From Chitinophaga filiformis (GTDB taxonomy: Bacteria; Bacteroidota; Bacteroidia; Chitinophagales; Chitinophagaceae), in the NCBI RefSeq assembly GCF_023100805.1, contig NZ_CP095855.1, positions 3,947,001-4,011,000 on the forward strand: a DNA stretch of 64,000 bases, read 5' to 3'. The translations under genes and the position numbers were made by a program. Under the pieces are notes generated by a model. The model did not search any database, was not told the origin of the DNA, and saw nothing but the letters and a program-made list of their open reading frames with translations. Shown here one piece after another: positions 1 through 64,000 of the stretch. The first letter of the stretch is position 1, and each line of letters starts with the position of its first letter.

Positions 1-1
1 C

Positions 2-658
2 TATAATGCCGCCTTAAATATCATGCTGGTAGTAACGGTGATCAATGGCATGATAGGACAGGCTTTTTTACCATATGTGGTAAAAAACCTGGAGAATATG
101 AACAAGAAGTTCGAGATGGCGAACAATTACCTGCCCTGGATCGTTGGCATCTTTATATCACTTCCGTTCATGTACGTTCCCGAGCTGGGCAACCTGCTGT
201 TTGGTCGTGATTATGCCGGTGAGGCCCTGAAGAGCTCTATTGTACTGGTCATGTTCACCACTGTCATTGTTGCACATCGCCAGGGCATAGCGCGGAACTT
301 CACGGCCAGAGGGTACATGTGGTGGAGCCTGATCACAAATGTTGTATGGGGCGTAATGGCCCTCGTCAGCATGCAGTTCCTGAAACACTATGGCGCCATC
401 GGGCGTTCCGCTGCTTACGCAATTGCCTATTTTCTGAACACGCTTGTGTTCATCCCGTTCTATACCTCGAGAAAGTTGTGCGAAAAGGACTTTGTCTGGT
501 CGTTCGAAAGTATATCAATATGGCTGCTGATCCTGTTTTCGGCAGCGCTGATGATCTTTACTGAGATCGCGATCGCATTGAGAATATTCATATTACTATC
601 TGTGTTGGGAGCAATAGTTTTTTTTCTGATCAGGACATTTAAGCGACATACTGCTTAA
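2..658 (+). CDS. Wzx-like polysaccharide flippase, C-terminal part (5' end outside window)
   Basis: The open frame enters from base 2 with no start codon inside the family's expected N-terminus, so only about the last 218 residues are present. They form a membrane protein with at least five hydrophobic segments separated by short basic loops and a basic C-terminus (RTFKRHTA). This fits the C-terminal half of a MATE/Wzx-type lipid-linked oligosaccharide flippase, which moves undecaprenyl-linked repeat units across the inner membrane. The position at the head of a row of glycosyltransferase genes supports this. Family assignment is from hydrophobicity and context rather than a diagnostic motif. 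Confidence 0.7.
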   Translation, partial: YNAALNIMLVVTVINGMIGQAFLPYVVKNLENMNKKFEMANNYLPWIVGIFISLPFMYVPELGNLLFGRDYAGEALKSSIVLVMFTTVIVAHRQGIARNFTARGYMWWSLITNVVWGVMALVSMQFLKHYGAIGRSAAYAIAYFLNTLVFIPFYTSRKLCEKDFVWSFESISIWLLILFSAALMIFTEIAIALRIFILLSVLGAIVFFLIRTFKRHTA

Positions 659-724
659 TGAGCAGGGTATCGCGAGGTGTATGATCAATGTTAATCAAGA
701 GAATCGGCGAACTAAATTTTTATG

Positions 725-792
725 AACTATGTTCAATACAGACCTATATGCGAGCGGCCTCATTGGCTAAATACCCTTTGTTGAACATAGTT
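725..792. repeat. 12-bp inverted repeat in the leader of the pyruvyl transferase gene
   Basis: AACTATGTTCAA at 725-736 and its exact reverse complement TTGAACATAGTT at 781-792 flank a 44-bp spacer in the 150-bp gap before the next gene. Wobble and A-T pairs extend the stem on both sides. The right arm ends 16 bp before the start codon at 809. It could form an mRNA hairpin at the ribosome entry site or be a protein-binding site. Confidence 0.6.
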
Positions 793-808
793 TGTTAATT
801 GTTATACC

Positions 809-1939
809 ATGGGAAAAAATGTTGTAGTAAAAGGTGCATACGGCGAAGCGAACTTTGGAGATGATGCTTTAATGTGTACAATAGAAAATTTCTTTATAAC
901 GAATGATCTGAGTCTGAATGTTGATTTTTGTGGCAGCTCGAGCGATTACTGCCAGCGCTTACTGAGGAAGTCGGGATATGTAGACGCAAATGACAATAAG
1001 AGAACGGCGGTTGATGTATTGATCTATGGCGGAGGAACACAGTTCTTTTTATTTAACTCGAATAAAGGTGGGTTCTATCTGAAGCTATTCTGGAAGTTGC
1101 TGACAGATAACCCGGCACTACTTGTAAAAAAGGTCATCAACAAGTTCGCGCCGCCACCGCCGGTACCGGCCAAGAAATCGGTAGGGCTGGGACTTGGACT
1201 AGGGCCCTTCAATCCTGAGAACGACAGGATAGAGCAGGTGAAAACACTGGTGGGGCAGATGGACCTGTTGTACGTGAGGGACGACACTTCGTTGTCATAT
1301 TGTAAGGATTGGGGATATGAAGCAGTGAATGAAGGCGCAGATATCTGTTATTCCAGCTTTCTGAATTACGATAAAGCTGTGGCCAAAAATGGAGTAGATC
1401 ATCACAACGGGCAAAAGCGTAAGAAGATAGGAGTAATAGTGAGGGACTGGCGATATGAAAATGGTGGTAATGCATACCAGGACACTTTGCTGAAAATGGT
1501 GGACGAGCAAAAGGATGCCGGTTATGAGTTTACGTTCATTATTTTCTCCAGCCTGCGCGATGTGGAATGGAAGAAGCTCATCACCGAAAGAGGGTATCCC
1601 TGTCTTGAATGGGACCCGTTTAAAAGCCGTATAGAACATTTTATGGACAAGCTGGATGCGTTTGATGGGTTTATAACAGCGCGCTACCACGGAGGCGTAA
1701 TGGCCTCGCTGCTGAATAAACCTGTTGTGTGCATTGGCATAGAGCCCAAGCTGGGCATACTGACCCAACAGGTCAAAGGTTTCAGACTGTGGGATATGCC
1801 CTTCCGGGCGGATGACCTGCGACAGGCCATGAAAGTATTTGACGAAAAGGATTTTGATTGTTCCGATTCAGTGAACACATTAAGAAAAAAGGCAGACGCA
1901 ATGTTTGATTCATTACACCAGTATTTATGTGAGCTGTAA
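809..1939 (+). CDS. Polysaccharide pyruvyl transferase family protein
   Basis: 376 residues. The N-terminus GAYGEANFGDDALM matches the CsaB/PssM-type pyruvyl transferase family (PF04230), whose members begin with a G-x-GN(F/L)GD-(D/E) motif. The C-terminal third has the family's TARYHGGVMASLLNKP segment, with the conserved RxHG pocket that resembles GT-B sugar-nucleotide folds. Members transfer pyruvate from phosphoenolpyruvate as a ketal onto sugar residues of exopolysaccharide or wall polymer. It sits between the flippase and the glycosyltransferases, separated from the flippase by a 150-bp gap with an inverted repeat, so it may begin its own transcript. The acceptor sugar cannot be told. 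Confidence 0.88.
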   Translation: MGKNVVVKGAYGEANFGDDALMCTIENFFITNDLSLNVDFCGSSSDYCQRLLRKSGYVDANDNKRTAVDVLIYGGGTQFFLFNSNKGGFYLKLFWKLLTDNPALLVKKVINKFAPPPPVPAKKSVGLGLGLGPFNPENDRIEQVKTLVGQMDLLYVRDDTSLSYCKDWGYEAVNEGADICYSSFLNYDKAVAKNGVDHHNGQKRKKIGVIVRDWRYENGGNAYQDTLLKMVDEQKDAGYEFTFIIFSSLRDVEWKKLITERGYPCLEWDPFKSRIEHFMDKLDAFDGFITARYHGGVMASLLNKPVVCIGIEPKLGILTQQVKGFRLWDMPFRADDLRQAMKVFDEKDFDCSDSVNTLRKKADAMFDSLHQYLCEL

Positions 1940-1993
1940 ATTCTTATAATGAAAGGACCTGCAGTAATAAAGTGATAAAACTAACCACGATAA

Positions 1994-3100
1994 ATGAAAG
2001 TTGAGACGTCATACAAGTTGGCTATTATAGTATGCAAGGGTAATCCGTCGTTTATTGCACCCGTTCTGAATGTGGTGCTTGGGCTCTCGAAATTGTATGA
2101 AAGCGTAAAGCTGATCTGCGGTGATATCAGTAAGGAAAGTGAAACCTTCCTTTTGGGAGAATGTAAGAACCTTTCCATAGAGAACCTCCGGCTGCAAAGC
2201 AGGGGCACTTCCAAGATATTATCTGTTTATTACTTCAGGAAAAAAGTATTCCAGCTCGTTAACAGTACCCCGCATGATCTTTTATGGATCGCTACAGGCG
2301 ATACTGCTGTCAGCCTCGGAACAAAACTGAAAGAACACCGGTTTGTGATGTGCCTGCTGGAATTGTATGATGCGGTGCCTGTATATAATTTTTTGCTGAA
2401 GCGTCTCTCTCAGTATGCACATAAGATCGTAACGGCAGAATACAACAGGTCTGCTATTCTCCGGGTGCGATGGAAACTGAAGCATACACCTTATGTATTG
2501 CCGAACAAGCCTTATTTCAAACCGCTGGAACAGGCCAGCATCAACGGATCGAACGGGCCGTTGGTACAGCAGGTGAAAGATGAGATCGGCAAAGGGAAAA
2601 AGATCATTCTTTACCAGGGCATCATCACCCATTACCGCAGGCTGGATACTATTGCGAAAGCGACATTGGAAAACGATTCACAATTCGTATTCCTGATTGT
2701 AGGCAAGGACTTTGACTATATAGATACCCTAAAGGAGATCAATCCGAATATCATTCATATTCCTTTCATTGATGCGCCTCTGCACCTGGAGATCACGAAG
2801 CTGGCAGATATTGGTATCGTGGTATACGATTTCATTGACCTGAACAATATCTACTGCGCGCCTAACAAGATATGGGAATATGCCATGTTCTCGAAACCCA
2901 TGCTGTGTAATGACATACCAGGATTAAAGTATACAGTGGAACATTATAAGGCAGGGCTTTGTACGGATTTTAACTGTGTGGAGTCTGTGAAGGATACAAT
3001 GGGAAAGATCTTCTCTGATTATAAAGAATATGCTGCCAACGCGGCTACATTTTATGACAGCGTAGACCTTGATTCAATTATAAAAAACATTGTAAGATGA
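1994..3100 (+). CDS. GT4-like glycosyltransferase
   Basis: 368 residues, two Rossmann-like halves as in GT-B enzymes. The C-terminal half shows KIILYQGIITHYRRLD (donor-domain start), a FLIVGKDFDYI strand and the segment CAPNKIWEYAMFSKPML, which corresponds to the E-x7-E region (NK-hydrophobic-E-ame-kP) of family 4 transferases. It presumably adds one sugar to the lipid-linked repeat unit on the cytoplasmic face. Its stop overlaps the start of the next gene by 4 bp (ATGA), indicating translational coupling. Sugar specificity is unknown. Confidence 0.82.
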   Translation: MKVETSYKLAIIVCKGNPSFIAPVLNVVLGLSKLYESVKLICGDISKESETFLLGECKNLSIENLRLQSRGTSKILSVYYFRKKVFQLVNSTPHDLLWIATGDTAVSLGTKLKEHRFVMCLLELYDAVPVYNFLLKRLSQYAHKIVTAEYNRSAILRVRWKLKHTPYVLPNKPYFKPLEQASINGSNGPLVQQVKDEIGKGKKIILYQGIITHYRRLDTIAKATLENDSQFVFLIVGKDFDYIDTLKEINPNIIHIPFIDAPLHLEITKLADIGIVVYDFIDLNNIYCAPNKIWEYAMFSKPMLCNDIPGLKYTVEHYKAGLCTDFNCVESVKDTMGKIFSDYKEYAANAATFYDSVDLDSIIKNIVR

Positions 3101-3630
3101 GCCTGAGACCCGGAAGACTGTTTATTATCAACAAGGTGATCCGTGCGCTGCCCGGCACCAGGATGTTCGGCCTGAAAAGAAAGTTGCTGGCCTTTGCAGG
3201 CGCCAGACTGGGCATGAATGTGCGGGTGATGGCAGCGAAAATATCAGGGCCCTTTGAACTGCAGGTAGGCGACAACACCTTCATCGGTGAAGATACTTTC
3301 CTGGTGGGCGCTGTTAACAGCCGCATTAAGATCGGAAAGGACTGTGATATCTCCTCCCGGGTGACCATCGTTACGGGCACGCACGAGCTGACCCCCGACG
3401 GAGATAAGATGGCAGGAGAAGGGTACGGTAAGGATATAGTAATCGGTAACGGCGTCTGGATAGGTATCGGGTCTATTATCCTGGGAGGCGTTACCATCGG
3501 GAACCGGGCGATTATAGGCGCCGGATCTGTGGTAACAAAAGACGTTCCGGATTATTGCGTGGTAGCAGGTAATCCTGCAAAAATTATTAAGAAATATGAT
3601 AACGTTCTGAAGATATGGGAAAAGACATGA
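3097..3630 (+). CDS. Left-handed beta-helix (hexapeptide) acyltransferase
   Basis: 177 residues with hexapeptide repeats of the type (I/V)GxGxxIG in two blocks, and the typical end KDVPDYCVVAGNPAKIIKKY of the LbetaH/WcaF-like O-acetyltransferases. The central TGTHEL segment carries the expected catalytic histidine. The likely role is acetyl transfer from acetyl-CoA to a sugar hydroxyl of the repeat unit. It overlaps the preceding gene by 4 bp and the following gene by up to 16 bp, so it is in the same operon. The acceptor position is unknown. Confidence 0.88.
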   Translation: MSLRPGRLFIINKVIRALPGTRMFGLKRKLLAFAGARLGMNVRVMAAKISGPFELQVGDNTFIGEDTFLVGAVNSRIKIGKDCDISSRVTIVTGTHELTPDGDKMAGEGYGKDIVIGNGVWIGIGSIILGGVTIGNRAIIGAGSVVTKDVPDYCVVAGNPAKIIKKYDNVLKIWEKT

Positions 3631-4841
3631 GTATACGAAACTTTGTGAAGAAAGGATTGAATGTTGTTTTCATCATGTTCATCGTTTTGAACTTCGGCCT
3701 GAAATACGCCCATCTCAGCTTTCTGAATGGGGATGTCCTTTTTGTGCCCGTAATGGCCGGCTTGCTCCTGTTCATTTCCTTCCTCAGGAGAGAGAAGGTG
3801 TTTTCCCTGTTCATTCAATTCAGGCTGTTTACAGCGCTGACATTGCTTTTTATTGTTTACTATATATTCCTGGACCCCCTGAAGGATGAATCATTTGTGT
3901 ACCTGGTGTCCAAAACACTGTTGTTCCTGATGTTTGCGCTGTTTATGTCACTGAATACTGACGAATATAAACAGAAGTGCTTAAAGGGACTGGCCATATT
4001 GATCCTCCTGGGGCTTATTTATGGCTCCTTTTCACAGACGGTGGATTCGGAGACATTCAGGCTGAGCTTTGGATTTATGAATGCGAACAGCGCTGGTACG
4101 CTGGCAGCTATTGCGTTTGGTATCATCATACAGAACAAGTTCTTCAAAAAGATCATAGCTATACCGCTGATGATCTACCTGACCTATGTGGTGCTCATGA
4201 CGGGATCAAGGGCGGCACTTGTTGTCTATATCGTAGCATGGTTCTTTTCCGATGTCAGGAAAATGCCTGCATACAAGTATCTGTTGCTGCTGTTGCCCTT
4301 GTTGCTGATAGTACCTTATTTCATTTCCTATATGGGTGATATGGATGCCAATAATGCTGTTACCAGGTTGATGGACAGCCTTAGCGGCAAGGAGAGCATT
4401 TTCCGTAACAGGGAGTACGCATACGGATGGGGACTGAAAACCTTCGAGGACCAGTTTATGAGGGGACACGGCCTGGCCAGGTATGGCTGGACAGACCCCA
4501 AGTTCAGTAATAACAATATAACGAGTAATCCGCATAATGGTTACCTGGGCCTTGGTATCATGATAGGGGTGGTGTTCGGGGCCATTTTTGTGATCATACT
4601 ATTCTGGAACTGCGCTTTGTATACGATAGACTTCTTTAAGCATAAAAAGGAAGAGCTACGCACTTATCTGTTTATTGTTATCAGCATCCTGATAACGGCG
4701 TTCGTAGAGTCTTACCTGATCGGGATCAATGAATTGATGACAAGCCTGTTTTGGTGTTGTGTGGCCAATATTCAGTTCGATTACTATATAAAATCACGTG
4801 TTGAATTGCATACCGGAGAAAATAGATATGCGCATGGCTAA
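3615..4841 (+). CDS. O-antigen ligase/polymerase-like (Wzy/WaaL) membrane protein
   Basis: 408 residues, about ten to eleven hydrophobic helices and one large polar loop around residues 255-305 (ending in NPHNGYLGLGIMIG). That loop is the periplasmic signature of the O-antigen ligase/polymerase superfamily, including the H-N-x-Y-L motif. It would join or ligate lipid-linked repeat units in the periplasm. Two starts are possible: ATG 3615, or ATG 3627, which would give a tidy ATGA overlap with the acyltransferase stop; 3627 may be the true one. The following gene starts before this one ends. Polymerase versus ligase cannot be settled from sequence. Confidence 0.8.
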   Translation: MGKDMSIRNFVKKGLNVVFIMFIVLNFGLKYAHLSFLNGDVLFVPVMAGLLLFISFLRREKVFSLFIQFRLFTALTLLFIVYYIFLDPLKDESFVYLVSKTLLFLMFALFMSLNTDEYKQKCLKGLAILILLGLIYGSFSQTVDSETFRLSFGFMNANSAGTLAAIAFGIIIQNKFFKKIIAIPLMIYLTYVVLMTGSRAALVVYIVAWFFSDVRKMPAYKYLLLLLPLLLIVPYFISYMGDMDANNAVTRLMDSLSGKESIFRNREYAYGWGLKTFEDQFMRGHGLARYGWTDPKFSNNNITSNPHNGYLGLGIMIGVVFGAIFVIILFWNCALYTIDFFKHKKEELRTYLFIVISILITAFVESYLIGINELMTSLFWCCVANIQFDYYIKSRVELHTGENRYAHG

Positions 4842-5976
4842 GAATAGAAAGTTCGTTTTCTGGCAGAATATGGTGAGCGTACACCAGTCGTGCTTCCTGC
4901 ATTGCCTCTCGATGAGGGAGGATGTGGAGGTTGTGCTGGTAGCGGTTGTTGCTATAGAAGAAAAGAGGAGAAGGATGGGCTGGACACTTCCGGATATGGG
5001 CCGCGTAAAACTGATCATATCACCGGAGCAGGCAGTGATCAATGATATTGTCAAGTCCTCGGACGAGCATACCTATCATATTTTCAGTGGTTTCGACAGT
5101 GAGCCTTTGTTCAGAAATGCTTTCGCCTATCTGACCGCTCACCGCCATCACCTGGGCATTATGGCGGAGCCATATAGCTGGCTGGGAGTAAAAGGGCAGC
5201 TGAGGTATCTGCGCAGCATCTACCACAGGCTGCGGTACGGCAACCTGTTTGATTTCATTCTGGCGATAGGCAGCAAGGGCATGGAAGTGTATAGCAAGGC
5301 GGGATATAAGAAGGATAAACTCTTTGAATGGGGATACTTCGTAGAACCTGCACCTCCGGCCGGAACGGCAGCAGACGGGCCTTTCCGTGTGATGTATGCA
5401 GGAGGGCTGGTACCTAACAAAGGGGTGCATACCCTTATAAGGGCCTGGTCAAATGTGAGGGGTAGTAATACCGAATTGAACATCATTGGAGACGGGCCGG
5501 AAGCGCCTATGTTGAAAAGCCTGGCGGGTGAGCTTGGTTTGCAGAACGTATATTTTTCCGGCTTCCAGGACAATGAGACCGTTACAAAACTCATGGGCCA
5601 GCACGATCTGCTGGTGCTGCCCAGCATACTGAAAGAAGGCTGGGGCGCTGTGATCAATGAAGCGTTGCAGCAGGGCACGCCAGTGATCTGTACAGACCAT
5701 TGCGGCGCCTCTGTGCTGCTGGGCGATCATAATTTCAGTACCGTCATCCGGGCTGGCGACATCAGCCGGCTGTCGGACGAAATGAATAAAAGGATAAGGG
5801 CCGGCAAAGTACCCGCCGGCGCCCGGGAGAAGATCAGGAGCTGGTCTGAATGCCTGTCGGGCGCGCATGCGGCCGATTATTTCCTGGATATCATGAATTG
5901 CGTGTATGAGGAAGGGGCTGCTCCGCTGGCGCCCTGGCGGAAAGGGAAGCGGAGGGAAACGCTTGTTGACGGTTAA
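4828..5976 (+). CDS. GT4-like glycosyltransferase
   Basis: About 382 residues. The donor-binding half begins at RVMYAGGLVPNKGVHTLI and contains IIGDGPE, VYFSGFQ and LPSILKEGWGAVINEALQQGTPVI, the classic E-x7-E region of GT4. The frame is open back to a GTG at 4798, but ATG 4828 has a GGAG about ten bases upstream and is preferred; an ATG at 4834 is also possible. It overlaps the end of the Wzy-like gene by 14 bp. The role is assembly of the surface polysaccharide repeat unit at the inner membrane; the donor sugar is unknown. Confidence 0.85.
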   Translation: MRMAKNRKFVFWQNMVSVHQSCFLHCLSMREDVEVVLVAVVAIEEKRRRMGWTLPDMGRVKLIISPEQAVINDIVKSSDEHTYHIFSGFDSEPLFRNAFAYLTAHRHHLGIMAEPYSWLGVKGQLRYLRSIYHRLRYGNLFDFILAIGSKGMEVYSKAGYKKDKLFEWGYFVEPAPPAGTAADGPFRVMYAGGLVPNKGVHTLIRAWSNVRGSNTELNIIGDGPEAPMLKSLAGELGLQNVYFSGFQDNETVTKLMGQHDLLVLPSILKEGWGAVINEALQQGTPVICTDHCGASVLLGDHNFSTVIRAGDISRLSDEMNKRIRAGKVPAGAREKIRSWSECLSGAHAADYFLDIMNCVYEEGAAPLAPWRKGKRRETLVDG

Positions 5977-5991
5977 AAATAAAGGATACAA

Positions 5992-6984
5992 ATGATACTA
6001 TTGGACGCGGTGTATATCAATAATAGCGGAGGAAAGGTCTTACTGGATTATCTCGTATCGGAGATCAGTAGTGCAGGGCTGGACTGTTTCTATTTATTCG
6101 ATGCCAGGTGTGAGGGTGATTACGGGTTTATAGCAGCAGACCGTAAGACTTTTATGAAAGCATCGCTGATGGAGAGGCACCGGTTTTACAGGCAACGCGG
6201 CAAGCAATTCGATAAGGTGTTTTGCTTTGGTAACCTGCCGCCCACTATACGTTTGAAAGCAAAGGTCTTTACTTATTTCCATAATGTTTCGCTCTTCAGC
6301 TATCCGGCCAATTATGGCTTTAAGGAGAAAACGCTGAAGAAGATCAAAGGGAGGCTGATCACCTTTTTAAGCGGGAACACCGATTATTTCCTCGTTCAGA
6401 CGAATGAGGTAAAAGCCCTGTTGGGACAAAAAGGTGTGAAGGCTGATAAGGTGATCGTAACGCCGTTCTATCATGTAGCACCTTGTAATGGCAATGGCAG
6501 CAGAAAAGATTCTTTTGTGTTCATCAGCAATGGTAACACACACAAGAATCATAAGAACCTGCTCCAGGCCTGGCGTTTGCTGGCAGAGAGGAGTATGTTC
6601 CCCGAACTGCATTTAACTGTCACGGGCAATTACAGTGAGTTGATCAACACCATCGAAGCCGACAGAAGCAAGGGACTGAAGGTGGTCAACCATGGATTTG
6701 TAAATGCCTACGATCTCTACAGCCAGCATAAATACCTGGTGTATCCCTCCCTTTGCGAAAGCTTTGGATTAGGGCTGATCGAAGCTGTGAAATGTGGTTG
6801 TGATGTGGTGGCGGCTGATCTGCCATATGTATTTGAAGTAGTTGATCCGACACTGGTGTTCGATCCCATGGAGCCCCGTTCAATAGCCAATAGCATCGAA
6901 CAGGTACTGAAAGGTGATCAGCTTAAACCGACAACACTCGTAGTAGAAAATAAGATCAAAGAAATTGTAGACTATTTAAAATAA
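5992..6984 (+). CDS. GT4-like glycosyltransferase
   Basis: 330 residues, short for a GT-B enzyme. N-terminal MILLDAVYINNSGGKVLLDYL is a common start of Bacteroidota polysaccharide GT4 proteins. The second half has FVFISNGNTHKNHKNLLQAW, VVNHGFVNAYDLY and YPSLCESFGLGLIEAVKCG, which is the canonical acceptor-glutamate region with two glutamates eight apart. It begins 15 bp after the previous stop and ends 3 bp before the next start, so it is within the operon. It most likely adds one residue of the repeat unit. Confidence 0.85.
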   Translation: MILLDAVYINNSGGKVLLDYLVSEISSAGLDCFYLFDARCEGDYGFIAADRKTFMKASLMERHRFYRQRGKQFDKVFCFGNLPPTIRLKAKVFTYFHNVSLFSYPANYGFKEKTLKKIKGRLITFLSGNTDYFLVQTNEVKALLGQKGVKADKVIVTPFYHVAPCNGNGSRKDSFVFISNGNTHKNHKNLLQAWRLLAERSMFPELHLTVTGNYSELINTIEADRSKGLKVVNHGFVNAYDLYSQHKYLVYPSLCESFGLGLIEAVKCGCDVVAADLPYVFEVVDPTLVFDPMEPRSIANSIEQVLKGDQLKPTTLVVENKIKEIVDYLK

Positions 6985-6987
6985 CAT

Positions 6988-9153
6988 ATGAAACAACTGA
7001 TTCAATCCTTCAAAACAGGTGAAACCATCCTGGAAGAAGTACCTGCACCGCAGGTGGCGAGAGGGCAGGTATTGATAAGGACAACAAGAAGTCTTGTTTC
7101 ACTTGGTACGGAAAGAATGCTGGTGGAGTTTGGCAAGGCGAACCTTGTCCAGAAAGCCAGGCAACAACCTGATAAGGTAAAGCAGGTGCTGGACAAGATC
7201 AGGACAGAAGGACTGATGCCGACATTGGAGGCGGTATTTAACAAGCTGGCGCAACCGCTTCCGCTGGGTTATTGTAATGTGGGGAAAGTAATAGCAGTAG
7301 GAGAAGGCGTCAGCGAATTTAAGGTAGGCGACCGTGTGGCCTCCAATGGTCCGCATGCGGAGATAGTATGCGTGCCACAGAACCTGGTGGCCGCAATCCC
7401 TGCAAATGTATCTGACGATGAAGCGGCATTTACGGTGATCGGCTCCATCGGGCTGCAGGGCATCCGCCTCTGTAACCCTACACTGGGAGAGACGATCGTG
7501 GTAACAGGACTGGGGCTGATAGGTATGATCACCGCTGAACTGCTGCTGGCCAATGGCTGCCGGGTAATAGGCATTGACCTGGATGCGGAGAAGATCGCGC
7601 TGGCGAGGAAGAAAGGTATTATCGGCATCAATCCGGCAGAAGGCGGAGATGTGGTGAAATCAGTGCTTGACGAAACGCATGGACGCGGTGCAGATGGTGT
7701 GATCATCACTGCATCCGCCAAAACGGACGAGATCATATCACAGGCGGCGAGAATGAGCCGCAAACGGGGAAGGATCATATTGGTAGGCGTGATAGGGCTG
7801 AACATCAGCCGGGCGGAGTTCTACGAAAAGGAGCTCACATTCCAGGTGTCGTGTTCCTATGGACCGGGACGATATGATGAAGAGTATGAACAGCGGGGAG
7901 TAGATTATCCGCTGCCTTTTGTAAGGTGGACAGAGAAGCGAAACTTCGAAGCCGTTTTACAGGCTGTTTCTTCGCGTAAACTGGACGTGGCTTCACTCAT
8001 TTCTGAAAGGGTGCCGCTGGACGAATACGACCGGGTATATGGCAGTATTGGTAAAAGCCGCTCCATCGCCTCCCTGCTGGTGTACCGGGAAGATGCCAAC
8101 CCTCAGCATACCGTACATGTACTGCCTGCCACTTCCTTTGCAGGCAAGAAAGGCGTATGGGGTATCATCGGTGCGGGCAACTTTACGAAGATGACCATGC
8201 TGCCGGCATTGGAGAAGGCCAGAGCAGACATCAAATATATCGCCAGTGCAGGCGGCATCACCGGCACAGCGCTGGCGAAGAAATATAAAATAGCGTTCAG
8301 CACAACAGATTACCAGGAGATACTGAGAGACAGGGAAACAGATGGCGTGATGATCACCACACGTCATAATACCCATGCAGCGATGGTATTGAAAGCGCTG
8401 GCCGCAGGGAAACACGTGTTTGTAGAAAAGCCTCTGGCATTGAATGAAGAAGAACTGGAACAGATCATAGACGCCTATGACGGCTCAGTGACACTGACAG
8501 TGGGCTTTAACCGCCGCTTTTCTCCCCATGTACAGAAGGTGAAGCAACTGGTAGGGAATACCCCGATGAATGTGATAGCGACCATGAATGCAGGCGCTAT
8601 TCCACCGAATGTATGGGTGCATGATATGAAGGTAGGCGGTGGCCGCATTATAGGAGAAGCCTGTCACTTTATTGATCTCATTACCTACCTGACCGGCAGT
8701 AAGATCATTGCCGTCTGCATGAATGCGATGGGGGTACATCCGGCAGAGAATACCGACAATGCCTCTATACTGTTGCAATATGAGAATGGGTCTACCGGTG
8801 TGATCAACTATTTCTCAAACGGATCGAAAGCTTATCAGAAGGAGAGGATAGAGGTCTATTCACAAGACAGAACTGCCATCATCGATAACTATAAACAGAC
8901 CACCGGTTATGGTTTCAAAGGGTTCTCGAAACTGAAGACAACGTTGGACAAAGGGCATAAAGCGCAGTTCCAGGCTTTGATCAGCAGCATCAAAAACGGT
9001 GGCGCTCCGCTGATCCCCTTCGATGAGATCGTCAATACCACCAGGGCCAGTTTTGCCGCTGTCAGAAGCCTGCAGCAAAGCGGATGGGTGAGACTGGACC
9101 AGGTCAGGGTAGCAGCGCCGGTTACCGCAGAGCCGGAAGAAGCGCTTCAATGA
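6988..9153 (+). CDS. Bi-domain oxidoreductase: zinc-type alcohol dehydrogenase fused to Gfo/Idh/MocA dehydrogenase
   Basis: 721 residues. Residues 1-360 form a medium-chain dehydrogenase with a nucleotide site VVTGLGLIGMITAELL; the cysteine-rich structural zinc loop of classical ADHs is absent. Residues about 385-700 form a second Rossmann domain (WGIIGAGNFTKMTMLPAL) with the Gfo/Idh hallmarks VEKPLAL and GGGRIIGEACHFIDL, which carries the catalytic histidine. Such fusions are known from exopolysaccharide and O-antigen clusters, often beside heparinase-fold genes as here. The substrate is probably a nucleotide sugar or polymer-linked uronate, but this is not established. Both cofactor sites look intact. 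Confidence 0.88.
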   Translation: MKQLIQSFKTGETILEEVPAPQVARGQVLIRTTRSLVSLGTERMLVEFGKANLVQKARQQPDKVKQVLDKIRTEGLMPTLEAVFNKLAQPLPLGYCNVGKVIAVGEGVSEFKVGDRVASNGPHAEIVCVPQNLVAAIPANVSDDEAAFTVIGSIGLQGIRLCNPTLGETIVVTGLGLIGMITAELLLANGCRVIGIDLDAEKIALARKKGIIGINPAEGGDVVKSVLDETHGRGADGVIITASAKTDEIISQAARMSRKRGRIILVGVIGLNISRAEFYEKELTFQVSCSYGPGRYDEEYEQRGVDYPLPFVRWTEKRNFEAVLQAVSSRKLDVASLISERVPLDEYDRVYGSIGKSRSIASLLVYREDANPQHTVHVLPATSFAGKKGVWGIIGAGNFTKMTMLPALEKARADIKYIASAGGITGTALAKKYKIAFSTTDYQEILRDRETDGVMITTRHNTHAAMVLKALAAGKHVFVEKPLALNEEELEQIIDAYDGSVTLTVGFNRRFSPHVQKVKQLVGNTPMNVIATMNAGAIPPNVWVHDMKVGGGRIIGEACHFIDLITYLTGSKIIAVCMNAMGVHPAENTDNASILLQYENGSTGVINYFSNGSKAYQKERIEVYSQDRTAIIDNYKQTTGYGFKGFSKLKTTLDKGHKAQFQALISSIKNGGAPLIPFDEIVNTTRASFAAVRSLQQSGWVRLDQVRVAAPVTAEPEEALQ

Positions 9154-9190
9154 ACAGCACCTTGTTAATCTGTCTAATAAACATTACTGA

Positions 9191-10309
9191 ATGAAAATAA
9201 CGCTTATTGCCGGAGCCAGGCCAAACTTCATGAAGATAGCCCCCATCATTGCCGCCATCAGGGACCGGCAGCAACAGGGGGAGGATATCCATTACCGGCT
9301 GGTACATACAGGTCAGCATTATGATAAGAACATGAGCCAGTCTTTCTTTGAACAGCTCAACATACCGGAGCCGCATGTGAACCTGGAAGCAGGGGGCGGC
9401 TCCCAGGCAGAGCAGACGGCCAATATCATGGTGCGTTTTGAAAAAGAGTTAACAGAACATCGCCCGGACCTCGTGCTGGTAGTGGGCGATGTTACCTCGA
9501 CCCTTGCATGCTCTATTGTTGCCAAAAAACTGATGGTGAAAGTAGCGCATGTGGAAGCGGGTATAAGATCGGGCGATATCACTATGCCGGAAGAGATCAA
9601 CCGGATGGTGACAGATGCCATCACGGACTATTTCTTTACCACATCGGAGATAGCGAACGCCAATCTGCGTAAAGAAGGTAAACAGGAAGAACAGATCATT
9701 TTCGTAGGCAACACGATGATCGATACTTTACTGAAACAACGCAGCCGTTTCACGGCGCCGGCCATCTTCGCAACGGCGGCATTAAAACCCCAGGGCTACC
9801 TGGTGATGACGCTGCACCGTCCTGCCAACGTGGATGTGCAGGAAAACCTGTCACTGCTGATCAGTGAGATCATGAACAACAGTAACGGACTGCCGGTGAT
9901 CTTCCCGGTGCATCCCCGCACGGCAAAGAACCTGGAGAGCAGCCGGCTGTCATATCCCAATCTCCACCTGGTAGAACCATTGGGATACCTGGAATTCAAT
10001 TACCTGGTGGAGAATGCCAAAGCGGTTATTACCGACTCCGGTGGCATTACAGAAGAAACAACGGTGATGGGCGTGCCCTGCATGACCCTGAGAGATAGCA
10101 CAGAGCGGCCGGAAACATGTACGCTGGGCACAAATGAATTGCTGGGTACCGATCCCCGCGCTATAAAGCCGGCCATGGAAAGATTGTTCAGGGGCGAGTG
10201 GAAAAAAGGCAGCATACCGCCATTATGGGATGGGCATGCCGCTGAGCGGATCATCGAAAGCCTGATAGAAATATTTGCTGTTACTGAAAAATATAGTCGT
10301 GCGATATGA
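9191..10309 (+). CDS. wecB: UDP-N-acetylglucosamine 2-epimerase (non-hydrolysing)
   Basis: 372 residues, full length for WecB/MnaA. Family marks are GARPNFMKIAPI at the N-terminus, LVHTGQHYDKNMS, VVGDVTSTLA, HVEAGIRSGD, MPEEINRMVTDAI, LHRPANVD and ITDSGGITEETTVMGVPCMTLRDSTERPET near the C-terminus. It interconverts UDP-GlcNAc and UDP-ManNAc in the cytoplasm. That product could be oxidised by a UDP-HexNAc dehydrogenase such as the one at 26077-27357, giving ManNAcA for the polymer. It overlaps the next gene by 4 bp (ATGA), placing it in the operon. Confidence 0.95.
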   Translation: MKITLIAGARPNFMKIAPIIAAIRDRQQQGEDIHYRLVHTGQHYDKNMSQSFFEQLNIPEPHVNLEAGGGSQAEQTANIMVRFEKELTEHRPDLVLVVGDVTSTLACSIVAKKLMVKVAHVEAGIRSGDITMPEEINRMVTDAITDYFFTTSEIANANLRKEGKQEEQIIFVGNTMIDTLLKQRSRFTAPAIFATAALKPQGYLVMTLHRPANVDVQENLSLLISEIMNNSNGLPVIFPVHPRTAKNLESSRLSYPNLHLVEPLGYLEFNYLVENAKAVITDSGGITEETTVMGVPCMTLRDSTERPETCTLGTNELLGTDPRAIKPAMERLFRGEWKKGSIPPLWDGHAAERIIESLIEIFAVTEKYSRAI

Positions 10310-12201
10310 GTAGCTGGACGACGTTGAAGAAAGGCATCAGGGTAGTGCACAACATGGGCTGGCGATACGTCGCCTTTCGCTCGGTCTATGAACTGAACAG
10401 GAGAACGGGGAGACTTAAAAAACGTTTTCCCCACACGCCGGCCAAGGTGAAGTACCTTACACTGGACAACTGGAAAAACCAGACCGTAAAATTCTTTTTC
10501 GAAAGCAGGGAAGACCTGAATATTCCCCGCAACCCGGAACAGGGACTTGCTACCCGTTACCGGGAGATAAAGGCCGGTAAACTGCCTTTCTTCAACGGGA
10601 AGGTGATAGACCTTGGCATTGACAGTGACTGGATGAGGAACCCTGACAGTGGCTTCGTATATGACCGCGACAAGCACTGGACAGAGATAGAAGATTACTC
10701 CAAGCAGGCCGGCGATATCAAGTTCGTATGGGAAAGGGCGAGGTTTGCTTACCTGTACGATATCATCCGTTACGATTATCATTTTAAGGAGGATTGCGCC
10801 GCTTTTGTGCTGCAGAATATCCTTTCCTGGATAAAGGCCAATAAGGTGAACTGTGGCCCTCATTATAAGTGTAGCCAGGAAATAAGCCTGCGGGTATTGA
10901 ACTGGACCTTTGCATTGTATTATTACCGCAATTCCGCACACCTGACAGAACAGGTATTTGAGGAGATCCAGCATGCTATATACTGGCAGCTGCATCATGT
11001 GTATGAGAACATCAACTTCTCCAGGATCGCTGTAAGGAACAACCACGCCATTACGGAAACGCTGGCCCTTTACCTGGGCGGCCTGTTATATCCTGCATTC
11101 CCCGGCGCTGCCAACTGGAAGGAAAAGGGCTGGAAATGGCTGATACAGGAAGTGGAATACCAGATCTATCCTGATGGCAGCTACCTCCAGTTTTCCATGA
11201 ACTATCACCGGGTAGTGATACAACTGTTGACCTGGGCCATCCGGCTGGCAGGCCTGAATGGAGAAACATTCCCGCCTGTTGTAACAGAAAGGGCGGAAAA
11301 GTCCCTGAGGTTCCTGCGTTCATGTATGAACGACAGCGATGGCTGGTTGCCCAACTACGGCGCGAATGACGGGGCGCTTTTCTTCCGGCTCAACAACCGG
11401 CATTACCGCGATTACCGGCCACAGTTGCAGGCACTGGCTGTATTGCTGGATGCGGATGTGGCATTTCCGGAAATTTATGAAGATGTATACTGGTATGGCA
11501 AGCTGCCCGCTGCAAGTGAGGTGGGGCCCAAGGAATATCATGGTATGTTCAGCTACCCGAATGGTGGCTTTTACGTGTGCCGTGAACAGGATACGCTTAC
11601 GTTCATGCGTTGCGGTGATCACCGCGACCGGCCTTCTCAGGCTGATAATCTCCATCTCGATATCTGGTATAAGGGTGAGAATCTGCTCATGGATGCGGGG
11701 AGTTATAAGTATAACACTAACGATCAGACGCTGCGCTATTTCATGGGCACCGCTTCCCATAATACCGTGATGCTGGGCGACCTTGACCAGATGGAAAAAG
11801 GGCCCCGGTTTATCTGGTATAACTGGACGCAAAGCAAGAACGCTGTGCTGTATGAAACAGCGGAAGAGTATATATGGGAAGGAACGATATCTGCCTTTCA
11901 GCATGCAGGTCCTGATATTACACACAGGCGTGTTGTAAAGAAGAAAAAAGGAATGCCCTTCTGGCGGGTGGAGGACTATATCACGAATAAGCCGGCGCAG
12001 CTCAGTATGCGCCAGCTATGGCATACTGCATTGCCGAAAGCGATCGTCTTTAATGCCACAGACGGGCAGGGAAACAAACTGAAGGCAGAAGAAAGAACGG
12101 GCGCTTATTCTTCACTGTATGGCGTCAGGGAAGAAAGCCGCGAGTTCATCTTTACCACTAACCAGCATGCAATCATCACAGAGATAAGTTTAAACAGATA
12201 G
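10306..12201 (+). CDS. Heparinase II/III family protein, no signal peptide
   Basis: 631 residues. An alpha-toroid N-terminal part carries NNHAITETLALYLGG and YPDGSYLQFSMNYHR, where conserved Asn/His and Tyr/His residues of the heparinase/alginate-lyase fold lie. A beta-sandwich follows with DRPSQADNLHLDIWYKGE and MDAGSYKYN, the usual region of the metal/structural histidine. Known relatives are polysaccharide lyases for uronic-acid polymers. The N-terminus (MSSWTTLKKGIRVVHNMGW) is not a signal peptide, so this copy seems cytoplasmic. That is odd for a degradative lyase and suggests a biosynthetic, editing or uronate-modifying role in this operon. It sits between wecB and a glycosyltransferase with a 2-bp downstream gap. 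Confidence 0.88.
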   Translation: MSSWTTLKKGIRVVHNMGWRYVAFRSVYELNRRTGRLKKRFPHTPAKVKYLTLDNWKNQTVKFFFESREDLNIPRNPEQGLATRYREIKAGKLPFFNGKVIDLGIDSDWMRNPDSGFVYDRDKHWTEIEDYSKQAGDIKFVWERARFAYLYDIIRYDYHFKEDCAAFVLQNILSWIKANKVNCGPHYKCSQEISLRVLNWTFALYYYRNSAHLTEQVFEEIQHAIYWQLHHVYENINFSRIAVRNNHAITETLALYLGGLLYPAFPGAANWKEKGWKWLIQEVEYQIYPDGSYLQFSMNYHRVVIQLLTWAIRLAGLNGETFPPVVTERAEKSLRFLRSCMNDSDGWLPNYGANDGALFFRLNNRHYRDYRPQLQALAVLLDADVAFPEIYEDVYWYGKLPAASEVGPKEYHGMFSYPNGGFYVCREQDTLTFMRCGDHRDRPSQADNLHLDIWYKGENLLMDAGSYKYNTNDQTLRYFMGTASHNTVMLGDLDQMEKGPRFIWYNWTQSKNAVLYETAEEYIWEGTISAFQHAGPDITHRRVVKKKKGMPFWRVEDYITNKPAQLSMRQLWHTALPKAIVFNATDGQGNKLKAEERTGAYSSLYGVREESREFIFTTNQHAIITEISLNR

Positions 12202-12203
12202 TT

Positions 12204-13469
12204 ATGAAGATCTTACTGATTCACCAGTATTTTTTAGAAGAAGACGATCCCGGGGGCTCCCGCTGGAATGAGATCACAAAAACATGGACTGAACAGGGAC
12301 ATAGTGTAACGGTGCTGGCTGGAATGATGCATGCCAACGGATCGGAGAAACGTGCAGAGTACAAGAAGAAATATTTCGTGAAAAAACAGCAGGGCGATGT
12401 AACGGTCTGGAGGTGTCATGTATCAGAATCTTACAACCGTAATTTCCTGGGCCGTTTATGGGGGTATTTCTGTTTTATGTTCTCTTCGTTGTGGGCAGGG
12501 CTGGTGAAAGTGAAGGGCGATTTCGATGTGGCCATTGTTACTTCGCCGCCTTTGTTCGTAGGCTTTTCAGGGTATGTGTTGTCGCGGGTGAAGCGTGTGC
12601 CTTTCCTGTTTGAAGTGAGGGACCTGTGGCCGGAATCGGCCATTGACTCCGGCGTGCTTAAAAGTAAATTGATCATTAAAATGGCCTGCTGGTTTGAAAG
12701 TTTTATCTACAGGAAGGCATCGCTGATCAATGTACTGACGCCGGCATTTTTCAATACGTTAAGAGATAAGAAGAATGTGCCGGAAGACAAGCTGATCTTT
12801 ATTCCCAATGCGGCCGACTTCACGCTGTCAGACAATTTGCTGGATACGTTTGACAGGGATGCATTCAGGGAGGAGCATCGGCTGAATGGTCATTTTGTTA
12901 TTACCTATGTAGGTGCTCATGGTGTAGCCAATGACCTTGAGCAGGTGCTGAAAGCCGGCAAACAGCTGGAAGATACGCCTGTGCTGTTCCTGCTGATAGG
13001 GCAGGGGATGGACAAAAAGCGGCTGCAGCAGGTAGCGGAAGATATGAAGGTAACGAACGTACGTTTTCTTGACCCGGTGCCTAAGCGCGAAGTGTTCAAA
13101 TATATACTGGCATCGGAAATGGGCGCGTCTGTTTTAAAAAAAGCGGATACTTTCAAAACAGTTTACTCCAATAAAACGTTTGATTATATGGCATGCAAGA
13201 AGCCTATCCTGATGGCTATTGACGGCGTATCGCGGGAGTTGGTGGAAACAGCGGCAGCAGGCGCTTATGTGGAGCCTGAAAATATTGCTGAATACAACCG
13301 CATCATCCGGGAATACCTGTTACAGCCGGAGCGGCTTAAAAGGGAAGGAGAGAACGGCTTTGCTTATGCGAAACAGAACTTTGACAGGCAGGTGCTGGCA
13401 TTACGGTATATAGATTTTATTCAACAAAAAATATTAAAAACCGGTAGTTTGAGCAATGCAGTTGTATAG
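12204..13469 (+). CDS. GT4 glycosyltransferase, WbuB/WcaI-like
   Basis: 421 residues. N-terminal MKILLIHQYFLEEDDPGGSR and the later FLFEVRDLWPESAIDSGVL are typical of the WbuB/WcaI branch, which often transfers amino sugars such as FucNAc. The donor half shows ITYVGAHGVANDLEQVL, LIGQGMDKKRL, and TVYSNKTFDYMACKKPILMAIDG with the family glutamate region modified to F-D-Y-M. It overlaps the next gene, an initiating sugar transferase, by 14 bp. That pairing is common: the GT adds the second sugar after PglC-type priming. Confidence 0.87.
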   Translation: MKILLIHQYFLEEDDPGGSRWNEITKTWTEQGHSVTVLAGMMHANGSEKRAEYKKKYFVKKQQGDVTVWRCHVSESYNRNFLGRLWGYFCFMFSSLWAGLVKVKGDFDVAIVTSPPLFVGFSGYVLSRVKRVPFLFEVRDLWPESAIDSGVLKSKLIIKMACWFESFIYRKASLINVLTPAFFNTLRDKKNVPEDKLIFIPNAADFTLSDNLLDTFDRDAFREEHRLNGHFVITYVGAHGVANDLEQVLKAGKQLEDTPVLFLLIGQGMDKKRLQQVAEDMKVTNVRFLDPVPKREVFKYILASEMGASVLKKADTFKTVYSNKTFDYMACKKPILMAIDGVSRELVETAAAGAYVEPENIAEYNRIIREYLLQPERLKREGENGFAYAKQNFDRQVLALRYIDFIQQKILKTGSLSNAVV

Positions 13470-14139
13470 TAAGATCATAAAGCCGCTGCTGGACGGCATT
13501 ATCGCCTTTGTTGGCCTTGTAGCACTTTCACCGTTGCTTGTTTTGCTTACAGTGTTCCTCTATCTGGCCAATAAAGGAAAGCCCTTCTTCCTGCAACCCA
13601 GGCCTGGCACACATGGACGGATCTTCAAAGTGGTCAAGTTCAAAACAATGAATGACAGGCGGGGCCCGGATGGAGAGCTCTTGCCCGACGAAGTAAGGCT
13701 GACCCCGGTAGGAAAATTTATAAGAAAAACCTCTCTCGATGAACTTCCACAGTTATTAAACGTTTTAAAAGGAGATATGAGTTTGGTAGGCCCCCGACCC
13801 CTATTAGTTGAATATCTGCCATTGTATAATGACCTGCAGTGGAAAAGACATAGAGTAAAACCGGGTATTACAGGATGGGCACAGGTAAATGGCAGAAATG
13901 CCATCAGCTGGCCGGAAAGATTTGCCTACGACGCGTGGTACGTAGACAACATCAGCTTCGCGCTGGATGTAAAGATCATGCTGATGACCGTACTGAAGGT
14001 GATACGATCCGAAGGTATCAGTTCCTCTTCATCAGCTACCATGGAAAAATTTAAAGGAAACGAGATACAACGATCAGAAGATATAAGTTCCGCATCATCA
14101 GTAACCATTGGAAAGTATACCGGAAACGAGGTACAATAA
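13456..14139 (+). CDS. PglC/WcaJ-type initiating sugar-phosphate transferase with duplicated C-terminal tail
   Basis: 227 residues. One N-terminal re-entrant/membrane helix (residues about 8-38) is followed by the catalytic monotopic domain with VVKFKTMND, the Asp-Glu dyad in RKTSLDELPQLLNVLKGDM, SLVGPRPLL and KPGITGWAQVNGRN. It transfers a sugar-1-phosphate from a UDP-sugar to undecaprenyl phosphate to start the repeat unit. Typical small members are near 200 residues and end shortly after GIS..ATM..F.G. Here that 22-residue ending occurs twice in tandem, residues about 184-205 and 206-227. It precedes the DegT aminotransferase gene by 40 bp. Confidence 0.92.
   Translation: MQLYSKIIKPLLDGIIAFVGLVALSPLLVLLTVFLYLANKGKPFFLQPRPGTHGRIFKVVKFKTMNDRRGPDGELLPDEVRLTPVGKFIRKTSLDELPQLLNVLKGDMSLVGPRPLLVEYLPLYNDLQWKRHRVKPGITGWAQVNGRNAISWPERFAYDAWYVDNISFALDVKIMLMTVLKVIRSEGISSSSSATMEKFKGNEIQRSEDISSASSVTIGKYTGNEVQ
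14005..14136 (+). repeat. Two tandem 66-bp repeats at the end of the sugar transferase gene
   Basis: Copies at 14005-14070 and 14071-14136 are the same length, in frame, and match at 52 of 66 bases. They encode 22-residue units sharing RSE.ISS.SS.T..K..GNE.Q. The second copy is followed directly by the stop codon. Confidence 0.85.
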
Positions 14140-14179
14140 GTAATGAAAAATTGATACAAAACCTTTAAACATTACGCGT

Positions 14180-15322
14180 GTGAATACAAAAATCTGGCTC
14201 TCATCGCCCCATATGGGAAACAAGGAAATTGAATACGTACACGAGGCATTTAACACCAATTGGATAGCCCCCCTCGGACCTCATGTGGACGGATTTGAAC
14301 GTGACGTTGCTGCATACACCGGCGCAGGTCATGTTGCTGCATTATCATCCGGAACCGCAGCGTTGCATATGGCGCTCATTTTGCTGGGCGTAGGAAAAGG
14401 AGATGAAGTGATCTGTCAGAGTATGACATTTGCTGCATCTGCCAATCCTGTTATGTATCAGGGCGCCACACCCATATTTGTGGACAGCGAGGAGGAAACC
14501 TGGGGTATGGACCCTGAACTGCTGGAAGAAGCCATTAAGGACAGGATTGCCCGCGGTAAAAAGCCGAAGGCGATCATTCCGGTGCACTTGTACGGCATGC
14601 CCGTAAAAATTGATGAAATAATGACCGTTGCTGCCGCATACGACATTCCTGTGGTGGAAGACGCTGCGGAAGCGCTCGGTTCTACTTTCCAGGATAAAGC
14701 CTGTGGCACATTCGGAAAGCTGGGCGTACTCAGTTTTAACGGCAATAAGATCATCACTACCAGTGGCGGAGGAGCCCTGGTGGGAAATGATGAAGAACTG
14801 ATAAAAAAGGCCCGCTTCCTGGCAACCCAGGCCAAGGATGCTGCACCTCACTACCAGCACAGCCAGATAGGCTACAATTACCGCATGAGTAACGTCTGTG
14901 CAGGCATAGGCCGCGGACAGATGGAAGTGCTGAATGACCGTGTAGCGCAAAGAAGGGCAAATCATGACTATTACTTAAACCAGCTGGGCGATCTTCCGGG
15001 CATTACTTTTGTTATGGAACCGGAGGGTTATTATTCCAACAGGTGGCTGACCACTATACTGGTCAACCCTGCCGAAAGTAACGGCGTTACCAGGGAAGAA
15101 CTGAGAATTGCGCTGGAAAAGGAAAATATAGAATCGAGGGCTGTATGGAAACCAATGCATATACAGCCGGTATTTGAAGGCGCTCCTGCTTACGTAAACG
15201 GTACGTCAGAAAAATTGTTCGAACAGGGGCTTTGCCTGCCCAGTGGCTCGAACCTTACCCACAACGAACTGGATAGAGTAATCAATATATTCAATGAAGT
15301 AATGCAGCCGCAAAAGGTATAG
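14180..15322 (+). CDS. DegT/DnrJ/EryC1/StrS-family sugar aminotransferase (PglE-like)
   Basis: 380 residues, PLP-dependent fold I. It has a VAALSSGTAALHMAL phosphate-binding segment, PVVEDAAEALGS with the PLP-ring aspartate, and LSFNGNKIITTSGGGAL where Lys190 should form the internal aldimine. These enzymes aminate 4-keto or 3-keto nucleotide sugars; next to a PglC-like gene, UDP-4-amino-4,6-dideoxy-GlcNAc (bacillosamine precursor) is the likely product. The start is GTG at 14180, with no clear Shine-Dalgarno sequence. The dehydratase (PglF-like) partner is not in the window. Confidence 0.93.
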   Translation: MNTKIWLSSPHMGNKEIEYVHEAFNTNWIAPLGPHVDGFERDVAAYTGAGHVAALSSGTAALHMALILLGVGKGDEVICQSMTFAASANPVMYQGATPIFVDSEEETWGMDPELLEEAIKDRIARGKKPKAIIPVHLYGMPVKIDEIMTVAAAYDIPVVEDAAEALGSTFQDKACGTFGKLGVLSFNGNKIITTSGGGALVGNDEELIKKARFLATQAKDAAPHYQHSQIGYNYRMSNVCAGIGRGQMEVLNDRVAQRRANHDYYLNQLGDLPGITFVMEPEGYYSNRWLTTILVNPAESNGVTREELRIALEKENIESRAVWKPMHIQPVFEGAPAYVNGTSEKLFEQGLCLPSGSNLTHNELDRVINIFNEVMQPQKV

Positions 15323-15376
15323 GCGGGCCGGTGCCGCCAGTATAAAGATGCGGTTGCGTATAAAAAAGACGTGGAC

Positions 15377-17134
15377 ATGAAAAAGGCATTTTTATTACTG
15401 GCAGTATTATCGGGCGCTTTTATCAGCTGCGCACAGGGCATTGTGCTTGTAAAAAACAATGTGGCCGTATCAGGGATCGTTGTGGCAAAAAACGCCAGCG
15501 ACCAGGTCCAGACTGCGGCGAAGACGCTACAGCTGTATCTGCAAAAGAGTACGGGCGCTACCCTGCCTATCAGGAACACCGGGCAGGGTACCTCTAATCT
15601 GTATGTTGGTAAAGGCGCTTATGCCGGTATCGGCAATGTTAACCTGGATGAAGATGGGTTCCTCCTGCAGTCGGTGGGCGGGAATAATTTTGTTATTCTC
15701 GGTGGCAGCGACTGGGGGACGGAATTTGGCGTATATGATTTTCTCGAAAGATTCGTAGGCGTAAGATGGCTGATGCCTACAGACGTGGGAACGGTGATCC
15801 CTAAACTGAATACACTGCAGATACCCACTGTTAAGATTGTCGAAAACCCCGTTTTCCTCTCGCGTGCCATATCTCCCATCTGGATAGACAAAAATACTAC
15901 TCCGATGAATCAATGGGGTAGGTTCAACAGGCTGAGAGGCAGGGTAGATGCCTCGCATAACCTGAAGAACCTGTTCCCGCCTGAGAAATTTTCCAGGTCC
16001 CATCCCGAGTTTTACCCGATGGTGAAGGGACAGAAGGTATTACCCCAAACGAACGCCGATCAATCCTGGCAACCCGATTTTACAGCCCCCGGTATTTCGG
16101 ACGCGGCATCGAAAGAGATCATCAACTGGTTTGGCCAGCATAAGGATGCGACGAATTTTTCCCTGGGCATCAACGATTCGGGAAACTTCAATGAATCGGC
16201 CAGTATCCGAAGCAGGGGACAAAAGAACACACTCGGATTTCTCAGTTATTCTGACCAGTACTATGCCTGGGCCAATGATGTGGTGAGTAAGGTCAGGAAG
16301 ATATATCCCGGGAAAAAATATCCCGTGCTTGCCTATACTTTTGTGGTGGACCCGCCTGCCAATAGTAAAGTTGACAAAGATATCATCCCATTTATTGCTT
16401 ACGAAAGGGCGCGCTGGGGCGCGAAGGCATTGAAGCAGCAGGATCAGGACCTGACAGAGCGCTGGGGACAGGCGGCTGAGTCGCTGGGCTGGTACGATTA
16501 TATCTATGGCCTTACCTACCTGCTGCCGAGGGTTTGGTTCCATGCCATGAAAGACTATCTCGTATGGGGAAGCACGCATAAGGTGAAATATTATTATGCT
16601 GAGCTGTACCCTAACTGGGGCGAAGGTCCTAAAGCCTGGGTGCTGTCAAAATTGTTATGGAACCCTAACCAGGATGTGGACGCCTTGCTGGATGACTGGT
16701 ACAGGAATGCCGCCGGTAAACAGGGCGGTCCTAAACTGAAGGCATTTTATGCCATATGGGAGAAGTTCTGGACACAGGACGTATTCGCCAATGGTGGCAA
16801 TTCCGATACAAAGAGCCGGATCCTGTTCTATGATCCGTCTTATTTACAGCTGGTACCGGACGATTATCTGACCCAATCCGATAAACTGCTCGGAGACGCG
16901 CTGAAGCTGGCAGAAACAGACCAGCAGAAGCAGCTGGTAACCAGGTTAACCCAGATGTGGACTATCTACAGGCTGTCTGCGGTAGCGTACAAAAAATATA
17001 AACAGGGGAACGGCAACTCACCAGAAGGCCGTCAAAGACTACAACTACTCCAGTCACTAAAGACCGACCTCCTTTATTCATTACCGGCCAATTCTATTCT
17101 TTCCCGGGCTAGTGTAACAGGTAATGACTGGTAA
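15377..17134 (+). CDS. Exported DUF4838-domain protein, glycosidase-like
   Basis: 585 residues from ATG 15377; the frame also has a GTG at 15371. The N-terminus MKKAFLLLAVLSGAFISCAQ is a signal peptide; the F-I-S-C could be a weak lipobox. An alpha-glucuronidase-like N-terminal domain follows (residues about 25-130, with LGGSDWGTEFGVYDFLERFVGVRWLMP, split here by function), then a DUF4838 TIM-barrel-like region with SLGINDSGNF and YYYAELYPNWGEGPK. Function of DUF4838 proteins is not known; the fold suggests binding or cleavage of a uronate-containing glycan outside the cytoplasm. It lies 54 bp after the aminotransferase, so it may be the last gene of the polysaccharide operon. Confidence 0.8.
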   Translation: MKKAFLLLAVLSGAFISCAQGIVLVKNNVAVSGIVVAKNASDQVQTAAKTLQLYLQKSTGATLPIRNTGQGTSNLYVGKGAYAGIGNVNLDEDGFLLQSVGGNNFVILGGSDWGTEFGVYDFLERFVGVRWLMPTDVGTVIPKLNTLQIPTVKIVENPVFLSRAISPIWIDKNTTPMNQWGRFNRLRGRVDASHNLKNLFPPEKFSRSHPEFYPMVKGQKVLPQTNADQSWQPDFTAPGISDAASKEIINWFGQHKDATNFSLGINDSGNFNESASIRSRGQKNTLGFLSYSDQYYAWANDVVSKVRKIYPGKKYPVLAYTFVVDPPANSKVDKDIIPFIAYERARWGAKALKQQDQDLTERWGQAAESLGWYDYIYGLTYLLPRVWFHAMKDYLVWGSTHKVKYYYAELYPNWGEGPKAWVLSKLLWNPNQDVDALLDDWYRNAAGKQGGPKLKAFYAIWEKFWTQDVFANGGNSDTKSRILFYDPSYLQLVPDDYLTQSDKLLGDALKLAETDQQKQLVTRLTQMWTIYRLSAVAYKKYKQGNGNSPEGRQRLQLLQSLKTDLLYSLPANSILSRASVTGNDW

Positions 17135-17226
17135 TACTTCACAGGAAAAATGAGATTTTCATGTTCATGTATTGTAAAATTTTAAATATTTAATAGTCTG
17201 AGGGGATACTTGTATAATAATTTTTA

Positions 17227-17234
17227 TATATTTG
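17227..17234 (+). promoter_or_regulatory. Bacteroidota-type -7 promoter element TATATTTG
   Basis: Exact match to TAnnTTTG, 76 bp before the start at 17311, in an AT-rich gap. A TTG lies only 14 bp upstream, closer than the usual 17-23. The implied leader contains an imperfect hairpin at 17267-17292 (TCTTAC paired with GTAAGA). Confidence 0.45.
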
Positions 17235-17310
17235 ATTGAGACAATTATTCCAGACTAATTAATCGTTCTTACCACGCATTGCGGTAGTAAGAGACCTATC
17301 CTATGAACCT

Positions 17311-18945
17311 ATGAAAGTTTTTGTCCGTTTGTCCCGGCAATGGAGCACCGTGTGCAGACGCTGTTCATTCCTTGTTGGAGGAAAAAGAATAACCCGTACC
17401 GGCCTGCAATTTCTCTGTTGTCTGTTTATTGCCGGAGTATCGGCCCATTCTGCTACTGCGCAGGATATACCACTGACCAATCCTTCGCTGGAAGATAAGC
17501 CAAAGGATAATAAAGCACCTAAAGGCTGGCTGATTGCCGCACAGACGCCGGATGTACAGCCCGGTATGTATAAGGTCTTCGTGCCACCTACCGATGGTAA
17601 TTCATATGTCGGCCTTCACAGCGGGCCCGGATACCTGGAAGGTATTGCGCAGGAACTGGCAACAGTGATGCGGGGAGGGCGATCTTACACAATGTCATTA
17701 GATCTTGCTTACTACGCCGCTTATGTTTACAGGGGATGTTATGGGAACGTATCTGTTTACGGCGGTAATACCCCTTCAGATACAGCTGAGCTGTTATGGA
17801 ATTCCGGCGATTTCTATCATACCGGCTGGCAACGTTATGCTGTTAGCCTGAACCCATCGGCCGATTATAAATACCTGTCCATCTATGCCACGGTATCTAC
17901 CGCACCATGTACCAGTAAATATGGGGTAGTGGCATTGATAGATAATCTGTCTCCACAGCTGAGCGAGGCGCCACAGATCAGTATTGCAGCAACAAATACC
18001 TGCAAGGGTGGTAATACAGGAAATATATCTGTAAATGTAACTGCAGGAACGGCACCCTTTACATATCAGTGGCTGCCGGGCGGTGAAACAGGCAGCCGGC
18101 TGTCGCACCTTGCCGCAGGGGATTACCAGGTAACGGTAACGGCAGCAAACGGTTTGAAGGTATCAGGAAAGGTGAGCATAGGCGAGTCTGACCTGGAGAG
18201 TGCTTTTACGGTGACCGGCGCACTATGTAATGGCGATGATCAGAACCTTTTGCAGATCCATACAACAGGCGGACAGCCACCCTATCGTTATTATCTGAAC
18301 AATGCTGATCAGGGCGTCAGTACACCTCTATTTTATCATCTGCGGGCAGGCAATTATACGGTAAAAGTGGAAGACGGGAACGGTTGTTATAACAAGCTGG
18401 AAAACATCCGCGTTACTGAGCCGCCTGCACTTTCCCTGCAGCAGGTTTCAATAAAGAACACCAGCTGTGGGAATGTGCAGGATGGCCGGATCATACTGAT
18501 GGCGGAAGGAGGAACACCTCCCTATTTATATAGTATTCCGGCAAAACATATCACCCAGGCCGACAGCATACTGCAACAGCTGGAAGCAGGCTGGTACAGG
18601 TTTGCCGTATCCGATAGTCATGGATGTACTGTTGAAGGACAGGCTGGTATTGAGATGGAGTCGAGGGATTGTGCTGTGTATATTCCCACTGCTTTCAGTC
18701 CGAACAGGGACGGCATCAATGACGTGTTCCGTGCGAAGGTAAATGATGCTGTAACGGAATTCAGGCTGGCTGTGTACGGGCGTTGGGGGAATCTTGTATT
18801 TGAAACGAATGACCCCGATACAGGCTGGGATGGTGCACAGAAAGGGACCTTTCTGCCGGTAGGCAGTTATGTATGGATGCTGACATATACTGATAGCAGG
18901 AAGCAAGGGATAAAACAGCAGGGCACACTTGTATTGATCAGGTAA
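17311..18945 (+). CDS. T9SS cargo with SprB-like repeats and type-B (gliding-motility) C-terminal domain
   Basis: 544 residues. A long N-terminal region with a hydrophobic core FLCCLFIAGVSAHSATAQ is the signal peptide, cleaved near residue 50. Residues about 55-215 look like a carbohydrate-binding-like beta-sandwich (PSLEDKPKDNKAPKGW, VGLHSGPGYLEGIAQEL). Three SprB-like repeats follow (GGNTGNISVNVTAGTAPFTY; LLQIHTTGGQPPYRYYLN; DGRIILMAEGGTPPYLYS). The end, IPTAFSPNRDGINDVF to GTLVLIR, is the type-B sorting domain that directs export by the type IX system and attachment through SprF-type partners. It probably acts as a surface adhesin or polysaccharide-binding protein. Confidence 0.92.
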   Translation: MKVFVRLSRQWSTVCRRCSFLVGGKRITRTGLQFLCCLFIAGVSAHSATAQDIPLTNPSLEDKPKDNKAPKGWLIAAQTPDVQPGMYKVFVPPTDGNSYVGLHSGPGYLEGIAQELATVMRGGRSYTMSLDLAYYAAYVYRGCYGNVSVYGGNTPSDTAELLWNSGDFYHTGWQRYAVSLNPSADYKYLSIYATVSTAPCTSKYGVVALIDNLSPQLSEAPQISIAATNTCKGGNTGNISVNVTAGTAPFTYQWLPGGETGSRLSHLAAGDYQVTVTAANGLKVSGKVSIGESDLESAFTVTGALCNGDDQNLLQIHTTGGQPPYRYYLNNADQGVSTPLFYHLRAGNYTVKVEDGNGCYNKLENIRVTEPPALSLQQVSIKNTSCGNVQDGRIILMAEGGTPPYLYSIPAKHITQADSILQQLEAGWYRFAVSDSHGCTVEGQAGIEMESRDCAVYIPTAFSPNRDGINDVFRAKVNDAVTEFRLAVYGRWGNLVFETNDPDTGWDGAQKGTFLPVGSYVWMLTYTDSRKQGIKQQGTLVLIR

Positions 18946-19128
18946 TAGCAGAAGGGATTGTTACTGAGTTGGAAAAAATTTTCCGGTTCGGAAATTTATC
19001 GTAGTTTAAAGACGGAATGCAGTTTTTCTGAGAGAATGAAGGATTACTATCCTGAGAAATAAACCACACGAGAGGATTGTTATATTTTGTCTTTTTACCC
19101 CGTTTAATTCCATATTAGAACCAATCCC

Positions 19129-20010
19129 ATGAGTCTTCTTAACACACTGAAGTTTCTGACGAACCATCCGTTAAGTTCAGATCGCAAGTTCCAGACCATC
19201 TGCCGTTTTGTTGGCTGGCAGATATCGTCAAGGCTGATGCCATATCCTGTTATTTACCCCTTCACTGTAAAATCGAAACTGATTGTACAAAAGGGAATGT
19301 CCGGGGCTACAGGCAATTTATATTGTGGTCTTCATGAATTCCACGACATGGCCTTCTTACTGCATTTACTGCGGCCGGGCGACCTGTTTGTGGATGTAGG
19401 CGCAAATGTAGGCGGATATACAGTGCTGGCTTCCGGCCACGTGGAAGCAGAGACGATAGCCATTGAGCCGGCTCCTGCAACGTATGCAAAGTTGCAGGCG
19501 AATATCCGCATTAATGATATGGCAGACAGGGTGCATGCATTAAATATAGCATTGGGATCTGCTGCAGGAGTAGTGAATTTTACCACTTCGCTCGATACTA
19601 CCAATCATGTGGTAGTAGGAGAAGAAGCAGCCGACACAGTAGAGATCAGCATAGACACGCTGGATAATGTCCTGGAAGATCAATCGCCCATCCTGTTAAA
19701 GATCGATGTGGAGGGCTTTGAAACGGAAGTGCTGAAAGGTGCAAAAAAAATATTGCAGCAGCAAAGCCTGAAGGCTATTATTATTGAATTGAACGGGTTG
19801 AGCGAGCGCTATGGCGTGGAGAACAGGAAGAACCATGAAGCCTTGCTGGGATATGGTTTTCTGCCTTACACGTATGATCCGTTTAAAAAAGCGCTGCAGA
19901 AATGCGCAAGCTTCGGTGATTTTAATACAATATACATCAGGGATATCGATTTTGTAAAGAACAGGTTAGTAACTGCAGATAAGGTCTATCTCAGGAATCA
20001 GGCCATCTGA
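19129..20010 (+). CDS. FkbM family methyltransferase
   Basis: 293 residues. LFVDVGANVGGYTVLAS is SAM motif I, AIEPAPATYAKLQANI gives the ribose-binding acidic residue, and ILLKIDVEGFETEVLKGA is the hallmark FkbM motif (KIDVEG-E). Relatives O-methylate sugars in exopolysaccharides and glycolipids. It is flanked by polysaccharide genes, so sugar O-methylation is likely. It ends at a strong bidirectional hairpin terminator shared with the convergent gene downstream. Confidence 0.9.
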   Translation: MSLLNTLKFLTNHPLSSDRKFQTICRFVGWQISSRLMPYPVIYPFTVKSKLIVQKGMSGATGNLYCGLHEFHDMAFLLHLLRPGDLFVDVGANVGGYTVLASGHVEAETIAIEPAPATYAKLQANIRINDMADRVHALNIALGSAAGVVNFTTSLDTTNHVVVGEEAADTVEISIDTLDNVLEDQSPILLKIDVEGFETEVLKGAKKILQQQSLKAIIIELNGLSERYGVENRKNHEALLGYGFLPYTYDPFKKALQKCASFGDFNTIYIRDIDFVKNRLVTADKVYLRNQAI

Positions 20011-20031
20011 TACGCTGAGGCAATAGTATTG

Positions 20032-20062
20032 AAGCCCGCACGGTAATTACCGTGCGGGCTTT
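20032..20062. terminator. Bidirectional hairpin terminator between convergent genes
   Basis: GCCCGCACGGTAA is followed by its exact reverse complement TTACCGTGCGGGC, flanked by AA and TT runs on either side, so it can work for both the FkbM gene and the minus-strand methyltransferase. Confidence 0.9.
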
Positions 20063-20078
20063 ATCATGATCAACAGCT

Positions 20079-20711
20079 TTATTTTTTCCTGGCAACGGTT
20101 ACCCAACCTCCGCTGGTAGGTATTATTTCAATGTGTTTGATGTTGCAGCTGGCGTGCAGGTCGCGTATACTTTTTTCACTGTAATGATAAACAGAACAGG
20201 TGTAGCGATACCGGCGCAGCACCATTCTGAGCCCATTGCTGGGCCATGATATCACAAATGCCTTGTTGGTAACAGCGGCCATTTTTTTGATAAATGAGCG
20301 GGCATCTTCAATATAATCGAATACGCCTGCCGCTACTGATACATCGAAGGTACGGTTGTCCAGATTGTGTTTCATGAAATCGCCTTCGATGAATTTGCAA
20401 CGATCGGCAACACCTTCTGCGGCTGCATTTTTTCTTGCATATTCATTCATCGATTCTGCGAAATCAATTCCTAACAGGAAAGAAGCATCTGAGTTCTTTA
20501 ACCAGGTAACACTATTCACCCCCGGTCCCGAGCCTATGTCCAATATGGTAGGTCGATTGTACTCCTGGATCGTTTTTAAAGCCACTGCCGTACGGGTGTA
20601 AACCGCCTGCCTGAATAGTTTGTCGAAGAGCGAGGGTTTCTTGTAGTAATTGGCAAATAAGTCACTGCGGACATCCCAATACTGTTGGGCTGTGTGTATG
20701 TTTCTTGACAT
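20079..20711 (-). CDS. Class I SAM-dependent methyltransferase
   Basis: 210 residues. ILDIGSGPGVNSVTWL is motif I, LLGIDFAESMNEYARKN supplies the acidic ribose contact, and FDVSVAAGVFDYIED is motif II-III of a Methyltransf_11/25-type domain. The C-terminus is short and the substrate is not evident. Its start lies 50 bp inside the end of the deacetylase gene, on the same strand, so the two are translationally coupled. With its partner this suggests modification of a sugar or lipid-linked glycan. Confidence 0.88.
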   Translation of the reverse strand: MSRNIHTAQQYWDVRSDLFANYYKKPSLFDKLFRQAVYTRTAVALKTIQEYNRPTILDIGSGPGVNSVTWLKNSDASFLLGIDFAESMNEYARKNAAAEGVADRCKFIEGDFMKHNLDNRTFDVSVAAGVFDYIEDARSFIKKMAAVTNKAFVISWPSNGLRMVLRRYRYTCSVYHYSEKSIRDLHASCNIKHIEIIPTSGGWVTVARKK

Positions 20712-21579
20712 TCTCAGCTTTTTTTAAACAGGTAATGAAATTATAACTTTGAAGTAAAGCGTTTATTTTCGGTCTGATGGAATTTCTGAACAGGTTCCAG
20801 CGCATGTTTGCAATGAAGGTTCTGGTTTTGGAGTAGCTGGTGCCTGGGGGATAGTTCTCACTGCAATTGATATACTCTGTGTCAAATTCGTAGGGATGCA
20901 TGTACAACATTACATTCTGTTGCCGCTTGCTTAGGTCCCTGAAAACACGATCTAAATAAAACTTGGGAAGGAGTCGCATATAACCACCCCCCGCTACCGG
21001 TATTTTCTTCTGCTTCCAGTCTATTACCGTCAGTGGAAGTTCAACCAGCGATCTGCCGTTAGGTAATTCGTACAGCATATCGCTTGTATTGAAATTGGCG
21101 ATGCCATACCGCCTGAGCTTCATGGGAAAGATACTGCTGTCATAGATAAGTCCCATTTCAGACAATATTTCCAGCACATACAGGTTGCTTTCATCAATTG
21201 AAAAATAAGGCGCCCTGTACCCGTGTATGGGGGCGCCAATAATGTCTGTTATAAGATTATAGGAATCTGACAGGTCTTTGTGGGCTTCCTTTCTGCTGAG
21301 GCGGCGCATGTTTACGTGGTGCTGGCCGTGCATGGCAATTTCGTGTCCCTGACTGGCGATCTTCATAACGAGATCGGGACGGTATTGCGCCAGCATGCCC
21401 AGTATAAAGAAAGTCGCCTTTTGATTGGTCTCTGATAAAGTGTCGAGAATAATATTGGTTTGCCTGTCGATCGTTTTAAGTGGTTGTGTAATGAGCGAGC
21501 AATAGTCTCTGCATAAAATCTGACCGAAATCCTCCCAGTCGATGGAGAGCGTGAATGTGGGTGTACAGCTGTCTTTCAT
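20662..21579 (-). CDS. NodB-type polysaccharide deacetylase
   Basis: 305 residues, no signal peptide. FTLSIDWEDFG carries the catalytic/metal Asp pair, EIAMHGQHHVNM the H-x3-H metal ligands, and GYRAPYFSI the third NodB motif. The later MLYMHPYEFD segment is seen in the DUF3473-type deacetylases linked to exopolysaccharide loci. It would remove N-acetyl groups from HexNAc residues; absence of an export signal suggests it acts on lipid-linked or soluble precursors. It is the first gene of a two-gene minus-strand unit. Confidence 0.9.
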   Translation of the reverse strand: MKDSCTPTFTLSIDWEDFGQILCRDYCSLITQPLKTIDRQTNIILDTLSETNQKATFFILGMLAQYRPDLVMKIASQGHEIAMHGQHHVNMRRLSRKEAHKDLSDSYNLITDIIGAPIHGYRAPYFSIDESNLYVLEILSEMGLIYDSSIFPMKLRRYGIANFNTSDMLYELPNGRSLVELPLTVIDWKQKKIPVAGGGYMRLLPKFYLDRVFRDLSKRQQNVMLYMHPYEFDTEYINCSENYPPGTSYSKTRTFIANMRWNLFRNSIRPKINALLQSYNFITCLKKAENVKKHTHSPTVLGCPQ

Positions 21580-21865
21580 AAATATTTTGAGGTTAGGTGG
21601 AATTATAAATATGTCCTGCTGAATTCAGGATATGGTAAATGATGGTGGTGGTAGCGTTTGGTTTTTAGATGTTAGTGTCCTTAATACGGCGCTGATAATT
21701 CACATAAAGGCTGATGCTTGCAAAGGAAATTTTTTTTTCTTAGAAAATGGTTAATGCCATGTTAATGAGTGAAAGAGAAAAGTGCAAATTTTTTGGGAAA
21801 GGTTTTATTCAATATATTTAAACACGCTGCCTTTATGGCAAGGCAGGCAGACGTTTAAAACAGCG

Positions 21866-22489
21866 ATGAGCATGCATAACCCAAAAATTTTTATTCGAGG
21901 AGCCGGTAGCCAGGCAAAAGTGATCCTGGAAATACTGGAAGTACTAAAACAGGAATGCGCCGGCATATTTGATGACAACCCTGATATAAAGGAAGTACTG
22001 GGTTACCCGGTATTAGGCAGGTGGGATCCTTCGATGATAAGTGAAGATGCCAGAATGATCTTAGCCGTAGGTAGCAACATGATCCGGAAAAAAATGGCAG
22101 AAACAATGGGATGTGAGTGGATCAGTGCTGTTCATCCTTCCGCTAACATTTCGACGCGTTGCACCATTGATCCCGGAACGGTGATAATGGCCGGCGTAAG
22201 TATCAATACCTGTGCAACTATCGGCAGTCATGCGATCATCAATACCAATGCATCTGTTGACCATGATTGCAGGGTGGGTGACTTTGTGCATATATCTCCC
22301 AATGCGGCCTTAGCGGGACATGTTACTGTGGGAGAGGGCACACATATCGGTATAGGCTCATCCATCAAACAGGGGGTGAAGATCGGCAAGTGGTCGGTGA
22401 TAGGCGCCGGAACTGTTGTAATAAGAGATGTGCCTGACAATGTGGTAGTAGTCGGTAATCCTGGCAGGATCTTAAAAAACAATGTATAG
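21866..22489 (+). CDS. NeuD/PglD-like sugar O/N-acyltransferase
   Basis: 207 residues from ATG 21866; ATG 21872 and an upstream GTG at 21782 are alternatives, the latter adding an unrelated 28-residue leader. IFIRGAGSQAKVILEIL is the small N-terminal Rossmann unit that binds UDP-sugar, and the rest is hexapeptide beta-helix (SHAIINTNASVDHDCRVGDF, with the catalytic His) ending in VPDNVVVVGNPGRIL. PglD relatives N-acetylate UDP-4-amino sugars. Together with the aminotransferase at 14180 and the PglC-like transferase it would complete a bacillosamine-type pathway, though it is 6.5 kb away and transcribed alone. Confidence 0.87.
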   Translation: MSMHNPKIFIRGAGSQAKVILEILEVLKQECAGIFDDNPDIKEVLGYPVLGRWDPSMISEDARMILAVGSNMIRKKMAETMGCEWISAVHPSANISTRCTIDPGTVIMAGVSINTCATIGSHAIINTNASVDHDCRVGDFVHISPNAALAGHVTVGEGTHIGIGSSIKQGVKIGKWSVIGAGTVVIRDVPDNVVVVGNPGRILKNNV

Positions 22490-22595
22490 CGCGGAGGGTA
22501 CAAACAACACATTACTATTGATAGGTTGTTACCTGCACTGCAGTGTAAGTAACAACCCATCAAAACAACAAGGAACCCTCGTATTAATCAGATAA
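22482..22595 (+). pseudogene. Relic of the 3' end of a T9SS type-B cargo gene
   Basis: The frame ending at the TAA 22593-22595 reads KQQGTLVLIR-stop, the same ten residues and stop as the last codons of the intact type-B cargo at 18945. The DNA of these ten codons differs at several third positions, so it is an old coding remnant rather than a fresh copy. The frame is open from an ATG at 22482 that overlaps the end of the acetyltransferase, giving 37 codons, but only the tail is recognisable. It implies a deletion or rearrangement that removed the rest. Confidence 0.6.
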
Positions 22596-22606
22596 GGGGT
22601 TGACAA

Positions 22607-22954
22607 TTATTTCACGTGTTGATTCATCTCTTTAGCCAGTTCAAACATAGAGATCTGGCTCTTGCCGTTAAAGACCTTCTTCAGCTTGTCATCAGCATTG
22701 ATCATGCGTTTGTTCTTGGCGTCCTGCAAATTATGCTCCTTGATATAATCCCAGATCTTCTTCGTCATTTCAGTTCTGGGCAGCGGATCGCTGCCAATAA
22801 CAGCTGCTAACTCCGGACTTGGCGTCAATGGCGCTTTGAGTCCTTTGCCTCCGGCGTCCTTGGCTGGTTTCTTAGCCGCAGACTCCTTAGCCGGAGCTGT
22901 TTTTGTAGTACTTTTTGCTGCTTGCTTTGCTGTTGTTTGTTTTGAAGTAGGCAT
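22607..22954 (-). CDS. SWIB/MDM2-domain protein with Lys/Ala-rich tail
   Basis: 115 residues from the ATG at 22954 (an upstream frame extends to 23011 but lacks tail-like composition). The first 40 residues are a Lys/Ala/Thr-rich histone-H1-like tail (KQTTAKQAAKSTTKTAPAK). The C-terminal 65 residues form a SWIB domain (LPRTEMTKKIWDYIKEHNLQ, then NADDKLKKVFNGKSQISMFE). Stand-alone SWIB proteins occur in Bacteroidota and Chlamydiae; chlamydial ones have been linked to DNA binding and topoisomerase. A nucleoid-associated role is likely but unproven. Confidence 0.92.
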   Translation of the reverse strand: MPTSKQTTAKQAAKSTTKTAPAKESAAKKPAKDAGGKGLKAPLTPSPELAAVIGSDPLPRTEMTKKIWDYIKEHNLQDAKNKRMINADDKLKKVFNGKSQISMFELAKEMNQHVK

Positions 22955-23137
22955 TTGTAAACCTTTTTTATGATTGTAATAATCAAGGCAACCCCAAATA
23001 CTATGCCCCAATTGCAGGGATACGAGGCAGATCCCCGAAGGGAATAGCCGGAAACAGCCGGGGAACCATATTGCGCAGGTATAGCATTATTGGGAGGGAT
23101 GTGTTATTTTGTAAAGATCACATTCATCACAATAACC

Positions 23138-23917
23138 ATGTTTCAACGTATTTTCAGGAACTTCATCCGCTTCATTCCCATTATGGCAGGCCTGTGCACC
23201 CTGCTGGCCATGCAACCTGTCAGGCCCCGTTTCCGCGTACTGGCCCTGGCGGAGAACGGCGGGCATCACATCGCCTATTCCAGGACAGCGAAAGTTTGGC
23301 TGGACAAACTGGCGGCCGACAGCGGTTTTGCTGTTGATTACATTGACAATACCGATAAGATAGACAGCGTTTTCCTGGCGCAATATCAGCTGTTCATCCA
23401 GCTGGACTATCCTCCCTATGCCTGGAAACCGGCAGCAGTAAAAGCATTTGAGGAATATATATCTGAAGGGAAAGGTGGCTGGATAGGGTTCCATCATGCT
23501 ACATTGCTGGGTGAGTTTGACGGATATGGTTTATGGCCCTGGTTTTATGACTTTATGGGGAAGATCCGCTTTAAGGACTACATCGCAGGTTTTGCGTCAG
23601 GGGATGTGCATGTTGAGGATGCTGCACATCCGGTACTGAAAGGCGTACCGGCGGTATTTAATGTAAAGACGGAAGAATGGTATACCTACGACAGGAGCCC
23701 GCGTCCCGATGTACATGTACTGGCCAGTGTGGACGAAAGCTCGTATAAACCTGCCTCTGGAAAGAAAATGGGCGACCATCCGGTTATATGGACAAATACG
23801 GCGTATAAGGCCCGGAACGTCTATATTTTCATGGGGCATTCGCCGGATCTGTTTGAGAACAAGGCCTATCTTACTTTATTCCGCAATGCCATTTTCTGGG
23901 CAGCTGCAAAGCCGTAA
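23138..23917 (+). CDS. ThuA-domain protein (exported or membrane-anchored)
   Basis: 259 residues from ATG 23138; the frame is open to 23090. One N-terminal hydrophobic segment (IRFIPIMAGLCTLLAM) serves as signal or anchor. The ThuA (trehalose-utilisation type, glutamine-amidotransferase-like) domain follows: RFRVLALAENGGHH, GKGGWIGFHHATL, HPVLKGVP and VIWTNTAYKARNVYIFMGHSPDLF. Family members are involved in sugar metabolism but the reaction is not established. It stands alone, followed by a 1.15-kb gene-free repeat island. Confidence 0.85.
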   Translation: MFQRIFRNFIRFIPIMAGLCTLLAMQPVRPRFRVLALAENGGHHIAYSRTAKVWLDKLAADSGFAVDYIDNTDKIDSVFLAQYQLFIQLDYPPYAWKPAAVKAFEEYISEGKGGWIGFHHATLLGEFDGYGLWPWFYDFMGKIRFKDYIAGFASGDVHVEDAAHPVLKGVPAVFNVKTEEWYTYDRSPRPDVHVLASVDESSYKPASGKKMGDHPVIWTNTAYKARNVYIFMGHSPDLFENKAYLTLFRNAIFWAAAKP

Positions 23918-24570
23918 AGATTCGGGAAAACGTCATTTACAGCCGGAAAGACCGGCATTGCATGGTAGTGAGGCGGCAGTATTGAGAGCATACAACAGCT
24001 TTTAGGCTCCATAATGCCCGTTGTTCTGTCAGCGTATTGTAAGTTTTTACGGTTTTCCGGATATTATTTACGCAAAAGCGATGATTGCCCTGCGCTGAAA
24101 AATCAAACTAAGAATGTATTGACGATTGCGGGAACCGTTAGTGTTTAAAAAGGCCGGAAGAGAAAATATGCTGTAAATCTGGTAAAAAACTATCATGCAT
24201 ATTCACGCAGTCCTTTGACAGGGATTTCCGCTATCCAACAAACGTGTCACCCCGTAGAATGAAGATGGTGCAAGAATAAATTTTCGTTAACCAAGGATTA
24301 ACAACTTTCTAATTAACAAAGTCTTAATATTGCATTAACAATCCTTGTGAGGGTAGCCCCAGTTACCAGATACCAAAGGGATTCGATAACTGGGGTTAAC
24401 AAACAATGGATGAAAGACCGGCTTTCCATTCATGGTTGGCCGTTTTTTTTTGTACCTATATCCCCAGTCGATTTTGTGGTGAAGTAGACCGCAGATATAT
24501 CGGACTCCGAGCCGTGGTTTTATACCAGATTACAAACGCCGGACATCGGAATTATAACGCCGGTCTCACC

Positions 24571-24631
24571 GGGTTACAAACACCCCGGGGTTGCACCCCG
24601 GGCTACAAACACGCAGCTCCTGACGGAGCTG
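24571..24631 (+). repeat. Palindromic repeat element, copy A
   Basis: Two adjacent hairpins: CCCCGGGGTTGCACCCCGGG (24583-24602) and CAGCTCCTGACGGAGCTG (24614-24631), joined by the linker CTACAAACACG. Copy B at 24797-24845 has the same parts in the opposite direction, and a third partial copy lies at 30493-30532. It resembles REP-like interspersed elements; homology to named families was not tested. Confidence 0.75.
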
Positions 24632-24664
24632 ATCAAAGCGACGGAGCTTAATATTCCTCTGCAT

Positions 24665-24698
24665 AAAAACGAGTGTTCATTGAACGCTCGTTTTTTTT
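24665..24698. terminator. Terminator-like hairpin inside the repeat island
   Basis: AAAACGAG and GTTC pair with GAAC and CTCGTTTT around an ATT loop, followed by a run of eight T. It sits between the two inverted copies of the palindromic element, with no gene close upstream. Confidence 0.6.
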
Positions 24699-24796
24699 GT
24701 CGTTATATACTGTCTTATTTGCCTGATAGGAAGCGTCTGACCTTATTTCATTGTTTATGGACGTCGGTTGAAAGACCGGGGAACGGTTGTATCATT

Positions 24797-24845
24797 TGCC
24801 CCGTCAGGGGCAGCGTGTTTATAGCCCCGGGTTTTTAACCCGGGG
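24797..24845 (-). repeat. Palindromic repeat element, copy B (inverted)
   Basis: Read on the minus strand it has CCCCGGGTTAAAAACCCGGGG, the linker CTATAAACACG and TGCCCCTGACGGGGCA, in the same order as copy A. The hairpin arms differ from copy A by paired changes, so the stems are kept while the sequence drifts. Confidence 0.75.
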
Positions 24846-25020
24846 TACGATTGACCCGTGGGGCGCATTGACCCCGTGGGTACGGTCGAACGCGGGGTAC
24901 GATTTAACCCGGGGGTACGATTTAACCCGTGAACGATTGACCCGTGGGTACAATTTAAACCGTGGTACGCATCGAATCCGTGGGTATGATTGAACCCTTG
25001 GGACGCATCGAACCGCAAAC
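24842..25020. repeat. About ten degenerate 17-18-bp tandem repeats
   Basis: Units approximate GGGTACGATTGACCCGTG, for example at 24843, 24897 and 24913, with half-units such as AACGATTGACCCGTG. The array starts directly at the outer arm of copy B and its unit resembles the first half of that hairpin, so it may have grown from it. Because the period is near a multiple of three, both strands stay open in some frames, but the encoded peptides are low in complexity and not gene-like. Confidence 0.75.
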
Positions 25021-25066
25021 CCATTAAACGGGCATCACATCTTTAAATCATATTTCTCGCAGGAAA

Positions 25067-25801
25067 TTACCGGGTATGTGTTCCTCCGTAACCGATCGCA
25101 AATTTGACAAGGGCGTTAGGACCTGAGAGCTGTAGCTTTTTGGTGATATTATGCCTGTGATTATCCACGGTGCGGACACTGATGCATTTAAAGGAAGCAA
25201 TGTCCCTGCTGCTCATGCCCTTGGCTATCATGTCCAGGATTTTGGCTTCTGTCTTACTCAATCGTTCATTGATCACAGTACCCCTGCCATCAGCGTGAAT
25301 AGGGGGGATTATTGTTTCTTTAACGGGGCCGAGGGTTTCCCTGATGTGATGATATCTGCTCAGGCGGGATTGAACGCTTTTCAGTAATTCTTCACCGCTG
25401 AAAGGATATACCAGGTAGTCGTCTGCACCCAGGTTCATGCCTTTTCTGACATTGGGCGTGACATTGAGCCGGTTAAAGAGAATGAAGGGCAGATGTTTCA
25501 GACTGGGATCATCCCGGAGGGTAATCAGGAACTGATAACCGGAAGTATCGGTTACCAATACATCACACAGGATCAGATCTGGTCGTTGTTTGTTCGTCAG
25601 TTGGACGCCTTCTGCAACGGTGTTGGCCGTTATCACATCATAAATTGGCATTAACTGCTGACGGAATTTGCGCAAAATAGCTGCGTCTCCTGTTACCAAC
25701 AGGATTTTCGATGGGGGGGCCTCATGTGTACCAGAGGCTGCTGGGTAAGGTGTATTCATGGTACATGGTTTATCCCCGGGTAAAACGACATTGCTGGCCA
25801 T
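25067..25801 (-). CDS. Response regulator with atypical receiver and LuxR-type HTH
   Basis: 244 residues from ATG 25801; ATG 25759 (230 residues) is an alternative. The receiver spans about residues 32-145. The phospho-acceptor Asp80 is kept (DLILCDVLV), but the acidic pocket reads VTGD instead of VDD, the conserved Thr/Ser is Asn110, and the conserved Lys is Tyr132 (DDYLVYPF). The C-terminus is a LuxR/FixJ HTH (LSKTEAKILDMIAKGMSSRDI, then SVRTVDNHRHNITKKL, cut here in two). It probably binds DNA, possibly without phosphorylation. No sensor kinase gene is nearby. Confidence 0.88.
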   Translation of the reverse strand: MASNVVLPGDKPCTMNTPYPAASGTHEAPPSKILLVTGDAAILRKFRQQLMPIYDVITANTVAEGVQLTNKQRPDLILCDVLVTDTSGYQFLITLRDDPSLKHLPFILFNRLNVTPNVRKGMNLGADDYLVYPFSGEELLKSVQSRLSRYHHIRETLGPVKETIIPPIHADGRGTVINERLSKTEAKILDMIAKGMSSRDIASFKCISVRTVDNHRHNITKKLQLSGPNALVKFAIGYGGTHTR

Positions 25802-26015
25802 TCTCCGGGAATGCTTTATTAGGTTAATGACTCGTCTTCTAATGGTTTAAAAAATTGGCTAGCCCTTTAAGCCTTGCATGATAAGGTCGAATAGTAATAA
25901 TAACAATCTGTCGAAGGCTTTGGAAAAAAGATACGGGATTTTTTAGGTCCCTGATAAAAGCAGCGGGACGTAAGTAAAGTTAAACAAATCTTTTTACAAC
26001 TGATTGATTTAGTAT

Positions 26016-26055
26016 ATAAAAAAGGCAATACCACCCAGATATTGCCTTTTTTTAT
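26016..26055. terminator. Hairpin terminator after the UDP-sugar dehydrogenase operon
   Basis: ATAAAAAAGGCAATA pairs with TATTGCCTTTTTTTAT around a nine-base loop; the A/T runs allow use in both directions. On the minus strand it lies 22 bp past the dehydrogenase stop. The rest of the gap up to 25801 shows no gene. Confidence 0.88.
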
Positions 26056-26076
26056 TGTGTGATGACTGCAGCCCCA

Positions 26077-27357
26077 TTACAATCTTGCGTCAACAAGATC
26101 GCGGTCTATACAGGCTTTTGTATCAAAAATGACTGCATTGTTGCGGGCATGTTTTTTAAAATCAAATTCCAGGAATTCCCGGTGCGCTACTGCTATGACT
26201 ATCCCGTCATACACTTCGTCTCCGCGTAATTTCGTTGTAACGGGTATGCCATATTCCTCTTTTACTTCCTCCGGATCGGCCCACGGATCGTATACAGTAA
26301 TGTCCAGCCCGTACTGTTTCAGTTCATGATAGATATCTACCACACGGGTATTCCGTACATCGGGACAATTTTCCTTAAAGGTAATGCCCATGATCAGCGC
26401 TTTGGCGCCTTTGATCTTATGGTCTTTTTCGATCATCAGCTTAACTATCTTATTGGCCACGAAATAACCCATCTGATCGTTGACCCTTCTGCCAGACAGG
26501 ATCACCTGCGGATGGTAGCCCAGTGATTCCGCTTTATGCGCCAGGTAGTAAGGATCCACGCCTATGCAATGCCCGCCCACCAAGCCTGGTTTATAACGCA
26601 GGAAATTCCATTTGGTGGCCGCCGCTTCTATTACATCGTTGGTGTCAATACCAATACGGTCGAAGATCAGGGCCAGTTCGTTCACAAAGGAGATATTGAT
26701 ATCGCGCTGCGCATTTTCTATCGCTTTGGAAGCTTCCGCCACTTTGATGCTGGGTGCCTTATGTGTGCCTGCCGTTATGATAGACGCGTAAAGCTGGTCA
26801 ATACGCCCGGCTATTTCCGGTGTGGAGCCGCTGGTCACCTTTTTGATCCTGGTCAGTGTATTGACCTTATCGCCCGGGTTAATACGCTCAGGAGAATAGC
26901 CTACGAAGAAATCTTTGTTATAGCGCAGCCCGGACGATCTTTCCAGTACCGGCACACAATCTTCTTCTGTACAGCCGGGGTAAACGGTAGATTCATAGAT
27001 CACTATATCGCCAGGCTTGAGGATGCTGCCCAGCATAGCAGAGGCGGCCAGGAGGAAAGTGAGGTCTGGCGACTTAAACTCGTCAATGGGCGTAGGGACG
27101 GTAACGATAAATACCTGGTATTGCTGCAGTTCGCTCTTATCGGAAGAAAAGCGTAGCCCTGTAGTGCTATGGGCCTGCGTGCCTTGCTGAATGACGGCTT
27201 TCAGGTCTTCTATATTGGCTTCACGGGTTTTGTCCTGACCATTGCTGAGTTCCTTTACCCGGGTCTCGTTGATATCAAATCCCAGCACCTTGTATTGTTT
27301 GGCAAACTCAATGGCCAGCGGCAGGCCAACGTAGCCAAGACCAATAACTGCTATCAT
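26077..27357 (-). CDS. Nucleotide-sugar 6-dehydrogenase (UDP-HexNAc type, TviB/WbpA-like)
   Basis: 426 residues. IAVIGLGYVGLPLAIEFA is the NAD site, VPTPID and YESTVYPGCTEE are family motifs, and GGHCIGVDPYYLAHKAE holds the catalytic cysteine. MGITFKENCPDVRNTRV belongs to the C-terminal UDP-binding domain. It oxidises C6 of a UDP-HexNAc (or UDP-hexose) to the uronate with two NAD. The sequence style fits the UDP-GlcNAc/UDP-ManNAc group better than UDP-glucose dehydrogenase; with wecB upstream this could give ManNAcA. It is the last gene of a three-gene minus-strand operon, 10 bp after the phosphatase. Confidence 0.92.
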   Translation of the reverse strand: MIAVIGLGYVGLPLAIEFAKQYKVLGFDINETRVKELSNGQDKTREANIEDLKAVIQQGTQAHSTTGLRFSSDKSELQQYQVFIVTVPTPIDEFKSPDLTFLLAASAMLGSILKPGDIVIYESTVYPGCTEEDCVPVLERSSGLRYNKDFFVGYSPERINPGDKVNTLTRIKKVTSGSTPEIAGRIDQLYASIITAGTHKAPSIKVAEASKAIENAQRDINISFVNELALIFDRIGIDTNDVIEAAATKWNFLRYKPGLVGGHCIGVDPYYLAHKAESLGYHPQVILSGRRVNDQMGYFVANKIVKLMIEKDHKIKGAKALIMGITFKENCPDVRNTRVVDIYHELKQYGLDITVYDPWADPEEVKEEYGIPVTTKLRGDEVYDGIVIAVAHREFLEFDFKKHARNNAVIFDTKACIDRDLVDARL

Positions 27358-27367
27358 GTATAGGAAA

Positions 27368-28135
27368 TTATTTTATAGCCTGGGAGCTTTTCGTGAGCGT
27401 ATTGTTTTTAAACGGATAGGTTTCCAGCAGTTTCACCAGCTTCTTGTCTTTGGCAATGGCTCTGATTGCCTGAAGATGCTTCTCATGGTGAAGATCTGTA
27501 CCGATGAAGTCAACCAGCTGGTTGTCTATCAGCCACTCAGCTGCTTTCTGGATATGTTTGCCATAATAACCGGCAAGCGACAGGAGGTTGACCTGCAGGT
27601 AGCAGCCCCGTTGTTTAAAGGTCATGTACTCATCCGTTTGCTGGTGGTAATAGTTATAGCGTTCAGGATGGGCCAGTACAGGGCGGTAACCTTGTGCCGA
27701 TAGTTCAAACAGCCATTGATGCAGCTGGGGCGGTGCGCACATGAAAGAGATTTCTACCAGCAACAGCTCTCCGCTAAGGGTCAGCAGGCGGGAGGAATTC
27801 ATCAGCTCCTCGAAATATTCATCCATGTAGTACTCTGCCGCATGGTGATAGCTTACCGGGCAACCTTTGGCCTTCAGGGCTTCCTTCACATCATGGAAAG
27901 GAGCCGCCAGGGTTTCTGCGGAGTTCGGATAGCGGTCTATAATGATGTGTGGAGTGGTAATCACTTTCTGAATACCCAGTTCATGTAATGCTTCAATGAA
28001 CTGGACAGCCGTCTCCACATCCTGCACGCCATCGTCTACACCTGGTACCAGGTGTGAATGGATATCGGTCTCAATTCCTGCCAGGAATGGAATATTTGCA
28101 GTAGCGTTATCAGCTTTTTTACGGAAAAAGAACAT
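27368..28135 (-). CDS. CpsB/CapC-type PHP-domain tyrosine phosphatase
   Basis: 255 residues. The PHP metal motifs are visible: ETDIHSHLVPGVDDG, TTPHI, ETDIHS-type His/Asp pairs, VLAHPERY and FIGTDLHHEKH. Known relatives dephosphorylate tyrosine-rich BY-kinases (Wzc/CpsD) and so set polymer chain length and export. No BY-kinase lies in the window. Pairing with a UDP-sugar dehydrogenase is consistent with polysaccharide control, since BY-kinases also phosphorylate such dehydrogenases in other bacteria (Ugd). Confidence 0.92.
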   Translation of the reverse strand: MFFFRKKADNATANIPFLAGIETDIHSHLVPGVDDGVQDVETAVQFIEALHELGIQKVITTPHIIIDRYPNSAETLAAPFHDVKEALKAKGCPVSYHHAAEYYMDEYFEELMNSSRLLTLSGELLLVEISFMCAPPQLHQWLFELSAQGYRPVLAHPERYNYYHQQTDEYMTFKQRGCYLQVNLLSLAGYYGKHIQKAAEWLIDNQLVDFIGTDLHHEKHLQAIRAIAKDKKLVKLLETYPFKNNTLTKSSQAIK

Positions 28136-28159
28136 AATCAGTGGATCTGGTCTGTGAAG

Positions 28160-28639
28160 TTACACTTCAAAGTTGAGGGATGCTACTATCTCTTCCAGGA
28201 AAACCCGGTCAGTTTCATCAAAATGGTCAAGGTGCTCGCTGTCCACATCCAGCACGCCAATTACCTGGCCATTACGGATGATGGGAACAACGATCTCTGA
28301 TCTTGACAGGCTGCTGCAGGCAATGTGCCCCGGAAAAGCTTCTACATCAGGCACAACCAGGGTACGGGCTTCTGCCCAGCTGGTGCCGCATACACCACGT
28401 CCTTTTTTAATACGTGTGCAGGCTACCGGGCCCTGGAAGGGGCCTAATACCAGCTCATCGCCTTTTACGAGGTAAAATCCTACCCAGAACCAGCCAAACT
28501 GCTCTTTCAACGCAGCTACCGTATTGGCCAGGTTGGCCACCAGGTCAGGTTCACCGCTTACCAATGCATCTATCTGCGGAATGATAGACTTGTATTCTGC
28601 TGTTTTGTCTCCTTTTATTATACTCAGATCTTCTGCCAT
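28160..28639 (-). CDS. GAF-domain free-methionine-(R)-sulfoxide reductase
   Basis: 159 residues, a single GAF domain. FGWFWVGFYLV, GPVACTRIKKGRGVCGTSW and HIACSSLSRSEIVVPI contain the three cysteines of the fRMsr active site, and VIGVLDVDSEHLDHFD ends the family. It reduces free Met-R-sulfoxide with thioredoxin. It heads an operon with the PHP phosphatase (24-bp gap) and dehydrogenase, an unusual partnership. A TATATTTG promoter lies only five bases before its start codon. Confidence 0.92.
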   Translation of the reverse strand: MAEDLSIIKGDKTAEYKSIIPQIDALVSGEPDLVANLANTVAALKEQFGWFWVGFYLVKGDELVLGPFQGPVACTRIKKGRGVCGTSWAEARTLVVPDVEAFPGHIACSSLSRSEIVVPIIRNGQVIGVLDVDSEHLDHFDETDRVFLEEIVASLNFEV

Positions 28640-28644
28640 AGATG

Positions 28645-28652
28645 CAAATATA
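28645..28652 (-). promoter_or_regulatory. TATATTTG promoter element abutting the fRMsr start
   Basis: Exact TAnnTTTG on the minus strand, with a TTG 22 bp upstream. Only five bases separate it from the ATG, so the predicted transcription start falls at or near the start codon, suggesting a leaderless mRNA. Confidence 0.6.
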
Positions 28653-28692
28653 GTGAAACTTGAAAGGAGCTATGCAAGGGGGCTGCAGCAGT

Positions 28693-28731
28693 AAGATAAA
28701 ATGAACAAACGCAAAAGATAAAATGAACAAA
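28693..28731. repeat. Two perfect 17-bp direct repeats in the divergent fRMsr/idi gap
   Basis: AAGATAAAATGAACAAA occurs at 28693-28709 and 28715-28731, a 22-bp period (two helical turns). The rest of the roughly 310-bp gap holds no gene. The spacing suits a dimeric regulator binding on one face of DNA. Confidence 0.75.
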
Positions 28732-28933
28732 TAAATGCGTAATTTGAAGTTATAAGTTTTAACCCGCCGCTGCCTTCAGCAATATCCCTATTGAAAATCC
28801 AGCAACCAGAATTTAAGAGTCACCTTAAAAGACACCTGTTATGATGAGCATCCACTCCCCACCGGGCGACGCTATGTTGCTGCTCTAAGTGTACTTATGC
28901 CAACCGGAATTCGTTTACATAAATTATGAACCA

Positions 28934-28941
28934 TATATTTG
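28934..28941 (+). promoter_or_regulatory. TATATTTG promoter element before idi
   Basis: Exact TAnnTTTG, seven bases before the ATG at 28949. As with the divergent gene, the predicted transcript would have almost no leader. No clear -33 TTG is visible. Confidence 0.55.
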
Positions 28942-28948
28942 TCATTGT

Positions 28949-29464
28949 ATGAAAGCACAGGTTATATTGGTGAATGAGCTGGATCAGGAAACAGGATTGA
29001 TGGAGAAAATGGAGGCACACGAGAAAGGATTGCTTCACAGAGCTTTTTCCGTGTTTATTTTGAATGATCAGGGTGACATGCTGTTACAACAGCGGGCGCT
29101 CGATAAGTATCATTCCGGCGGTTTATGGACAAATGCCTGCTGTAGTCATCCGTTGCCCGGCGAAACCGTGGAAGCCGCAGCCCATCGGCGTCTTTCAGAA
29201 GAAATGGGATTTGACTGTCCCTTACGGGAACTATTCCAATTTACTTATCGCACAGAATTTGACAATGGTCTTATTGAACATGAATACGACCATGTATGGG
29301 CAGGCACTTACAACGGTGCTATTAACCCAGCCCCCGAAGAGGTGCATGCATATCAATATTTATCCGTAAACGAAATTATCAGGTTAATGGCAGAGGTGCC
29401 GGAGCAATTCACCAGCTGGTTCAGGCTGGCTTTTCCGAGAGTTATTGATCAATTAAGGGTCTGA
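28949..29464 (+). CDS. idi: Isopentenyl-diphosphate delta-isomerase, type I
   Basis: 171 residues from ATG 28949; the frame extends to 28889 but the added residues (MYLCQPEFVY) do not belong to the family. It has the Nudix-like fold with WTNACCSHP (catalytic cysteine at residue 65, metal-binding histidines) and AAAHRRLSEEMGF with the second catalytic/metal glutamates. It interconverts IPP and DMAPP. The terpene synthase follows after 32 bp on the same strand, so it probably boosts prenyl supply for that enzyme. Length is normal (E. coli Idi is 182). Confidence 0.93.
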   Translation: MKAQVILVNELDQETGLMEKMEAHEKGLLHRAFSVFILNDQGDMLLQQRALDKYHSGGLWTNACCSHPLPGETVEAAAHRRLSEEMGFDCPLRELFQFTYRTEFDNGLIEHEYDHVWAGTYNGAINPAPEEVHAYQYLSVNEIIRLMAEVPEQFTSWFRLAFPRVIDQLRV

Positions 29465-29496
29465 TGGCCCTATTCACCTCTTAACCATTTTTTACT

Positions 29497-30462
29497 ATGC
29501 CAACGATCACCTTGCCACGGATAGCCTATCCGTTCCCCTCTTCTATTAACCAATTTGTAACAGCAGCTCACGAACAGAACCGCCAATGGGTACAATCCTT
29601 CGGATTCATTACAAGCCCCGAAGCCCTCGGCCGGTTCGACAGATCACGCTTCGCCTGGCTTGCCGCCCGCGCCTTTCCAAATGCCAACTTTCATGAACTG
29701 TGCATCATTGCCAACTTCAATACCTGGTTGTTCATGCTGGACGACCAGTGCGACGAAGCACAACTGGGCAGGAAAGCGATTTCCCTGGAACAGGTTACAG
29801 ACGGCTTCATGAACATTCTGAAACATAACACACCTATTGACACAATTCTGGGCAGGAGTTTTACCGACATATGGGATCGTATGCAGGCCATTGGAGACAC
29901 TGCATGGCAGGCAAGATTTATCCGCAGTATGGAGGAGTACTTTACATCCTGCCATTGGGAAGCAGGCAACAGGGCCGCTGGTGTTACGCCTACCGTTGCA
30001 GAATACGTCACCATGCGCCCTTACACCGGAGCATTGTTCGCTGATGTGGAGGCCATAGAGATCATCGAAAAAGTATATCTGCCAGCCCACATCCTGCAGC
30101 ATTTTATCGTACAACGTCTTGTACTGGCCTGCAACAACATTGTGTGCTGGGCCAACGACATCTTCTCCTGCGCGAAGGAAGCCCGGCAGGGAGATGTACA
30201 CAACCTTGTTTTAGTACTCAGGCACGAACGTAATATCACTTTACAGGAAGCCGTAGATGAAACTGTGCGCATGCACAATGAAGAAGTAAAACTGTTTACT
30301 GCCCTCGAAAAATTGCTGCCTTCCTTTGGCGCTGAAATGGATAAGGAACTGGAAAGATTCCTGTCTGTACTGCGTTCCTGGATTACAGCCAATTATGACT
30401 GGAGCTTCCATGATACCGGCAGGTACCAGGTGAGAGAGGTCGAAGTGCTGGCAGAGAAATAG
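29497..30462 (+). CDS. Type I terpene synthase (terpene cyclase)
   Basis: 321 residues, all-alpha class I fold. The aspartate-rich motif LDDQCDE is at residues 81-87 (D82, D83, D86), the NSE triad N220-D221-x2-S224-x3-E228 is in [11 protein letters not shown], the pyrophosphate-sensor Arg174 lies exactly 46 residues before N220, and the terminal RY pair is R309-Y310. All ionisation residues are intact, so an active sesqui- or diterpene cyclase is expected. The product cannot be read from sequence. Chitinophaga pinensis is known to have bacterial terpene synthases of this type (dolabellane, cadinene and germacrene producers). No P450 or other tailoring gene is adjacent. Confidence 0.95.
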
Positions 30463-30492
30463 ATTGCTATCACATTCCCGTTTCAACATGTG

Positions 30493-30532
30493 GCCCTGGG
30501 TTTTCACCCGGGGCTGCAAATACGGGATTCCC
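30493..30532 (+). repeat. Partial palindromic repeat element, copy C
   Basis: CCCTGGGTTTTCACCCGGGG is followed by CTGCAAATACGGG, matching the first hairpin and linker of the elements at 24.6 and 24.8 kb; the second hairpin is lost. It lies in the 238-bp gap between the convergent terpene synthase and DUF2157 genes, which otherwise holds nothing recognised. Confidence 0.6.
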
Positions 30533-30700
30533 ATAATAATACCTGGTATATACTATGATAGCATCGGGCTATTTGCAGCATTGAGATCATAAAGTGGTTT
30601 CCAAACATCTTGTTACCCTGCACCAGGTGACATGGGACCTGTAATTGTAACCGGGCCGCATGGCTATAGATAGCGCATGTTGTGCCTCCCGGGTCGTCTT

Positions 30701-31738
30701 TCAGCCCTGGCTCCTCGCTTTTCTCATTCTCTTTTCCAGCAGTTTACCGATCCACCAGAAAGACAAGGCCAGGATAGTGAAGAAGACGCCTTTATGCGTG
30801 CGGTCCCAGAGGTATTCAAAATACCGTGTATACAGGTCCAGCAGCAGAAATAAGACCGCCATATCCCTGATCATGGCATCATGTTTTTTTATACCCCAGA
30901 TCAGCACCAGCACGCACAATACGGTGAATGCCGCCACCCACCAGAGTAACTGTACCTGCCTTACCTGCTGCCATTGCTCCCAGGACGCAGCGTTGCCGAA
31001 AATAGAGATCATCCAGCCGGAAAGCAGTAATAGGAGCCAGCTTCCCGTCCAGGTAATATCTCTTACCTGCTTGTATAAACGATTGTTGCGGAACAATTGG
31101 TGAAGGCCGGTCATGAGCAATGCCAGCAATATGGTCCGGCAGGGAAGGTTCATGCCCAGGAAATAGTCGCCCGCCGACAAATAATAGGTCAGTTTTACAT
31201 AAGCAGGTATCAGGCATATCAGCGTGGCCGTCCAGAGCAGGCGGGAGGACAACAGGATGCCCAGCACGCCGTAGGTAGCGGTAGCCAGCAGCCAGAATAC
31301 GCCATAGTTGCCGTTCAGATATAGTAATGTTTTTCCCAGGTATACGACGCTGACGCCGACACTGAGCACCGGCAATAACCAGAATAGCTCCCTGTTCAGG
31401 GAATATTCCGGATGCTTATGCTGGCGGCGGTAGCCATGAAAGCAAAGGAATATGGTCAATGCTGCGAAAAGGGTGGAGATAATACCATCGGTAAGGGAAA
31501 ACTTCAGGCGCAGGACCTCTATCCACTTTTCGTCCAGCACCAGGGACCCGAAGGCCATCAGGGCGCAGGAAATGGCTGCAATGAAGATATATAGGGTCAC
31601 CACCTGCCAGTCGCCCTCCCTGATCCGCCAGGTCTCTTTCAGCCTGCCAGCCTGCTCGGGCGTGATCAGCGATTCGGATTCCCATTGACGGATAGCCTTC
31701 TGCAAAAGGTGCGCTTCCTTTTTGTCTACTTCTAACAT
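30701..31738 (-). CDS. DUF2157-family membrane protein
   Basis: 345 residues from ATG 31738; the frame runs to 31789 but the added residues look like promoter sequence. A cytosolic N-terminal helix pair (LQKAIRQWESESLITPEQAGRL) is the DUF2157 signature, followed by about ten hydrophobic helices and a basic C-terminus. The family has no established function. It is monocistronic and faces the divergent symporter gene across a 170-bp gap. Confidence 0.82.
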   Translation of the reverse strand: MLEVDKKEAHLLQKAIRQWESESLITPEQAGRLKETWRIREGDWQVVTLYIFIAAISCALMAFGSLVLDEKWIEVLRLKFSLTDGIISTLFAALTIFLCFHGYRRQHKHPEYSLNRELFWLLPVLSVGVSVVYLGKTLLYLNGNYGVFWLLATATYGVLGILLSSRLLWTATLICLIPAYVKLTYYLSAGDYFLGMNLPCRTILLALLMTGLHQLFRNNRLYKQVRDITWTGSWLLLLLSGWMISIFGNAASWEQWQQVRQVQLLWWVAAFTVLCVLVLIWGIKKHDAMIRDMAVLFLLLDLYTRYFEYLWDRTHKGVFFTILALSFWWIGKLLEKRMRKARSQG

Positions 31739-31753
31739 ACGGGTAAATATATA

Positions 31754-31761
31754 CAAAAATA
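31754..31761 (-). promoter_or_regulatory. TATTTTTG promoter element before the DUF2157 gene
   Basis: TAnnTTTG match on the minus strand, 15 bases before the ATG at 31738. No obvious -33 TTG is visible. Confidence 0.45.
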
Positions 31762-31904
31762 GTCCACCGGTTCGGGGGCATAATATCATTTATACAGGCA
31801 GACTATTGAAATAATGCTTATTTGAGTATCTTGCCCCGTTTTAAATACTATCTAACTTAATGCCACGGTCTGCAGGGAATTATCTGCGCCTTTAATTTCC
31901 AGAT

Positions 31905-33596
31905 ATGAATCAATTGACTGATACACATCACTTAAAGTACTGGGATTACCTGGTATTCCTGATCTATTTTGTTATTGTGGCCGGCTATGGTTACTATATC
32001 TACCAGCGTAAGCGGTCAAAAACAGCCAGTACGAAAGACTTTTTCCTGGCAGAGGGCTCTCTTACCTGGTGGGCGATAGGCGCCTCCCTGATCGCATCCA
32101 ATATTTCGGCAGAACACTTTATAGGACAGTCGGGCTCGGGGTTTGCCCTCGGACTGGCCATTTCCACCTATGAATGGATGGCTGCCGCCACGCTTATCAT
32201 TGTGGCGGTATTTTTTATTCCGGTGTATCTGAAGAATAAGATCTATACCATGCCACAGTTCCTGTTGGAGCGTTATAACTCCACTGTGAGTACAATTATG
32301 GCCATTTTCTGGCTGCTGGTATATGTATTTGTGAACCTCACATCCATCATTTACCTGGGAGCACTGGCCATTACAGCTATTTCTGGCATACCATTCCTCT
32401 GGTGCATAGTCGGCCTGTCTGTTTTTGCCGTGATAGTAACCCTGGGAGGCATGAAGGTGATCGGGTATACGGATGTGATACAGGTATTTGTGCTGATCGT
32501 CGGCGGACTGGCCACTACTTATCTGGCTTTACGCATGGTATCCACTCATTTCGGATATGGTGAGGACATCCTGAAAGGATTGTCGCTGGTGCGTGAAAAG
32601 GCAGATTCACATTTCCATATGATCTTCTCAAAAGAACATAATTATTATAAAGACCTGCCCGGGCTGTCTGTGCTGATAGGAGGGATGTGGATCAATAACC
32701 TGAACTACTGGGGATGTAACCAGTATATCATCCAGCGGGCTTTGGGTGCTGATCTCAAAACAGCCCGCAGCGGTATCCTGTTTGCAGCGTTCCTGAAACT
32801 GCTGGTACCTGTGATAGCCGTATTGCCGGGTATTACGGCTTATGTACTGTTCCAGGAGGGTGTGTTTAACCAGGAGCTCCGCGATGCAGCAGGAGTGATA
32901 AAACCGGATCAGGCTTATCCGACCTTAATGAACCTGTTGCCGGAAGGCCTGAAAGGATTGGCCTTTGCAGCCTTGACAGCAGCGATCGTAGCCTCGCTGG
33001 CAGGCAAGGCAAACAGTATCTCTACTATTTTCTCACTGGATATCTATCACCGTTATTTCAATAAAGAAGCCACTGAAAAGCAACTGGTGAGAGTGGGCCG
33101 TATCACGGTGATCGTGGCCATGGTGATAGCCAGCCTGGTGGCTCCGGCCCTGACAACGCTGGACCAGGCCTACCAGTTCATACAGGACTATGTAGGCTTT
33201 ATTTCTCCCGGCGTACTTGCCATCTTCTTACTGGGCTTCTTCTGGAAACGGGCCACCTCAAAAGCTGCGCTGACGGCAGCAGTGCTGACAATACCATTGT
33301 CGACCGTACTGAAATTCCTGCCTTTATGGGTAGATCTGTCCCCCCTGTACAACCTGGGACTGGCAGTGCCGAATGAAAAAGGCGTCTATGAAATCCCGTT
33401 CCTCGACCGTATGACCATAGTGTTTGTGGTGCTGGTGGCATTGATGGTTATCATCACACTGACAGACAGCAATAGCAAATTGCAGAAACGTGTGATAGAG
33501 ATTGACAGGTCATTGTTCAAGAGCTCTCCTGCCTTTATTGCCGGAAGTGTGATCATCATGGGAGTACTGGCAGCTTTGTATACTGTATTCTGGTAG
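31905..33596 (+). CDS. Sodium:solute symporter (SSS family, SGLT/SMIT-like)
   Basis: 563 residues, about 14 transmembrane segments. The N-terminal helix and SKTASTKDFFLAEGSLTWW (residues about 38-56), then SLIASNISAEHFIGQSGSGFA, mark the vSGLT/SGLT branch. LNYWGCNQYIIQRALGADL carries the R-x-L-G consensus after the WGCNQ helix, typical of sugar and inositol carriers. It couples Na+ to uptake of a sugar or polyol. The inositol oxygenase two genes downstream makes myo-inositol a reasonable substrate guess. It ends at a strong terminator. Confidence 0.92.
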   Translation: MNQLTDTHHLKYWDYLVFLIYFVIVAGYGYYIYQRKRSKTASTKDFFLAEGSLTWWAIGASLIASNISAEHFIGQSGSGFALGLAISTYEWMAAATLIIVAVFFIPVYLKNKIYTMPQFLLERYNSTVSTIMAIFWLLVYVFVNLTSIIYLGALAITAISGIPFLWCIVGLSVFAVIVTLGGMKVIGYTDVIQVFVLIVGGLATTYLALRMVSTHFGYGEDILKGLSLVREKADSHFHMIFSKEHNYYKDLPGLSVLIGGMWINNLNYWGCNQYIIQRALGADLKTARSGILFAAFLKLLVPVIAVLPGITAYVLFQEGVFNQELRDAAGVIKPDQAYPTLMNLLPEGLKGLAFAALTAAIVASLAGKANSISTIFSLDIYHRYFNKEATEKQLVRVGRITVIVAMVIASLVAPALTTLDQAYQFIQDYVGFISPGVLAIFLLGFFWKRATSKAALTAAVLTIPLSTVLKFLPLWVDLSPLYNLGLAVPNEKGVYEIPFLDRMTIVFVVLVALMVIITLTDSNSKLQKRVIEIDRSLFKSSPAFIAGSVIIMGVLAALYTVFW

Positions 33597-33616
33597 TCGT
33601 TAAACAGATCGTAGTT

Positions 33617-33662
33617 TATAAAAAAGGCGTTTTGGTACACTTACCAGAACGCCTTTTTTATA
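33617..33662. terminator. Bidirectional terminator between symporter and subtilase-like genes
   Basis: Arms of 20 bp, TATAAAAAAGGCG- and -CGCCTTTTTTATA, pair with one mismatch around a short loop ACACTT. The A and T runs allow use from both convergent genes. Confidence 0.92.
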
Positions 33663-33695
33663 AGGAGATTGGTCTTAATTAACAACTACAGTTTT

Positions 33696-35222
33696 TTAAT
33701 AATCCACCGCCTTCCCCGCATTCACCTGCCCGTAACCGAAATAGGCATCTTTACCTGAACTGCCATAATCATCAGCAGATCGTCTGAGAATAGCATCTAC
33801 GATCAGGGCATTGGTTCCCGGATGTTTACCATATATCAGGGCTATGAAAGCTGCGGCATGGGCGGTTGCCAGTGCAGAACCGTAGGCCCAGGAATCGTAA
33901 TACACTTCAGTATCAGGCACCCAGAAGCCGACATTGTAGATATAATTGAACAGGTATTCCCAATTGCCAAAACCTTCCACTTCCGCAACAGCGGTTGGAT
34001 CTGTCAGCGGACCATAATTGCCGCCGGGCGCACCGAAGCGGATGTACGACCTTCCATAATTGCTGAAGGAGGACGGTACGTATAAAGTGGTGTCCTGGTT
34101 AAAGCCCCAGCCATTAGGTCCGTTGGAGCCAATGCAAAGTACACCCAATGCAGCAGCGGGGTAGATAGTAAAATTCTTCTCCACATCAAAATTGTAGGGG
34201 TGTTGCGGATTATCGCCCGCCGGGGCTACCAGCGTAGCGCCCATCAGGTTTGCATAGAGTGTAGCCCGTGTTAGTGCAATAACGAGGTCACGGACATCGC
34301 GGTTGTATTCCACTACATAGTCATCACCGGGATAGTTGGGCGTACCGTTATCATCAGTGTAGGTCTTACGAGGCAGTTTACCGGCAACGTTCATCTCGAT
34401 CACTTTCGCACCACGATTCACGGCGTAAAAAATGCCATCTATCAAACTGCTCCAGGGGGCTTCATGGGTCATATCAGAGATCACTTTGATCAGTATGAGC
34501 TGGGTCTGGGGAGCGATGCCCACCACCCGTTTGCCATCGTGGGCTGCTGCAATGATACCTGCAGAAGCAGTTCCCTGGCTGAAATATTCTCTTTGTCCCT
34601 GGGGAGCGAATGGCTCTATTGTTTCATCAGGAATAAAGTTGTGGGTATCGACAATCTGGCTCATGATCTCGGGTTCGCGTATCAGGAAACCGCCGTCCAG
34701 TATAGCTACTTTTGCGCCATTGCCAAAATAGCCCTTGGCCCATGCCTGGTGGGCCTTTACGGATTGAAGGTCCCATTGCAGCACTCCATACGGGTCTCCT
34801 GAAGGCACACCGATGGCTTTTGCCGCCGTATTGCGGATGGCAGGAGACAGGTCGGCCCGTACCGCTTTGACAGGCACTTCCCAGTTAGTGGAAATGTCTA
34901 TCACTACGGATTGTACGCCAGCAATCTTCCGGGCCTTTGCCGGAAATGAAGGATCGGGTGTTTGTACATGAATAAGGCCCAGTTCCGGAATGATGTTTTT
35001 TACCTTGTACCCTGCGGCCTGCAGTTTTTCCAGTTTATCAGTAATGGGATCGAGTTGCTTTCCTTCTTCAGCAATGACAATAAAGCATCTGTCCTGCTGT
35101 TTGACGGGAACAGCTGTCTTCTCCTGCACAGGAAGATCTTTCACCTCTTTTTGGCAGGCGCTGACAACGAATAATGCCACCATCAGGATGACAACAATTG
35201 GCAATAGCGGCTTGTTTCTCAT
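33696..35222 (-). CDS. Lipoprotein with S8 subtilase fold lacking catalytic residues
   Basis: 508 residues. MVALFVVSAC is a lipobox (Cys23), so it is an envelope lipoprotein. An inhibitor-like prodomain spans about 45-110 (FIVIAEEGKQLDPITDKLEK, GLIHVQ). The S8 domain runs from VAILDGGF (Asp176 retained). The His motif reads SQGTASAG, with Gln216 for His; the oxyanion Asn site is PAGD (Asp337); and the Ser motif is GSALATAH, with Ala450 for Ser. It cannot be an ordinary serine protease, and probably binds peptides or proteins. The frame is open over its full length with normal composition. It is monocistronic; its upstream gap has tandem GAATGGTAAA units. Confidence 0.9.
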   Translation of the reverse strand: MRNKPLLPIVVILMVALFVVSACQKEVKDLPVQEKTAVPVKQQDRCFIVIAEEGKQLDPITDKLEKLQAAGYKVKNIIPELGLIHVQTPDPSFPAKARKIAGVQSVVIDISTNWEVPVKAVRADLSPAIRNTAAKAIGVPSGDPYGVLQWDLQSVKAHQAWAKGYFGNGAKVAILDGGFLIREPEIMSQIVDTHNFIPDETIEPFAPQGQREYFSQGTASAGIIAAAHDGKRVVGIAPQTQLILIKVISDMTHEAPWSSLIDGIFYAVNRGAKVIEMNVAGKLPRKTYTDDNGTPNYPGDDYVVEYNRDVRDLVIALTRATLYANLMGATLVAPAGDNPQHPYNFDVEKNFTIYPAAALGVLCIGSNGPNGWGFNQDTTLYVPSSFSNYGRSYIRFGAPGGNYGPLTDPTAVAEVEGFGNWEYLFNYIYNVGFWVPDTEVYYDSWAYGSALATAHAAAFIALIYGKHPGTNALIVDAILRRSADDYGSSGKDAYFGYGQVNAGKAVDY

Positions 35223-35557
35223 GGTAGTTCAATTGAATGGTAAATGAATGGTAAAGAATGAGGATAGATAATGAAATGTTGGGCTGGTAAGTTGCTGTAT
35301 GGATCGATGTTATGCTACCGGGGTAATTTTCGCTCAATATTATTGAGAATAAATCAATAAACCTAGTTTACTATATGACGATAATGTTTCCTTTTAACTT
35401 TCTACTGAATTGAGTAGTGGTATCCGGATTCGCCCAGCTACTTCGCGGTAGAAAAGCAACCCATATTTCCCCCACATATTATTTGCGGAAATCGATTGAA
35501 ATTCGTAATTTGTATGTGCAGACTAGCTATTATTCTCCAACATTCAATCCACGAATT

Positions 35558-36442
35558 ATGAACTCGAACAACTTTTCCGGTGAAGAATTAAATCCCTTGC
35601 AGAGCATAGAGCAATGGGAAGACGATGTGGTATTGCGCTATCCCGAGCCAGGGCTGGCGGAAACAGCCAAATCGAAAGAGGAATACAGGAATTATGACAA
35701 TCCCGGCAGGGACACAGTACGCGAGTTCTACCGCTTGAATCATAAGTACCAGACTTATGACTTCGTGCAGGAAAAGAAAAAAGAATTCCTGGCTTTCAGC
35801 AGAAAGGAAATGCCTGTATGGGGGGCGATGGAGTTCCTGAACACACTCGTGGATGATTCTGATCCCGATATTGAACTAGACCAGTTGCAGCACCTGTTGC
35901 AGACGGCGGAGGCGATCAGGGCCGATGGTCATCCTGACTGGTTCGTGCTGACCGGCTTTATTCACGATATGGGCAAGGTGCTTTGCCTGTTTGGTGAACC
36001 GCAATGGGCAGTAGTGGGAGATACCTTCCCGGTAGGTTGCCAGCACTCTGATAAAATAGTATATCCTGAATTCTTTGCTGACAATCCTGACGCAAAGGAT
36101 GAACGTTATAATACAAAGTACGGTGTATATAGTCCCAACTGCGGATTGAACGAAGTAGACATGTCATGGGGACATGATGAATATCTTTACCAGATGGTGA
36201 AAGATCATATGCCTGAACCAGCATTATACATGATCCGCTACCACTCTTTCTATGCACAGCATCGCGAAAACGCTTATGCGCATCTGATGAATGAGCATGA
36301 CCATGCCATGTTTGAATGGGTAAAGAAATTCAATCCGTACGATCTCTACTCAAAGAGTCCAAAACCTCCGGTTATAAGCGAATTAAAGCCATACTATGAG
36401 GATCTTATAGCAAAGTATTTACCTGCTACGATCAGGTTGTAA
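35558..36442 (+). CDS. myo-Inositol oxygenase (MIOX)
   Basis: 294 residues from ATG 35558, close to the roughly 285 of animal enzymes; the frame extends to 35417 but those residues are not family-like. An HD-type fold holds the mixed-valent di-iron site: His in LQHLLQTAEAIR, His-Asp in GFIHDMGKV, His in SWGHDEYLYQM, His in IRYHSFYAQH and Asp in FNPYDLYSK all match the animal ligands, and the loop EPQWAVVGDTFPVGC is nearly identical in style. It cleaves myo-inositol with O2 to D-glucuronate. Bacterial homologues are uncommon and mostly in Bacteroidota. It is flanked by its own terminator. Confidence 0.95.
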   Translation: MNSNNFSGEELNPLQSIEQWEDDVVLRYPEPGLAETAKSKEEYRNYDNPGRDTVREFYRLNHKYQTYDFVQEKKKEFLAFSRKEMPVWGAMEFLNTLVDDSDPDIELDQLQHLLQTAEAIRADGHPDWFVLTGFIHDMGKVLCLFGEPQWAVVGDTFPVGCQHSDKIVYPEFFADNPDAKDERYNTKYGVYSPNCGLNEVDMSWGHDEYLYQMVKDHMPEPALYMIRYHSFYAQHRENAYAHLMNEHDHAMFEWVKKFNPYDLYSKSPKPPVISELKPYYEDLIAKYLPATIRL

Positions 36443-36466
36443 ATTGCCATTTGTGTTTAAAAACGG

Positions 36467-36496
36467 AAAGGCAGACCTGTTATGGGTCTGCCTTTT
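36467..36496. terminator. Hairpin terminator between MIOX and the FAD/Fe-S dehydrogenase
   Basis: AAAGGCAGACC pairs with GGTCTGCCTTT around TGTTATG, with T and A runs on both sides; it serves two convergent genes. Confidence 0.9.
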
Positions 36497-36517
36497 ATTG
36501 TTTGTGATAATGTTCAG

Positions 36518-39448
36518 TTAAGTCAAAGCATCATACAGGATCTCTACAGGGTGCATAGATTTGCGGCCGGTACCGTCTTTAACCTGGTGCCTGCAACTGG
36601 TGCCCGGTGCTGCAATGATCGTTTCCTCTGCAGCATTACGTACCGCGGGGAACAATACCAGCTCACCGATCTGCATGGACAGCTCATAATGCTCTTTCTC
36701 ATATCCGAAAGAACCGGCCATACCGCAACAGCCGGAAGGAATGATCTCCACGGAATAGTTGGCAGGTAATGAGAGGATATTTTTACTGTGCAGTGGTGTG
36801 GACAATGCCTTTTGCTGACAATGACCATGCAGTTTGATCTGCCTTTTTTCGCTGGTAAAGAGCGTTGCAGGTATATTGCCGGCAGCGGCTTCCTTACTCA
36901 GGAATTCGTCTATCAGGAATACGTTGGGCGAAAGTTTTTTTGCCTTTTCACGCAGTTCCTCCCTCACCAGGTCAGGATATTCATCCCTGAAACTGAGAAT
37001 AGCAGATGGTTCTACACCCAACAAAGGCACATCGTTGCCGATCAGCTCACTAAAGATGCGAACGTTTTCTTCCGCAAAGTTGCGGGCTTTGCGCAGCAAT
37101 CCTTTTGACATCCAGGCGCGGGCGCTTTCAGGATGTTCGGTCATCTGTACATCATAGCCCAGTCGGTGCAACAGTTTAACGGCTTTGATACCGATATGCG
37201 TATCGTTGAAATTGGTGAACTCATCGCAGAAGAGATAAACCTTTTTCTTAACGGCGGATATTGGCGTCTTTTCGCGGGGCCACTGTTTCTTAAACCAGCT
37301 TCTGAGCGTGGTGGACTGCAACTCCGGCAGGGAGCGTTTCAGCGCGAAGCCGGAAGTTTTCTTAATCAGCTTGCCTGTAAGCGGCGTATTCACCATCCAG
37401 TTATAAATGCCCGGTGCTATAGTGGCAAGGCCATTCAGGCGGGTGAAATTACTGATCAGTTTTGCCCGGAACGGAACGCCGTTGGCATCGTGATAATGCT
37501 GGAGGAATTCCATTTTCAGCTTGGCCATGTCCACGTTGGAAGGACATTCTGATTTACAGCCTTTACAAGCCAGGCAGAGGTCCAGTACTTCGTAGATCTC
37601 TTTATGATCGAAACGGTTCTCTTTATTGGAATGTGTCAGGAACTCACGCAGGATGTTTGCCCTGGCACGTGTCGTATCTTTTTCGTTGCGGGTAGCCATA
37701 TAGCTGGGGCACATGGTACCGCCGCTTTTCTCGGTCTTACGGCAGTCGCCCGAGCCATTACATTGCTCCGCATGCTGGAGGATGGTCTGCTGCGGGAAGT
37801 GGAACACGGTCTTCAGCTGAGGGGCTTTCTGTCCGGGCTCATACCGCAGCATGCTGTTCATGCTGGGGGTATCAACGATCTTATTGGGATTGAAGATGTT
37901 TTCCGGGTCCCAGGTATATTTCAGCTCACGTAAGAGGGCATAGTTTTTCTCCCCGATCATCTGGCGGATGAATTCACCACGCAGGCGGCCGTCGCCATGT
38001 TCTCCGCTGAGTGAGCCTTTATATTTCTTTACAAGGGTGGCTATTTCTTCTGCGATCTTCCTGAACAGGAGATTACCTTCCGGCGTTTTCAGGTTGATGA
38101 TAGGGCGGAGGTGTATCTCACCGCTGCCGGCATGCGCATAGTGAACGCTGTAGAGGCCATATTGCTTCAGGATCTCGTTAAAATCGCGGATATAGGCCGG
38201 GAGGTCATAGATGTCGATAGCGGTGTCTTCGATCACGGGAACGGCCTTTTCGTCGCCTGGCAGGTTACTGAGCAATCCCAGGCCGGCTTTACGCAGCGTC
38301 CAGATCTTTTTGGTGTCGTCGCCAAACAGCAGGGGGAAGTGATATCCCAGTCCGGCTGCCTGCAATTCTGCAGTGAGGCGGTTGGCCACTTCGGTGATGG
38401 CATCCCGGTTGTCGCGGCAGAACTCCACTACGAGGATGGCACCGGGGTCGCCTTGTACGAAGAAGCGGTTTTTGCTCTGTTCAATATTGTCTTTGGTACA
38501 TTCCAGGATGTAGTGGTCGATCAGTTCACTGGCGCTGGGTTTATATTGCATGGCAATAATATTGGCGCGCAGGGATTCATCGATGCTGTTGAAATGTATG
38601 CAGAGCAACCCGGTTTCTTTGGGTGGCAGTGGAGATATGTTCAGTTTGATCTCTGTCAGGAAGGCCAGGGTACCTTCAGAACCGGCAATCAGTTTACAGA
38701 AGTTGAAGTCTTCTTTACCCGCAGTGAAGGGCGCTGTTTCCAGCAACAGGTCGATGGCATACCCCGTGTTACGGCGGGTAATGCTGGGTTTGGGAAATTC
38801 CCGGCGGATCTCTTCCTGGTTGCTGTGGTTGCCCAGCAGGGTACGGATCTGCCGGTATACGGTCGTTTCCAGGCGGCCGTCGTTCTTTTCGCAGCGGGCA
38901 TGGAACTCGTCTGTTGAAATGGTATTGAAGACCACGTCCGACCCATCGCTGAGGATGGCCTTTACTTCCAGAAGGTGTTCACGGGTACTGCCGTACACGA
39001 CGGAGTTGGAACCGCAGGAGTTATTGCCGACCATTCCCCCGATCATCGCCCTGTTGGCGGTAGAGGTTTCTGGTCCGAAGTAGAAGCCATAGGGTTTGAG
39101 GAACATGTTCAGCTCGTCTCTGATAACGCCTGGCTGCACCCTTACCCAATGTTCTTCTGTATTGATTTCCAATATTTTAGTGAAAGTTCTTGAAACATCT
39201 ACTATAATCCCGTTTCCAACTACCTGTCCTGCGAGAGAGGTACCGGCAGTACGGGGAATGAGCGAGGTTTTATTGGCGCGGGCGAAGGCGATCAATGTTT
39301 TGATATCCTGTTCATTTGCCGGAATCGCCACGGCCAGTGGCATTTCACGGTAGGCTGATGCATCGGTGGCGTATAGGGTACGCATGGTGTCATCGTCATA
39401 TAGTGTACCCGTCAGATCACGGGCCAATCCCCTAAGCTTATCTCGCAT
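36518..39448 (-). CDS. FAD-linked oxidase fused to Fe-S/CCG domains (D-2-hydroxyacid dehydrogenase, YdiJ-like)
   Basis: 976 residues. Residues about 35-450 are a PCMH-type FAD domain (PRTAGTSLAGQVVGNGIIVD, NNSCGSNSVVYGSTREH) and FAD-oxidase C domain. Residues about 540-650 carry ferredoxin-type clusters (CNGSGDCRKTEKSGGTMCPS and CLACKGCKSECP). The C-terminal part has CCG motifs (GHCQQKA, IPSGCCGMAGSFGYEKEHY). The layout is like E. coli YdiJ (D-2-hydroxyglutarate dehydrogenase) and D-lactate dehydrogenases that pass electrons to quinone. The exact acid is unknown. It is monocistronic. Confidence 0.92.
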   Translation of the reverse strand: MRDKLRGLARDLTGTLYDDDTMRTLYATDASAYREMPLAVAIPANEQDIKTLIAFARANKTSLIPRTAGTSLAGQVVGNGIIVDVSRTFTKILEINTEEHWVRVQPGVIRDELNMFLKPYGFYFGPETSTANRAMIGGMVGNNSCGSNSVVYGSTREHLLEVKAILSDGSDVVFNTISTDEFHARCEKNDGRLETTVYRQIRTLLGNHSNQEEIRREFPKPSITRRNTGYAIDLLLETAPFTAGKEDFNFCKLIAGSEGTLAFLTEIKLNISPLPPKETGLLCIHFNSIDESLRANIIAMQYKPSASELIDHYILECTKDNIEQSKNRFFVQGDPGAILVVEFCRDNRDAITEVANRLTAELQAAGLGYHFPLLFGDDTKKIWTLRKAGLGLLSNLPGDEKAVPVIEDTAIDIYDLPAYIRDFNEILKQYGLYSVHYAHAGSGEIHLRPIINLKTPEGNLLFRKIAEEIATLVKKYKGSLSGEHGDGRLRGEFIRQMIGEKNYALLRELKYTWDPENIFNPNKIVDTPSMNSMLRYEPGQKAPQLKTVFHFPQQTILQHAEQCNGSGDCRKTEKSGGTMCPSYMATRNEKDTTRARANILREFLTHSNKENRFDHKEIYEVLDLCLACKGCKSECPSNVDMAKLKMEFLQHYHDANGVPFRAKLISNFTRLNGLATIAPGIYNWMVNTPLTGKLIKKTSGFALKRSLPELQSTTLRSWFKKQWPREKTPISAVKKKVYLFCDEFTNFNDTHIGIKAVKLLHRLGYDVQMTEHPESARAWMSKGLLRKARNFAEENVRIFSELIGNDVPLLGVEPSAILSFRDEYPDLVREELREKAKKLSPNVFLIDEFLSKEAAAGNIPATLFTSEKRQIKLHGHCQQKALSTPLHSKNILSLPANYSVEIIPSGCCGMAGSFGYEKEHYELSMQIGELVLFPAVRNAAEETIIAAPGTSCRHQVKDGTGRKSMHPVEILYDALT

Positions 39449-39601
39449 ATTATTAAACTTCCCTTTTCAGAGAGTAAAATTAATATTTAGAAAATTGGGA
39501 CACAACTACAATTCGAATTAAGTTCCATTGCCGCCGCGCGCCGGCTGCAGGAAAAACCGGCTATTCTTTGCCTGACTATCGTCTTCGACGCGTCGGTCGC
39601 A

Positions 39602-40510
39602 TCAGAACAAGCTATTCTGCTGTGCAATGAAGGTCGGTTTCTGTAATTGTATACCGCATACCTCCTTGAACTTGTCCACCAGGTAGACGGTCAGCTCGGG
39701 CGAATAGGCCTCGTCATGCATGTGCATGAAGAAATACAGCTCTTTCAGGCCATGTTGCAGCCAGTAGTGCATACGGTTCACCCAGTCGTCGATGCGGACA
39801 TAGTCGGTCGGGTGCAGGCTGTTGCCCACAAAGCGGATAAAAGCTTTCGGAATGGGCATGTGCATGTGCGCACAATCGCGCCGGCCGGAAGTATCGGTGA
39901 TGATAGCGCCTACATTGAGTTTATGCAGGGTGCTGAATAGTTCCTCTCTTGTGGTGGCGTCGCTGAACCAATCAGGGTGACGTACCTCGAGGAAGAACTG
40001 CAGGTCTTTCGGCAGGCTTTCCAGGTAACGGAACAGGTTGTCCTTTCTTTTTGGAGAATATTTATCGCTTACCTGCAGAAAGATAGGTCCCAGGTGCTCG
40101 CCAAAGGCAAGAATACCTTCCAGGAAGGAGGTAGTCTGGAGGCTGGCATCTATGAGGTTGCTGTAATGACTGATAGACTGCGGCACTTTGGGGCAGAACT
40201 TAAAATCTTTGCCCCGGGCACGAATATCCCATTTTTCGATAGCGTCAGGGCCATAGATCTTATAATGAGTGGCGTTGAGTTCAATGCTGTTGTAATGATG
40301 TACATATTCATCCAGGAAATTGGCCTCCTTGGTGCCTTTGGGATAGATCTTGCCGATCCATTCCTTGCGGCCCCATTTAGCACAACCCAGGTAGATCTTC
40401 GGTTGCTTAACTGGGTTTCCCCTGAGGGCTATTTTATTAAAGGCCGGTTCTGCCGGCAGTTTGAAATCTATTTCATCCAGCAGGGCCGGATCAACACGAC
40501 CAAAATCCAT
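39602..40510 (-). CDS. DUF72 family protein (YecE-like TIM barrel)
   Basis: 302 residues from ATG 40510 (an upstream ATG at 40591 adds a non-family leader). IYLGCAKWGRKEWIGKIYPK, YNSIELNATHYKI, FKFCPKVPQSISHY, FFLEVRHPDWF and FFMHMHDEAYSPELT are the DUF72 motifs. The fold resembles endonuclease IV barrels but the reaction is unknown. It is monocistronic and divergent from glgA. Confidence 0.9.
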   Translation of the reverse strand: MDFGRVDPALLDEIDFKLPAEPAFNKIALRGNPVKQPKIYLGCAKWGRKEWIGKIYPKGTKEANFLDEYVHHYNSIELNATHYKIYGPDAIEKWDIRARGKDFKFCPKVPQSISHYSNLIDASLQTTSFLEGILAFGEHLGPIFLQVSDKYSPKRKDNLFRYLESLPKDLQFFLEVRHPDWFSDATTREELFSTLHKLNVGAIITDTSGRRDCAHMHMPIPKAFIRFVGNSLHPTDYVRIDDWVNRMHYWLQHGLKELYFFMHMHDEAYSPELTVYLVDKFKEVCGIQLQKPTFIAQQNSLF

Positions 40511-40818
40511 AGTGAAGTGAATCTTTCTCCGAAGGTAATGCATTATGCTTTTATATGCAGTATTCCGCATTCCGGGGCCTGCCTGCCCCATATGAGGGAA
40601 GAATGGGACAATAACAGGAGCCTAACTGTAACGGGGGGATTAAAAAAACGCCTGTTCAAATATGACGTTATATAAAGAGATTGGTTTAAATTACGCCACA
40701 CTTCAGGATTTAAATCAGCAGCGTATTGCAGGACGGGCGCACTTAAATAAAGTTTGGAGAATCCTTTGTAATATGCTTTTTCCAAGGTAATTTAAAAGAA
40801 CAGTTATAATCGTTTAGC

Positions 40819-42255
40819 ATGGAGATTTTACACGTTAGCGCGGAGTGCTACCCTGTAGCCAAGGTAGGAGGTTTGGCAGATGTGGTTGGGGCATTGCCCA
40901 AGTACCAGTTCCAGGCAGGGCATATAGCCAAGGTGGTGATGCCTGCATACAATACCCGTTTCTTTCACACACACGAATTCGAGCTGGTACACCAGGGAGG
41001 TTGCTGGTTAGGACACAATTGGTACCACTTCAATGTATGGAGGGAGGTAACCAACCTGCTTGGATTTGACCTGTACATGATCGATATCCCAGGGCTGCTG
41101 GACACAGAAAGAGTATACGGTTATTACAATGATACAGAACGTTTTCTCGCCTTCCAGGTAGCCGTACTTGACTGGCTGAATGAATGGCAGCATCAGCCGG
41201 ATGTTGTGCATGTGCACGATCATCACACCGGATTGATCCCATTCATGATGACCCACGCCTACAAGTATGAGCGTTTAAGGAATATAGCTACTGTTTTAAC
41301 GATACATAATGCGCAATACCAGGGACAGTTTGGCTGGGACAGGTTGTACCAGTTGCCGGGCTTCGACCTCTGGAAAGCCGGATTGCTGGGCTGGGATGGC
41401 GCCATTAACCCACTTGCCGCAGCTATAAAATGCGCCTGGCGGTTCACCACGGTATCGCCCAGTTACCTCGAAGAATTGTATAACGGTGCCAACGGCCTGG
41501 AGAATTTACTGAACTATGAAAGGGGGAAAGCTGTTGGTATATTGAACGGTATAGATACTGTAGTATGGGACCCCGCTACAGACCCTATGTTACCAGTCAA
41601 CTATGACAAGCAGACATTCATAGAAGGAAAGCGCGACCTAAAGCAACAATTATGTGCGCAATTCAACCTCAATCCGGAACTCCCGCTGATATCCTTTATT
41701 GGCCGTCTCGTAGGGGAAAAAGGTGCAGATCTGCTGCCGGAAATCATTGGCAGATCTATCTATGAGCAGAAACAACAGGTGAATTTTCTCTTGTTGGGAA
41801 GTGGAGACCCACATGTGGAATGGTCATTGCAACAAACAAGAATATACACCGAAGCCAATTTTAATGTGCAGTTTGGATATGACGAGGCACTGTCACATAG
41901 AATATACGCAGGCAGTGACTTTTTGCTGATGCCAAGCAGGGTGGAACCATGCGGATTGAACCAGATGTATGCATTGCGTTACGGTACAGTTCCCATTGTT
42001 CGTAGTGTAGGAGGATTAAAAGATACTGTGACAGACTTCGGTGACCCCAACGGATTTGGCATCCGTTTTATACATGCAGCGGCATGGGATGCCTGTCTCG
42101 CAGTAGGTAGAGCTGTTGAGCTATATGAAGACACTGCAAAATTGCATGATATCTGCGAAACCATTATGCAGCTTGACCATTCGTGGGACACTGCGGCAGC
42201 GGAATACCTGCAATTATACAGCTCAATAGTACATAAACCAGCACCCAAAAACTGA
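40819..42255 (+). CDS. glgA: Glycogen synthase (GT5)
   Basis: 478 residues, full length. EILHVSAECYPVAKVGGLADVVGALP holds the KxGGL ADP-glucose motif (split here for description), VVHVHDHHTGLIP and TIHNAQYQGQFGW are N-domain motifs, and ISFIGRLVGEKGADLLPE and MPSRVEPCGLNQMYALRYGT carry the catalytic Glu and C-domain. It transfers glucose from ADP-glucose to a growing alpha-1,4 glucan. It is 19 bp before glgC, so the two are one operon. The leader (from 40511) shows no clear promoter match. Confidence 0.95.
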   Translation: MEILHVSAECYPVAKVGGLADVVGALPKYQFQAGHIAKVVMPAYNTRFFHTHEFELVHQGGCWLGHNWYHFNVWREVTNLLGFDLYMIDIPGLLDTERVYGYYNDTERFLAFQVAVLDWLNEWQHQPDVVHVHDHHTGLIPFMMTHAYKYERLRNIATVLTIHNAQYQGQFGWDRLYQLPGFDLWKAGLLGWDGAINPLAAAIKCAWRFTTVSPSYLEELYNGANGLENLLNYERGKAVGILNGIDTVVWDPATDPMLPVNYDKQTFIEGKRDLKQQLCAQFNLNPELPLISFIGRLVGEKGADLLPEIIGRSIYEQKQQVNFLLLGSGDPHVEWSLQQTRIYTEANFNVQFGYDEALSHRIYAGSDFLLMPSRVEPCGLNQMYALRYGTVPIVRSVGGLKDTVTDFGDPNGFGIRFIHAAAWDACLAVGRAVELYEDTAKLHDICETIMQLDHSWDTAAAEYLQLYSSIVHKPAPKN

Positions 42256-42273
42256 AACAAAGAATCGTAATAT

Positions 42274-43548
42274 ATGTCTAACGCAGTTATCTCCCTTATC
42301 TTAGGCGGCGGCTCCGGTACCCGCTTGTATCCTCTTACGCGCAAGCGATCAAAGCCTGCCGTACCTGTTGCCGGTAAATACCGCCTGGTGGATATTCCCA
42401 TTTCGAATTGTCTGAACGCAGATATGAACCGTATTTTCGTGCTGACCCAGTTCAACTCTGCGTCGCTGAATAAGCACATCAAAAATACCTACCATTTCAG
42501 CCACTTCAGCAAGGCATTTGTAGATATCCTGGCTGCGGAACAAACGCCCGACAACCCAACCTGGTACCAGGGTACTGCCGACGCTGTGCGCCAGTGCCTT
42601 CACCATATTGACAACTACGAATTTGAATATGTGCTCATCCTTTCGGGCGACCAGCTCTACCAGATGGATTTCCGCGAAATGCTCCAGCATCACATAGAAA
42701 GCCAGGCAGAAGTTTCTATTGCCACCATACCGGTGAATGCAAAGGATGCGTCTGACTTCGGTATCCTGAAAACGGATGATAAGGGGATGATCACTTCTTT
42801 TACAGAAAAGCCCAAACAGGATGTATTGTCTCCCTGGGCCTCGCCGGTAAGCGAGGAAATGCAGCAGGAAGGCAGGGTCTACCTGGCCAGCATGGGTATC
42901 TACATATTCAGCCGTCAAACGCTATACGACCTGCTGAATGGCCAGGAAGCAGCCACCGATTTCGGTAAGGAGCTGATCCCTTATGCTATCAATGCCGATA
43001 TGAAAGTAGTGAGCTATCAGTATACCGGTTACTGGACAGATATCGGTAATATCAGCTCTTTCTGGGAAGCCAATCTCGGCCTGACGGATGAGATACCAAA
43101 ATTCAACCTCTTCGATGAATCCCAGATCATCTATTCCCGCGCGCGTATGCTGCCGCCTGCAAAGATCTCAGGTACCCTGAAGAATACCGTCATCTCCGAT
43201 GGTAGTATCATTCTGGACAGTCACCTGGAACGCTGTGTTGTCGGTATCAGGACCCGCATTGGCCGGAACTCCGTTATTACCAACAGCTATGTGATGGGAA
43301 GTGATTTCTACCAGACGCTGGAAGACCTGGAAAAGGCCCAGGCCAAAGGGCATCCGCCAATGGGAATAGGAGATAACTGCCGTATCAATAATGCCATTAT
43401 AGACAAGAACTGTAGTATCGGGAATAACGTGTCGATCAATGTGAGTGGCAATGTGCTGCCCGATGGCGACCATGAGCTGTACGCTGTGAAGGATGGTATT
43501 GTGGTGATCAAGAACGGCATGGTATTGCCGGATGGATTTGTGATCTAG
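42274..43548 (+). CDS. glgC: Glucose-1-phosphate adenylyltransferase
   Basis: 424 residues. SLILGGGSGTRLYPLTRKRSKPAVPVAGKYR is the nucleotidyltransferase loop (residues 7-37, described by its GGGxGTRL and KPAVP parts), ILSGDQLYQMDF the metal aspartate, SDFGILK and FTEKP the sugar-phosphate contacts, and GYWTDIGNISSFWEANL the G1P site. A left-handed beta-helix closes the protein. It makes ADP-glucose for GlgA; family members are usually controlled by glycolytic intermediates. It ends at a strong hairpin terminator. Confidence 0.95.
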   Translation: MSNAVISLILGGGSGTRLYPLTRKRSKPAVPVAGKYRLVDIPISNCLNADMNRIFVLTQFNSASLNKHIKNTYHFSHFSKAFVDILAAEQTPDNPTWYQGTADAVRQCLHHIDNYEFEYVLILSGDQLYQMDFREMLQHHIESQAEVSIATIPVNAKDASDFGILKTDDKGMITSFTEKPKQDVLSPWASPVSEEMQQEGRVYLASMGIYIFSRQTLYDLLNGQEAATDFGKELIPYAINADMKVVSYQYTGYWTDIGNISSFWEANLGLTDEIPKFNLFDESQIIYSRARMLPPAKISGTLKNTVISDGSIILDSHLERCVVGIRTRIGRNSVITNSYVMGSDFYQTLEDLEKAQAKGHPPMGIGDNCRINNAIIDKNCSIGNNVSINVSGNVLPDGDHELYAVKDGIVVIKNGMVLPDGFVI

Positions 43549-43569
43549 CATAACGATGTATATAAAATA

Positions 43570-43603
43570 AAAAGCCTCCGGGAGTTACTTCCCGGGGGCT
43601 TTT
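43570..43603. terminator. glgC hairpin terminator
   Basis: AAAAGCCTCCGGGA pairs with TCCCGGGGGCTTTT (one G-T wobble) around a short loop, flanked by A/T runs. The remaining 290 bp to the next gene hold a short ATTCGTAATTCGTAATT repeat near 43822 and a promoter-like TACCTTCG but no gene. Confidence 0.9.
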
Positions 43604-43862
43604 ATATTTAGCAGTGTCGCATGATTCAGCATGAGATGTCCGTCAACGCCTTTCTGAATGTTGAACGGGCCTTGTCAGGTGAATACAGGTCAGCGCGGGA
43701 TTAAATACTGTCAGGGGCACCGAGAGCTGAAGGTTCGTCGTTTCTATCTGAACTTATGTTGTATCTGCAACTAATCAGGCCCTTATCTTTTCATGACGTT
43801 TTCCGCTCCTTCCATATTTTAACCATTCGTAATTCGTAATTGATGATTCGTGATTCATTCCC

Positions 43863-43870
43863 TACCTTCG
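43863..43870 (+). promoter_or_regulatory. Promoter-like TACCTTCG before bshC
   Basis: It differs from TAnnTTTG at one base and is followed by 27 bp to the ATG at 43898. Support is weak because of the mismatch. Confidence 0.35.
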
Positions 43871-43897
43871 TGCATCAAAAGAATCAGCGCTTAGCGT

Positions 43898-45493
43898 ATG
43901 GAGCAACCTGTAAGTCATATCCCGTATGGTAAAACCGGGTATTTCAATCAATTGGTAATAGATTTTCTGGCCGAGCATCCTAATCTCCGACCTTTTTATA
44001 AATATTCTCCAGTACATCCTGATTTTGAGGCAGTTATACAGGCGAAAAAGCTTTTCCCACAACAGCGGGAAGTCCTGGTAGCAGCCCTGCAGGAACAATA
44101 CGAGGGGCTGGACATTACTGATAGTGTTCGCAACAATATCAGCAGCCTGCTGGACCAGCAAACCTTCACCATCACCACTGCACACCAGCCGAACATCTTC
44201 ACCGGTTATTTATACTTCGCTTATAAGATATTGCAAACCATTAAGTTAGCTAGTCAGCTCAGGTCGCAATATCCGCAGTACAATTTCGTGCCCGTTTACT
44301 ACATGGGCAGCGAAGATGCTGACCTGGATGAACTGGGCCACATCTATATCGACGGTAAGAACATCGCCTGGCCAACCGACCAGCAGGGAGCTGTCGGACG
44401 GATGCAACCGGAAGGTTTTGAGGAATTGATCGAAAAGGTGAAAGCTGCATTGGGCTATGGCGAATATGCTGAAGAACTGATAACGCTGTTGAAGAAGGCC
44501 TACCTGGGCCATGCAAATATCCAGGATGCCACCCTTTACCTGGTCAATGAATTGTTTGGCCGCTATGGACTGGTGGTACTGGTACCGGACAATCCGAAGC
44601 TGAAAAAACTCTTTGTACCCGTTATGAGGGACGAGTTATTCCATCAGCATTCCTACCGGATCGTTAACGAAACAATTGAACAACTCTCCCAACATCATAA
44701 AGTACAGGCCAACCCGAGGGAAATAAACCTGTTCTATCTCACAGCAACGTCCCGCGAACGTATTGTACAGGTGGGGGATGTCTGGAAGGTATTACACCTG
44801 CCGGTCGAATTCACTGCCGCCAGCCTGGAGAAAGAGCTGGAGGAACATCCTGAGAGGTTCAGCCCCAATGTGATACTGCGCGGCATGTTGCAGGAAACGA
44901 TCCTGCCTAATATTGCTTTCATTGGCGGTGGCGGAGAAATTGCCTACTGGCTGGAGCTACAACAGTTATTTAACCATTACAGGGTGCCGTTCCCTGCACT
45001 GATACTACGTAATTCCTTCCTGCTGACGGATGCGGCCTCACAGGAGCGCCTGCGGAAGCTGGGACTGGCCGTTACCGATCTTTTTGAAGATACAGAGGAA
45101 CTGGTGAACAGGTTCGTAAAAGAACATACCAATGCGGCACTGGTACTGAAAGATGAGTACGCAGCAGTAGAGAAACTGTTTGATGAGCTGGCAGAGAAGG
45201 CGAGGGAAATTGATGTGACCCTGGTGGCTGCAGTAGCGGCAGAGCGTACCCGGGCTGTAAAATCCATCGGAAAGCTGGAGCATAAGTTCCTGAAGGCAGA
45301 GAAGAAGAAATTCGGCTGGCAGACGGAGCAGATCCGTAACCTGAAGGCGAGATTGTTCCCGGCCAATTCTCTGCAGGAGCGGAAGGAGAACTTTATGCCC
45401 TGGTACATACACCAGGGGCCGGCCTTCTTCGATGTAGTGCTGGAGCATATTGATCCGCTCTGCGACCAGTTCGGTATTATTTATCAGCAATAG
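43898..45493 (+). CDS. bshC: Bacillithiol biosynthesis cysteine-adding enzyme
   Basis: 531 residues. The N-terminal core is Rossmann-like with TITTAHQPNIFTGYLYF (conserved H-Q-P-N-x-x-T-G) and FVPVYYMGSEDADLDE, where the SEDHD-type motif here reads SEDAD. AFIGGGGEIAYWLEL is another family block, and a long coiled-coil near residues 430-490 precedes the C-terminus. It adds cysteine to glucosaminyl-malate, the last step to bacillithiol. BshA and BshB are not in the window. It is convergent with the FUSC gene and the two stops overlap by 17 bp. Confidence 0.93.
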   Translation: MEQPVSHIPYGKTGYFNQLVIDFLAEHPNLRPFYKYSPVHPDFEAVIQAKKLFPQQREVLVAALQEQYEGLDITDSVRNNISSLLDQQTFTITTAHQPNIFTGYLYFAYKILQTIKLASQLRSQYPQYNFVPVYYMGSEDADLDELGHIYIDGKNIAWPTDQQGAVGRMQPEGFEELIEKVKAALGYGEYAEELITLLKKAYLGHANIQDATLYLVNELFGRYGLVVLVPDNPKLKKLFVPVMRDELFHQHSYRIVNETIEQLSQHHKVQANPREINLFYLTATSRERIVQVGDVWKVLHLPVEFTAASLEKELEEHPERFSPNVILRGMLQETILPNIAFIGGGGEIAYWLELQQLFNHYRVPFPALILRNSFLLTDAASQERLRKLGLAVTDLFEDTEELVNRFVKEHTNAALVLKDEYAAVEKLFDELAEKAREIDVTLVAAVAAERTRAVKSIGKLEHKFLKAEKKKFGWQTEQIRNLKARLFPANSLQERKENFMPWYIHQGPAFFDVVLEHIDPLCDQFGIIYQQ

Positions 45494-47717
45494 TCTTATC
45501 GATCGTCTTCTTCATATCTTTCAACAGGGAAAGCATGGCGTGCAGCTGGTCGCGCACCATCTTCGTTTCCAGCATTTCTTCCCGGACAGGCGTCTCGCCC
45601 TTGCCCTGGTTGATCTCTTCCTGTCGCCGCTGGTAGAGGTTTTCCAGTTCCACATCCAGCGTCTCGAAGGCTTCGAGGCTGGCCGGTAGCTGGGCCGATT
45701 GCCAGGCCGGGTCTTCCAGCAGTTTTAAGATGCAGTCAAAATGCTGGTGCATCTGCTGGTTGATCAGTTTATATTCCGGCTTGGGGAAATGAACGCCATG
45801 CAACAGTCCATAATTGGCCAATGCGGCAATATGCGACATCATAGAATGGCTCAGTACCACGAAATGGTAGATCTCCGAGCCATGTATCTGTTTACTTTTA
45901 GGTTCAGACAACATCCGCTGAAACGCTGACATCAGGTTGGCCGCACTCACATTGGTATCCTTTCTTGCCAGTTTATAATCATTCATGATAAATTCCTGCC
46001 CGGTGTACAGGCGCATTACCTGGTCGAGGTAACGGGCATTGTCCTGCACCATTTTCGTCATATAGTTCGGCAGGTAGTTATGCTCCCAGCTGGGCCACAG
46101 CAGGAGGCTTGCCAGGAAGGCGATACTGACGCCTATAAAGGTGTCCAGCACACGCAGCTCTGCGTTCTGCAGGTGAGCAGGATGCAGGAAGTGCAGGAGG
46201 AAAATGACAAAAGGCGTTACAAAAAATACACTGAGCGTATACTGATGCGTCATGAAGCTATAGGCGCCCAGGATGCAGATCAGCATGAGGATGAAGATGA
46301 TGGTGGGATTGCTGGTCAGGAACAATACGCCTGCGGCGAATAATGCCCCGGTAATGGTGCCGATAATACGCTGATAGCTCCGGGTCTTACTGATACCGAA
46401 GCCCGGCTTCAGGATGACCACGATGGTGAGCAGTACCCAATATACCCTGTCCAGGTGGAACACCTGTCCCAGGAGATAGCCGGTCACGGCGGCGATGCTG
46501 ACGCGCAGTGCATGCCTGAAGATGTGCGACTGGAAGGTCAGGTTGTTCAGCAGGGTTTCCAGGTCATAACGGTTGCGGGTAGTGAAACTGGAGAGCTGTA
46601 TGCGCGGATCGATGATCTCATCTTTCACCCTTTCCAGCCTGGTGAGCCGGTGCAGATTGTAGATACGCTGGGTCATATCCTGGAGATTGTGCAGGATGTT
46701 GGTCAGCGTAATAAGCTTTGTGCGTTCTTTGAAGGTCGGCAGGGCTCTCCGGATATCTGCGATAGCATGTTGTACTTTTTCTATCTCGTAACGGAGATTG
46801 GTCTTGGGAAGGGAGCGCTGGCCGGCGGCAACAGCGGTGCCGATCAGTTGTAACTCAGCCGCAAACCGGAGGATCAGGGTGTGGAATTTTTCCAGTATCT
46901 CCATGTCGCCGAAATCTTTATGCAGCGCCTGGTAATCTGTCTGAGACGCCATGATCTGTTCCTGGAGGTCTACAATATCCAGGAAAATGAGTACCATGCT
47001 TTTATTGATGCTGGTAGAGCCCTGCTGGGAGGAACGGCGTTTCAGGAGCAGCTCGCGCACGGCCTCCTGTTTTTCGCTCACCACCACCTGCTGGGCCAAT
47101 ACCGATTTATAGATCTCATCAAAGTCCTTGTCAGCGCCCTTTTCGTAAAAACCTGCTCTTTCTTCCAGGTAGCGGGCGGTTTCCATGATACATTCCGACA
47201 GCATCTGCTGTACGCTCAGGTAGGGACGGATCTGCCAGAGCAGGAGGGCGAGAAAGCCGTACCAGACGCTTCCCCCGAGGATAAGCAGGCAATGGATAAT
47301 GGCCTCCCGGGGGCCAACAGGCGTTTCCCCCAGTATGGACACCATCACCAGCAGACAGGCGATGCCGATATTACCTCCCCGGTTACCATATACCAGCAGC
47401 ATGCCGTTGGCGAAGCAACAGGCCAGTATCCAGCCGGTCATCAGGATGGGGTAGGGCGCAATGAGGCTGGTGCCGACCGCAGTAAAGAATATAAATGCAA
47501 TAGCGGTCAGGATGCCGTTCCGTTTGTGGAGTGCAGTACCCGGAACATCTGAAAGGGCGGTAGCCAGTGCACCAAGCGATACCACTATACCCATTGGCAG
47601 GTCGCCCATCATGGAGAATGCTACAGAAGGCACTACCACACTAATGGTAGTACGTAATCCTGTACTGAAATGATAGCTGTAAATGAAATTCCTGACTTCC
47701 TGAACCCAATGCCGCAT
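45477..47717 (-). CDS. FUSC-family (YccS-like) inner-membrane protein
   Basis: 746 residues. Two similar membrane blocks (residues about 20-160 and 395-530), each with five to six hydrophobic helices, are separated by a cytoplasmic helical domain of about 230 residues and followed by another at the C-terminus. This is the FUSC/YccS-YhfK layout related to aromatic-acid exporters. LDRVYWVLLTIVVILKPGFGISKTRSYQRIIGT, in the second block, is the family hallmark (residues about 412-445). Substrate is unknown. It is driven by a TAACTTTG promoter. Confidence 0.88.
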   Translation of the reverse strand: MRHWVQEVRNFIYSYHFSTGLRTTISVVVPSVAFSMMGDLPMGIVVSLGALATALSDVPGTALHKRNGILTAIAFIFFTAVGTSLIAPYPILMTGWILACCFANGMLLVYGNRGGNIGIACLLVMVSILGETPVGPREAIIHCLLILGGSVWYGFLALLLWQIRPYLSVQQMLSECIMETARYLEERAGFYEKGADKDFDEIYKSVLAQQVVVSEKQEAVRELLLKRRSSQQGSTSINKSMVLIFLDIVDLQEQIMASQTDYQALHKDFGDMEILEKFHTLILRFAAELQLIGTAVAAGQRSLPKTNLRYEIEKVQHAIADIRRALPTFKERTKLITLTNILHNLQDMTQRIYNLHRLTRLERVKDEIIDPRIQLSSFTTRNRYDLETLLNNLTFQSHIFRHALRVSIAAVTGYLLGQVFHLDRVYWVLLTIVVILKPGFGISKTRSYQRIIGTITGALFAAGVLFLTSNPTIIFILMLICILGAYSFMTHQYTLSVFFVTPFVIFLLHFLHPAHLQNAELRVLDTFIGVSIAFLASLLLWPSWEHNYLPNYMTKMVQDNARYLDQVMRLYTGQEFIMNDYKLARKDTNVSAANLMSAFQRMLSEPKSKQIHGSEIYHFVVLSHSMMSHIAALANYGLLHGVHFPKPEYKLINQQMHQHFDCILKLLEDPAWQSAQLPASLEAFETLDVELENLYQRRQEEINQGKGETPVREEMLETKMVRDQLHAMLSLLKDMKKTIDKTIADK

Positions 47718-47736
47718 CTGGAAAATTTAATATATG

Positions 47737-47744
47737 CAAAGTTA
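47737..47744 (-). promoter_or_regulatory. TAACTTTG promoter of the FUSC gene, with TTG 17 bp upstream
   Basis: Exact TAnnTTTG on the minus strand, with a TTG at 47762-47764, the usual spacing. It lies 19 bases before the ATG. Confidence 0.65.
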
Positions 47745-48060
47745 TTTAAATCGCTGATAAGCAAAAAGAATGCTGGTTTGGGCGTATGGCTTCCGCTGTT
47801 CACGATATGCCGGCTAAATATAATACTACAGCAGCAAACCGCTGATCAATCATTCTATGCAATTTATACACAACTGTGTATAATTAAATTCTAACCGGGA
47901 CATGGTTGTCTGATAAATTACTGTTTTCTTTGGAAAAATAAAGCTAAGAAGCCTGGATTAAGATACTGATTATCAGAAAAAGGAGATAAATAGTCTGGTA
48001 AAAATGCATTATTATGGTATGATTAGGCAAATCCTGGTCATAAATCAGAGAAATCATAGT

Positions 48061-48068
48061 TATCTTTG
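48061..48068 (+). promoter_or_regulatory. TATCTTTG promoter of smc
   Basis: Exact TAnnTTTG 29 bases before the GTG start at 48098. The 380-bp divergent gap between FUSC and smc otherwise holds no gene. Confidence 0.55.
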
Positions 48069-48097
48069 ACGGCTTAAAAAAACAAAGCAAAGCAATT

Positions 48098-51000
48098 GTG
48101 CGTTTAAAGACATTAGAAATCAAAGGCTTCAAAAGTTTTGCTGACAAAACCGTATTACACTTCGATGAGGGGGTAACCGGGGTCATTGGCCCCAACGGAT
48201 GTGGCAAAAGTAATATCATTGACTCTATCCGCTGGGTGATCGGGGAGCATAAGATCAGTAACCTGCGTTCTGAGAATCAGTCAGGGCTGGTGTTTAATGG
48301 CTCCAAAACACGTTCTGCCAGTGGTATGGCCGAAGTGAGCCTCACGTTCGAGAACACCCGCAATGTATTGCCAACCGAGTTCACTACTGTTACCATTACC
48401 CGCAAGTTTTACAAGAACGGTGATAGCGAATACCGTCTGAATGATGTGGCCTGCCGCCTGAAAGATATCCATAACCTGTTTATGGATACCGGTGTCAGTA
48501 CCGATTCTTATGCTATCATTGAGCTTGGGATGGTGGACGACATTATCAAGGATAAAGAGAACAGCCGCCGTCGCATGCTGGAACAGGCTGCCGGTATTTC
48601 CATCTATAAAACGCGTAAGAAGGAAGCCAAATCCAAGCTGGATGCTACGGAGGGAGACCTGAACCGTATTGAGGACCTGCTGTTTGAGATCAATAACAAC
48701 TTAAAGACCCTGGAATCCCAGGCACGTAAGGCCGAACGCTTTTACGAGGTGAAGAAAGAATACCGCGAGATCAGTATCGAACTGGCCAAAGCCGCCCTGG
48801 AGGGATTCAATGTCACTTTTAAAGAACTGACAGACGAACAGCAGGCGGAAAGTGATAAGAAGATGGCCCTGGAAACGGAGATCTCCTCTGCAGAAGCCAG
48901 TGTGGAAGAAGATAAACTGCATTTTGTGGCCAAGGAAAGAGAACTGCAGGTGCTGCAGAAATCTTTCAACGAACTCGTATCCACCATCCGTACGAAGGAA
49001 AACGATAAGAACCTCGCCAGCCAGCAGCTTACCTACCTGAAAGAGCGCGAACGCAATATCAGCCAGTTCCTCAGTAACGCCGAAGGGCAGTTACAGGGCC
49101 TGACAGATTCCATCGCTTTCACCGAAACACAGGTGGAAGAAGAACAGGAAGCGTTTGAAAGCCTGCAGGACCAGCTGGAAGGATTGCAGGAGATGATGGA
49201 CGAGAAGAAGGAAGCCTTCAACCAGAAAAAGTTGTCGCTCGAAACCCTGCGCCGTGACCAGCAACAATGGCAGCGGCAACAGTTCGAAGCAGAAAAGAAA
49301 GTGGCGGTAGCCGATACTTCCGTACAGAACCTGCAACGCAGTATACAACAGTTACAGGACGAAAAAGCCGCCCGTCAGCTGCAGATCACACAACTGGAAG
49401 AAGAGAAAGTGGCGCTCCAGGAAACGCTGCAGGACCAGAAAGCAGACCTGGAAGATATGATCGCTTTCCAGGAAGAGACCAAGGGAAAGATCCTGGCCAC
49501 CCAGGGAGAAATAGAAGGACTGCGCGATAAGCTGGTAGACGAGAACCGTGCGCTGGACCAGAAGAAGAATGAATACGACCTGTTAAAATCCCTCGTGGAC
49601 AGCCTGGAAGGTTATCCTGAAAGTATCAAGTTCCTCAAGAAAAATACAGAGTGGAATAATAGTGCTCCTATCCTGAGCGATATTTTCTTCTGTAAGGAAG
49701 AATATCGTACCTGTGTGGAGAATCTGCTTGAACCTTATCTTAACTACTATGTTGTAAATAATGCAGCAGAAGCAGTGCAGGCCATCCGTTTACTGGATGA
49801 TAACAAGAAAGGTAAAGCAAACTTTTTTATCTTGGATCAGTTCCACCAGCAGGGTGGAAGCCTGTTCACCCCTCCGGGCGCCATTCCGGCCCTGCAGGTG
49901 GTAGAACTGGAAGAACGTTACAAGGGACTGGGCAACTACCTGCTGGGTAAAGTATTCATTACCGACGATATCAGCAACCTGGAGTTCAGCCAGCTGGCAG
50001 ACCAGGATATACTGGTGATAGAAAAAAGCGGCAGGATGAACCGCGGCAGGTATAGTTTCAGCGGCGGTTCCGTAGGACTGTTCGAAGGAAAGAAACTGGG
50101 ACGTGCCAAGAACCTGGAGAAACTGGATGAAGAGATCAGGGCGCTGGAAGATGTAGTGGCTAACCTGCGTCAGCAGATCCAGGAGAAACATAACCAGGTA
50201 TTGGGTTATAACAGTCAGCTGAATGAGAACAATATCAATACCGCCCGCGAGAAGATCAACCAGTTGAATAACCAGGTGTTCGGATTGCAGAACCGTATTG
50301 AGAACTTCCGTCACCTGGTGGAATCGGGCGAAAAACGCCTGCTGGAAATGCAGGATTCCCTGGCAGCGAACCAGGAAAGTATTTCCGGTGTAAAGGAAGA
50401 ACTGGATGACCTGAATGATAAGGTGCACGCTTTGCACGATAGCATTGTGGCAGCAGAACGGGCAGCAACAGAGGCAGAGCAACAGTTCAACCAGGCCAAC
50501 GTACAGTTCAACAACCAGAACCTGCAGCACACGCGCCAGCAGAGTAAGGTGCAGGCCCTGAAGCAGGAACTGGAATTCAAGCGTAAACAATTATCAGATC
50601 TGCATACGCAGATCACCAGCAATAAATCTCAGCTGGAAGATGCAGTAGCAAATATTGCCGCTGCGGAAGACAAGCTGGGAGCCGCAGAAGACGGATTGAT
50701 AGACCTGTTCCGCCGTAAAGAGGAAGAAGAGAAGGAGCTGAATGAGAAAGACCAGGAATATTATAATTTCCGTAACCAGTTGCAGGAGAAAGAAAGCAGT
50801 CTGCGTGCGCGCCAGCGTGCCAAAGAACAGCTGGAACAGGCGCTGACGGTGATCAAGGACAAGGTGAACGAACTGAAATTGCAGCTGGCCTCCATGAAGG
50901 AAAGGTTGAGCGTAGAGTTCAAAGTGAACCTGGACGAGATCATTGACGAGCAGCGTAGTTCAGCACTGCCGGTAGATGAATTGCAGGCAGGCGCCGAGCG

Positions 51001-51628
51001 ACTGAAGAAGCGTCTTGAAAATATGGGGGAGATCAACCCCACAGCGATCGAGGCCTACCAGGAAATGAAGAAACGTTATGAGTTTATACTGGAGCAGAAG
51101 AATGACCTGGTAACCGCGAAAGAGTCGCTGATGGCAACGATCCAGGAAGTGGAGGCAACAGCTAACCAGAAATTCCTGGATACCTTCAACCAGGTGAAGG
51201 AAAACTTCGTACGTGTATTTAAGGCATTGTTCACCGAAGAAGACCAGTGTGATATGATATTGAACGATCCTGAAAACCTGGCAGATACCGGTATAGAGAT
51301 CATTGCCAAACCGAAGGGTAAGCGTCCGGCAGCCATTACACAGCTGAGTGGAGGTGAAAAGACACTGACGGCAACAGCCTTATTGTTTGCCATTTACCTG
51401 ATCAAACCAGCGCCATTCTGTATCCTCGATGAGGTGGACGCGCCGCTGGATGATGCCAACGTAGGTAAATTCACCAATATGATCCGTAAGTTCTCAGACA
51501 ATTCGCAGTTCATTATTGTAACGCACAATAAGCAAACAATGGCGGCTGTGGATGTGATCTACGGGGTTACCATGCAGGAGCCTGGAGTGAGTAAGCTTGT
51601 ACCGGTGGATTTCAGGAGTCTTAACTAA
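48098..51628 (+). CDS. smc: Chromosome segregation ATPase SMC
   Basis: 1176 residues, normal for SMC. Walker A is GPNGCGKSN at 31-39. Long coiled coils run from about 170-500 and 680-1030 around a hinge near 520-670 (the PILSDIFFCKEEYRTCVENL block). The C-terminal head has the signature QLSGGEKTLTATALLFA and Walker B PFCILDEVDAPLDDANV. It forms the ring ATPase with ScpA/B that compacts and resolves chromosomes. The start is GTG. A DUF4259 gene follows after 39 bp, apparently co-transcribed. Confidence 0.97.
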   Translation: MRLKTLEIKGFKSFADKTVLHFDEGVTGVIGPNGCGKSNIIDSIRWVIGEHKISNLRSENQSGLVFNGSKTRSASGMAEVSLTFENTRNVLPTEFTTVTITRKFYKNGDSEYRLNDVACRLKDIHNLFMDTGVSTDSYAIIELGMVDDIIKDKENSRRRMLEQAAGISIYKTRKKEAKSKLDATEGDLNRIEDLLFEINNNLKTLESQARKAERFYEVKKEYREISIELAKAALEGFNVTFKELTDEQQAESDKKMALETEISSAEASVEEDKLHFVAKERELQVLQKSFNELVSTIRTKENDKNLASQQLTYLKERERNISQFLSNAEGQLQGLTDSIAFTETQVEEEQEAFESLQDQLEGLQEMMDEKKEAFNQKKLSLETLRRDQQQWQRQQFEAEKKVAVADTSVQNLQRSIQQLQDEKAARQLQITQLEEEKVALQETLQDQKADLEDMIAFQEETKGKILATQGEIEGLRDKLVDENRALDQKKNEYDLLKSLVDSLEGYPESIKFLKKNTEWNNSAPILSDIFFCKEEYRTCVENLLEPYLNYYVVNNAAEAVQAIRLLDDNKKGKANFFILDQFHQQGGSLFTPPGAIPALQVVELEERYKGLGNYLLGKVFITDDISNLEFSQLADQDILVIEKSGRMNRGRYSFSGGSVGLFEGKKLGRAKNLEKLDEEIRALEDVVANLRQQIQEKHNQVLGYNSQLNENNINTAREKINQLNNQVFGLQNRIENFRHLVESGEKRLLEMQDSLAANQESISGVKEELDDLNDKVHALHDSIVAAERAATEAEQQFNQANVQFNNQNLQHTRQQSKVQALKQELEFKRKQLSDLHTQITSNKSQLEDAVANIAAAEDKLGAAEDGLIDLFRRKEEEEKELNEKDQEYYNFRNQLQEKESSLRARQRAKEQLEQALTVIKDKVNELKLQLASMKERLSVEFKVNLDEIIDEQRSSALPVDELQAGAERLKKRLENMGEINPTAIEAYQEMKKRYEFILEQKNDLVTAKESLMATIQEVEATANQKFLDTFNQVKENFVRVFKALFTEEDQCDMILNDPENLADTGIEIIAKPKGKRPAAITQLSGGEKTLTATALLFAIYLIKPAPFCILDEVDAPLDDANVGKFTNMIRKFSDNSQFIIVTHNKQTMAAVDVIYGVTMQEPGVSKLVPVDFRSLN

Positions 51629-51667
51629 GTTAATCATCAATAAAGCAAACCAAAAAAACTACATATC

Positions 51668-52066
51668 ATGGGCACATGGGGTACCAGAAACTTCGAAAAT
51701 GATGGCTCGCAAGACTGGGTATTTGAAATGATGGACAACAAAGATGGCGGCATGGTAGCCGACACATTGCAGTTCACGCTTAACAAAGATGGCGTATTGG
51801 ATATATCCGAATGCGAAGACGCCTTGGCTGCAGCAGAAGTAGTAGCTGCGCTGGCTGGTAAAGCAAGTGAAGATTTTCCGGAAGATCCGCTGGATAACCT
51901 GGATTCACTGCAATTGCTGGCTACACCAGCACTCCGTAAACTGGCTGCTAATGTTGTTGAAAAGATCAGGACTGCATCCGAAATGAAAGATGTAAGAACT
52001 GAAGAAGGACAGCTGGATAGCTGGGACGGCGTACTGGCCGATCTGATAAAGAGATTAGGTCACTGA
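51668..52066 (+). CDS. DUF4259-domain protein
   Basis: 132 residues. MGTWGTRNFENDGSQDWVFEM is the typical DUF4259 opening, and the rest is an acidic helical domain (CEDALAAAEVVAALAG). Function is unknown. Small acidic cytosolic proteins of this family are often stand-alone; here it follows smc and ends at a strong hairpin. Confidence 0.9.
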   Translation: MGTWGTRNFENDGSQDWVFEMMDNKDGGMVADTLQFTLNKDGVLDISECEDALAAAEVVAALAGKASEDFPEDPLDNLDSLQLLATPALRKLAANVVEKIRTASEMKDVRTEEGQLDSWDGVLADLIKRLGH

Positions 52067-52084
52067 TCAATACTATAAAAGAGC

Positions 52085-52130
52085 TCCGCCTTATCATCAA
52101 CCCTGTATGGGAAGATGATAAGGCGGATTT
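52085..52130. terminator. Hairpin terminator between DUF4259 and the nucleoside transporter
   Basis: TCCGCCTTATCATC (52085-52098) pairs with its reverse complement GATGATAAGGCGGA (52114-52127) around a 15-base loop, and a T run follows. Confidence 0.85.
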
Positions 52131-52153
52131 TGTTAGTATTCGTTTGTGCCTAC

Positions 52154-53416
52154 TTAAATCAGTATTCCGGCAATGGTTGCTGATAAATAAGATGCCAGCG
52201 TTCCGCAGAAGAGCGCCTTTAAACCCAGGCTGGCAAGATCGCCGCGCCTTTCCGGTGCAAGCACGCCGATACCGCCTATCTGCATACCTACACTACTGAA
52301 ATTAGCAAAGCCACAGATCGCGATACTCACGATCAGTAATCCCTTTTGTGTTAACACAGGCACTGTCTTATCGGTGAGGTTCTTGAAGGCGATAAATTCA
52401 TTGATACTGAGCTTTTGTCCCAGCAGGGTAGCCACGCTGTTCACATCCTGCTCAGGTACGCCCATTGACCAGGCAACAGGGTAGAAAAGCTTTCCGAAGA
52501 TCCAGTTTAAGCTCAGTGCAAAATCCAGGTGCAGCAACTGACCTATTTTTAGTAATCCCCAGTCCAGGAAAGCGATCAGCGCCACAAATCCGATGATCAT
52601 AGCGATCACGTTCATGGCTATTTTAAAGCCATCGCCTGCTCCATGGGTGATGGCGTCGATCACATTCACATACTGGCTTTTCACTTCCAGTTTTACCTTT
52701 CCCATGGTCTGGGATTCTTCTGTTTCCGGAAAGACGATCTTGGAGATCACCAGTGCGCCCGGGGCGGCCATCAGGCTGGCTGTGATCAGCATAGGAGCGA
52801 TGTCCATACCTGCTGCTTTGCCCATGTTGGAATAAACAACCAGGATACCCCCGGCTATACAGGCAAGGCTTCCGCTCATAGACGCCAGCAGTTCACTCTT
52901 GGTCATATAGGGCAGATAAGGACGGATCATTACCTGCGCCTCGATCTGGCCTACAAATGCACTGGCCACATTACTCAATGCTTCCGCACCGCTCACCCGC
53001 ATAATAAAGTTCATAGCCCTGGCAATGACCGCTACAATGCGCTGCATCACGCCAAAGTGATACAGGATAGCTACAAGTGCACACACCAATATGATCGCAG
53101 CCGTGATATTGAACGCAAATACGAAGCCGCCGGTCAGGTAATTCCCTATTGTGCCGGGCGATTTTTCCACCGCTATGCCGCCGTACACGAATGCGGCGCC
53201 CTGACGGGCAAAATCTTCCAGCTTGCCCATAGCCTTGCCAATACCCTGGAAGAAGCGGAAAACAAACCCTACTTTAAAAATGAGTAATGCAATGAGTATC
53301 TGCAGGCCCATGCCGCTGACTACCAGGCGGATGTTGATCTTTTTTCTGTTGTTGGAAACCAGGTATGCCAGTCCCAGGATAAGGATAATCCCGAAGATTC
53401 CTTGGAAACGTCCCAT
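52154..53416 (-). CDS. CNT-family nucleoside transporter (NupC/NupG-like)
   Basis: 420 residues, about ten helices. FVFAFNITAAIILVCALV and YLPYMTKSELLASMSGSLACIAGG hold the concentrative nucleoside transporter motifs, and ICGFANFSSVGMQIGGIG is the conserved (N-F-S-S-I/V-G) C-terminal motif. It imports nucleosides with H+ or Na+. It is monocistronic and divergent from the cytochrome gene; a TATCTTCG element at 53442-53449 on the minus strand is a weak promoter candidate. Confidence 0.93.
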   Translation of the reverse strand: MGRFQGIFGIILILGLAYLVSNNRKKINIRLVVSGMGLQILIALLIFKVGFVFRFFQGIGKAMGKLEDFARQGAAFVYGGIAVEKSPGTIGNYLTGGFVFAFNITAAIILVCALVAILYHFGVMQRIVAVIARAMNFIMRVSGAEALSNVASAFVGQIEAQVMIRPYLPYMTKSELLASMSGSLACIAGGILVVYSNMGKAAGMDIAPMLITASLMAAPGALVISKIVFPETEESQTMGKVKLEVKSQYVNVIDAITHGAGDGFKIAMNVIAMIIGFVALIAFLDWGLLKIGQLLHLDFALSLNWIFGKLFYPVAWSMGVPEQDVNSVATLLGQKLSINEFIAFKNLTDKTVPVLTQKGLLIVSIAICGFANFSSVGMQIGGIGVLAPERRGDLASLGLKALFCGTLASYLSATIAGILI

Positions 53417-53504
53417 AAGCGCGTTAAAATGGTATAAAAAACGAAGATAATTCCAAATTCCTAATTTAATTTATATTTTGGGCTTAACAATCGATTTACA
53501 AGAA

Positions 53505-55784
53505 ATGCGTTACAGGTTTTATCTTTTAGGGATCGGCTTCTGCCTGGCAGCATGTAACAATGGCGACAACACGAAGTCGTCAAATGCATCAGACTCACTG
53601 GCTATCCGTCAGCAATACGCTGTCTCGCCGGTGCTGGATGCAACAACCGCTATCTCGCATATGGAAGTGGAGAAAGGCCTGGAAGTGCAGCTGGTAGCGG
53701 CAGAACCATTGGTAACGGTGCCGGTGGCCATGACATTTGACGAAAAAGGACGTATGTGGGTTGTGGAGATGACCGGTTATATGCCTGACACCGTTGGTAC
53801 GGGAGAAGATGTCCCTAACGGAAAGATCGTGATCCTGGAGGATACAGACCACAACGGGGTAGCCGACAAACGCGAAGTGTTCATGGACTCGCTGGTACTG
53901 CCCAGAGCTATCTGCCTGGTCGAAAACGGGATCCTGGTAGCCGAACCACCTAAGCTGTGGTTTGTAGAGATCAACAATGACAAACCCGGCAAACGCACGC
54001 TGGTAGACGATAAATATACCGAAGGCGGCAATGTGGAGCACCAGCCCAACGGTTTGCTGCGGGCCATGGATAACTGGATCTACAACGCAAAATCAGATAA
54101 ACGCTACCGTAAAATGGGTGGCAGGTGGCTGAAAGAACAAACACATTTCCGCGGCCAGTGGGGAATTACACAGGACAACTACGGCCGTCTCTTTTACAAT
54201 AATAACTCAGAAAATGTGCTGGGCGATTACTTCCCGCCAGGACTGGGCGCCCATAACCAGCAACAGAAGAATGTAGCGGGTTACGACGAGAAGATCGTGC
54301 CCGATACGCGCGTATATCCCATCCGGGCTACTACCGGCGTGAACAGGGGATACATGAAAGGCGTGCTGAACGACAGCCTCCGCCTGCGCAATATGACAGC
54401 TGCCTGCGGTCCCCTGGTGTACAGAGGAGCGCTACTGAGTAAGGAGTACGATAACAATATTTTTGTGGCGGAGCCCTCCGGCAACCTCATTAAAAGGAAC
54501 CTGGTAAAAGACAGCGGTTATATCGTGAAAGGGCAGCAGGCCTATCCCGATCATGAATTCCTGGCCAGTACAGACGAGCGTTTCAGGCCGGTAAGCCTCT
54601 ATGATGGTCCTGATGGCGCGCTCTATATAGTGGACATGTACAGGGGAATTATCCAGCATAAAACCTACCTGACGCCCTATCTTAAAAAAGAGATCAGCAG
54701 CCGTAACCTGACCAATCCGCTGAACTGCGGGCGTATATATCGCGTAGTGCCTGCCGGGACTAAACCATCGCCGGTATTACCAGAAAATGAGCCAGGTAAA
54801 CTACTGGCCTTACTGGATCATCCGAATGGCTGGGTAAGGGACAAGGCGCAACAAATGATCATCGATCATCACTATACTTCACTGGCGCCGGCACTGAAGG
54901 AACGCCTGCACCGGAAAGATAGTCTCAACGGACAGATCCATGCCTTGTGGACGCTGGAAGGCCTGGGCGCATTACAGCTGGCAGATGTGATGGTAATGCT
55001 TCATCACCCCAACCCATATGCCCAGGCAGAAGGCCTGGCAGCCCTGCCGGCAGTGCTTACTGCCACCAATGGCGGGGAAGTGCTGAAGCAACTGGCGGGC
55101 ATGGAGCAGAATGTCTTTCTGGCGCCTTACGTTGCCTTATTGCTGCCTGCCTTTCCTCCACAATTGCAGCAGGCGGTAGATATGCTGCAAACGCAGCTGG
55201 TAGAAAAGTATGCCAACGATCCATATGTAGCGGATGCTATCATCAGCCGGATGGCAGGTAAGGAAACGGCTTTATTGCAACAGCTGGCTGCATGGAATCC
55301 GGATACGACATTGGTGCTGCACAAACATCTGAAAACTGTATTGAAAGATATTGAGAACCGTAAGAAGGCCAGTATGGATGAGGGCTTGCAGAAGACCTAT
55401 CCAAGAGGAACGGTGTTATTTAAAACAGTTTGTCAGACCTGCCACGGAGCAGACGGGGACGGTATACAATCACTGGCGCCACCGTTGAACCAGTCGGAGA
55501 TCGTAACGGGAGACAAACATCGCCTGGCAGCCATCGTGCTGTTCGGACTAACAGGGCCCGTGAATGTTGCAGGCAAACAATATAAAGCGCCGGAAATAAG
55601 CGGCGATATGCCCGGAATTGGCAGCAATGACGAGTTCTCCGATAAGGACATTGCGGAGGTCCTCAGCTTTATCCGTGGCGCCTGGAGCAATCATGCCGCT
55701 AAAGTGACGGAAAAAGATATCCAGGACGTCAGGAAGCAATATAAAGGAAGGCAGAAGTCATTTACCATGGAAGAGCTGAAATAA
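53505..55784 (+). CDS. PVC-type heme-binding lipoprotein with C-terminal cytochrome c domain
   Basis: 759 residues from ATG 53505 (a TTG at 53478 is in frame). GIGFCLAAC is a lipobox. The N-terminal half is a beta-propeller of the membrane-bound dehydrogenase type (VAMTFDEKGRMWVVEMTGYM, YIVDMYRGIIQHKTYL). A HEAT-like helical region follows (about 430-610), then cytochrome c with CQTCHG near residue 642 and MPGIG as the likely axial Met. Such proteins are linked to glycan or sugar oxidation in PVC bacteria and Bacteroidota. The promoter region contains TATATTTTG, one base longer than the consensus. Confidence 0.88.
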   Translation: MRYRFYLLGIGFCLAACNNGDNTKSSNASDSLAIRQQYAVSPVLDATTAISHMEVEKGLEVQLVAAEPLVTVPVAMTFDEKGRMWVVEMTGYMPDTVGTGEDVPNGKIVILEDTDHNGVADKREVFMDSLVLPRAICLVENGILVAEPPKLWFVEINNDKPGKRTLVDDKYTEGGNVEHQPNGLLRAMDNWIYNAKSDKRYRKMGGRWLKEQTHFRGQWGITQDNYGRLFYNNNSENVLGDYFPPGLGAHNQQQKNVAGYDEKIVPDTRVYPIRATTGVNRGYMKGVLNDSLRLRNMTAACGPLVYRGALLSKEYDNNIFVAEPSGNLIKRNLVKDSGYIVKGQQAYPDHEFLASTDERFRPVSLYDGPDGALYIVDMYRGIIQHKTYLTPYLKKEISSRNLTNPLNCGRIYRVVPAGTKPSPVLPENEPGKLLALLDHPNGWVRDKAQQMIIDHHYTSLAPALKERLHRKDSLNGQIHALWTLEGLGALQLADVMVMLHHPNPYAQAEGLAALPAVLTATNGGEVLKQLAGMEQNVFLAPYVALLLPAFPPQLQQAVDMLQTQLVEKYANDPYVADAIISRMAGKETALLQQLAAWNPDTTLVLHKHLKTVLKDIENRKKASMDEGLQKTYPRGTVLFKTVCQTCHGADGDGIQSLAPPLNQSEIVTGDKHRLAAIVLFGLTGPVNVAGKQYKAPEISGDMPGIGSNDEFSDKDIAEVLSFIRGAWSNHAAKVTEKDIQDVRKQYKGRQKSFTMEELK

Positions 55785-55814
55785 GCGGACAACAGCATGC
55801 CGATGCTTTGCTGC

Positions 55815-57221
55815 TTACAGCAGTATATTCAGTGTGTGCAGTTTGTTGTAAAGCGTTTTACGGTCTATGTTCATCAACCTGGCGGCCTGCGATTTATTGA
55901 AGCGGACCTGTTGCAGCACATCCAGTATTTTCTGGTATTCTGCCTGGCGGGTTACATTCTTCAGATTCTCCTCAGTGCCGGGGATAGCTGACATTGCCAG
56001 TTCCCGGGATACAGGATGTAATTCCTCCGGGAGCGATTCCATATTGATAGGAGCTTTCTCTGTTGACAACAGGCAGATGCGTCGCATCACATTTTTAAGT
56101 TCCCGGATATTTCCCGGCCAGGGATAATTGTAAAAGGCAGCAAGCACTTCATCAGACAAAGGACCGCATTCTCTTTCCAGCTCGTCTTCGACGGCCTGTT
56201 TGAACGTAGATACAAACAAGGGCAGATCTTCCCGGCGTTCACGCAAAGGAGGTACATTGATGGTGAATTCGTTCAACCGGTAATAGAGATCGTCCCGGAA
56301 CCTGCCTTGCAGAACGGCCTGCTGCAGATCTTCATTAGACGCTACAATGATGCGGATGTCTACATGTACTTCCCTGGCACTGCCCACCGGGCGTACTACT
56401 CTCTCCTGAATGGTTCGTAGTAAGGCTGTTTGTACTTCATAGGAAAGATTCCCTATTTCATCAAGGAACAATGTGCCTCCGTCCGCTTCCTGGAACGCCC
56501 CGATCCTTGCCTGGATGGCGCCGGTGAAAGCTCCTTTTTCATGCCCGAACAGCTCACTGCTGGCCAGCTCGCGCGAGAGGCTGCCACAGTCAATGGCCAC
56601 CAGGGGTTTATCTTTCCGTCTGCTCTGGCTATGTATCAGTTGCGCCACAGATTCTTTGCCTGTGCCGGTCTCGCCAAGAATGATAACACTATAATCAGTA
56701 GGTGCGATCAGTTTGATCTGCGTATGCAGTTCCTTCGAAGTATTGCCGTTGCCATAAACAAACTGACTGAGCTGCCCCCTGTGAGATACATAAGTAGAAA
56801 CAGGATCGGCTGTCAGATGCATGGCTGGTGGTAATTGTTCCTTTGACAATACAGCCTGATGGAGCAATGCCTTCTGCACCAGCAGAATGGCCTGTGAAGC
56901 ATTTAATGGTTTAACAACATAGTCGTAAATGCCTTGTTTGATCAGTTGAATGGCTATCCGCACATCCGGATAACCGGTCATAACGATGATGCTGGTGGCA
57001 GGGCTCATTTCCCTGATCCTGAGCGACAGAATACTGCCATCTATCTCTTTATCTTTGAGACGATAATCGCAGAAGATCACATCATAACTTTTTTCTTTAA
57101 TCATCTTCAGCGCCATGGTGCCGGAAACGCTATGATCTACCTTGTATCCTTCTTTGGTAAGGATGGTGGTAAGCAATGTGCAGATATGGATTTCGTCGTC
57201 GACAATCAGGATAGTTTTCAC
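55815..57221 (-). CDS. NtrC-type sigma-54-dependent response regulator
   Basis: 468 residues. The receiver is intact (ILIVDDE, Asp52 in FCDYRL, Thr82 in IVMTGYP, Lys104 in YVVKPL). The AAA+ domain has Walker A GETGTGKE (183-190), the sigma-54 contact loop GAFTGA (230-235) and Walker B LFLDEIG. The Fis-type HTH is at the C-terminus (FNKSQAARLMNIDRKTLYNKL). It activates RpoN-dependent genes after phosphorylation. No histidine kinase is nearby and no clear -24/-12 promoter was found in the window. Confidence 0.95.
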   Translation of the reverse strand: MKTILIVDDEIHICTLLTTILTKEGYKVDHSVSGTMALKMIKEKSYDVIFCDYRLKDKEIDGSILSLRIREMSPATSIIVMTGYPDVRIAIQLIKQGIYDYVVKPLNASQAILLVQKALLHQAVLSKEQLPPAMHLTADPVSTYVSHRGQLSQFVYGNGNTSKELHTQIKLIAPTDYSVIILGETGTGKESVAQLIHSQSRRKDKPLVAIDCGSLSRELASSELFGHEKGAFTGAIQARIGAFQEADGGTLFLDEIGNLSYEVQTALLRTIQERVVRPVGSAREVHVDIRIIVASNEDLQQAVLQGRFRDDLYYRLNEFTINVPPLRERREDLPLFVSTFKQAVEDELERECGPLSDEVLAAFYNYPWPGNIRELKNVMRRICLLSTEKAPINMESLPEELHPVSRELAMSAIPGTEENLKNVTRQAEYQKILDVLQQVRFNKSQAARLMNIDRKTLYNKLHTLNILL

Positions 57222-57450
57222 ATGTTAAGATTAAGAGGTGAGTAAATTAGTTTCCTAATGACACGAACACTACGACTTGACCTTTAAAATAAATGATTGT
57301 TGGCAGCAGGGGATAAATAGAAAACGAAGTAAGGTACTTTCAATATTCAGACTGCAAAAGGAGTAGACAGTTTAATTTCCTATATGCAGATATTTACAAG
57401 CACATAAATGCTATGTCTGGCATAAAGGTATCGAATTAATGAATGCAAGC

Positions 57451-57497
57451 AAAAAATAAAGACCGTTCCACCGAGGATGGAACGGTCTTTATTTTTT
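57451..57497. terminator. Perfect 20-bp stem terminator
   Basis: AAAAAATAAAGACCGTTCCA and its exact reverse complement flank a 7-base loop CCGAGGA. It lies downstream of the DUF192 gene on the minus strand. The rest of the gap (57222-57450), the leader of the NtrC-type gene, shows no other feature. Confidence 0.92.
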
Positions 57498-57514
57498 ATA
57501 GTAATATCAATATC

Positions 57515-58042
57515 CTATTTTATTTCCTTATAGCTGATTCTATCACCATATGCGATATGATACTTATCGCAGAATCCCGCATTCACTTCAAGCACGAACT
57601 GTGCTTTTTTGAAGGAGGGCAGGCTTTCTTCCGAAAGCGGAGTGGTATATTTCTGAACAGATACGATCTCTTTCTTTTCATCGATATATATGATGTCGAG
57701 AGAAATGTAGGTGTTCTTCATCCAGAATGACTGCTCCTCTGCATGAGGAAAGATAAAGAGCATACCCTGTGTGTCCTTCATGGATTTACGGTCCATCAGG
57801 CCCTGCGCTCTTTCCTGGTCATTGGTAGCCAGTTCAATATCGATCTGGCGGAGCGTATCATTGTTGACCTTACTGAGAAAATAAAGAACGCCTTCCTTTT
57901 TGAACTGCGGTTCTTTATCAGCAGTGATGGTGGCAGCTGTTTCAGAAGATGAAATGTTGCTGACCTGGCTGCGGTTGTTGTGACATCCGGCAATATAAAG
58001 ACAGAGTCCAGCATTGAATAACAACCATCTGCTAGCAGACAT
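57515..58042 (-). CDS. DUF192-domain lipoprotein
   Basis: 175 residues. LYIAGC is a lipobox, followed by a Ser/Thr/Asn-rich linker. The DUF192 domain shows LATNDQERAQGLMDRKSM, GMLFIFPHAEEQSFWMKNTY, IIYIDEKKEIV and FVLEVNAGFCDKYHI. Members are small beta-barrel proteins of unknown function. It is the last gene of a three-gene unit, 10 bp after mqnE. Confidence 0.9.
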   Translation of the reverse strand: MSASRWLLFNAGLCLYIAGCHNNRSQVSNISSSETAATITADKEPQFKKEGVLYFLSKVNNDTLRQIDIELATNDQERAQGLMDRKSMKDTQGMLFIFPHAEEQSFWMKNTYISLDIIYIDEKKEIVSVQKYTTPLSEESLPSFKKAQFVLEVNAGFCDKYHIAYGDRISYKEIK

Positions 58043-58052
58043 AAATGTGATT

Positions 58053-59234
58053 TTAACGTGCCATCAATTCTTCCTCTGAAAATACAACATCAGTATAATC
58101 TTTGATCTCATTGTAAACCGTATCCCTTTCCACCGGTCTTCTGCCGGCCTGTTTGATCAGCATGGCCAGCTGGGCGGTGTTCATGGATGGGTTCTGTTCT
58201 TCCGAACCTGCCATGGAATAGATCTTGGTGGTATCATCAATGGTACCGTCCAAATCGTTTACCCCAAAGGAAAGTGTCAGTTGTGCTGTATTTCTGCCCA
58301 GCATAGGCCAGTAAGCCTTCAGATGGGGGAAGTTGTCCATGTAAAGACGGGCAACCGCGTACAGTCTGAGGTCTTCCACAACAGAAGTCTCCGGTATATG
58401 CGCCATCTCGTTGTCCTTATTGCGGAACTTCAGCGGGATGAAGGTATTGAAACCTTTGGTTTCATCCTGAAGGCTGCGCAGGCGTTCCATGTGGTCAATA
58501 CGATGCCAGAACTGTTCCAGGTGGCCGTACAGCATGGTTGCATTGGTATGCATACCCAGCAGGTGTGCTGTTTTATGAATGTGCAGCCAGCCATCTGCAT
58601 CTACCTTATCATGGCAGATCTGGGCACGGATGTCGGGATGGAATATTTCAGCGCCACCGCCCGGCATGGATTGCAGTCCTGCCTCATGCAGGATGCGCAT
58701 ACCTTCCTCCACGGAAACCTTTGCTTTGCGGAACATATAATCCAGCTCCACAGCGGTAAATCCCTTCAGGTGAAGGTCGGGTCTGTGTGCCCTTATTTTC
58801 TGCAGCAGCTCCACAAAGAAGTCGAGGTTCATTTTAGGATGCACGCCGCCTACAATATGTACTTCGGTAACGGGTTGGCCATCATACTTCTTAACGATGT
58901 CCAGCATCTGGTCAATGCTTAATTCCCAGCCTTCCTCACGATTTTTGTACAAACGGGAGTAAGAACAGAATTTGCAGGTAAAAACGCAAACATTGGTTGG
59001 CTCTATATGGAAATTCCGATTGAAATAGGTTTTATCACCATGCATACGCACTCTCACCGCATTGGCCAGGGCGCCCAGGTATCCCAGTTCTCCTTTCTCA
59101 AATAAAAGCAGGCCCTCTTCGGGTGTCAGCCTTTCTGCTGACAATACCTTTTCACCAATGGTTTTCAACCCTTTATCCAATCTTGTATCTTGCAGTAATG
59201 TTGCTACGGCAGGATGATCATTTCTGGTCGTCAT
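58053..59234 (-). CDS. mqnE: Aminofutalosine synthase (radical SAM)
   Basis: 393 residues. The Fe-S cysteines are Cys83, Cys87 and Cys90 in NVCVFTCKFCSYS. VTEVHIVGGVHPKM, LKGFTAVELDYMF, SMPGGGAEIFHPDIRAQIC and LGMHTNATMLYGHLE are typical of MqnE rather than MqnC. It joins the enolpyruvyl side chain of the MqnA product to adenosyl radical to form aminofutalosine in menaquinone synthesis. Other mqn genes are not in the window. It lies 5 bp downstream of the secreted metalloprotease gene. Confidence 0.94.
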   Translation of the reverse strand: MTTRNDHPAVATLLQDTRLDKGLKTIGEKVLSAERLTPEEGLLLFEKGELGYLGALANAVRVRMHGDKTYFNRNFHIEPTNVCVFTCKFCSYSRLYKNREEGWELSIDQMLDIVKKYDGQPVTEVHIVGGVHPKMNLDFFVELLQKIRAHRPDLHLKGFTAVELDYMFRKAKVSVEEGMRILHEAGLQSMPGGGAEIFHPDIRAQICHDKVDADGWLHIHKTAHLLGMHTNATMLYGHLEQFWHRIDHMERLRSLQDETKGFNTFIPLKFRNKDNEMAHIPETSVVEDLRLYAVARLYMDNFPHLKAYWPMLGRNTAQLTLSFGVNDLDGTIDDTTKIYSMAGSEEQNPSMNTAQLAMLIKQAGRRPVERDTVYNEIKDYTDVVFSEEELMAR

Positions 59235-59239
59235 CTCGC

Positions 59240-61375
59240 TTAATTCACTTTAGTTATCTTAATAGTCTTGACGTTATTCCTGTATATTAATTTTACAAAA
59301 TAAATACCATTTGGCTCATTTACCAAATCAAAGATAAAACGGTTGCTACTGTTGACGGACGAGCCGGGTTGTTTGGTGACGAGCTGTCCTAAAGTATTGT
59401 AGATCGCGATGTAATCCAGATCTTTAGGCGTCTCCAGGAAGGTGATGAACAGCTGGTTCACCACCGGCACCGGCCCGACTACAAGACCTTTCTCCTTTAG
59501 ATACGGAAGAGTATTCTTCGTTACGATATTGATATTATCCAGGTAGATATTGTTTTCCGCATTGCTGATGTTCCGGAATACCACCCTGAACTGGCCTTTT
59601 TTAATGATCGGGGTCAGGTTCACAGAATCCCGGCGCCATTCGGCCGCGGTTGGTATGAACTCGGTGGTTACAGGCTGTTTGCGGGTCAGGAATGAGGCGC
59701 CACCCTTTTTATAGAGGCTGTCCAGGGTCTTACCGCAGTCGGAAGTGGTAAAGATCTGGAGACTGTCCCATACCGTATTCGAACCATTTACGCTGGAGAA
59801 GGCGGCCGCAGCCACGTCGAAGAACAGGAACACCGAATCATGCCCTGCCGGGTTGAAGGTCGGGCTCAGAATGTCGTCAATAGCATCGTTGGTATTGTAC
59901 GCCAGGTTATGCATCACGATAGACTTTGTGCCTGAACTGGCCGCGTCGGAAGTGATCTCCCAGGTATAACTATCGTCATAATTCTTTATTTCCCAGCCTG
60001 TTGGAGGGAAGGTGCTGCTTTCAAAGCCTTCCGTATAGGGGAAGCTCGCGTCAGGATAATACTGGAAGGTGGTCCAGGCAGTATCGTTTGTCGGATCGTC
60101 ATCGGCAATACCATTAGGAGACAACGTATAGGCCTTCAGAATATGCGCACCATCTTCCGAGGTACTGGAATCCAGTTGTACGGTAGTCGTTTTCAGTGCT
60201 GTCAGACTGCCCGTCCAGTTATAGGTTCTGAGCCCGCCACCGTCCACAGTGTAATTGATCTTTACAGCAGTAAGTGTATTCTTACCCTGGTTTTTCAATA
60301 CAACGGAAGGAGCGATATAAGGTTCACAGATCTGTCCGAAAGGCGAAGTAACACTCAGCACCTGTGCATCGTTATCCAGAAGGTTCAGCGGTACGCAACC
60401 GTTGGACGACAGTAGGGACGCCCTGTCTTCGCTCAATGTCAGGCGCATTCTGTCTACCTGGTCGGAGGTAAACAGCAGCATACATGCATCATCCGAATAA
60501 TCCATGAAATTATTGAACATGATGCCGGGTGAATCGACAGAGCAGGCGTCGGTAAGCGGGAACCTGGGGCAATTGTAGGTGTAGGTGCCTTGTAAAGGCG
60601 TATCGTCAATGCCATCGTCTACCGCACAGGCAGATTCATCGCCCCAGATGTGACGCAGGGAAAAATAGTGGCCTACTTCGTGTACGGTAGTACGTCCCAT
60701 ATTGAAGGGGGCTACGGCGCTGCCTGTAGTGCCAAACCCTGTGTAGGTGATCACTACGCCTTGTTCATTGGCCGGATAACCGTCAGGGAAGGTGGCAATA
60801 CCCAGGTAATTGTCAGAGAGGCTGCAAACCCAGATATTGAGGTAATTACTGCTGTTCCATGCATCGGCCCCGCCACTGGCAACATGTTTTACTGCGGACG
60901 CAGAATTGGATACACTAAAAGAGGTCCGGGTGGTGGTAACGCGTTCGATCCCGTTAGTGGGATTGTCGTCCGGCGTACGCTGCGCCAGGCAGAATTGTAT
61001 CTGGGCATCGCCAATACGCGGTTTCCATGCATTCGGAACACTGGATATATCGGAAGCGCTGGCGCTGTAATCACGGTTTAATGCGTCTATCTGCGACTGT
61101 ACCTGCTCGTCTGTTACCAGGCTGGGATTTTTCAGCACGATATGTACTACTACAGGGATGGTCACGGTAGGATAGACGGTTTTCATCTGCGCCCTTGACT
61201 GCTTAATGGTACGGGTCATTTCCTGGAGGCGGGCCTCCTTTCTTTCACGGATCTTCTGAAATGCCGGGTTGGACGCAATGAGTTGTTGCATAGCCTCTTC
61301 CGTACCGCACTTACGTTGGGCAAAGGCAGGTATAACATAGAGGCTGACCAGGATAAAAAGGGTAAAATTGCGCAA
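59240..61375 (-). CDS. M43-family zinc metalloprotease with type-A T9SS tail
   Basis: 711 residues. FTLFILVSLYVIPAFA is the signal peptide. The protease domain has HEVGHYFSLRHIWGD (His232, Glu233, His236, His242) and the Met-turn region FNNFMDYSDDACMLLFT, as in cytophagalysin/ulilysin (M43B). A CARDB-like segment and a beta-sandwich follow (AQVLSVTSPFGQICEPYIAP; FPYTEGFESSTFPPTGWEIKNY). The end GPVPVVNQLFITF to IKITKVN is a type-A sorting domain. The start is TTG at 61375; no in-frame ATG precedes the signal peptide. It heads the unit with mqnE and the DUF192 gene. Confidence 0.93.
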   Translation of the reverse strand: MRNFTLFILVSLYVIPAFAQRKCGTEEAMQQLIASNPAFQKIRERKEARLQEMTRTIKQSRAQMKTVYPTVTIPVVVHIVLKNPSLVTDEQVQSQIDALNRDYSASASDISSVPNAWKPRIGDAQIQFCLAQRTPDDNPTNGIERVTTTRTSFSVSNSASAVKHVASGGADAWNSSNYLNIWVCSLSDNYLGIATFPDGYPANEQGVVITYTGFGTTGSAVAPFNMGRTTVHEVGHYFSLRHIWGDESACAVDDGIDDTPLQGTYTYNCPRFPLTDACSVDSPGIMFNNFMDYSDDACMLLFTSDQVDRMRLTLSEDRASLLSSNGCVPLNLLDNDAQVLSVTSPFGQICEPYIAPSVVLKNQGKNTLTAVKINYTVDGGGLRTYNWTGSLTALKTTTVQLDSSTSEDGAHILKAYTLSPNGIADDDPTNDTAWTTFQYYPDASFPYTEGFESSTFPPTGWEIKNYDDSYTWEITSDAASSGTKSIVMHNLAYNTNDAIDDILSPTFNPAGHDSVFLFFDVAAAAFSSVNGSNTVWDSLQIFTTSDCGKTLDSLYKKGGASFLTRKQPVTTEFIPTAAEWRRDSVNLTPIIKKGQFRVVFRNISNAENNIYLDNINIVTKNTLPYLKEKGLVVGPVPVVNQLFITFLETPKDLDYIAIYNTLGQLVTKQPGSSVNSSNRFIFDLVNEPNGIYFVKLIYRNNVKTIKITKVN

Positions 61376-61644
61376 TGTTCTAGTTTGAATGTTAAAATAC
61401 AGCTTGTCCTGTTATTTTTCCAGGAAAAGTTACAACCTTATAGCTATAATGCAGGTAGTGAATCTGCGAAAAGCGATATTCTCCGGTTAAATTATGATTC
61501 TTTCATATTATAATCATTTCGTAAATTGCCGCCTGTTTTATTTGGGACAATGCAATAAGTAAACGCATTTTGTGACAATTTCTTACACCAGTAATCGAAC
61601 CCTTACCCTTTAAACAGGTTCATCCCGGTTTATCCAGGTTATCT

Positions 61645-64000
61645 ATGAGAGCATTCTTACTGTCAGGCTGTATTTTAGTTATCTCGTTATTAAGTATGCC
61701 GGTACTGGCGCAACAGGCCAGTTTTACAGCACCGGATACGGTTTGTGTGAATGAACAGGTAAATGTGACCAATACTTCCACCGGCGGAAGTTCCTATTAT
61801 TGGAACTTTTGCGCAGGTAACCTGTTCCAGGACCCCGCGGGCGTTAACCTTGGTAATCCGGGCAACGCTTTCAGCATCCCGACATTCCTGGATATGGCGA
61901 AGGAAGGGAACGACTATTACGTATTCGTTACTAATAATAGCCGTTCTATTGTACGTATGTACTTCGGCAATAGCCTGCTGAATACACCAGTTGTTACTAA
62001 CCTTGGCAATGTAGGCGGCAATCTGCCGCCACAGACAGAGGGCTTACAGATCATACAGGATGCAGATGGCTGGCATATCATCGTTGTTGGTGGAGGGTTG
62101 GTCAGCAGTCCCGAGATCGCAAAACTGGACTTTGGCTCAAGCCTGAACAATACGCCCACCTGTACGAACTGGGGCAATATCGGTACCCTTGCCTTTCCCG
62201 TGGATCTGTACATGTTCCAGGACGGAGGTACCTGGCATGGGCTCACAGTCAATGCCGACAACAGCACGGTTACCCGTTTTGATTTCGGTACTTCCTTTAA
62301 CAGTCCGCCAACAGGAACCAACCTGGGGAACCTGGGCAATCTGAATTTTCCCACCGGCATTTATACCGTGAAGGATAACGGTAACTGGTATGTGTTCATT
62401 ACCAATGGCAACAACAATACTATTACCCGCCTTGATTTCGGCAATTCATTGCTGAATACACCAGTAGCCACCAATATGGGCAATCCCGGCGGCCTCCTGA
62501 ATGTTCCCCGCGATATCAGCATCGTAAGGGATTGTGGTGGCATATTCGGTGTTGTGGTCAATGGAGATGGAAATGACGTGCTGAAACTGGAGTTTGAAGG
62601 TGGTAGTATCACTGGCAATATTACAGCAACATCATATGGTAATGTTGGCGGTCTTGATTATCCGCATTCATTGTCTACCGTCTTTAGAATAAAGGACGAC
62701 CTGTACACCTTTGTGGCCAGTGCCCGGAACAGTACTGTTGCCCGGCTGAAATTCAGCAGCTGTACCAACAGTAGTATACCATCATCCACACTGGTTAATC
62801 CACCGTCCTTCACTTACGATAAACCAGGTACATATACCGTCAATATGATCATGGACGAAGGACTTCCGAGTCAGCAAACCACCTGCCGGAACATTGTGGT
62901 GGTAGCGCCTCCCGTGGTAGACCTCGGCCCGGATGTTACTACCTGTAATGGTTTGCCGGTATTACTGAACGCTGGTCCCGGCTTCAGTTCTTACAAATGG
63001 TCTGACAACAGTGGCGGCAATACCCTCACAGTTAATACAAGTGGTACCTATAGCGTCGTAGTAACGAATGGCGGAAGCTGTACGGCTACGGATAATGTGT
63101 TGGTGAATATAAGTCCGGCAATGGACGCCACGTTCAATACTACCATGATCGATTGCCGGAACAGTACGGGCAGCATTGTGGTGAGCCCCAGCGGTGGCAC
63201 TCCGCCATTCACCTATACACTGAATGGGACAGACAAAGGAGCACAGAACAATTTTACCCAACTGATAGCAGGTACATATACCATTGATATAAAGGATAAC
63301 CTGGGTTGTAGTATCAGCAGACAGGTAACCATCAATACAATGCCGCCCCCCGTGGTAGACCTGGGATTGGATGTGACCACCTGTAATGGTACGCCGGTCC
63401 TTTTGAATGCCGGAGCAGGGTTCAGCGCCTATAAATGGTCTGACAACAGTACGGGCAATAGTCTTGTTGTAAATACCAGCGGTACTTACAGCGTGGAAGT
63501 AACAGACGTTAACGGTTGCATAGCAACGGATGATGTAGTTGTCAATATCAGCCCCGTATTGGATGCTACGTTCAATATAACAATGATCGACTGCCGGAAC
63601 CAGACAGGGAGCATTGTAGTGACGGCCAGCGGAGGTATTGCACCGTTCACGTATACACTGAATGGTATAGACAGGGGATCACAAAACAGTTTCACACAGC
63701 TGATTGCAGGTACTTATACGATCGGCATAAAAGATAACCTGGGTTGTACAATCACAAGGCAGGCACAGGTCGGTGTAGATCAGGCCAACATGATCGATTT
63801 TTCCGCGGCTGCGCAATCGCCCAGTTGTGACGGTGTTGCCGATGGAGCGATACGAATGACGGTGGTATCAGGACAGCCGCCTTTTGAATTTGCGATTGAT
63901 AATCAGCCATACCGGGCTGCTACCACCTTCAATAATCTTGGCGCGGGCACTTATAAGATCTATGGCCGTAACAACTATTGCCTGGATAGTACCACTATCA
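61645..64000 (+). CDS. Large secreted repeat adhesin: split PKD, propeller, SprB repeats (3' end outside window)
   Basis: At least 785 codons are open to the window end. The signal peptide is LLSGCILVISLLSMPVLAQ. The start of a PKD fold follows (PDTVCVNEQVNVTNTSTGG, YYWNF), then about six repeats of roughly 52 residues with the core R-x-D-F-G-x-S-L-L-N-T-P at 61954, 62122, 62275, 62428, 62584 and 62742. The rest of the PKD fold appears at 62810-62905 (FTYDKPGTYTVNMIMDEG). Two tandem 146-residue Ig-like plus SprB units come next. It is probably a T9SS type-B cell-surface adhesin whose sorting domain is not visible. It is divergent from the metalloprotease; the 269-bp gap has the palindrome TTATAGCTATAA at 61438-61449. 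Confidence 0.9.
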   Translation, partial: MRAFLLSGCILVISLLSMPVLAQQASFTAPDTVCVNEQVNVTNTSTGGSSYYWNFCAGNLFQDPAGVNLGNPGNAFSIPTFLDMAKEGNDYYVFVTNNSRSIVRMYFGNSLLNTPVVTNLGNVGGNLPPQTEGLQIIQDADGWHIIVVGGGLVSSPEIAKLDFGSSLNNTPTCTNWGNIGTLAFPVDLYMFQDGGTWHGLTVNADNSTVTRFDFGTSFNSPPTGTNLGNLGNLNFPTGIYTVKDNGNWYVFITNGNNNTITRLDFGNSLLNTPVATNMGNPGGLLNVPRDISIVRDCGGIFGVVVNGDGNDVLKLEFEGGSITGNITATSYGNVGGLDYPHSLSTVFRIKDDLYTFVASARNSTVARLKFSSCTNSSIPSSTLVNPPSFTYDKPGTYTVNMIMDEGLPSQQTTCRNIVVVAPPVVDLGPDVTTCNGLPVLLNAGPGFSSYKWSDNSGGNTLTVNTSGTYSVVVTNGGSCTATDNVLVNISPAMDATFNTTMIDCRNSTGSIVVSPSGGTPPFTYTLNGTDKGAQNNFTQLIAGTYTIDIKDNLGCSISRQVTINTMPPPVVDLGLDVTTCNGTPVLLNAGAGFSAYKWSDNSTGNSLVVNTSGTYSVEVTDVNGCIATDDVVVNISPVLDATFNITMIDCRNQTGSIVVTASGGIAPFTYTLNGIDRGSQNSFTQLIAGTYTIGIKDNLGCTITRQAQVGVDQANMIDFSAAAQSPSCDGVADGAIRMTVVSGQPPFEFAIDNQPYRAATTFNNLGAGTYKIYGRNNYCLDSTTI
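62911..63786 (+). repeat. Two tandem 438-bp repeats in the adhesin gene
   Basis: Units begin with CCCGTGGTAGAC at 62911 and 63349, a period of 438 bp (146 codons). Each encodes VVDLG.DVTTCNG, KWSDNS, TSGTYSV, MIDCRN.TGSIVV and TYTLNG.D.G in the same order, an Ig-like plus a SprB-like module. Confidence 0.88.

Follow-up and report, generated by a model that had tools for sequence, protein, structure and literature searches.

Here, we identify the terpene synthase encoded directly downstream of idi in the window, i.e., the 64,000-nucleotide stretch of DNA from the soil bacterium Chitinophaga filiformis analyzed here, as very probably an orthologue of the characterized (-)-gamma-cadinene synthase of Chitinophaga pinensis and as an enzyme of the cadinane product class (probability about 0.9, from sequence comparison). 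As judged from this 89.1% identical orthologue, its product is probably (-)-gamma-cadinene, a fragrant hydrocarbon already known, formed from FPP. A preliminary description of the locus had proposed an unknown terpene and had named near identity to a characterized synthase as the finding that would speak against this proposal. That near identity was found, and the proposal is not supported. The synthase is of an already known kind, and the find is ordinary.

Results

Both genes lie on the forward strand of a genome of 8.26 Mb in a single contig. idi (28949..29464, with the ATG at 28949 and the TGA ending at 29464) encodes a type I isopentenyl-diphosphate delta-isomerase of 171 aa that exceeds the cut-offs of two equivalog models for type I IPP isomerase, NCBIfam NF002995 (169.7 bits against 127) and TIGR02150 (128.3 bits against 105.8). 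After an intergenic gap of 32 bp (29465..29496), the second gene (29497..30462) encodes a class I terpene synthase of 321 aa that matches Pfam Terpene_syn_C_2 with 175.6 bits (cut-off 23.7; E 1.4e-51) and contains DDQCD at residue 82, the Arg sensor R174, NDIFSCAKE at 220, and RY at 309. The earlier account of a complete class I synthase 32 bp after idi is, thus, confirmed in its coordinates, D-rich motif, NSE triad, and RY pair, and also in the placement of the Arg sensor 46 residues ahead of the NSE motif (220-174). This spacing is not special to the window synthase because Arg is found 46 residues before the NSE motif in 52/52 aligned synthase rows with a readable NSE motif; the 53rd row, L095, is a broken fragment without one.

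The closest named relative of the window synthase is that of C. filiformis ZLX-1 (98%). Compared to the C. pinensis orthologues, dN/dS (NG86) is 0.062 for the synthase and 0.074 for idi, both values being rough at a dS of ~1. An AlphaFold2 model of the synthase based on 34 aligned sequences has a mean pLDDT of 90.2 and the alpha-helical class I terpene synthase fold. Because of this dN/dS value and this model, the synthase is not a chance open reading frame. The best PDB matches, by fold as well as by sequence, are structures of the (+)-T-muurolol synthase of Roseiflexus castenholzii, a species of another phylum; the top structure has 37% identity and TM scores of 0.89 (query) and 0.95 (target).

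In the cited sections of the 2016 paper (PMC5082573), the (-)-gamma-cadinene synthase of C. pinensis DSM 2588 is WP_012792334, the motifs given for it are 82-DDQCD, R-174, 220-NDIFSCAKE, and 309-RY, and it converts FPP to (-)-gamma-cadinene with GPP and GGPP being unreactive. The motifs of the window synthase agree with these in every residue and position, as do those of the C. pinensis YS-16 protein. We found four synthase genes in the C. pinensis DSM 2588 genome (five match rows, two of which fall in one open frame). Among these, only the idi-linked gene encodes the combination DDQCD82/NDIFSCAKE220/RY309; the D-rich motifs of the other three are DDQFD, DDLLD, and DDIFD, and these three share 36-39% identity with the window protein. 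The idi-linked gene, which we equated with WP_012792334 via motif residues and numbering and on which the identity of 89.1% was measured, lies 37 bp downstream of idi and encodes, like the window gene, a protein of 321 aa. The two proteins differ at 35 of the 321 residues. None of these differences falls within residues 165-241, a stretch that contains the sensor and NSE helices, and two fall within the 28 residues from 65 to 92. In a phylogenetic tree, the window synthase falls among C. filiformis and related Chitinophaga, to which the C. pinensis rows are sister, and all of them lie inside one clade of 11 rows (support 99/97). Tree, synteny (L100), and identity, thus, agree in making the window synthase the orthologue of the C. 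pinensis DSM 2588 gene. Ten NCBIfam synthase equivalog models match the window protein, but all stay below their cut-offs; the highest-scoring one, (-)-delta-cadinene synthase, reaches 175 bits against a cut-off of 400. The product is nevertheless predictable from the published C. pinensis orthologue, whose motifs agree with those of the window protein in residues and numbering.

Two further characterized enzymes are useful for comparison. The R. castenholzii (+)-T-muurolol synthase (PDB 9hqd and others; WP_012119179 in the cited sections of PMC5082573) shares the fold, the DDQCD motif, and cadinane-type chemistry with the window enzyme; it differs in its low identity (37%) and in making an alcohol. 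The 18-hydroxydolabella-3,7-diene synthase (WP_012789469) is a class I enzyme from the same species as the orthologue; in the cited part of PMC5588592, it is a diterpene synthase in vitro, unlike the C. pinensis (-)-gamma-cadinene synthase.

All 79 sampled Chitinophaga genomes contain a match to the synthase (46-100% identity, one broken), with 81-100% identity in 21 genomes and 46-65% in the remainder. At G046:C1:4464672-4465394, the best match contains internal stop codons; this genome is 80% complete, and the stop codons reflect either decay or sequencing error. Counting idi as adjacent when it lies upstream of the synthase, on its strand, and with <600 bp separating the match ends, we found it directly ahead of the synthase in 54/79 genomes. 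Adjacency declines with synthase identity, from 21/21 genomes at ≥80% and 29/32 at 55-79% to 4/8 at 52-54% and 0/18 at <52%. In two of the 25 nonadjacent genomes (G072 and G026), no idi was found on the synthase contig. Among 30 named loci, the coding gap between idi and the synthase is 30-38 bp in 10 and 79-339 bp in 20, and the block order CpsB-GAF-idi-synthase-DUF is kept (CpsB in 29, GAF in 29, idi in 30, the synthase in 30, and DUF in 28). These named loci (L004-L033) and the sampled genomes share species and are, therefore, not independent samples.

The tree comprises 50 genus rows (the 30 named loci, 18 other genus loci, the window, and C. pinensis DSM 2588) and 14 others. It resolves an idi-linked clade of 41 rows, three of them nonadjacent (support 100/98), and an unlinked clade of nine rows (100/99), and it requires two switches between the adjacent and nonadjacent states. 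The branch uniting the two clades has a support of 84/36 and was flagged as a meeting of long branches; this tree, therefore, does not establish a single origin of all genus best matches or the orthology of the unlinked clade. A metagenome-assembled genome labelled Flavihumibacter (L008) has a 93% identical synthase in the Chitinophaga gene order and is probably mislabelled. In another Chitinophagaceae genus (G079:C30:97988-108165), four distant synthase matches (26-28%) have idi among them, possibly representing an independent idi-synthase association.

Upstream of idi, TATATTTG (28934..28941, forward strand) matches TAnnTTTG and ends 7 bp before the start codon. TAnnTTTG is given as the -7 consensus of Bacteroides in the cited part of PMC7366714. 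Among 37 adjacent loci examined, which come from related species and are not 37 independent cases, 32 have this box with its end 6-8 bp from the idi start codon, and five (L011, L024, L031, L101, and L102) lack it; the probability of its occurring in that stretch by chance is ~0.01 per locus. Of the 40 bases upstream, 35 are identical between the window and C. pinensis, and only 7-13 between the window and each of seven other loci. Nevertheless, 7-9 of the nine bases of the box region are kept in six loci with the same spacing as the window; in L013 and L015, the box is displaced by one base, giving a score of 2 of 9. This position implies an idi transcript that would be near-leaderless, starting only a few bases from the ATG. 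In Bacteroides thetaiotaomicron, according to the cited part of PMC7366714, only ~3.7% of 5' UTRs are <10 nt. Ahead of the synthase, the 32-bp gap in the window is without a -7 box, and 36 of the 37 loci likewise have none between the two genes, even where the gap spans 170-339 bp.

A Pfam scan of 13 neighbors between 20.1 and 40.6 kb (ORF 23090-23917 left out) detected mostly sugar, signaling, transport, and protease genes. Their products include sugar-polymer proteins, a GAF protein and a response regulator, a symporter, and a subtilase; an inositol oxygenase and a DUF72 protein are also encoded, and one neighbor had no Pfam match. A SAM methyltransferase gene (20079-20711), which is next to a polysaccharide deacetylase gene, and a gene for an FAD-linked oxidase with iron-sulfur domains (36518-39448) lie 6-9 kb from the pair. 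None of these 13 neighbors is an obvious terpene-modifying gene, and the only P450 found genome-wide lies at 4.745 Mb, ~0.77 Mb from the pair (two profile matches in one 413-aa frame size, probably one gene). The suggestion that no tailoring genes lie alongside is, thus, supported for the neighbors scanned. The same genome has a second terpene locus (G000:C1:4745298-4757908; L084, L003, and L002), in which this P450 and two divergent synthases, at 4.749 and 4.757 Mb, adjoin each other within 13 kb; in the tree, both synthases have close relatives from the C. pinensis genome.

A single TIGR02150 match was found in this genome, which makes the idi of the pair its only type I idi found by profile search. 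No type II idi (TIGR02151) was found over the cut-off in the genome; the one weak match, with 22.1 bits against a cut-off of 281.3, was rejected. Within the genus, 78/79 genomes have a TIGR02150 match and 74/79 have exactly one. In a sample of 244 Chitinophagaceae genomes, 200 contain idi and 15, of which five are Chitinophaga, contain a match to the window synthase; all 15 are among the 200 with idi. If both counts cover the same draw, idi is present in 185 of the 229 family genomes that lack such a match. Two polyprenyl synthases were found in the window genome, at 5.006 and 7.845 Mb, far from the pair.

Discussion

Altogether, these data suggest a scenario in which IDI would interconvert IPP and DMAPP, and prenyl synthases encoded elsewhere in the genome would provide FPP. 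Class I chemistry consists of Mg2+-mediated substrate binding, ionization, cyclization, and deprotonation. In the window synthase, Mg2+ bound to the DDQCD motif and the NSE triad would mediate binding of FPP, which would then be ionized and cyclized to a cadinenyl cation, and loss of a proton would yield (-)-gamma-cadinene. IDI would aid the supply of FPP while also serving the other isoprenoid pathways of the cell.

Terpene synthase products can change with single substitutions, and an enzyme this closely related to the C. pinensis synthase might, therefore, make another sesquiterpene, e.g., another cadinane or muurolol. Among the 35 substitutions are I70T, ahead of the D-rich motif, and F304Y, close to the RY motif, both located in helices that may be near the active site. 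However, the stretch from residue 165 to 241 and all motifs are unchanged, and dN/dS is ~0.06, and we consider such a divergence in product very unlikely. Formation of (-)-gamma-cadinene is the reading we prefer.

The relationship between the two genes is a separate question, and the preliminary description had proposed that the pairing provides dedicated prenyl supply. An idi that exists to feed the synthase would fit the 32-bp gap, the same-strand adjacency in 54 genomes, and the locus of Chitinophaga costaii (L024), which retains the pair with CpsB, GAF, and DUF not found within 8 kb and which is also one of the loci lacking the -7 box. However, a dedicated cluster would be expected to carry an extra idi besides the housekeeping copy, and only a single type I idi was found in the genome. 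Moreover, idi was not found next to the synthase in 25 genomes, both prenyl synthases found are encoded elsewhere, and idi is a general gene of the family because many family genomes have it where no match to the synthase exists. Dedicated supply is, thus, not supported, and we regard it as very improbable. Adjacency itself is weak evidence for a functional pair because the entire CpsB-GAF-idi-synthase-DUF block is conserved. It is conceivable, albeit clearly the lesser possibility, that the two genes merely share this block and are expressed separately, an alternative that bears on the operon and not on the identity of the enzyme. In agreement with it, the surrounding block and the pair are conserved to a similar degree, and idi has moved out of the block in G043 and G061, where it lies ~5.7 kb off while the synthase remains between GAF and DUF. 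What argues against it is the lack of a -7 box before the synthase in all but one of the loci examined, including those with long gaps; this lack makes read-through from idi the simplest interpretation. We, therefore, favor a general-purpose idi that, as the promoter pattern suggests, is likely cotranscribed with the synthase.

In the cited part of the 2016 paper, the C. pinensis enzyme has no close relatives, with the nearest at 30% identity (PMC5082573), and the cited part of a 2025 paper describes two unexpressed relatives in Chitinophaga japonensis (PMC12723471). Judged by titles and abstract openings, none of the papers listed in our literature searches describes an idi-synthase pairing in Chitinophaga. 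Retention of the synthase across the genus and the idi promoter are, thus, mildly new additions.

A speculative and rather less probable reading is that a cadinane-type synthase may be part of the core of Chitinophaga (with an intact best match in 78/79 genomes), that in the larger clade it may be wired to idi under a single conserved, near-leaderless promoter, and that a volatile sesquiterpene would be made near-constitutively and have a general role, as a signal or in relation to the membrane, rather than being an optional secondary metabolite. The presence of matches in every genome sampled makes the biological role of this enzyme worth a knock-out.
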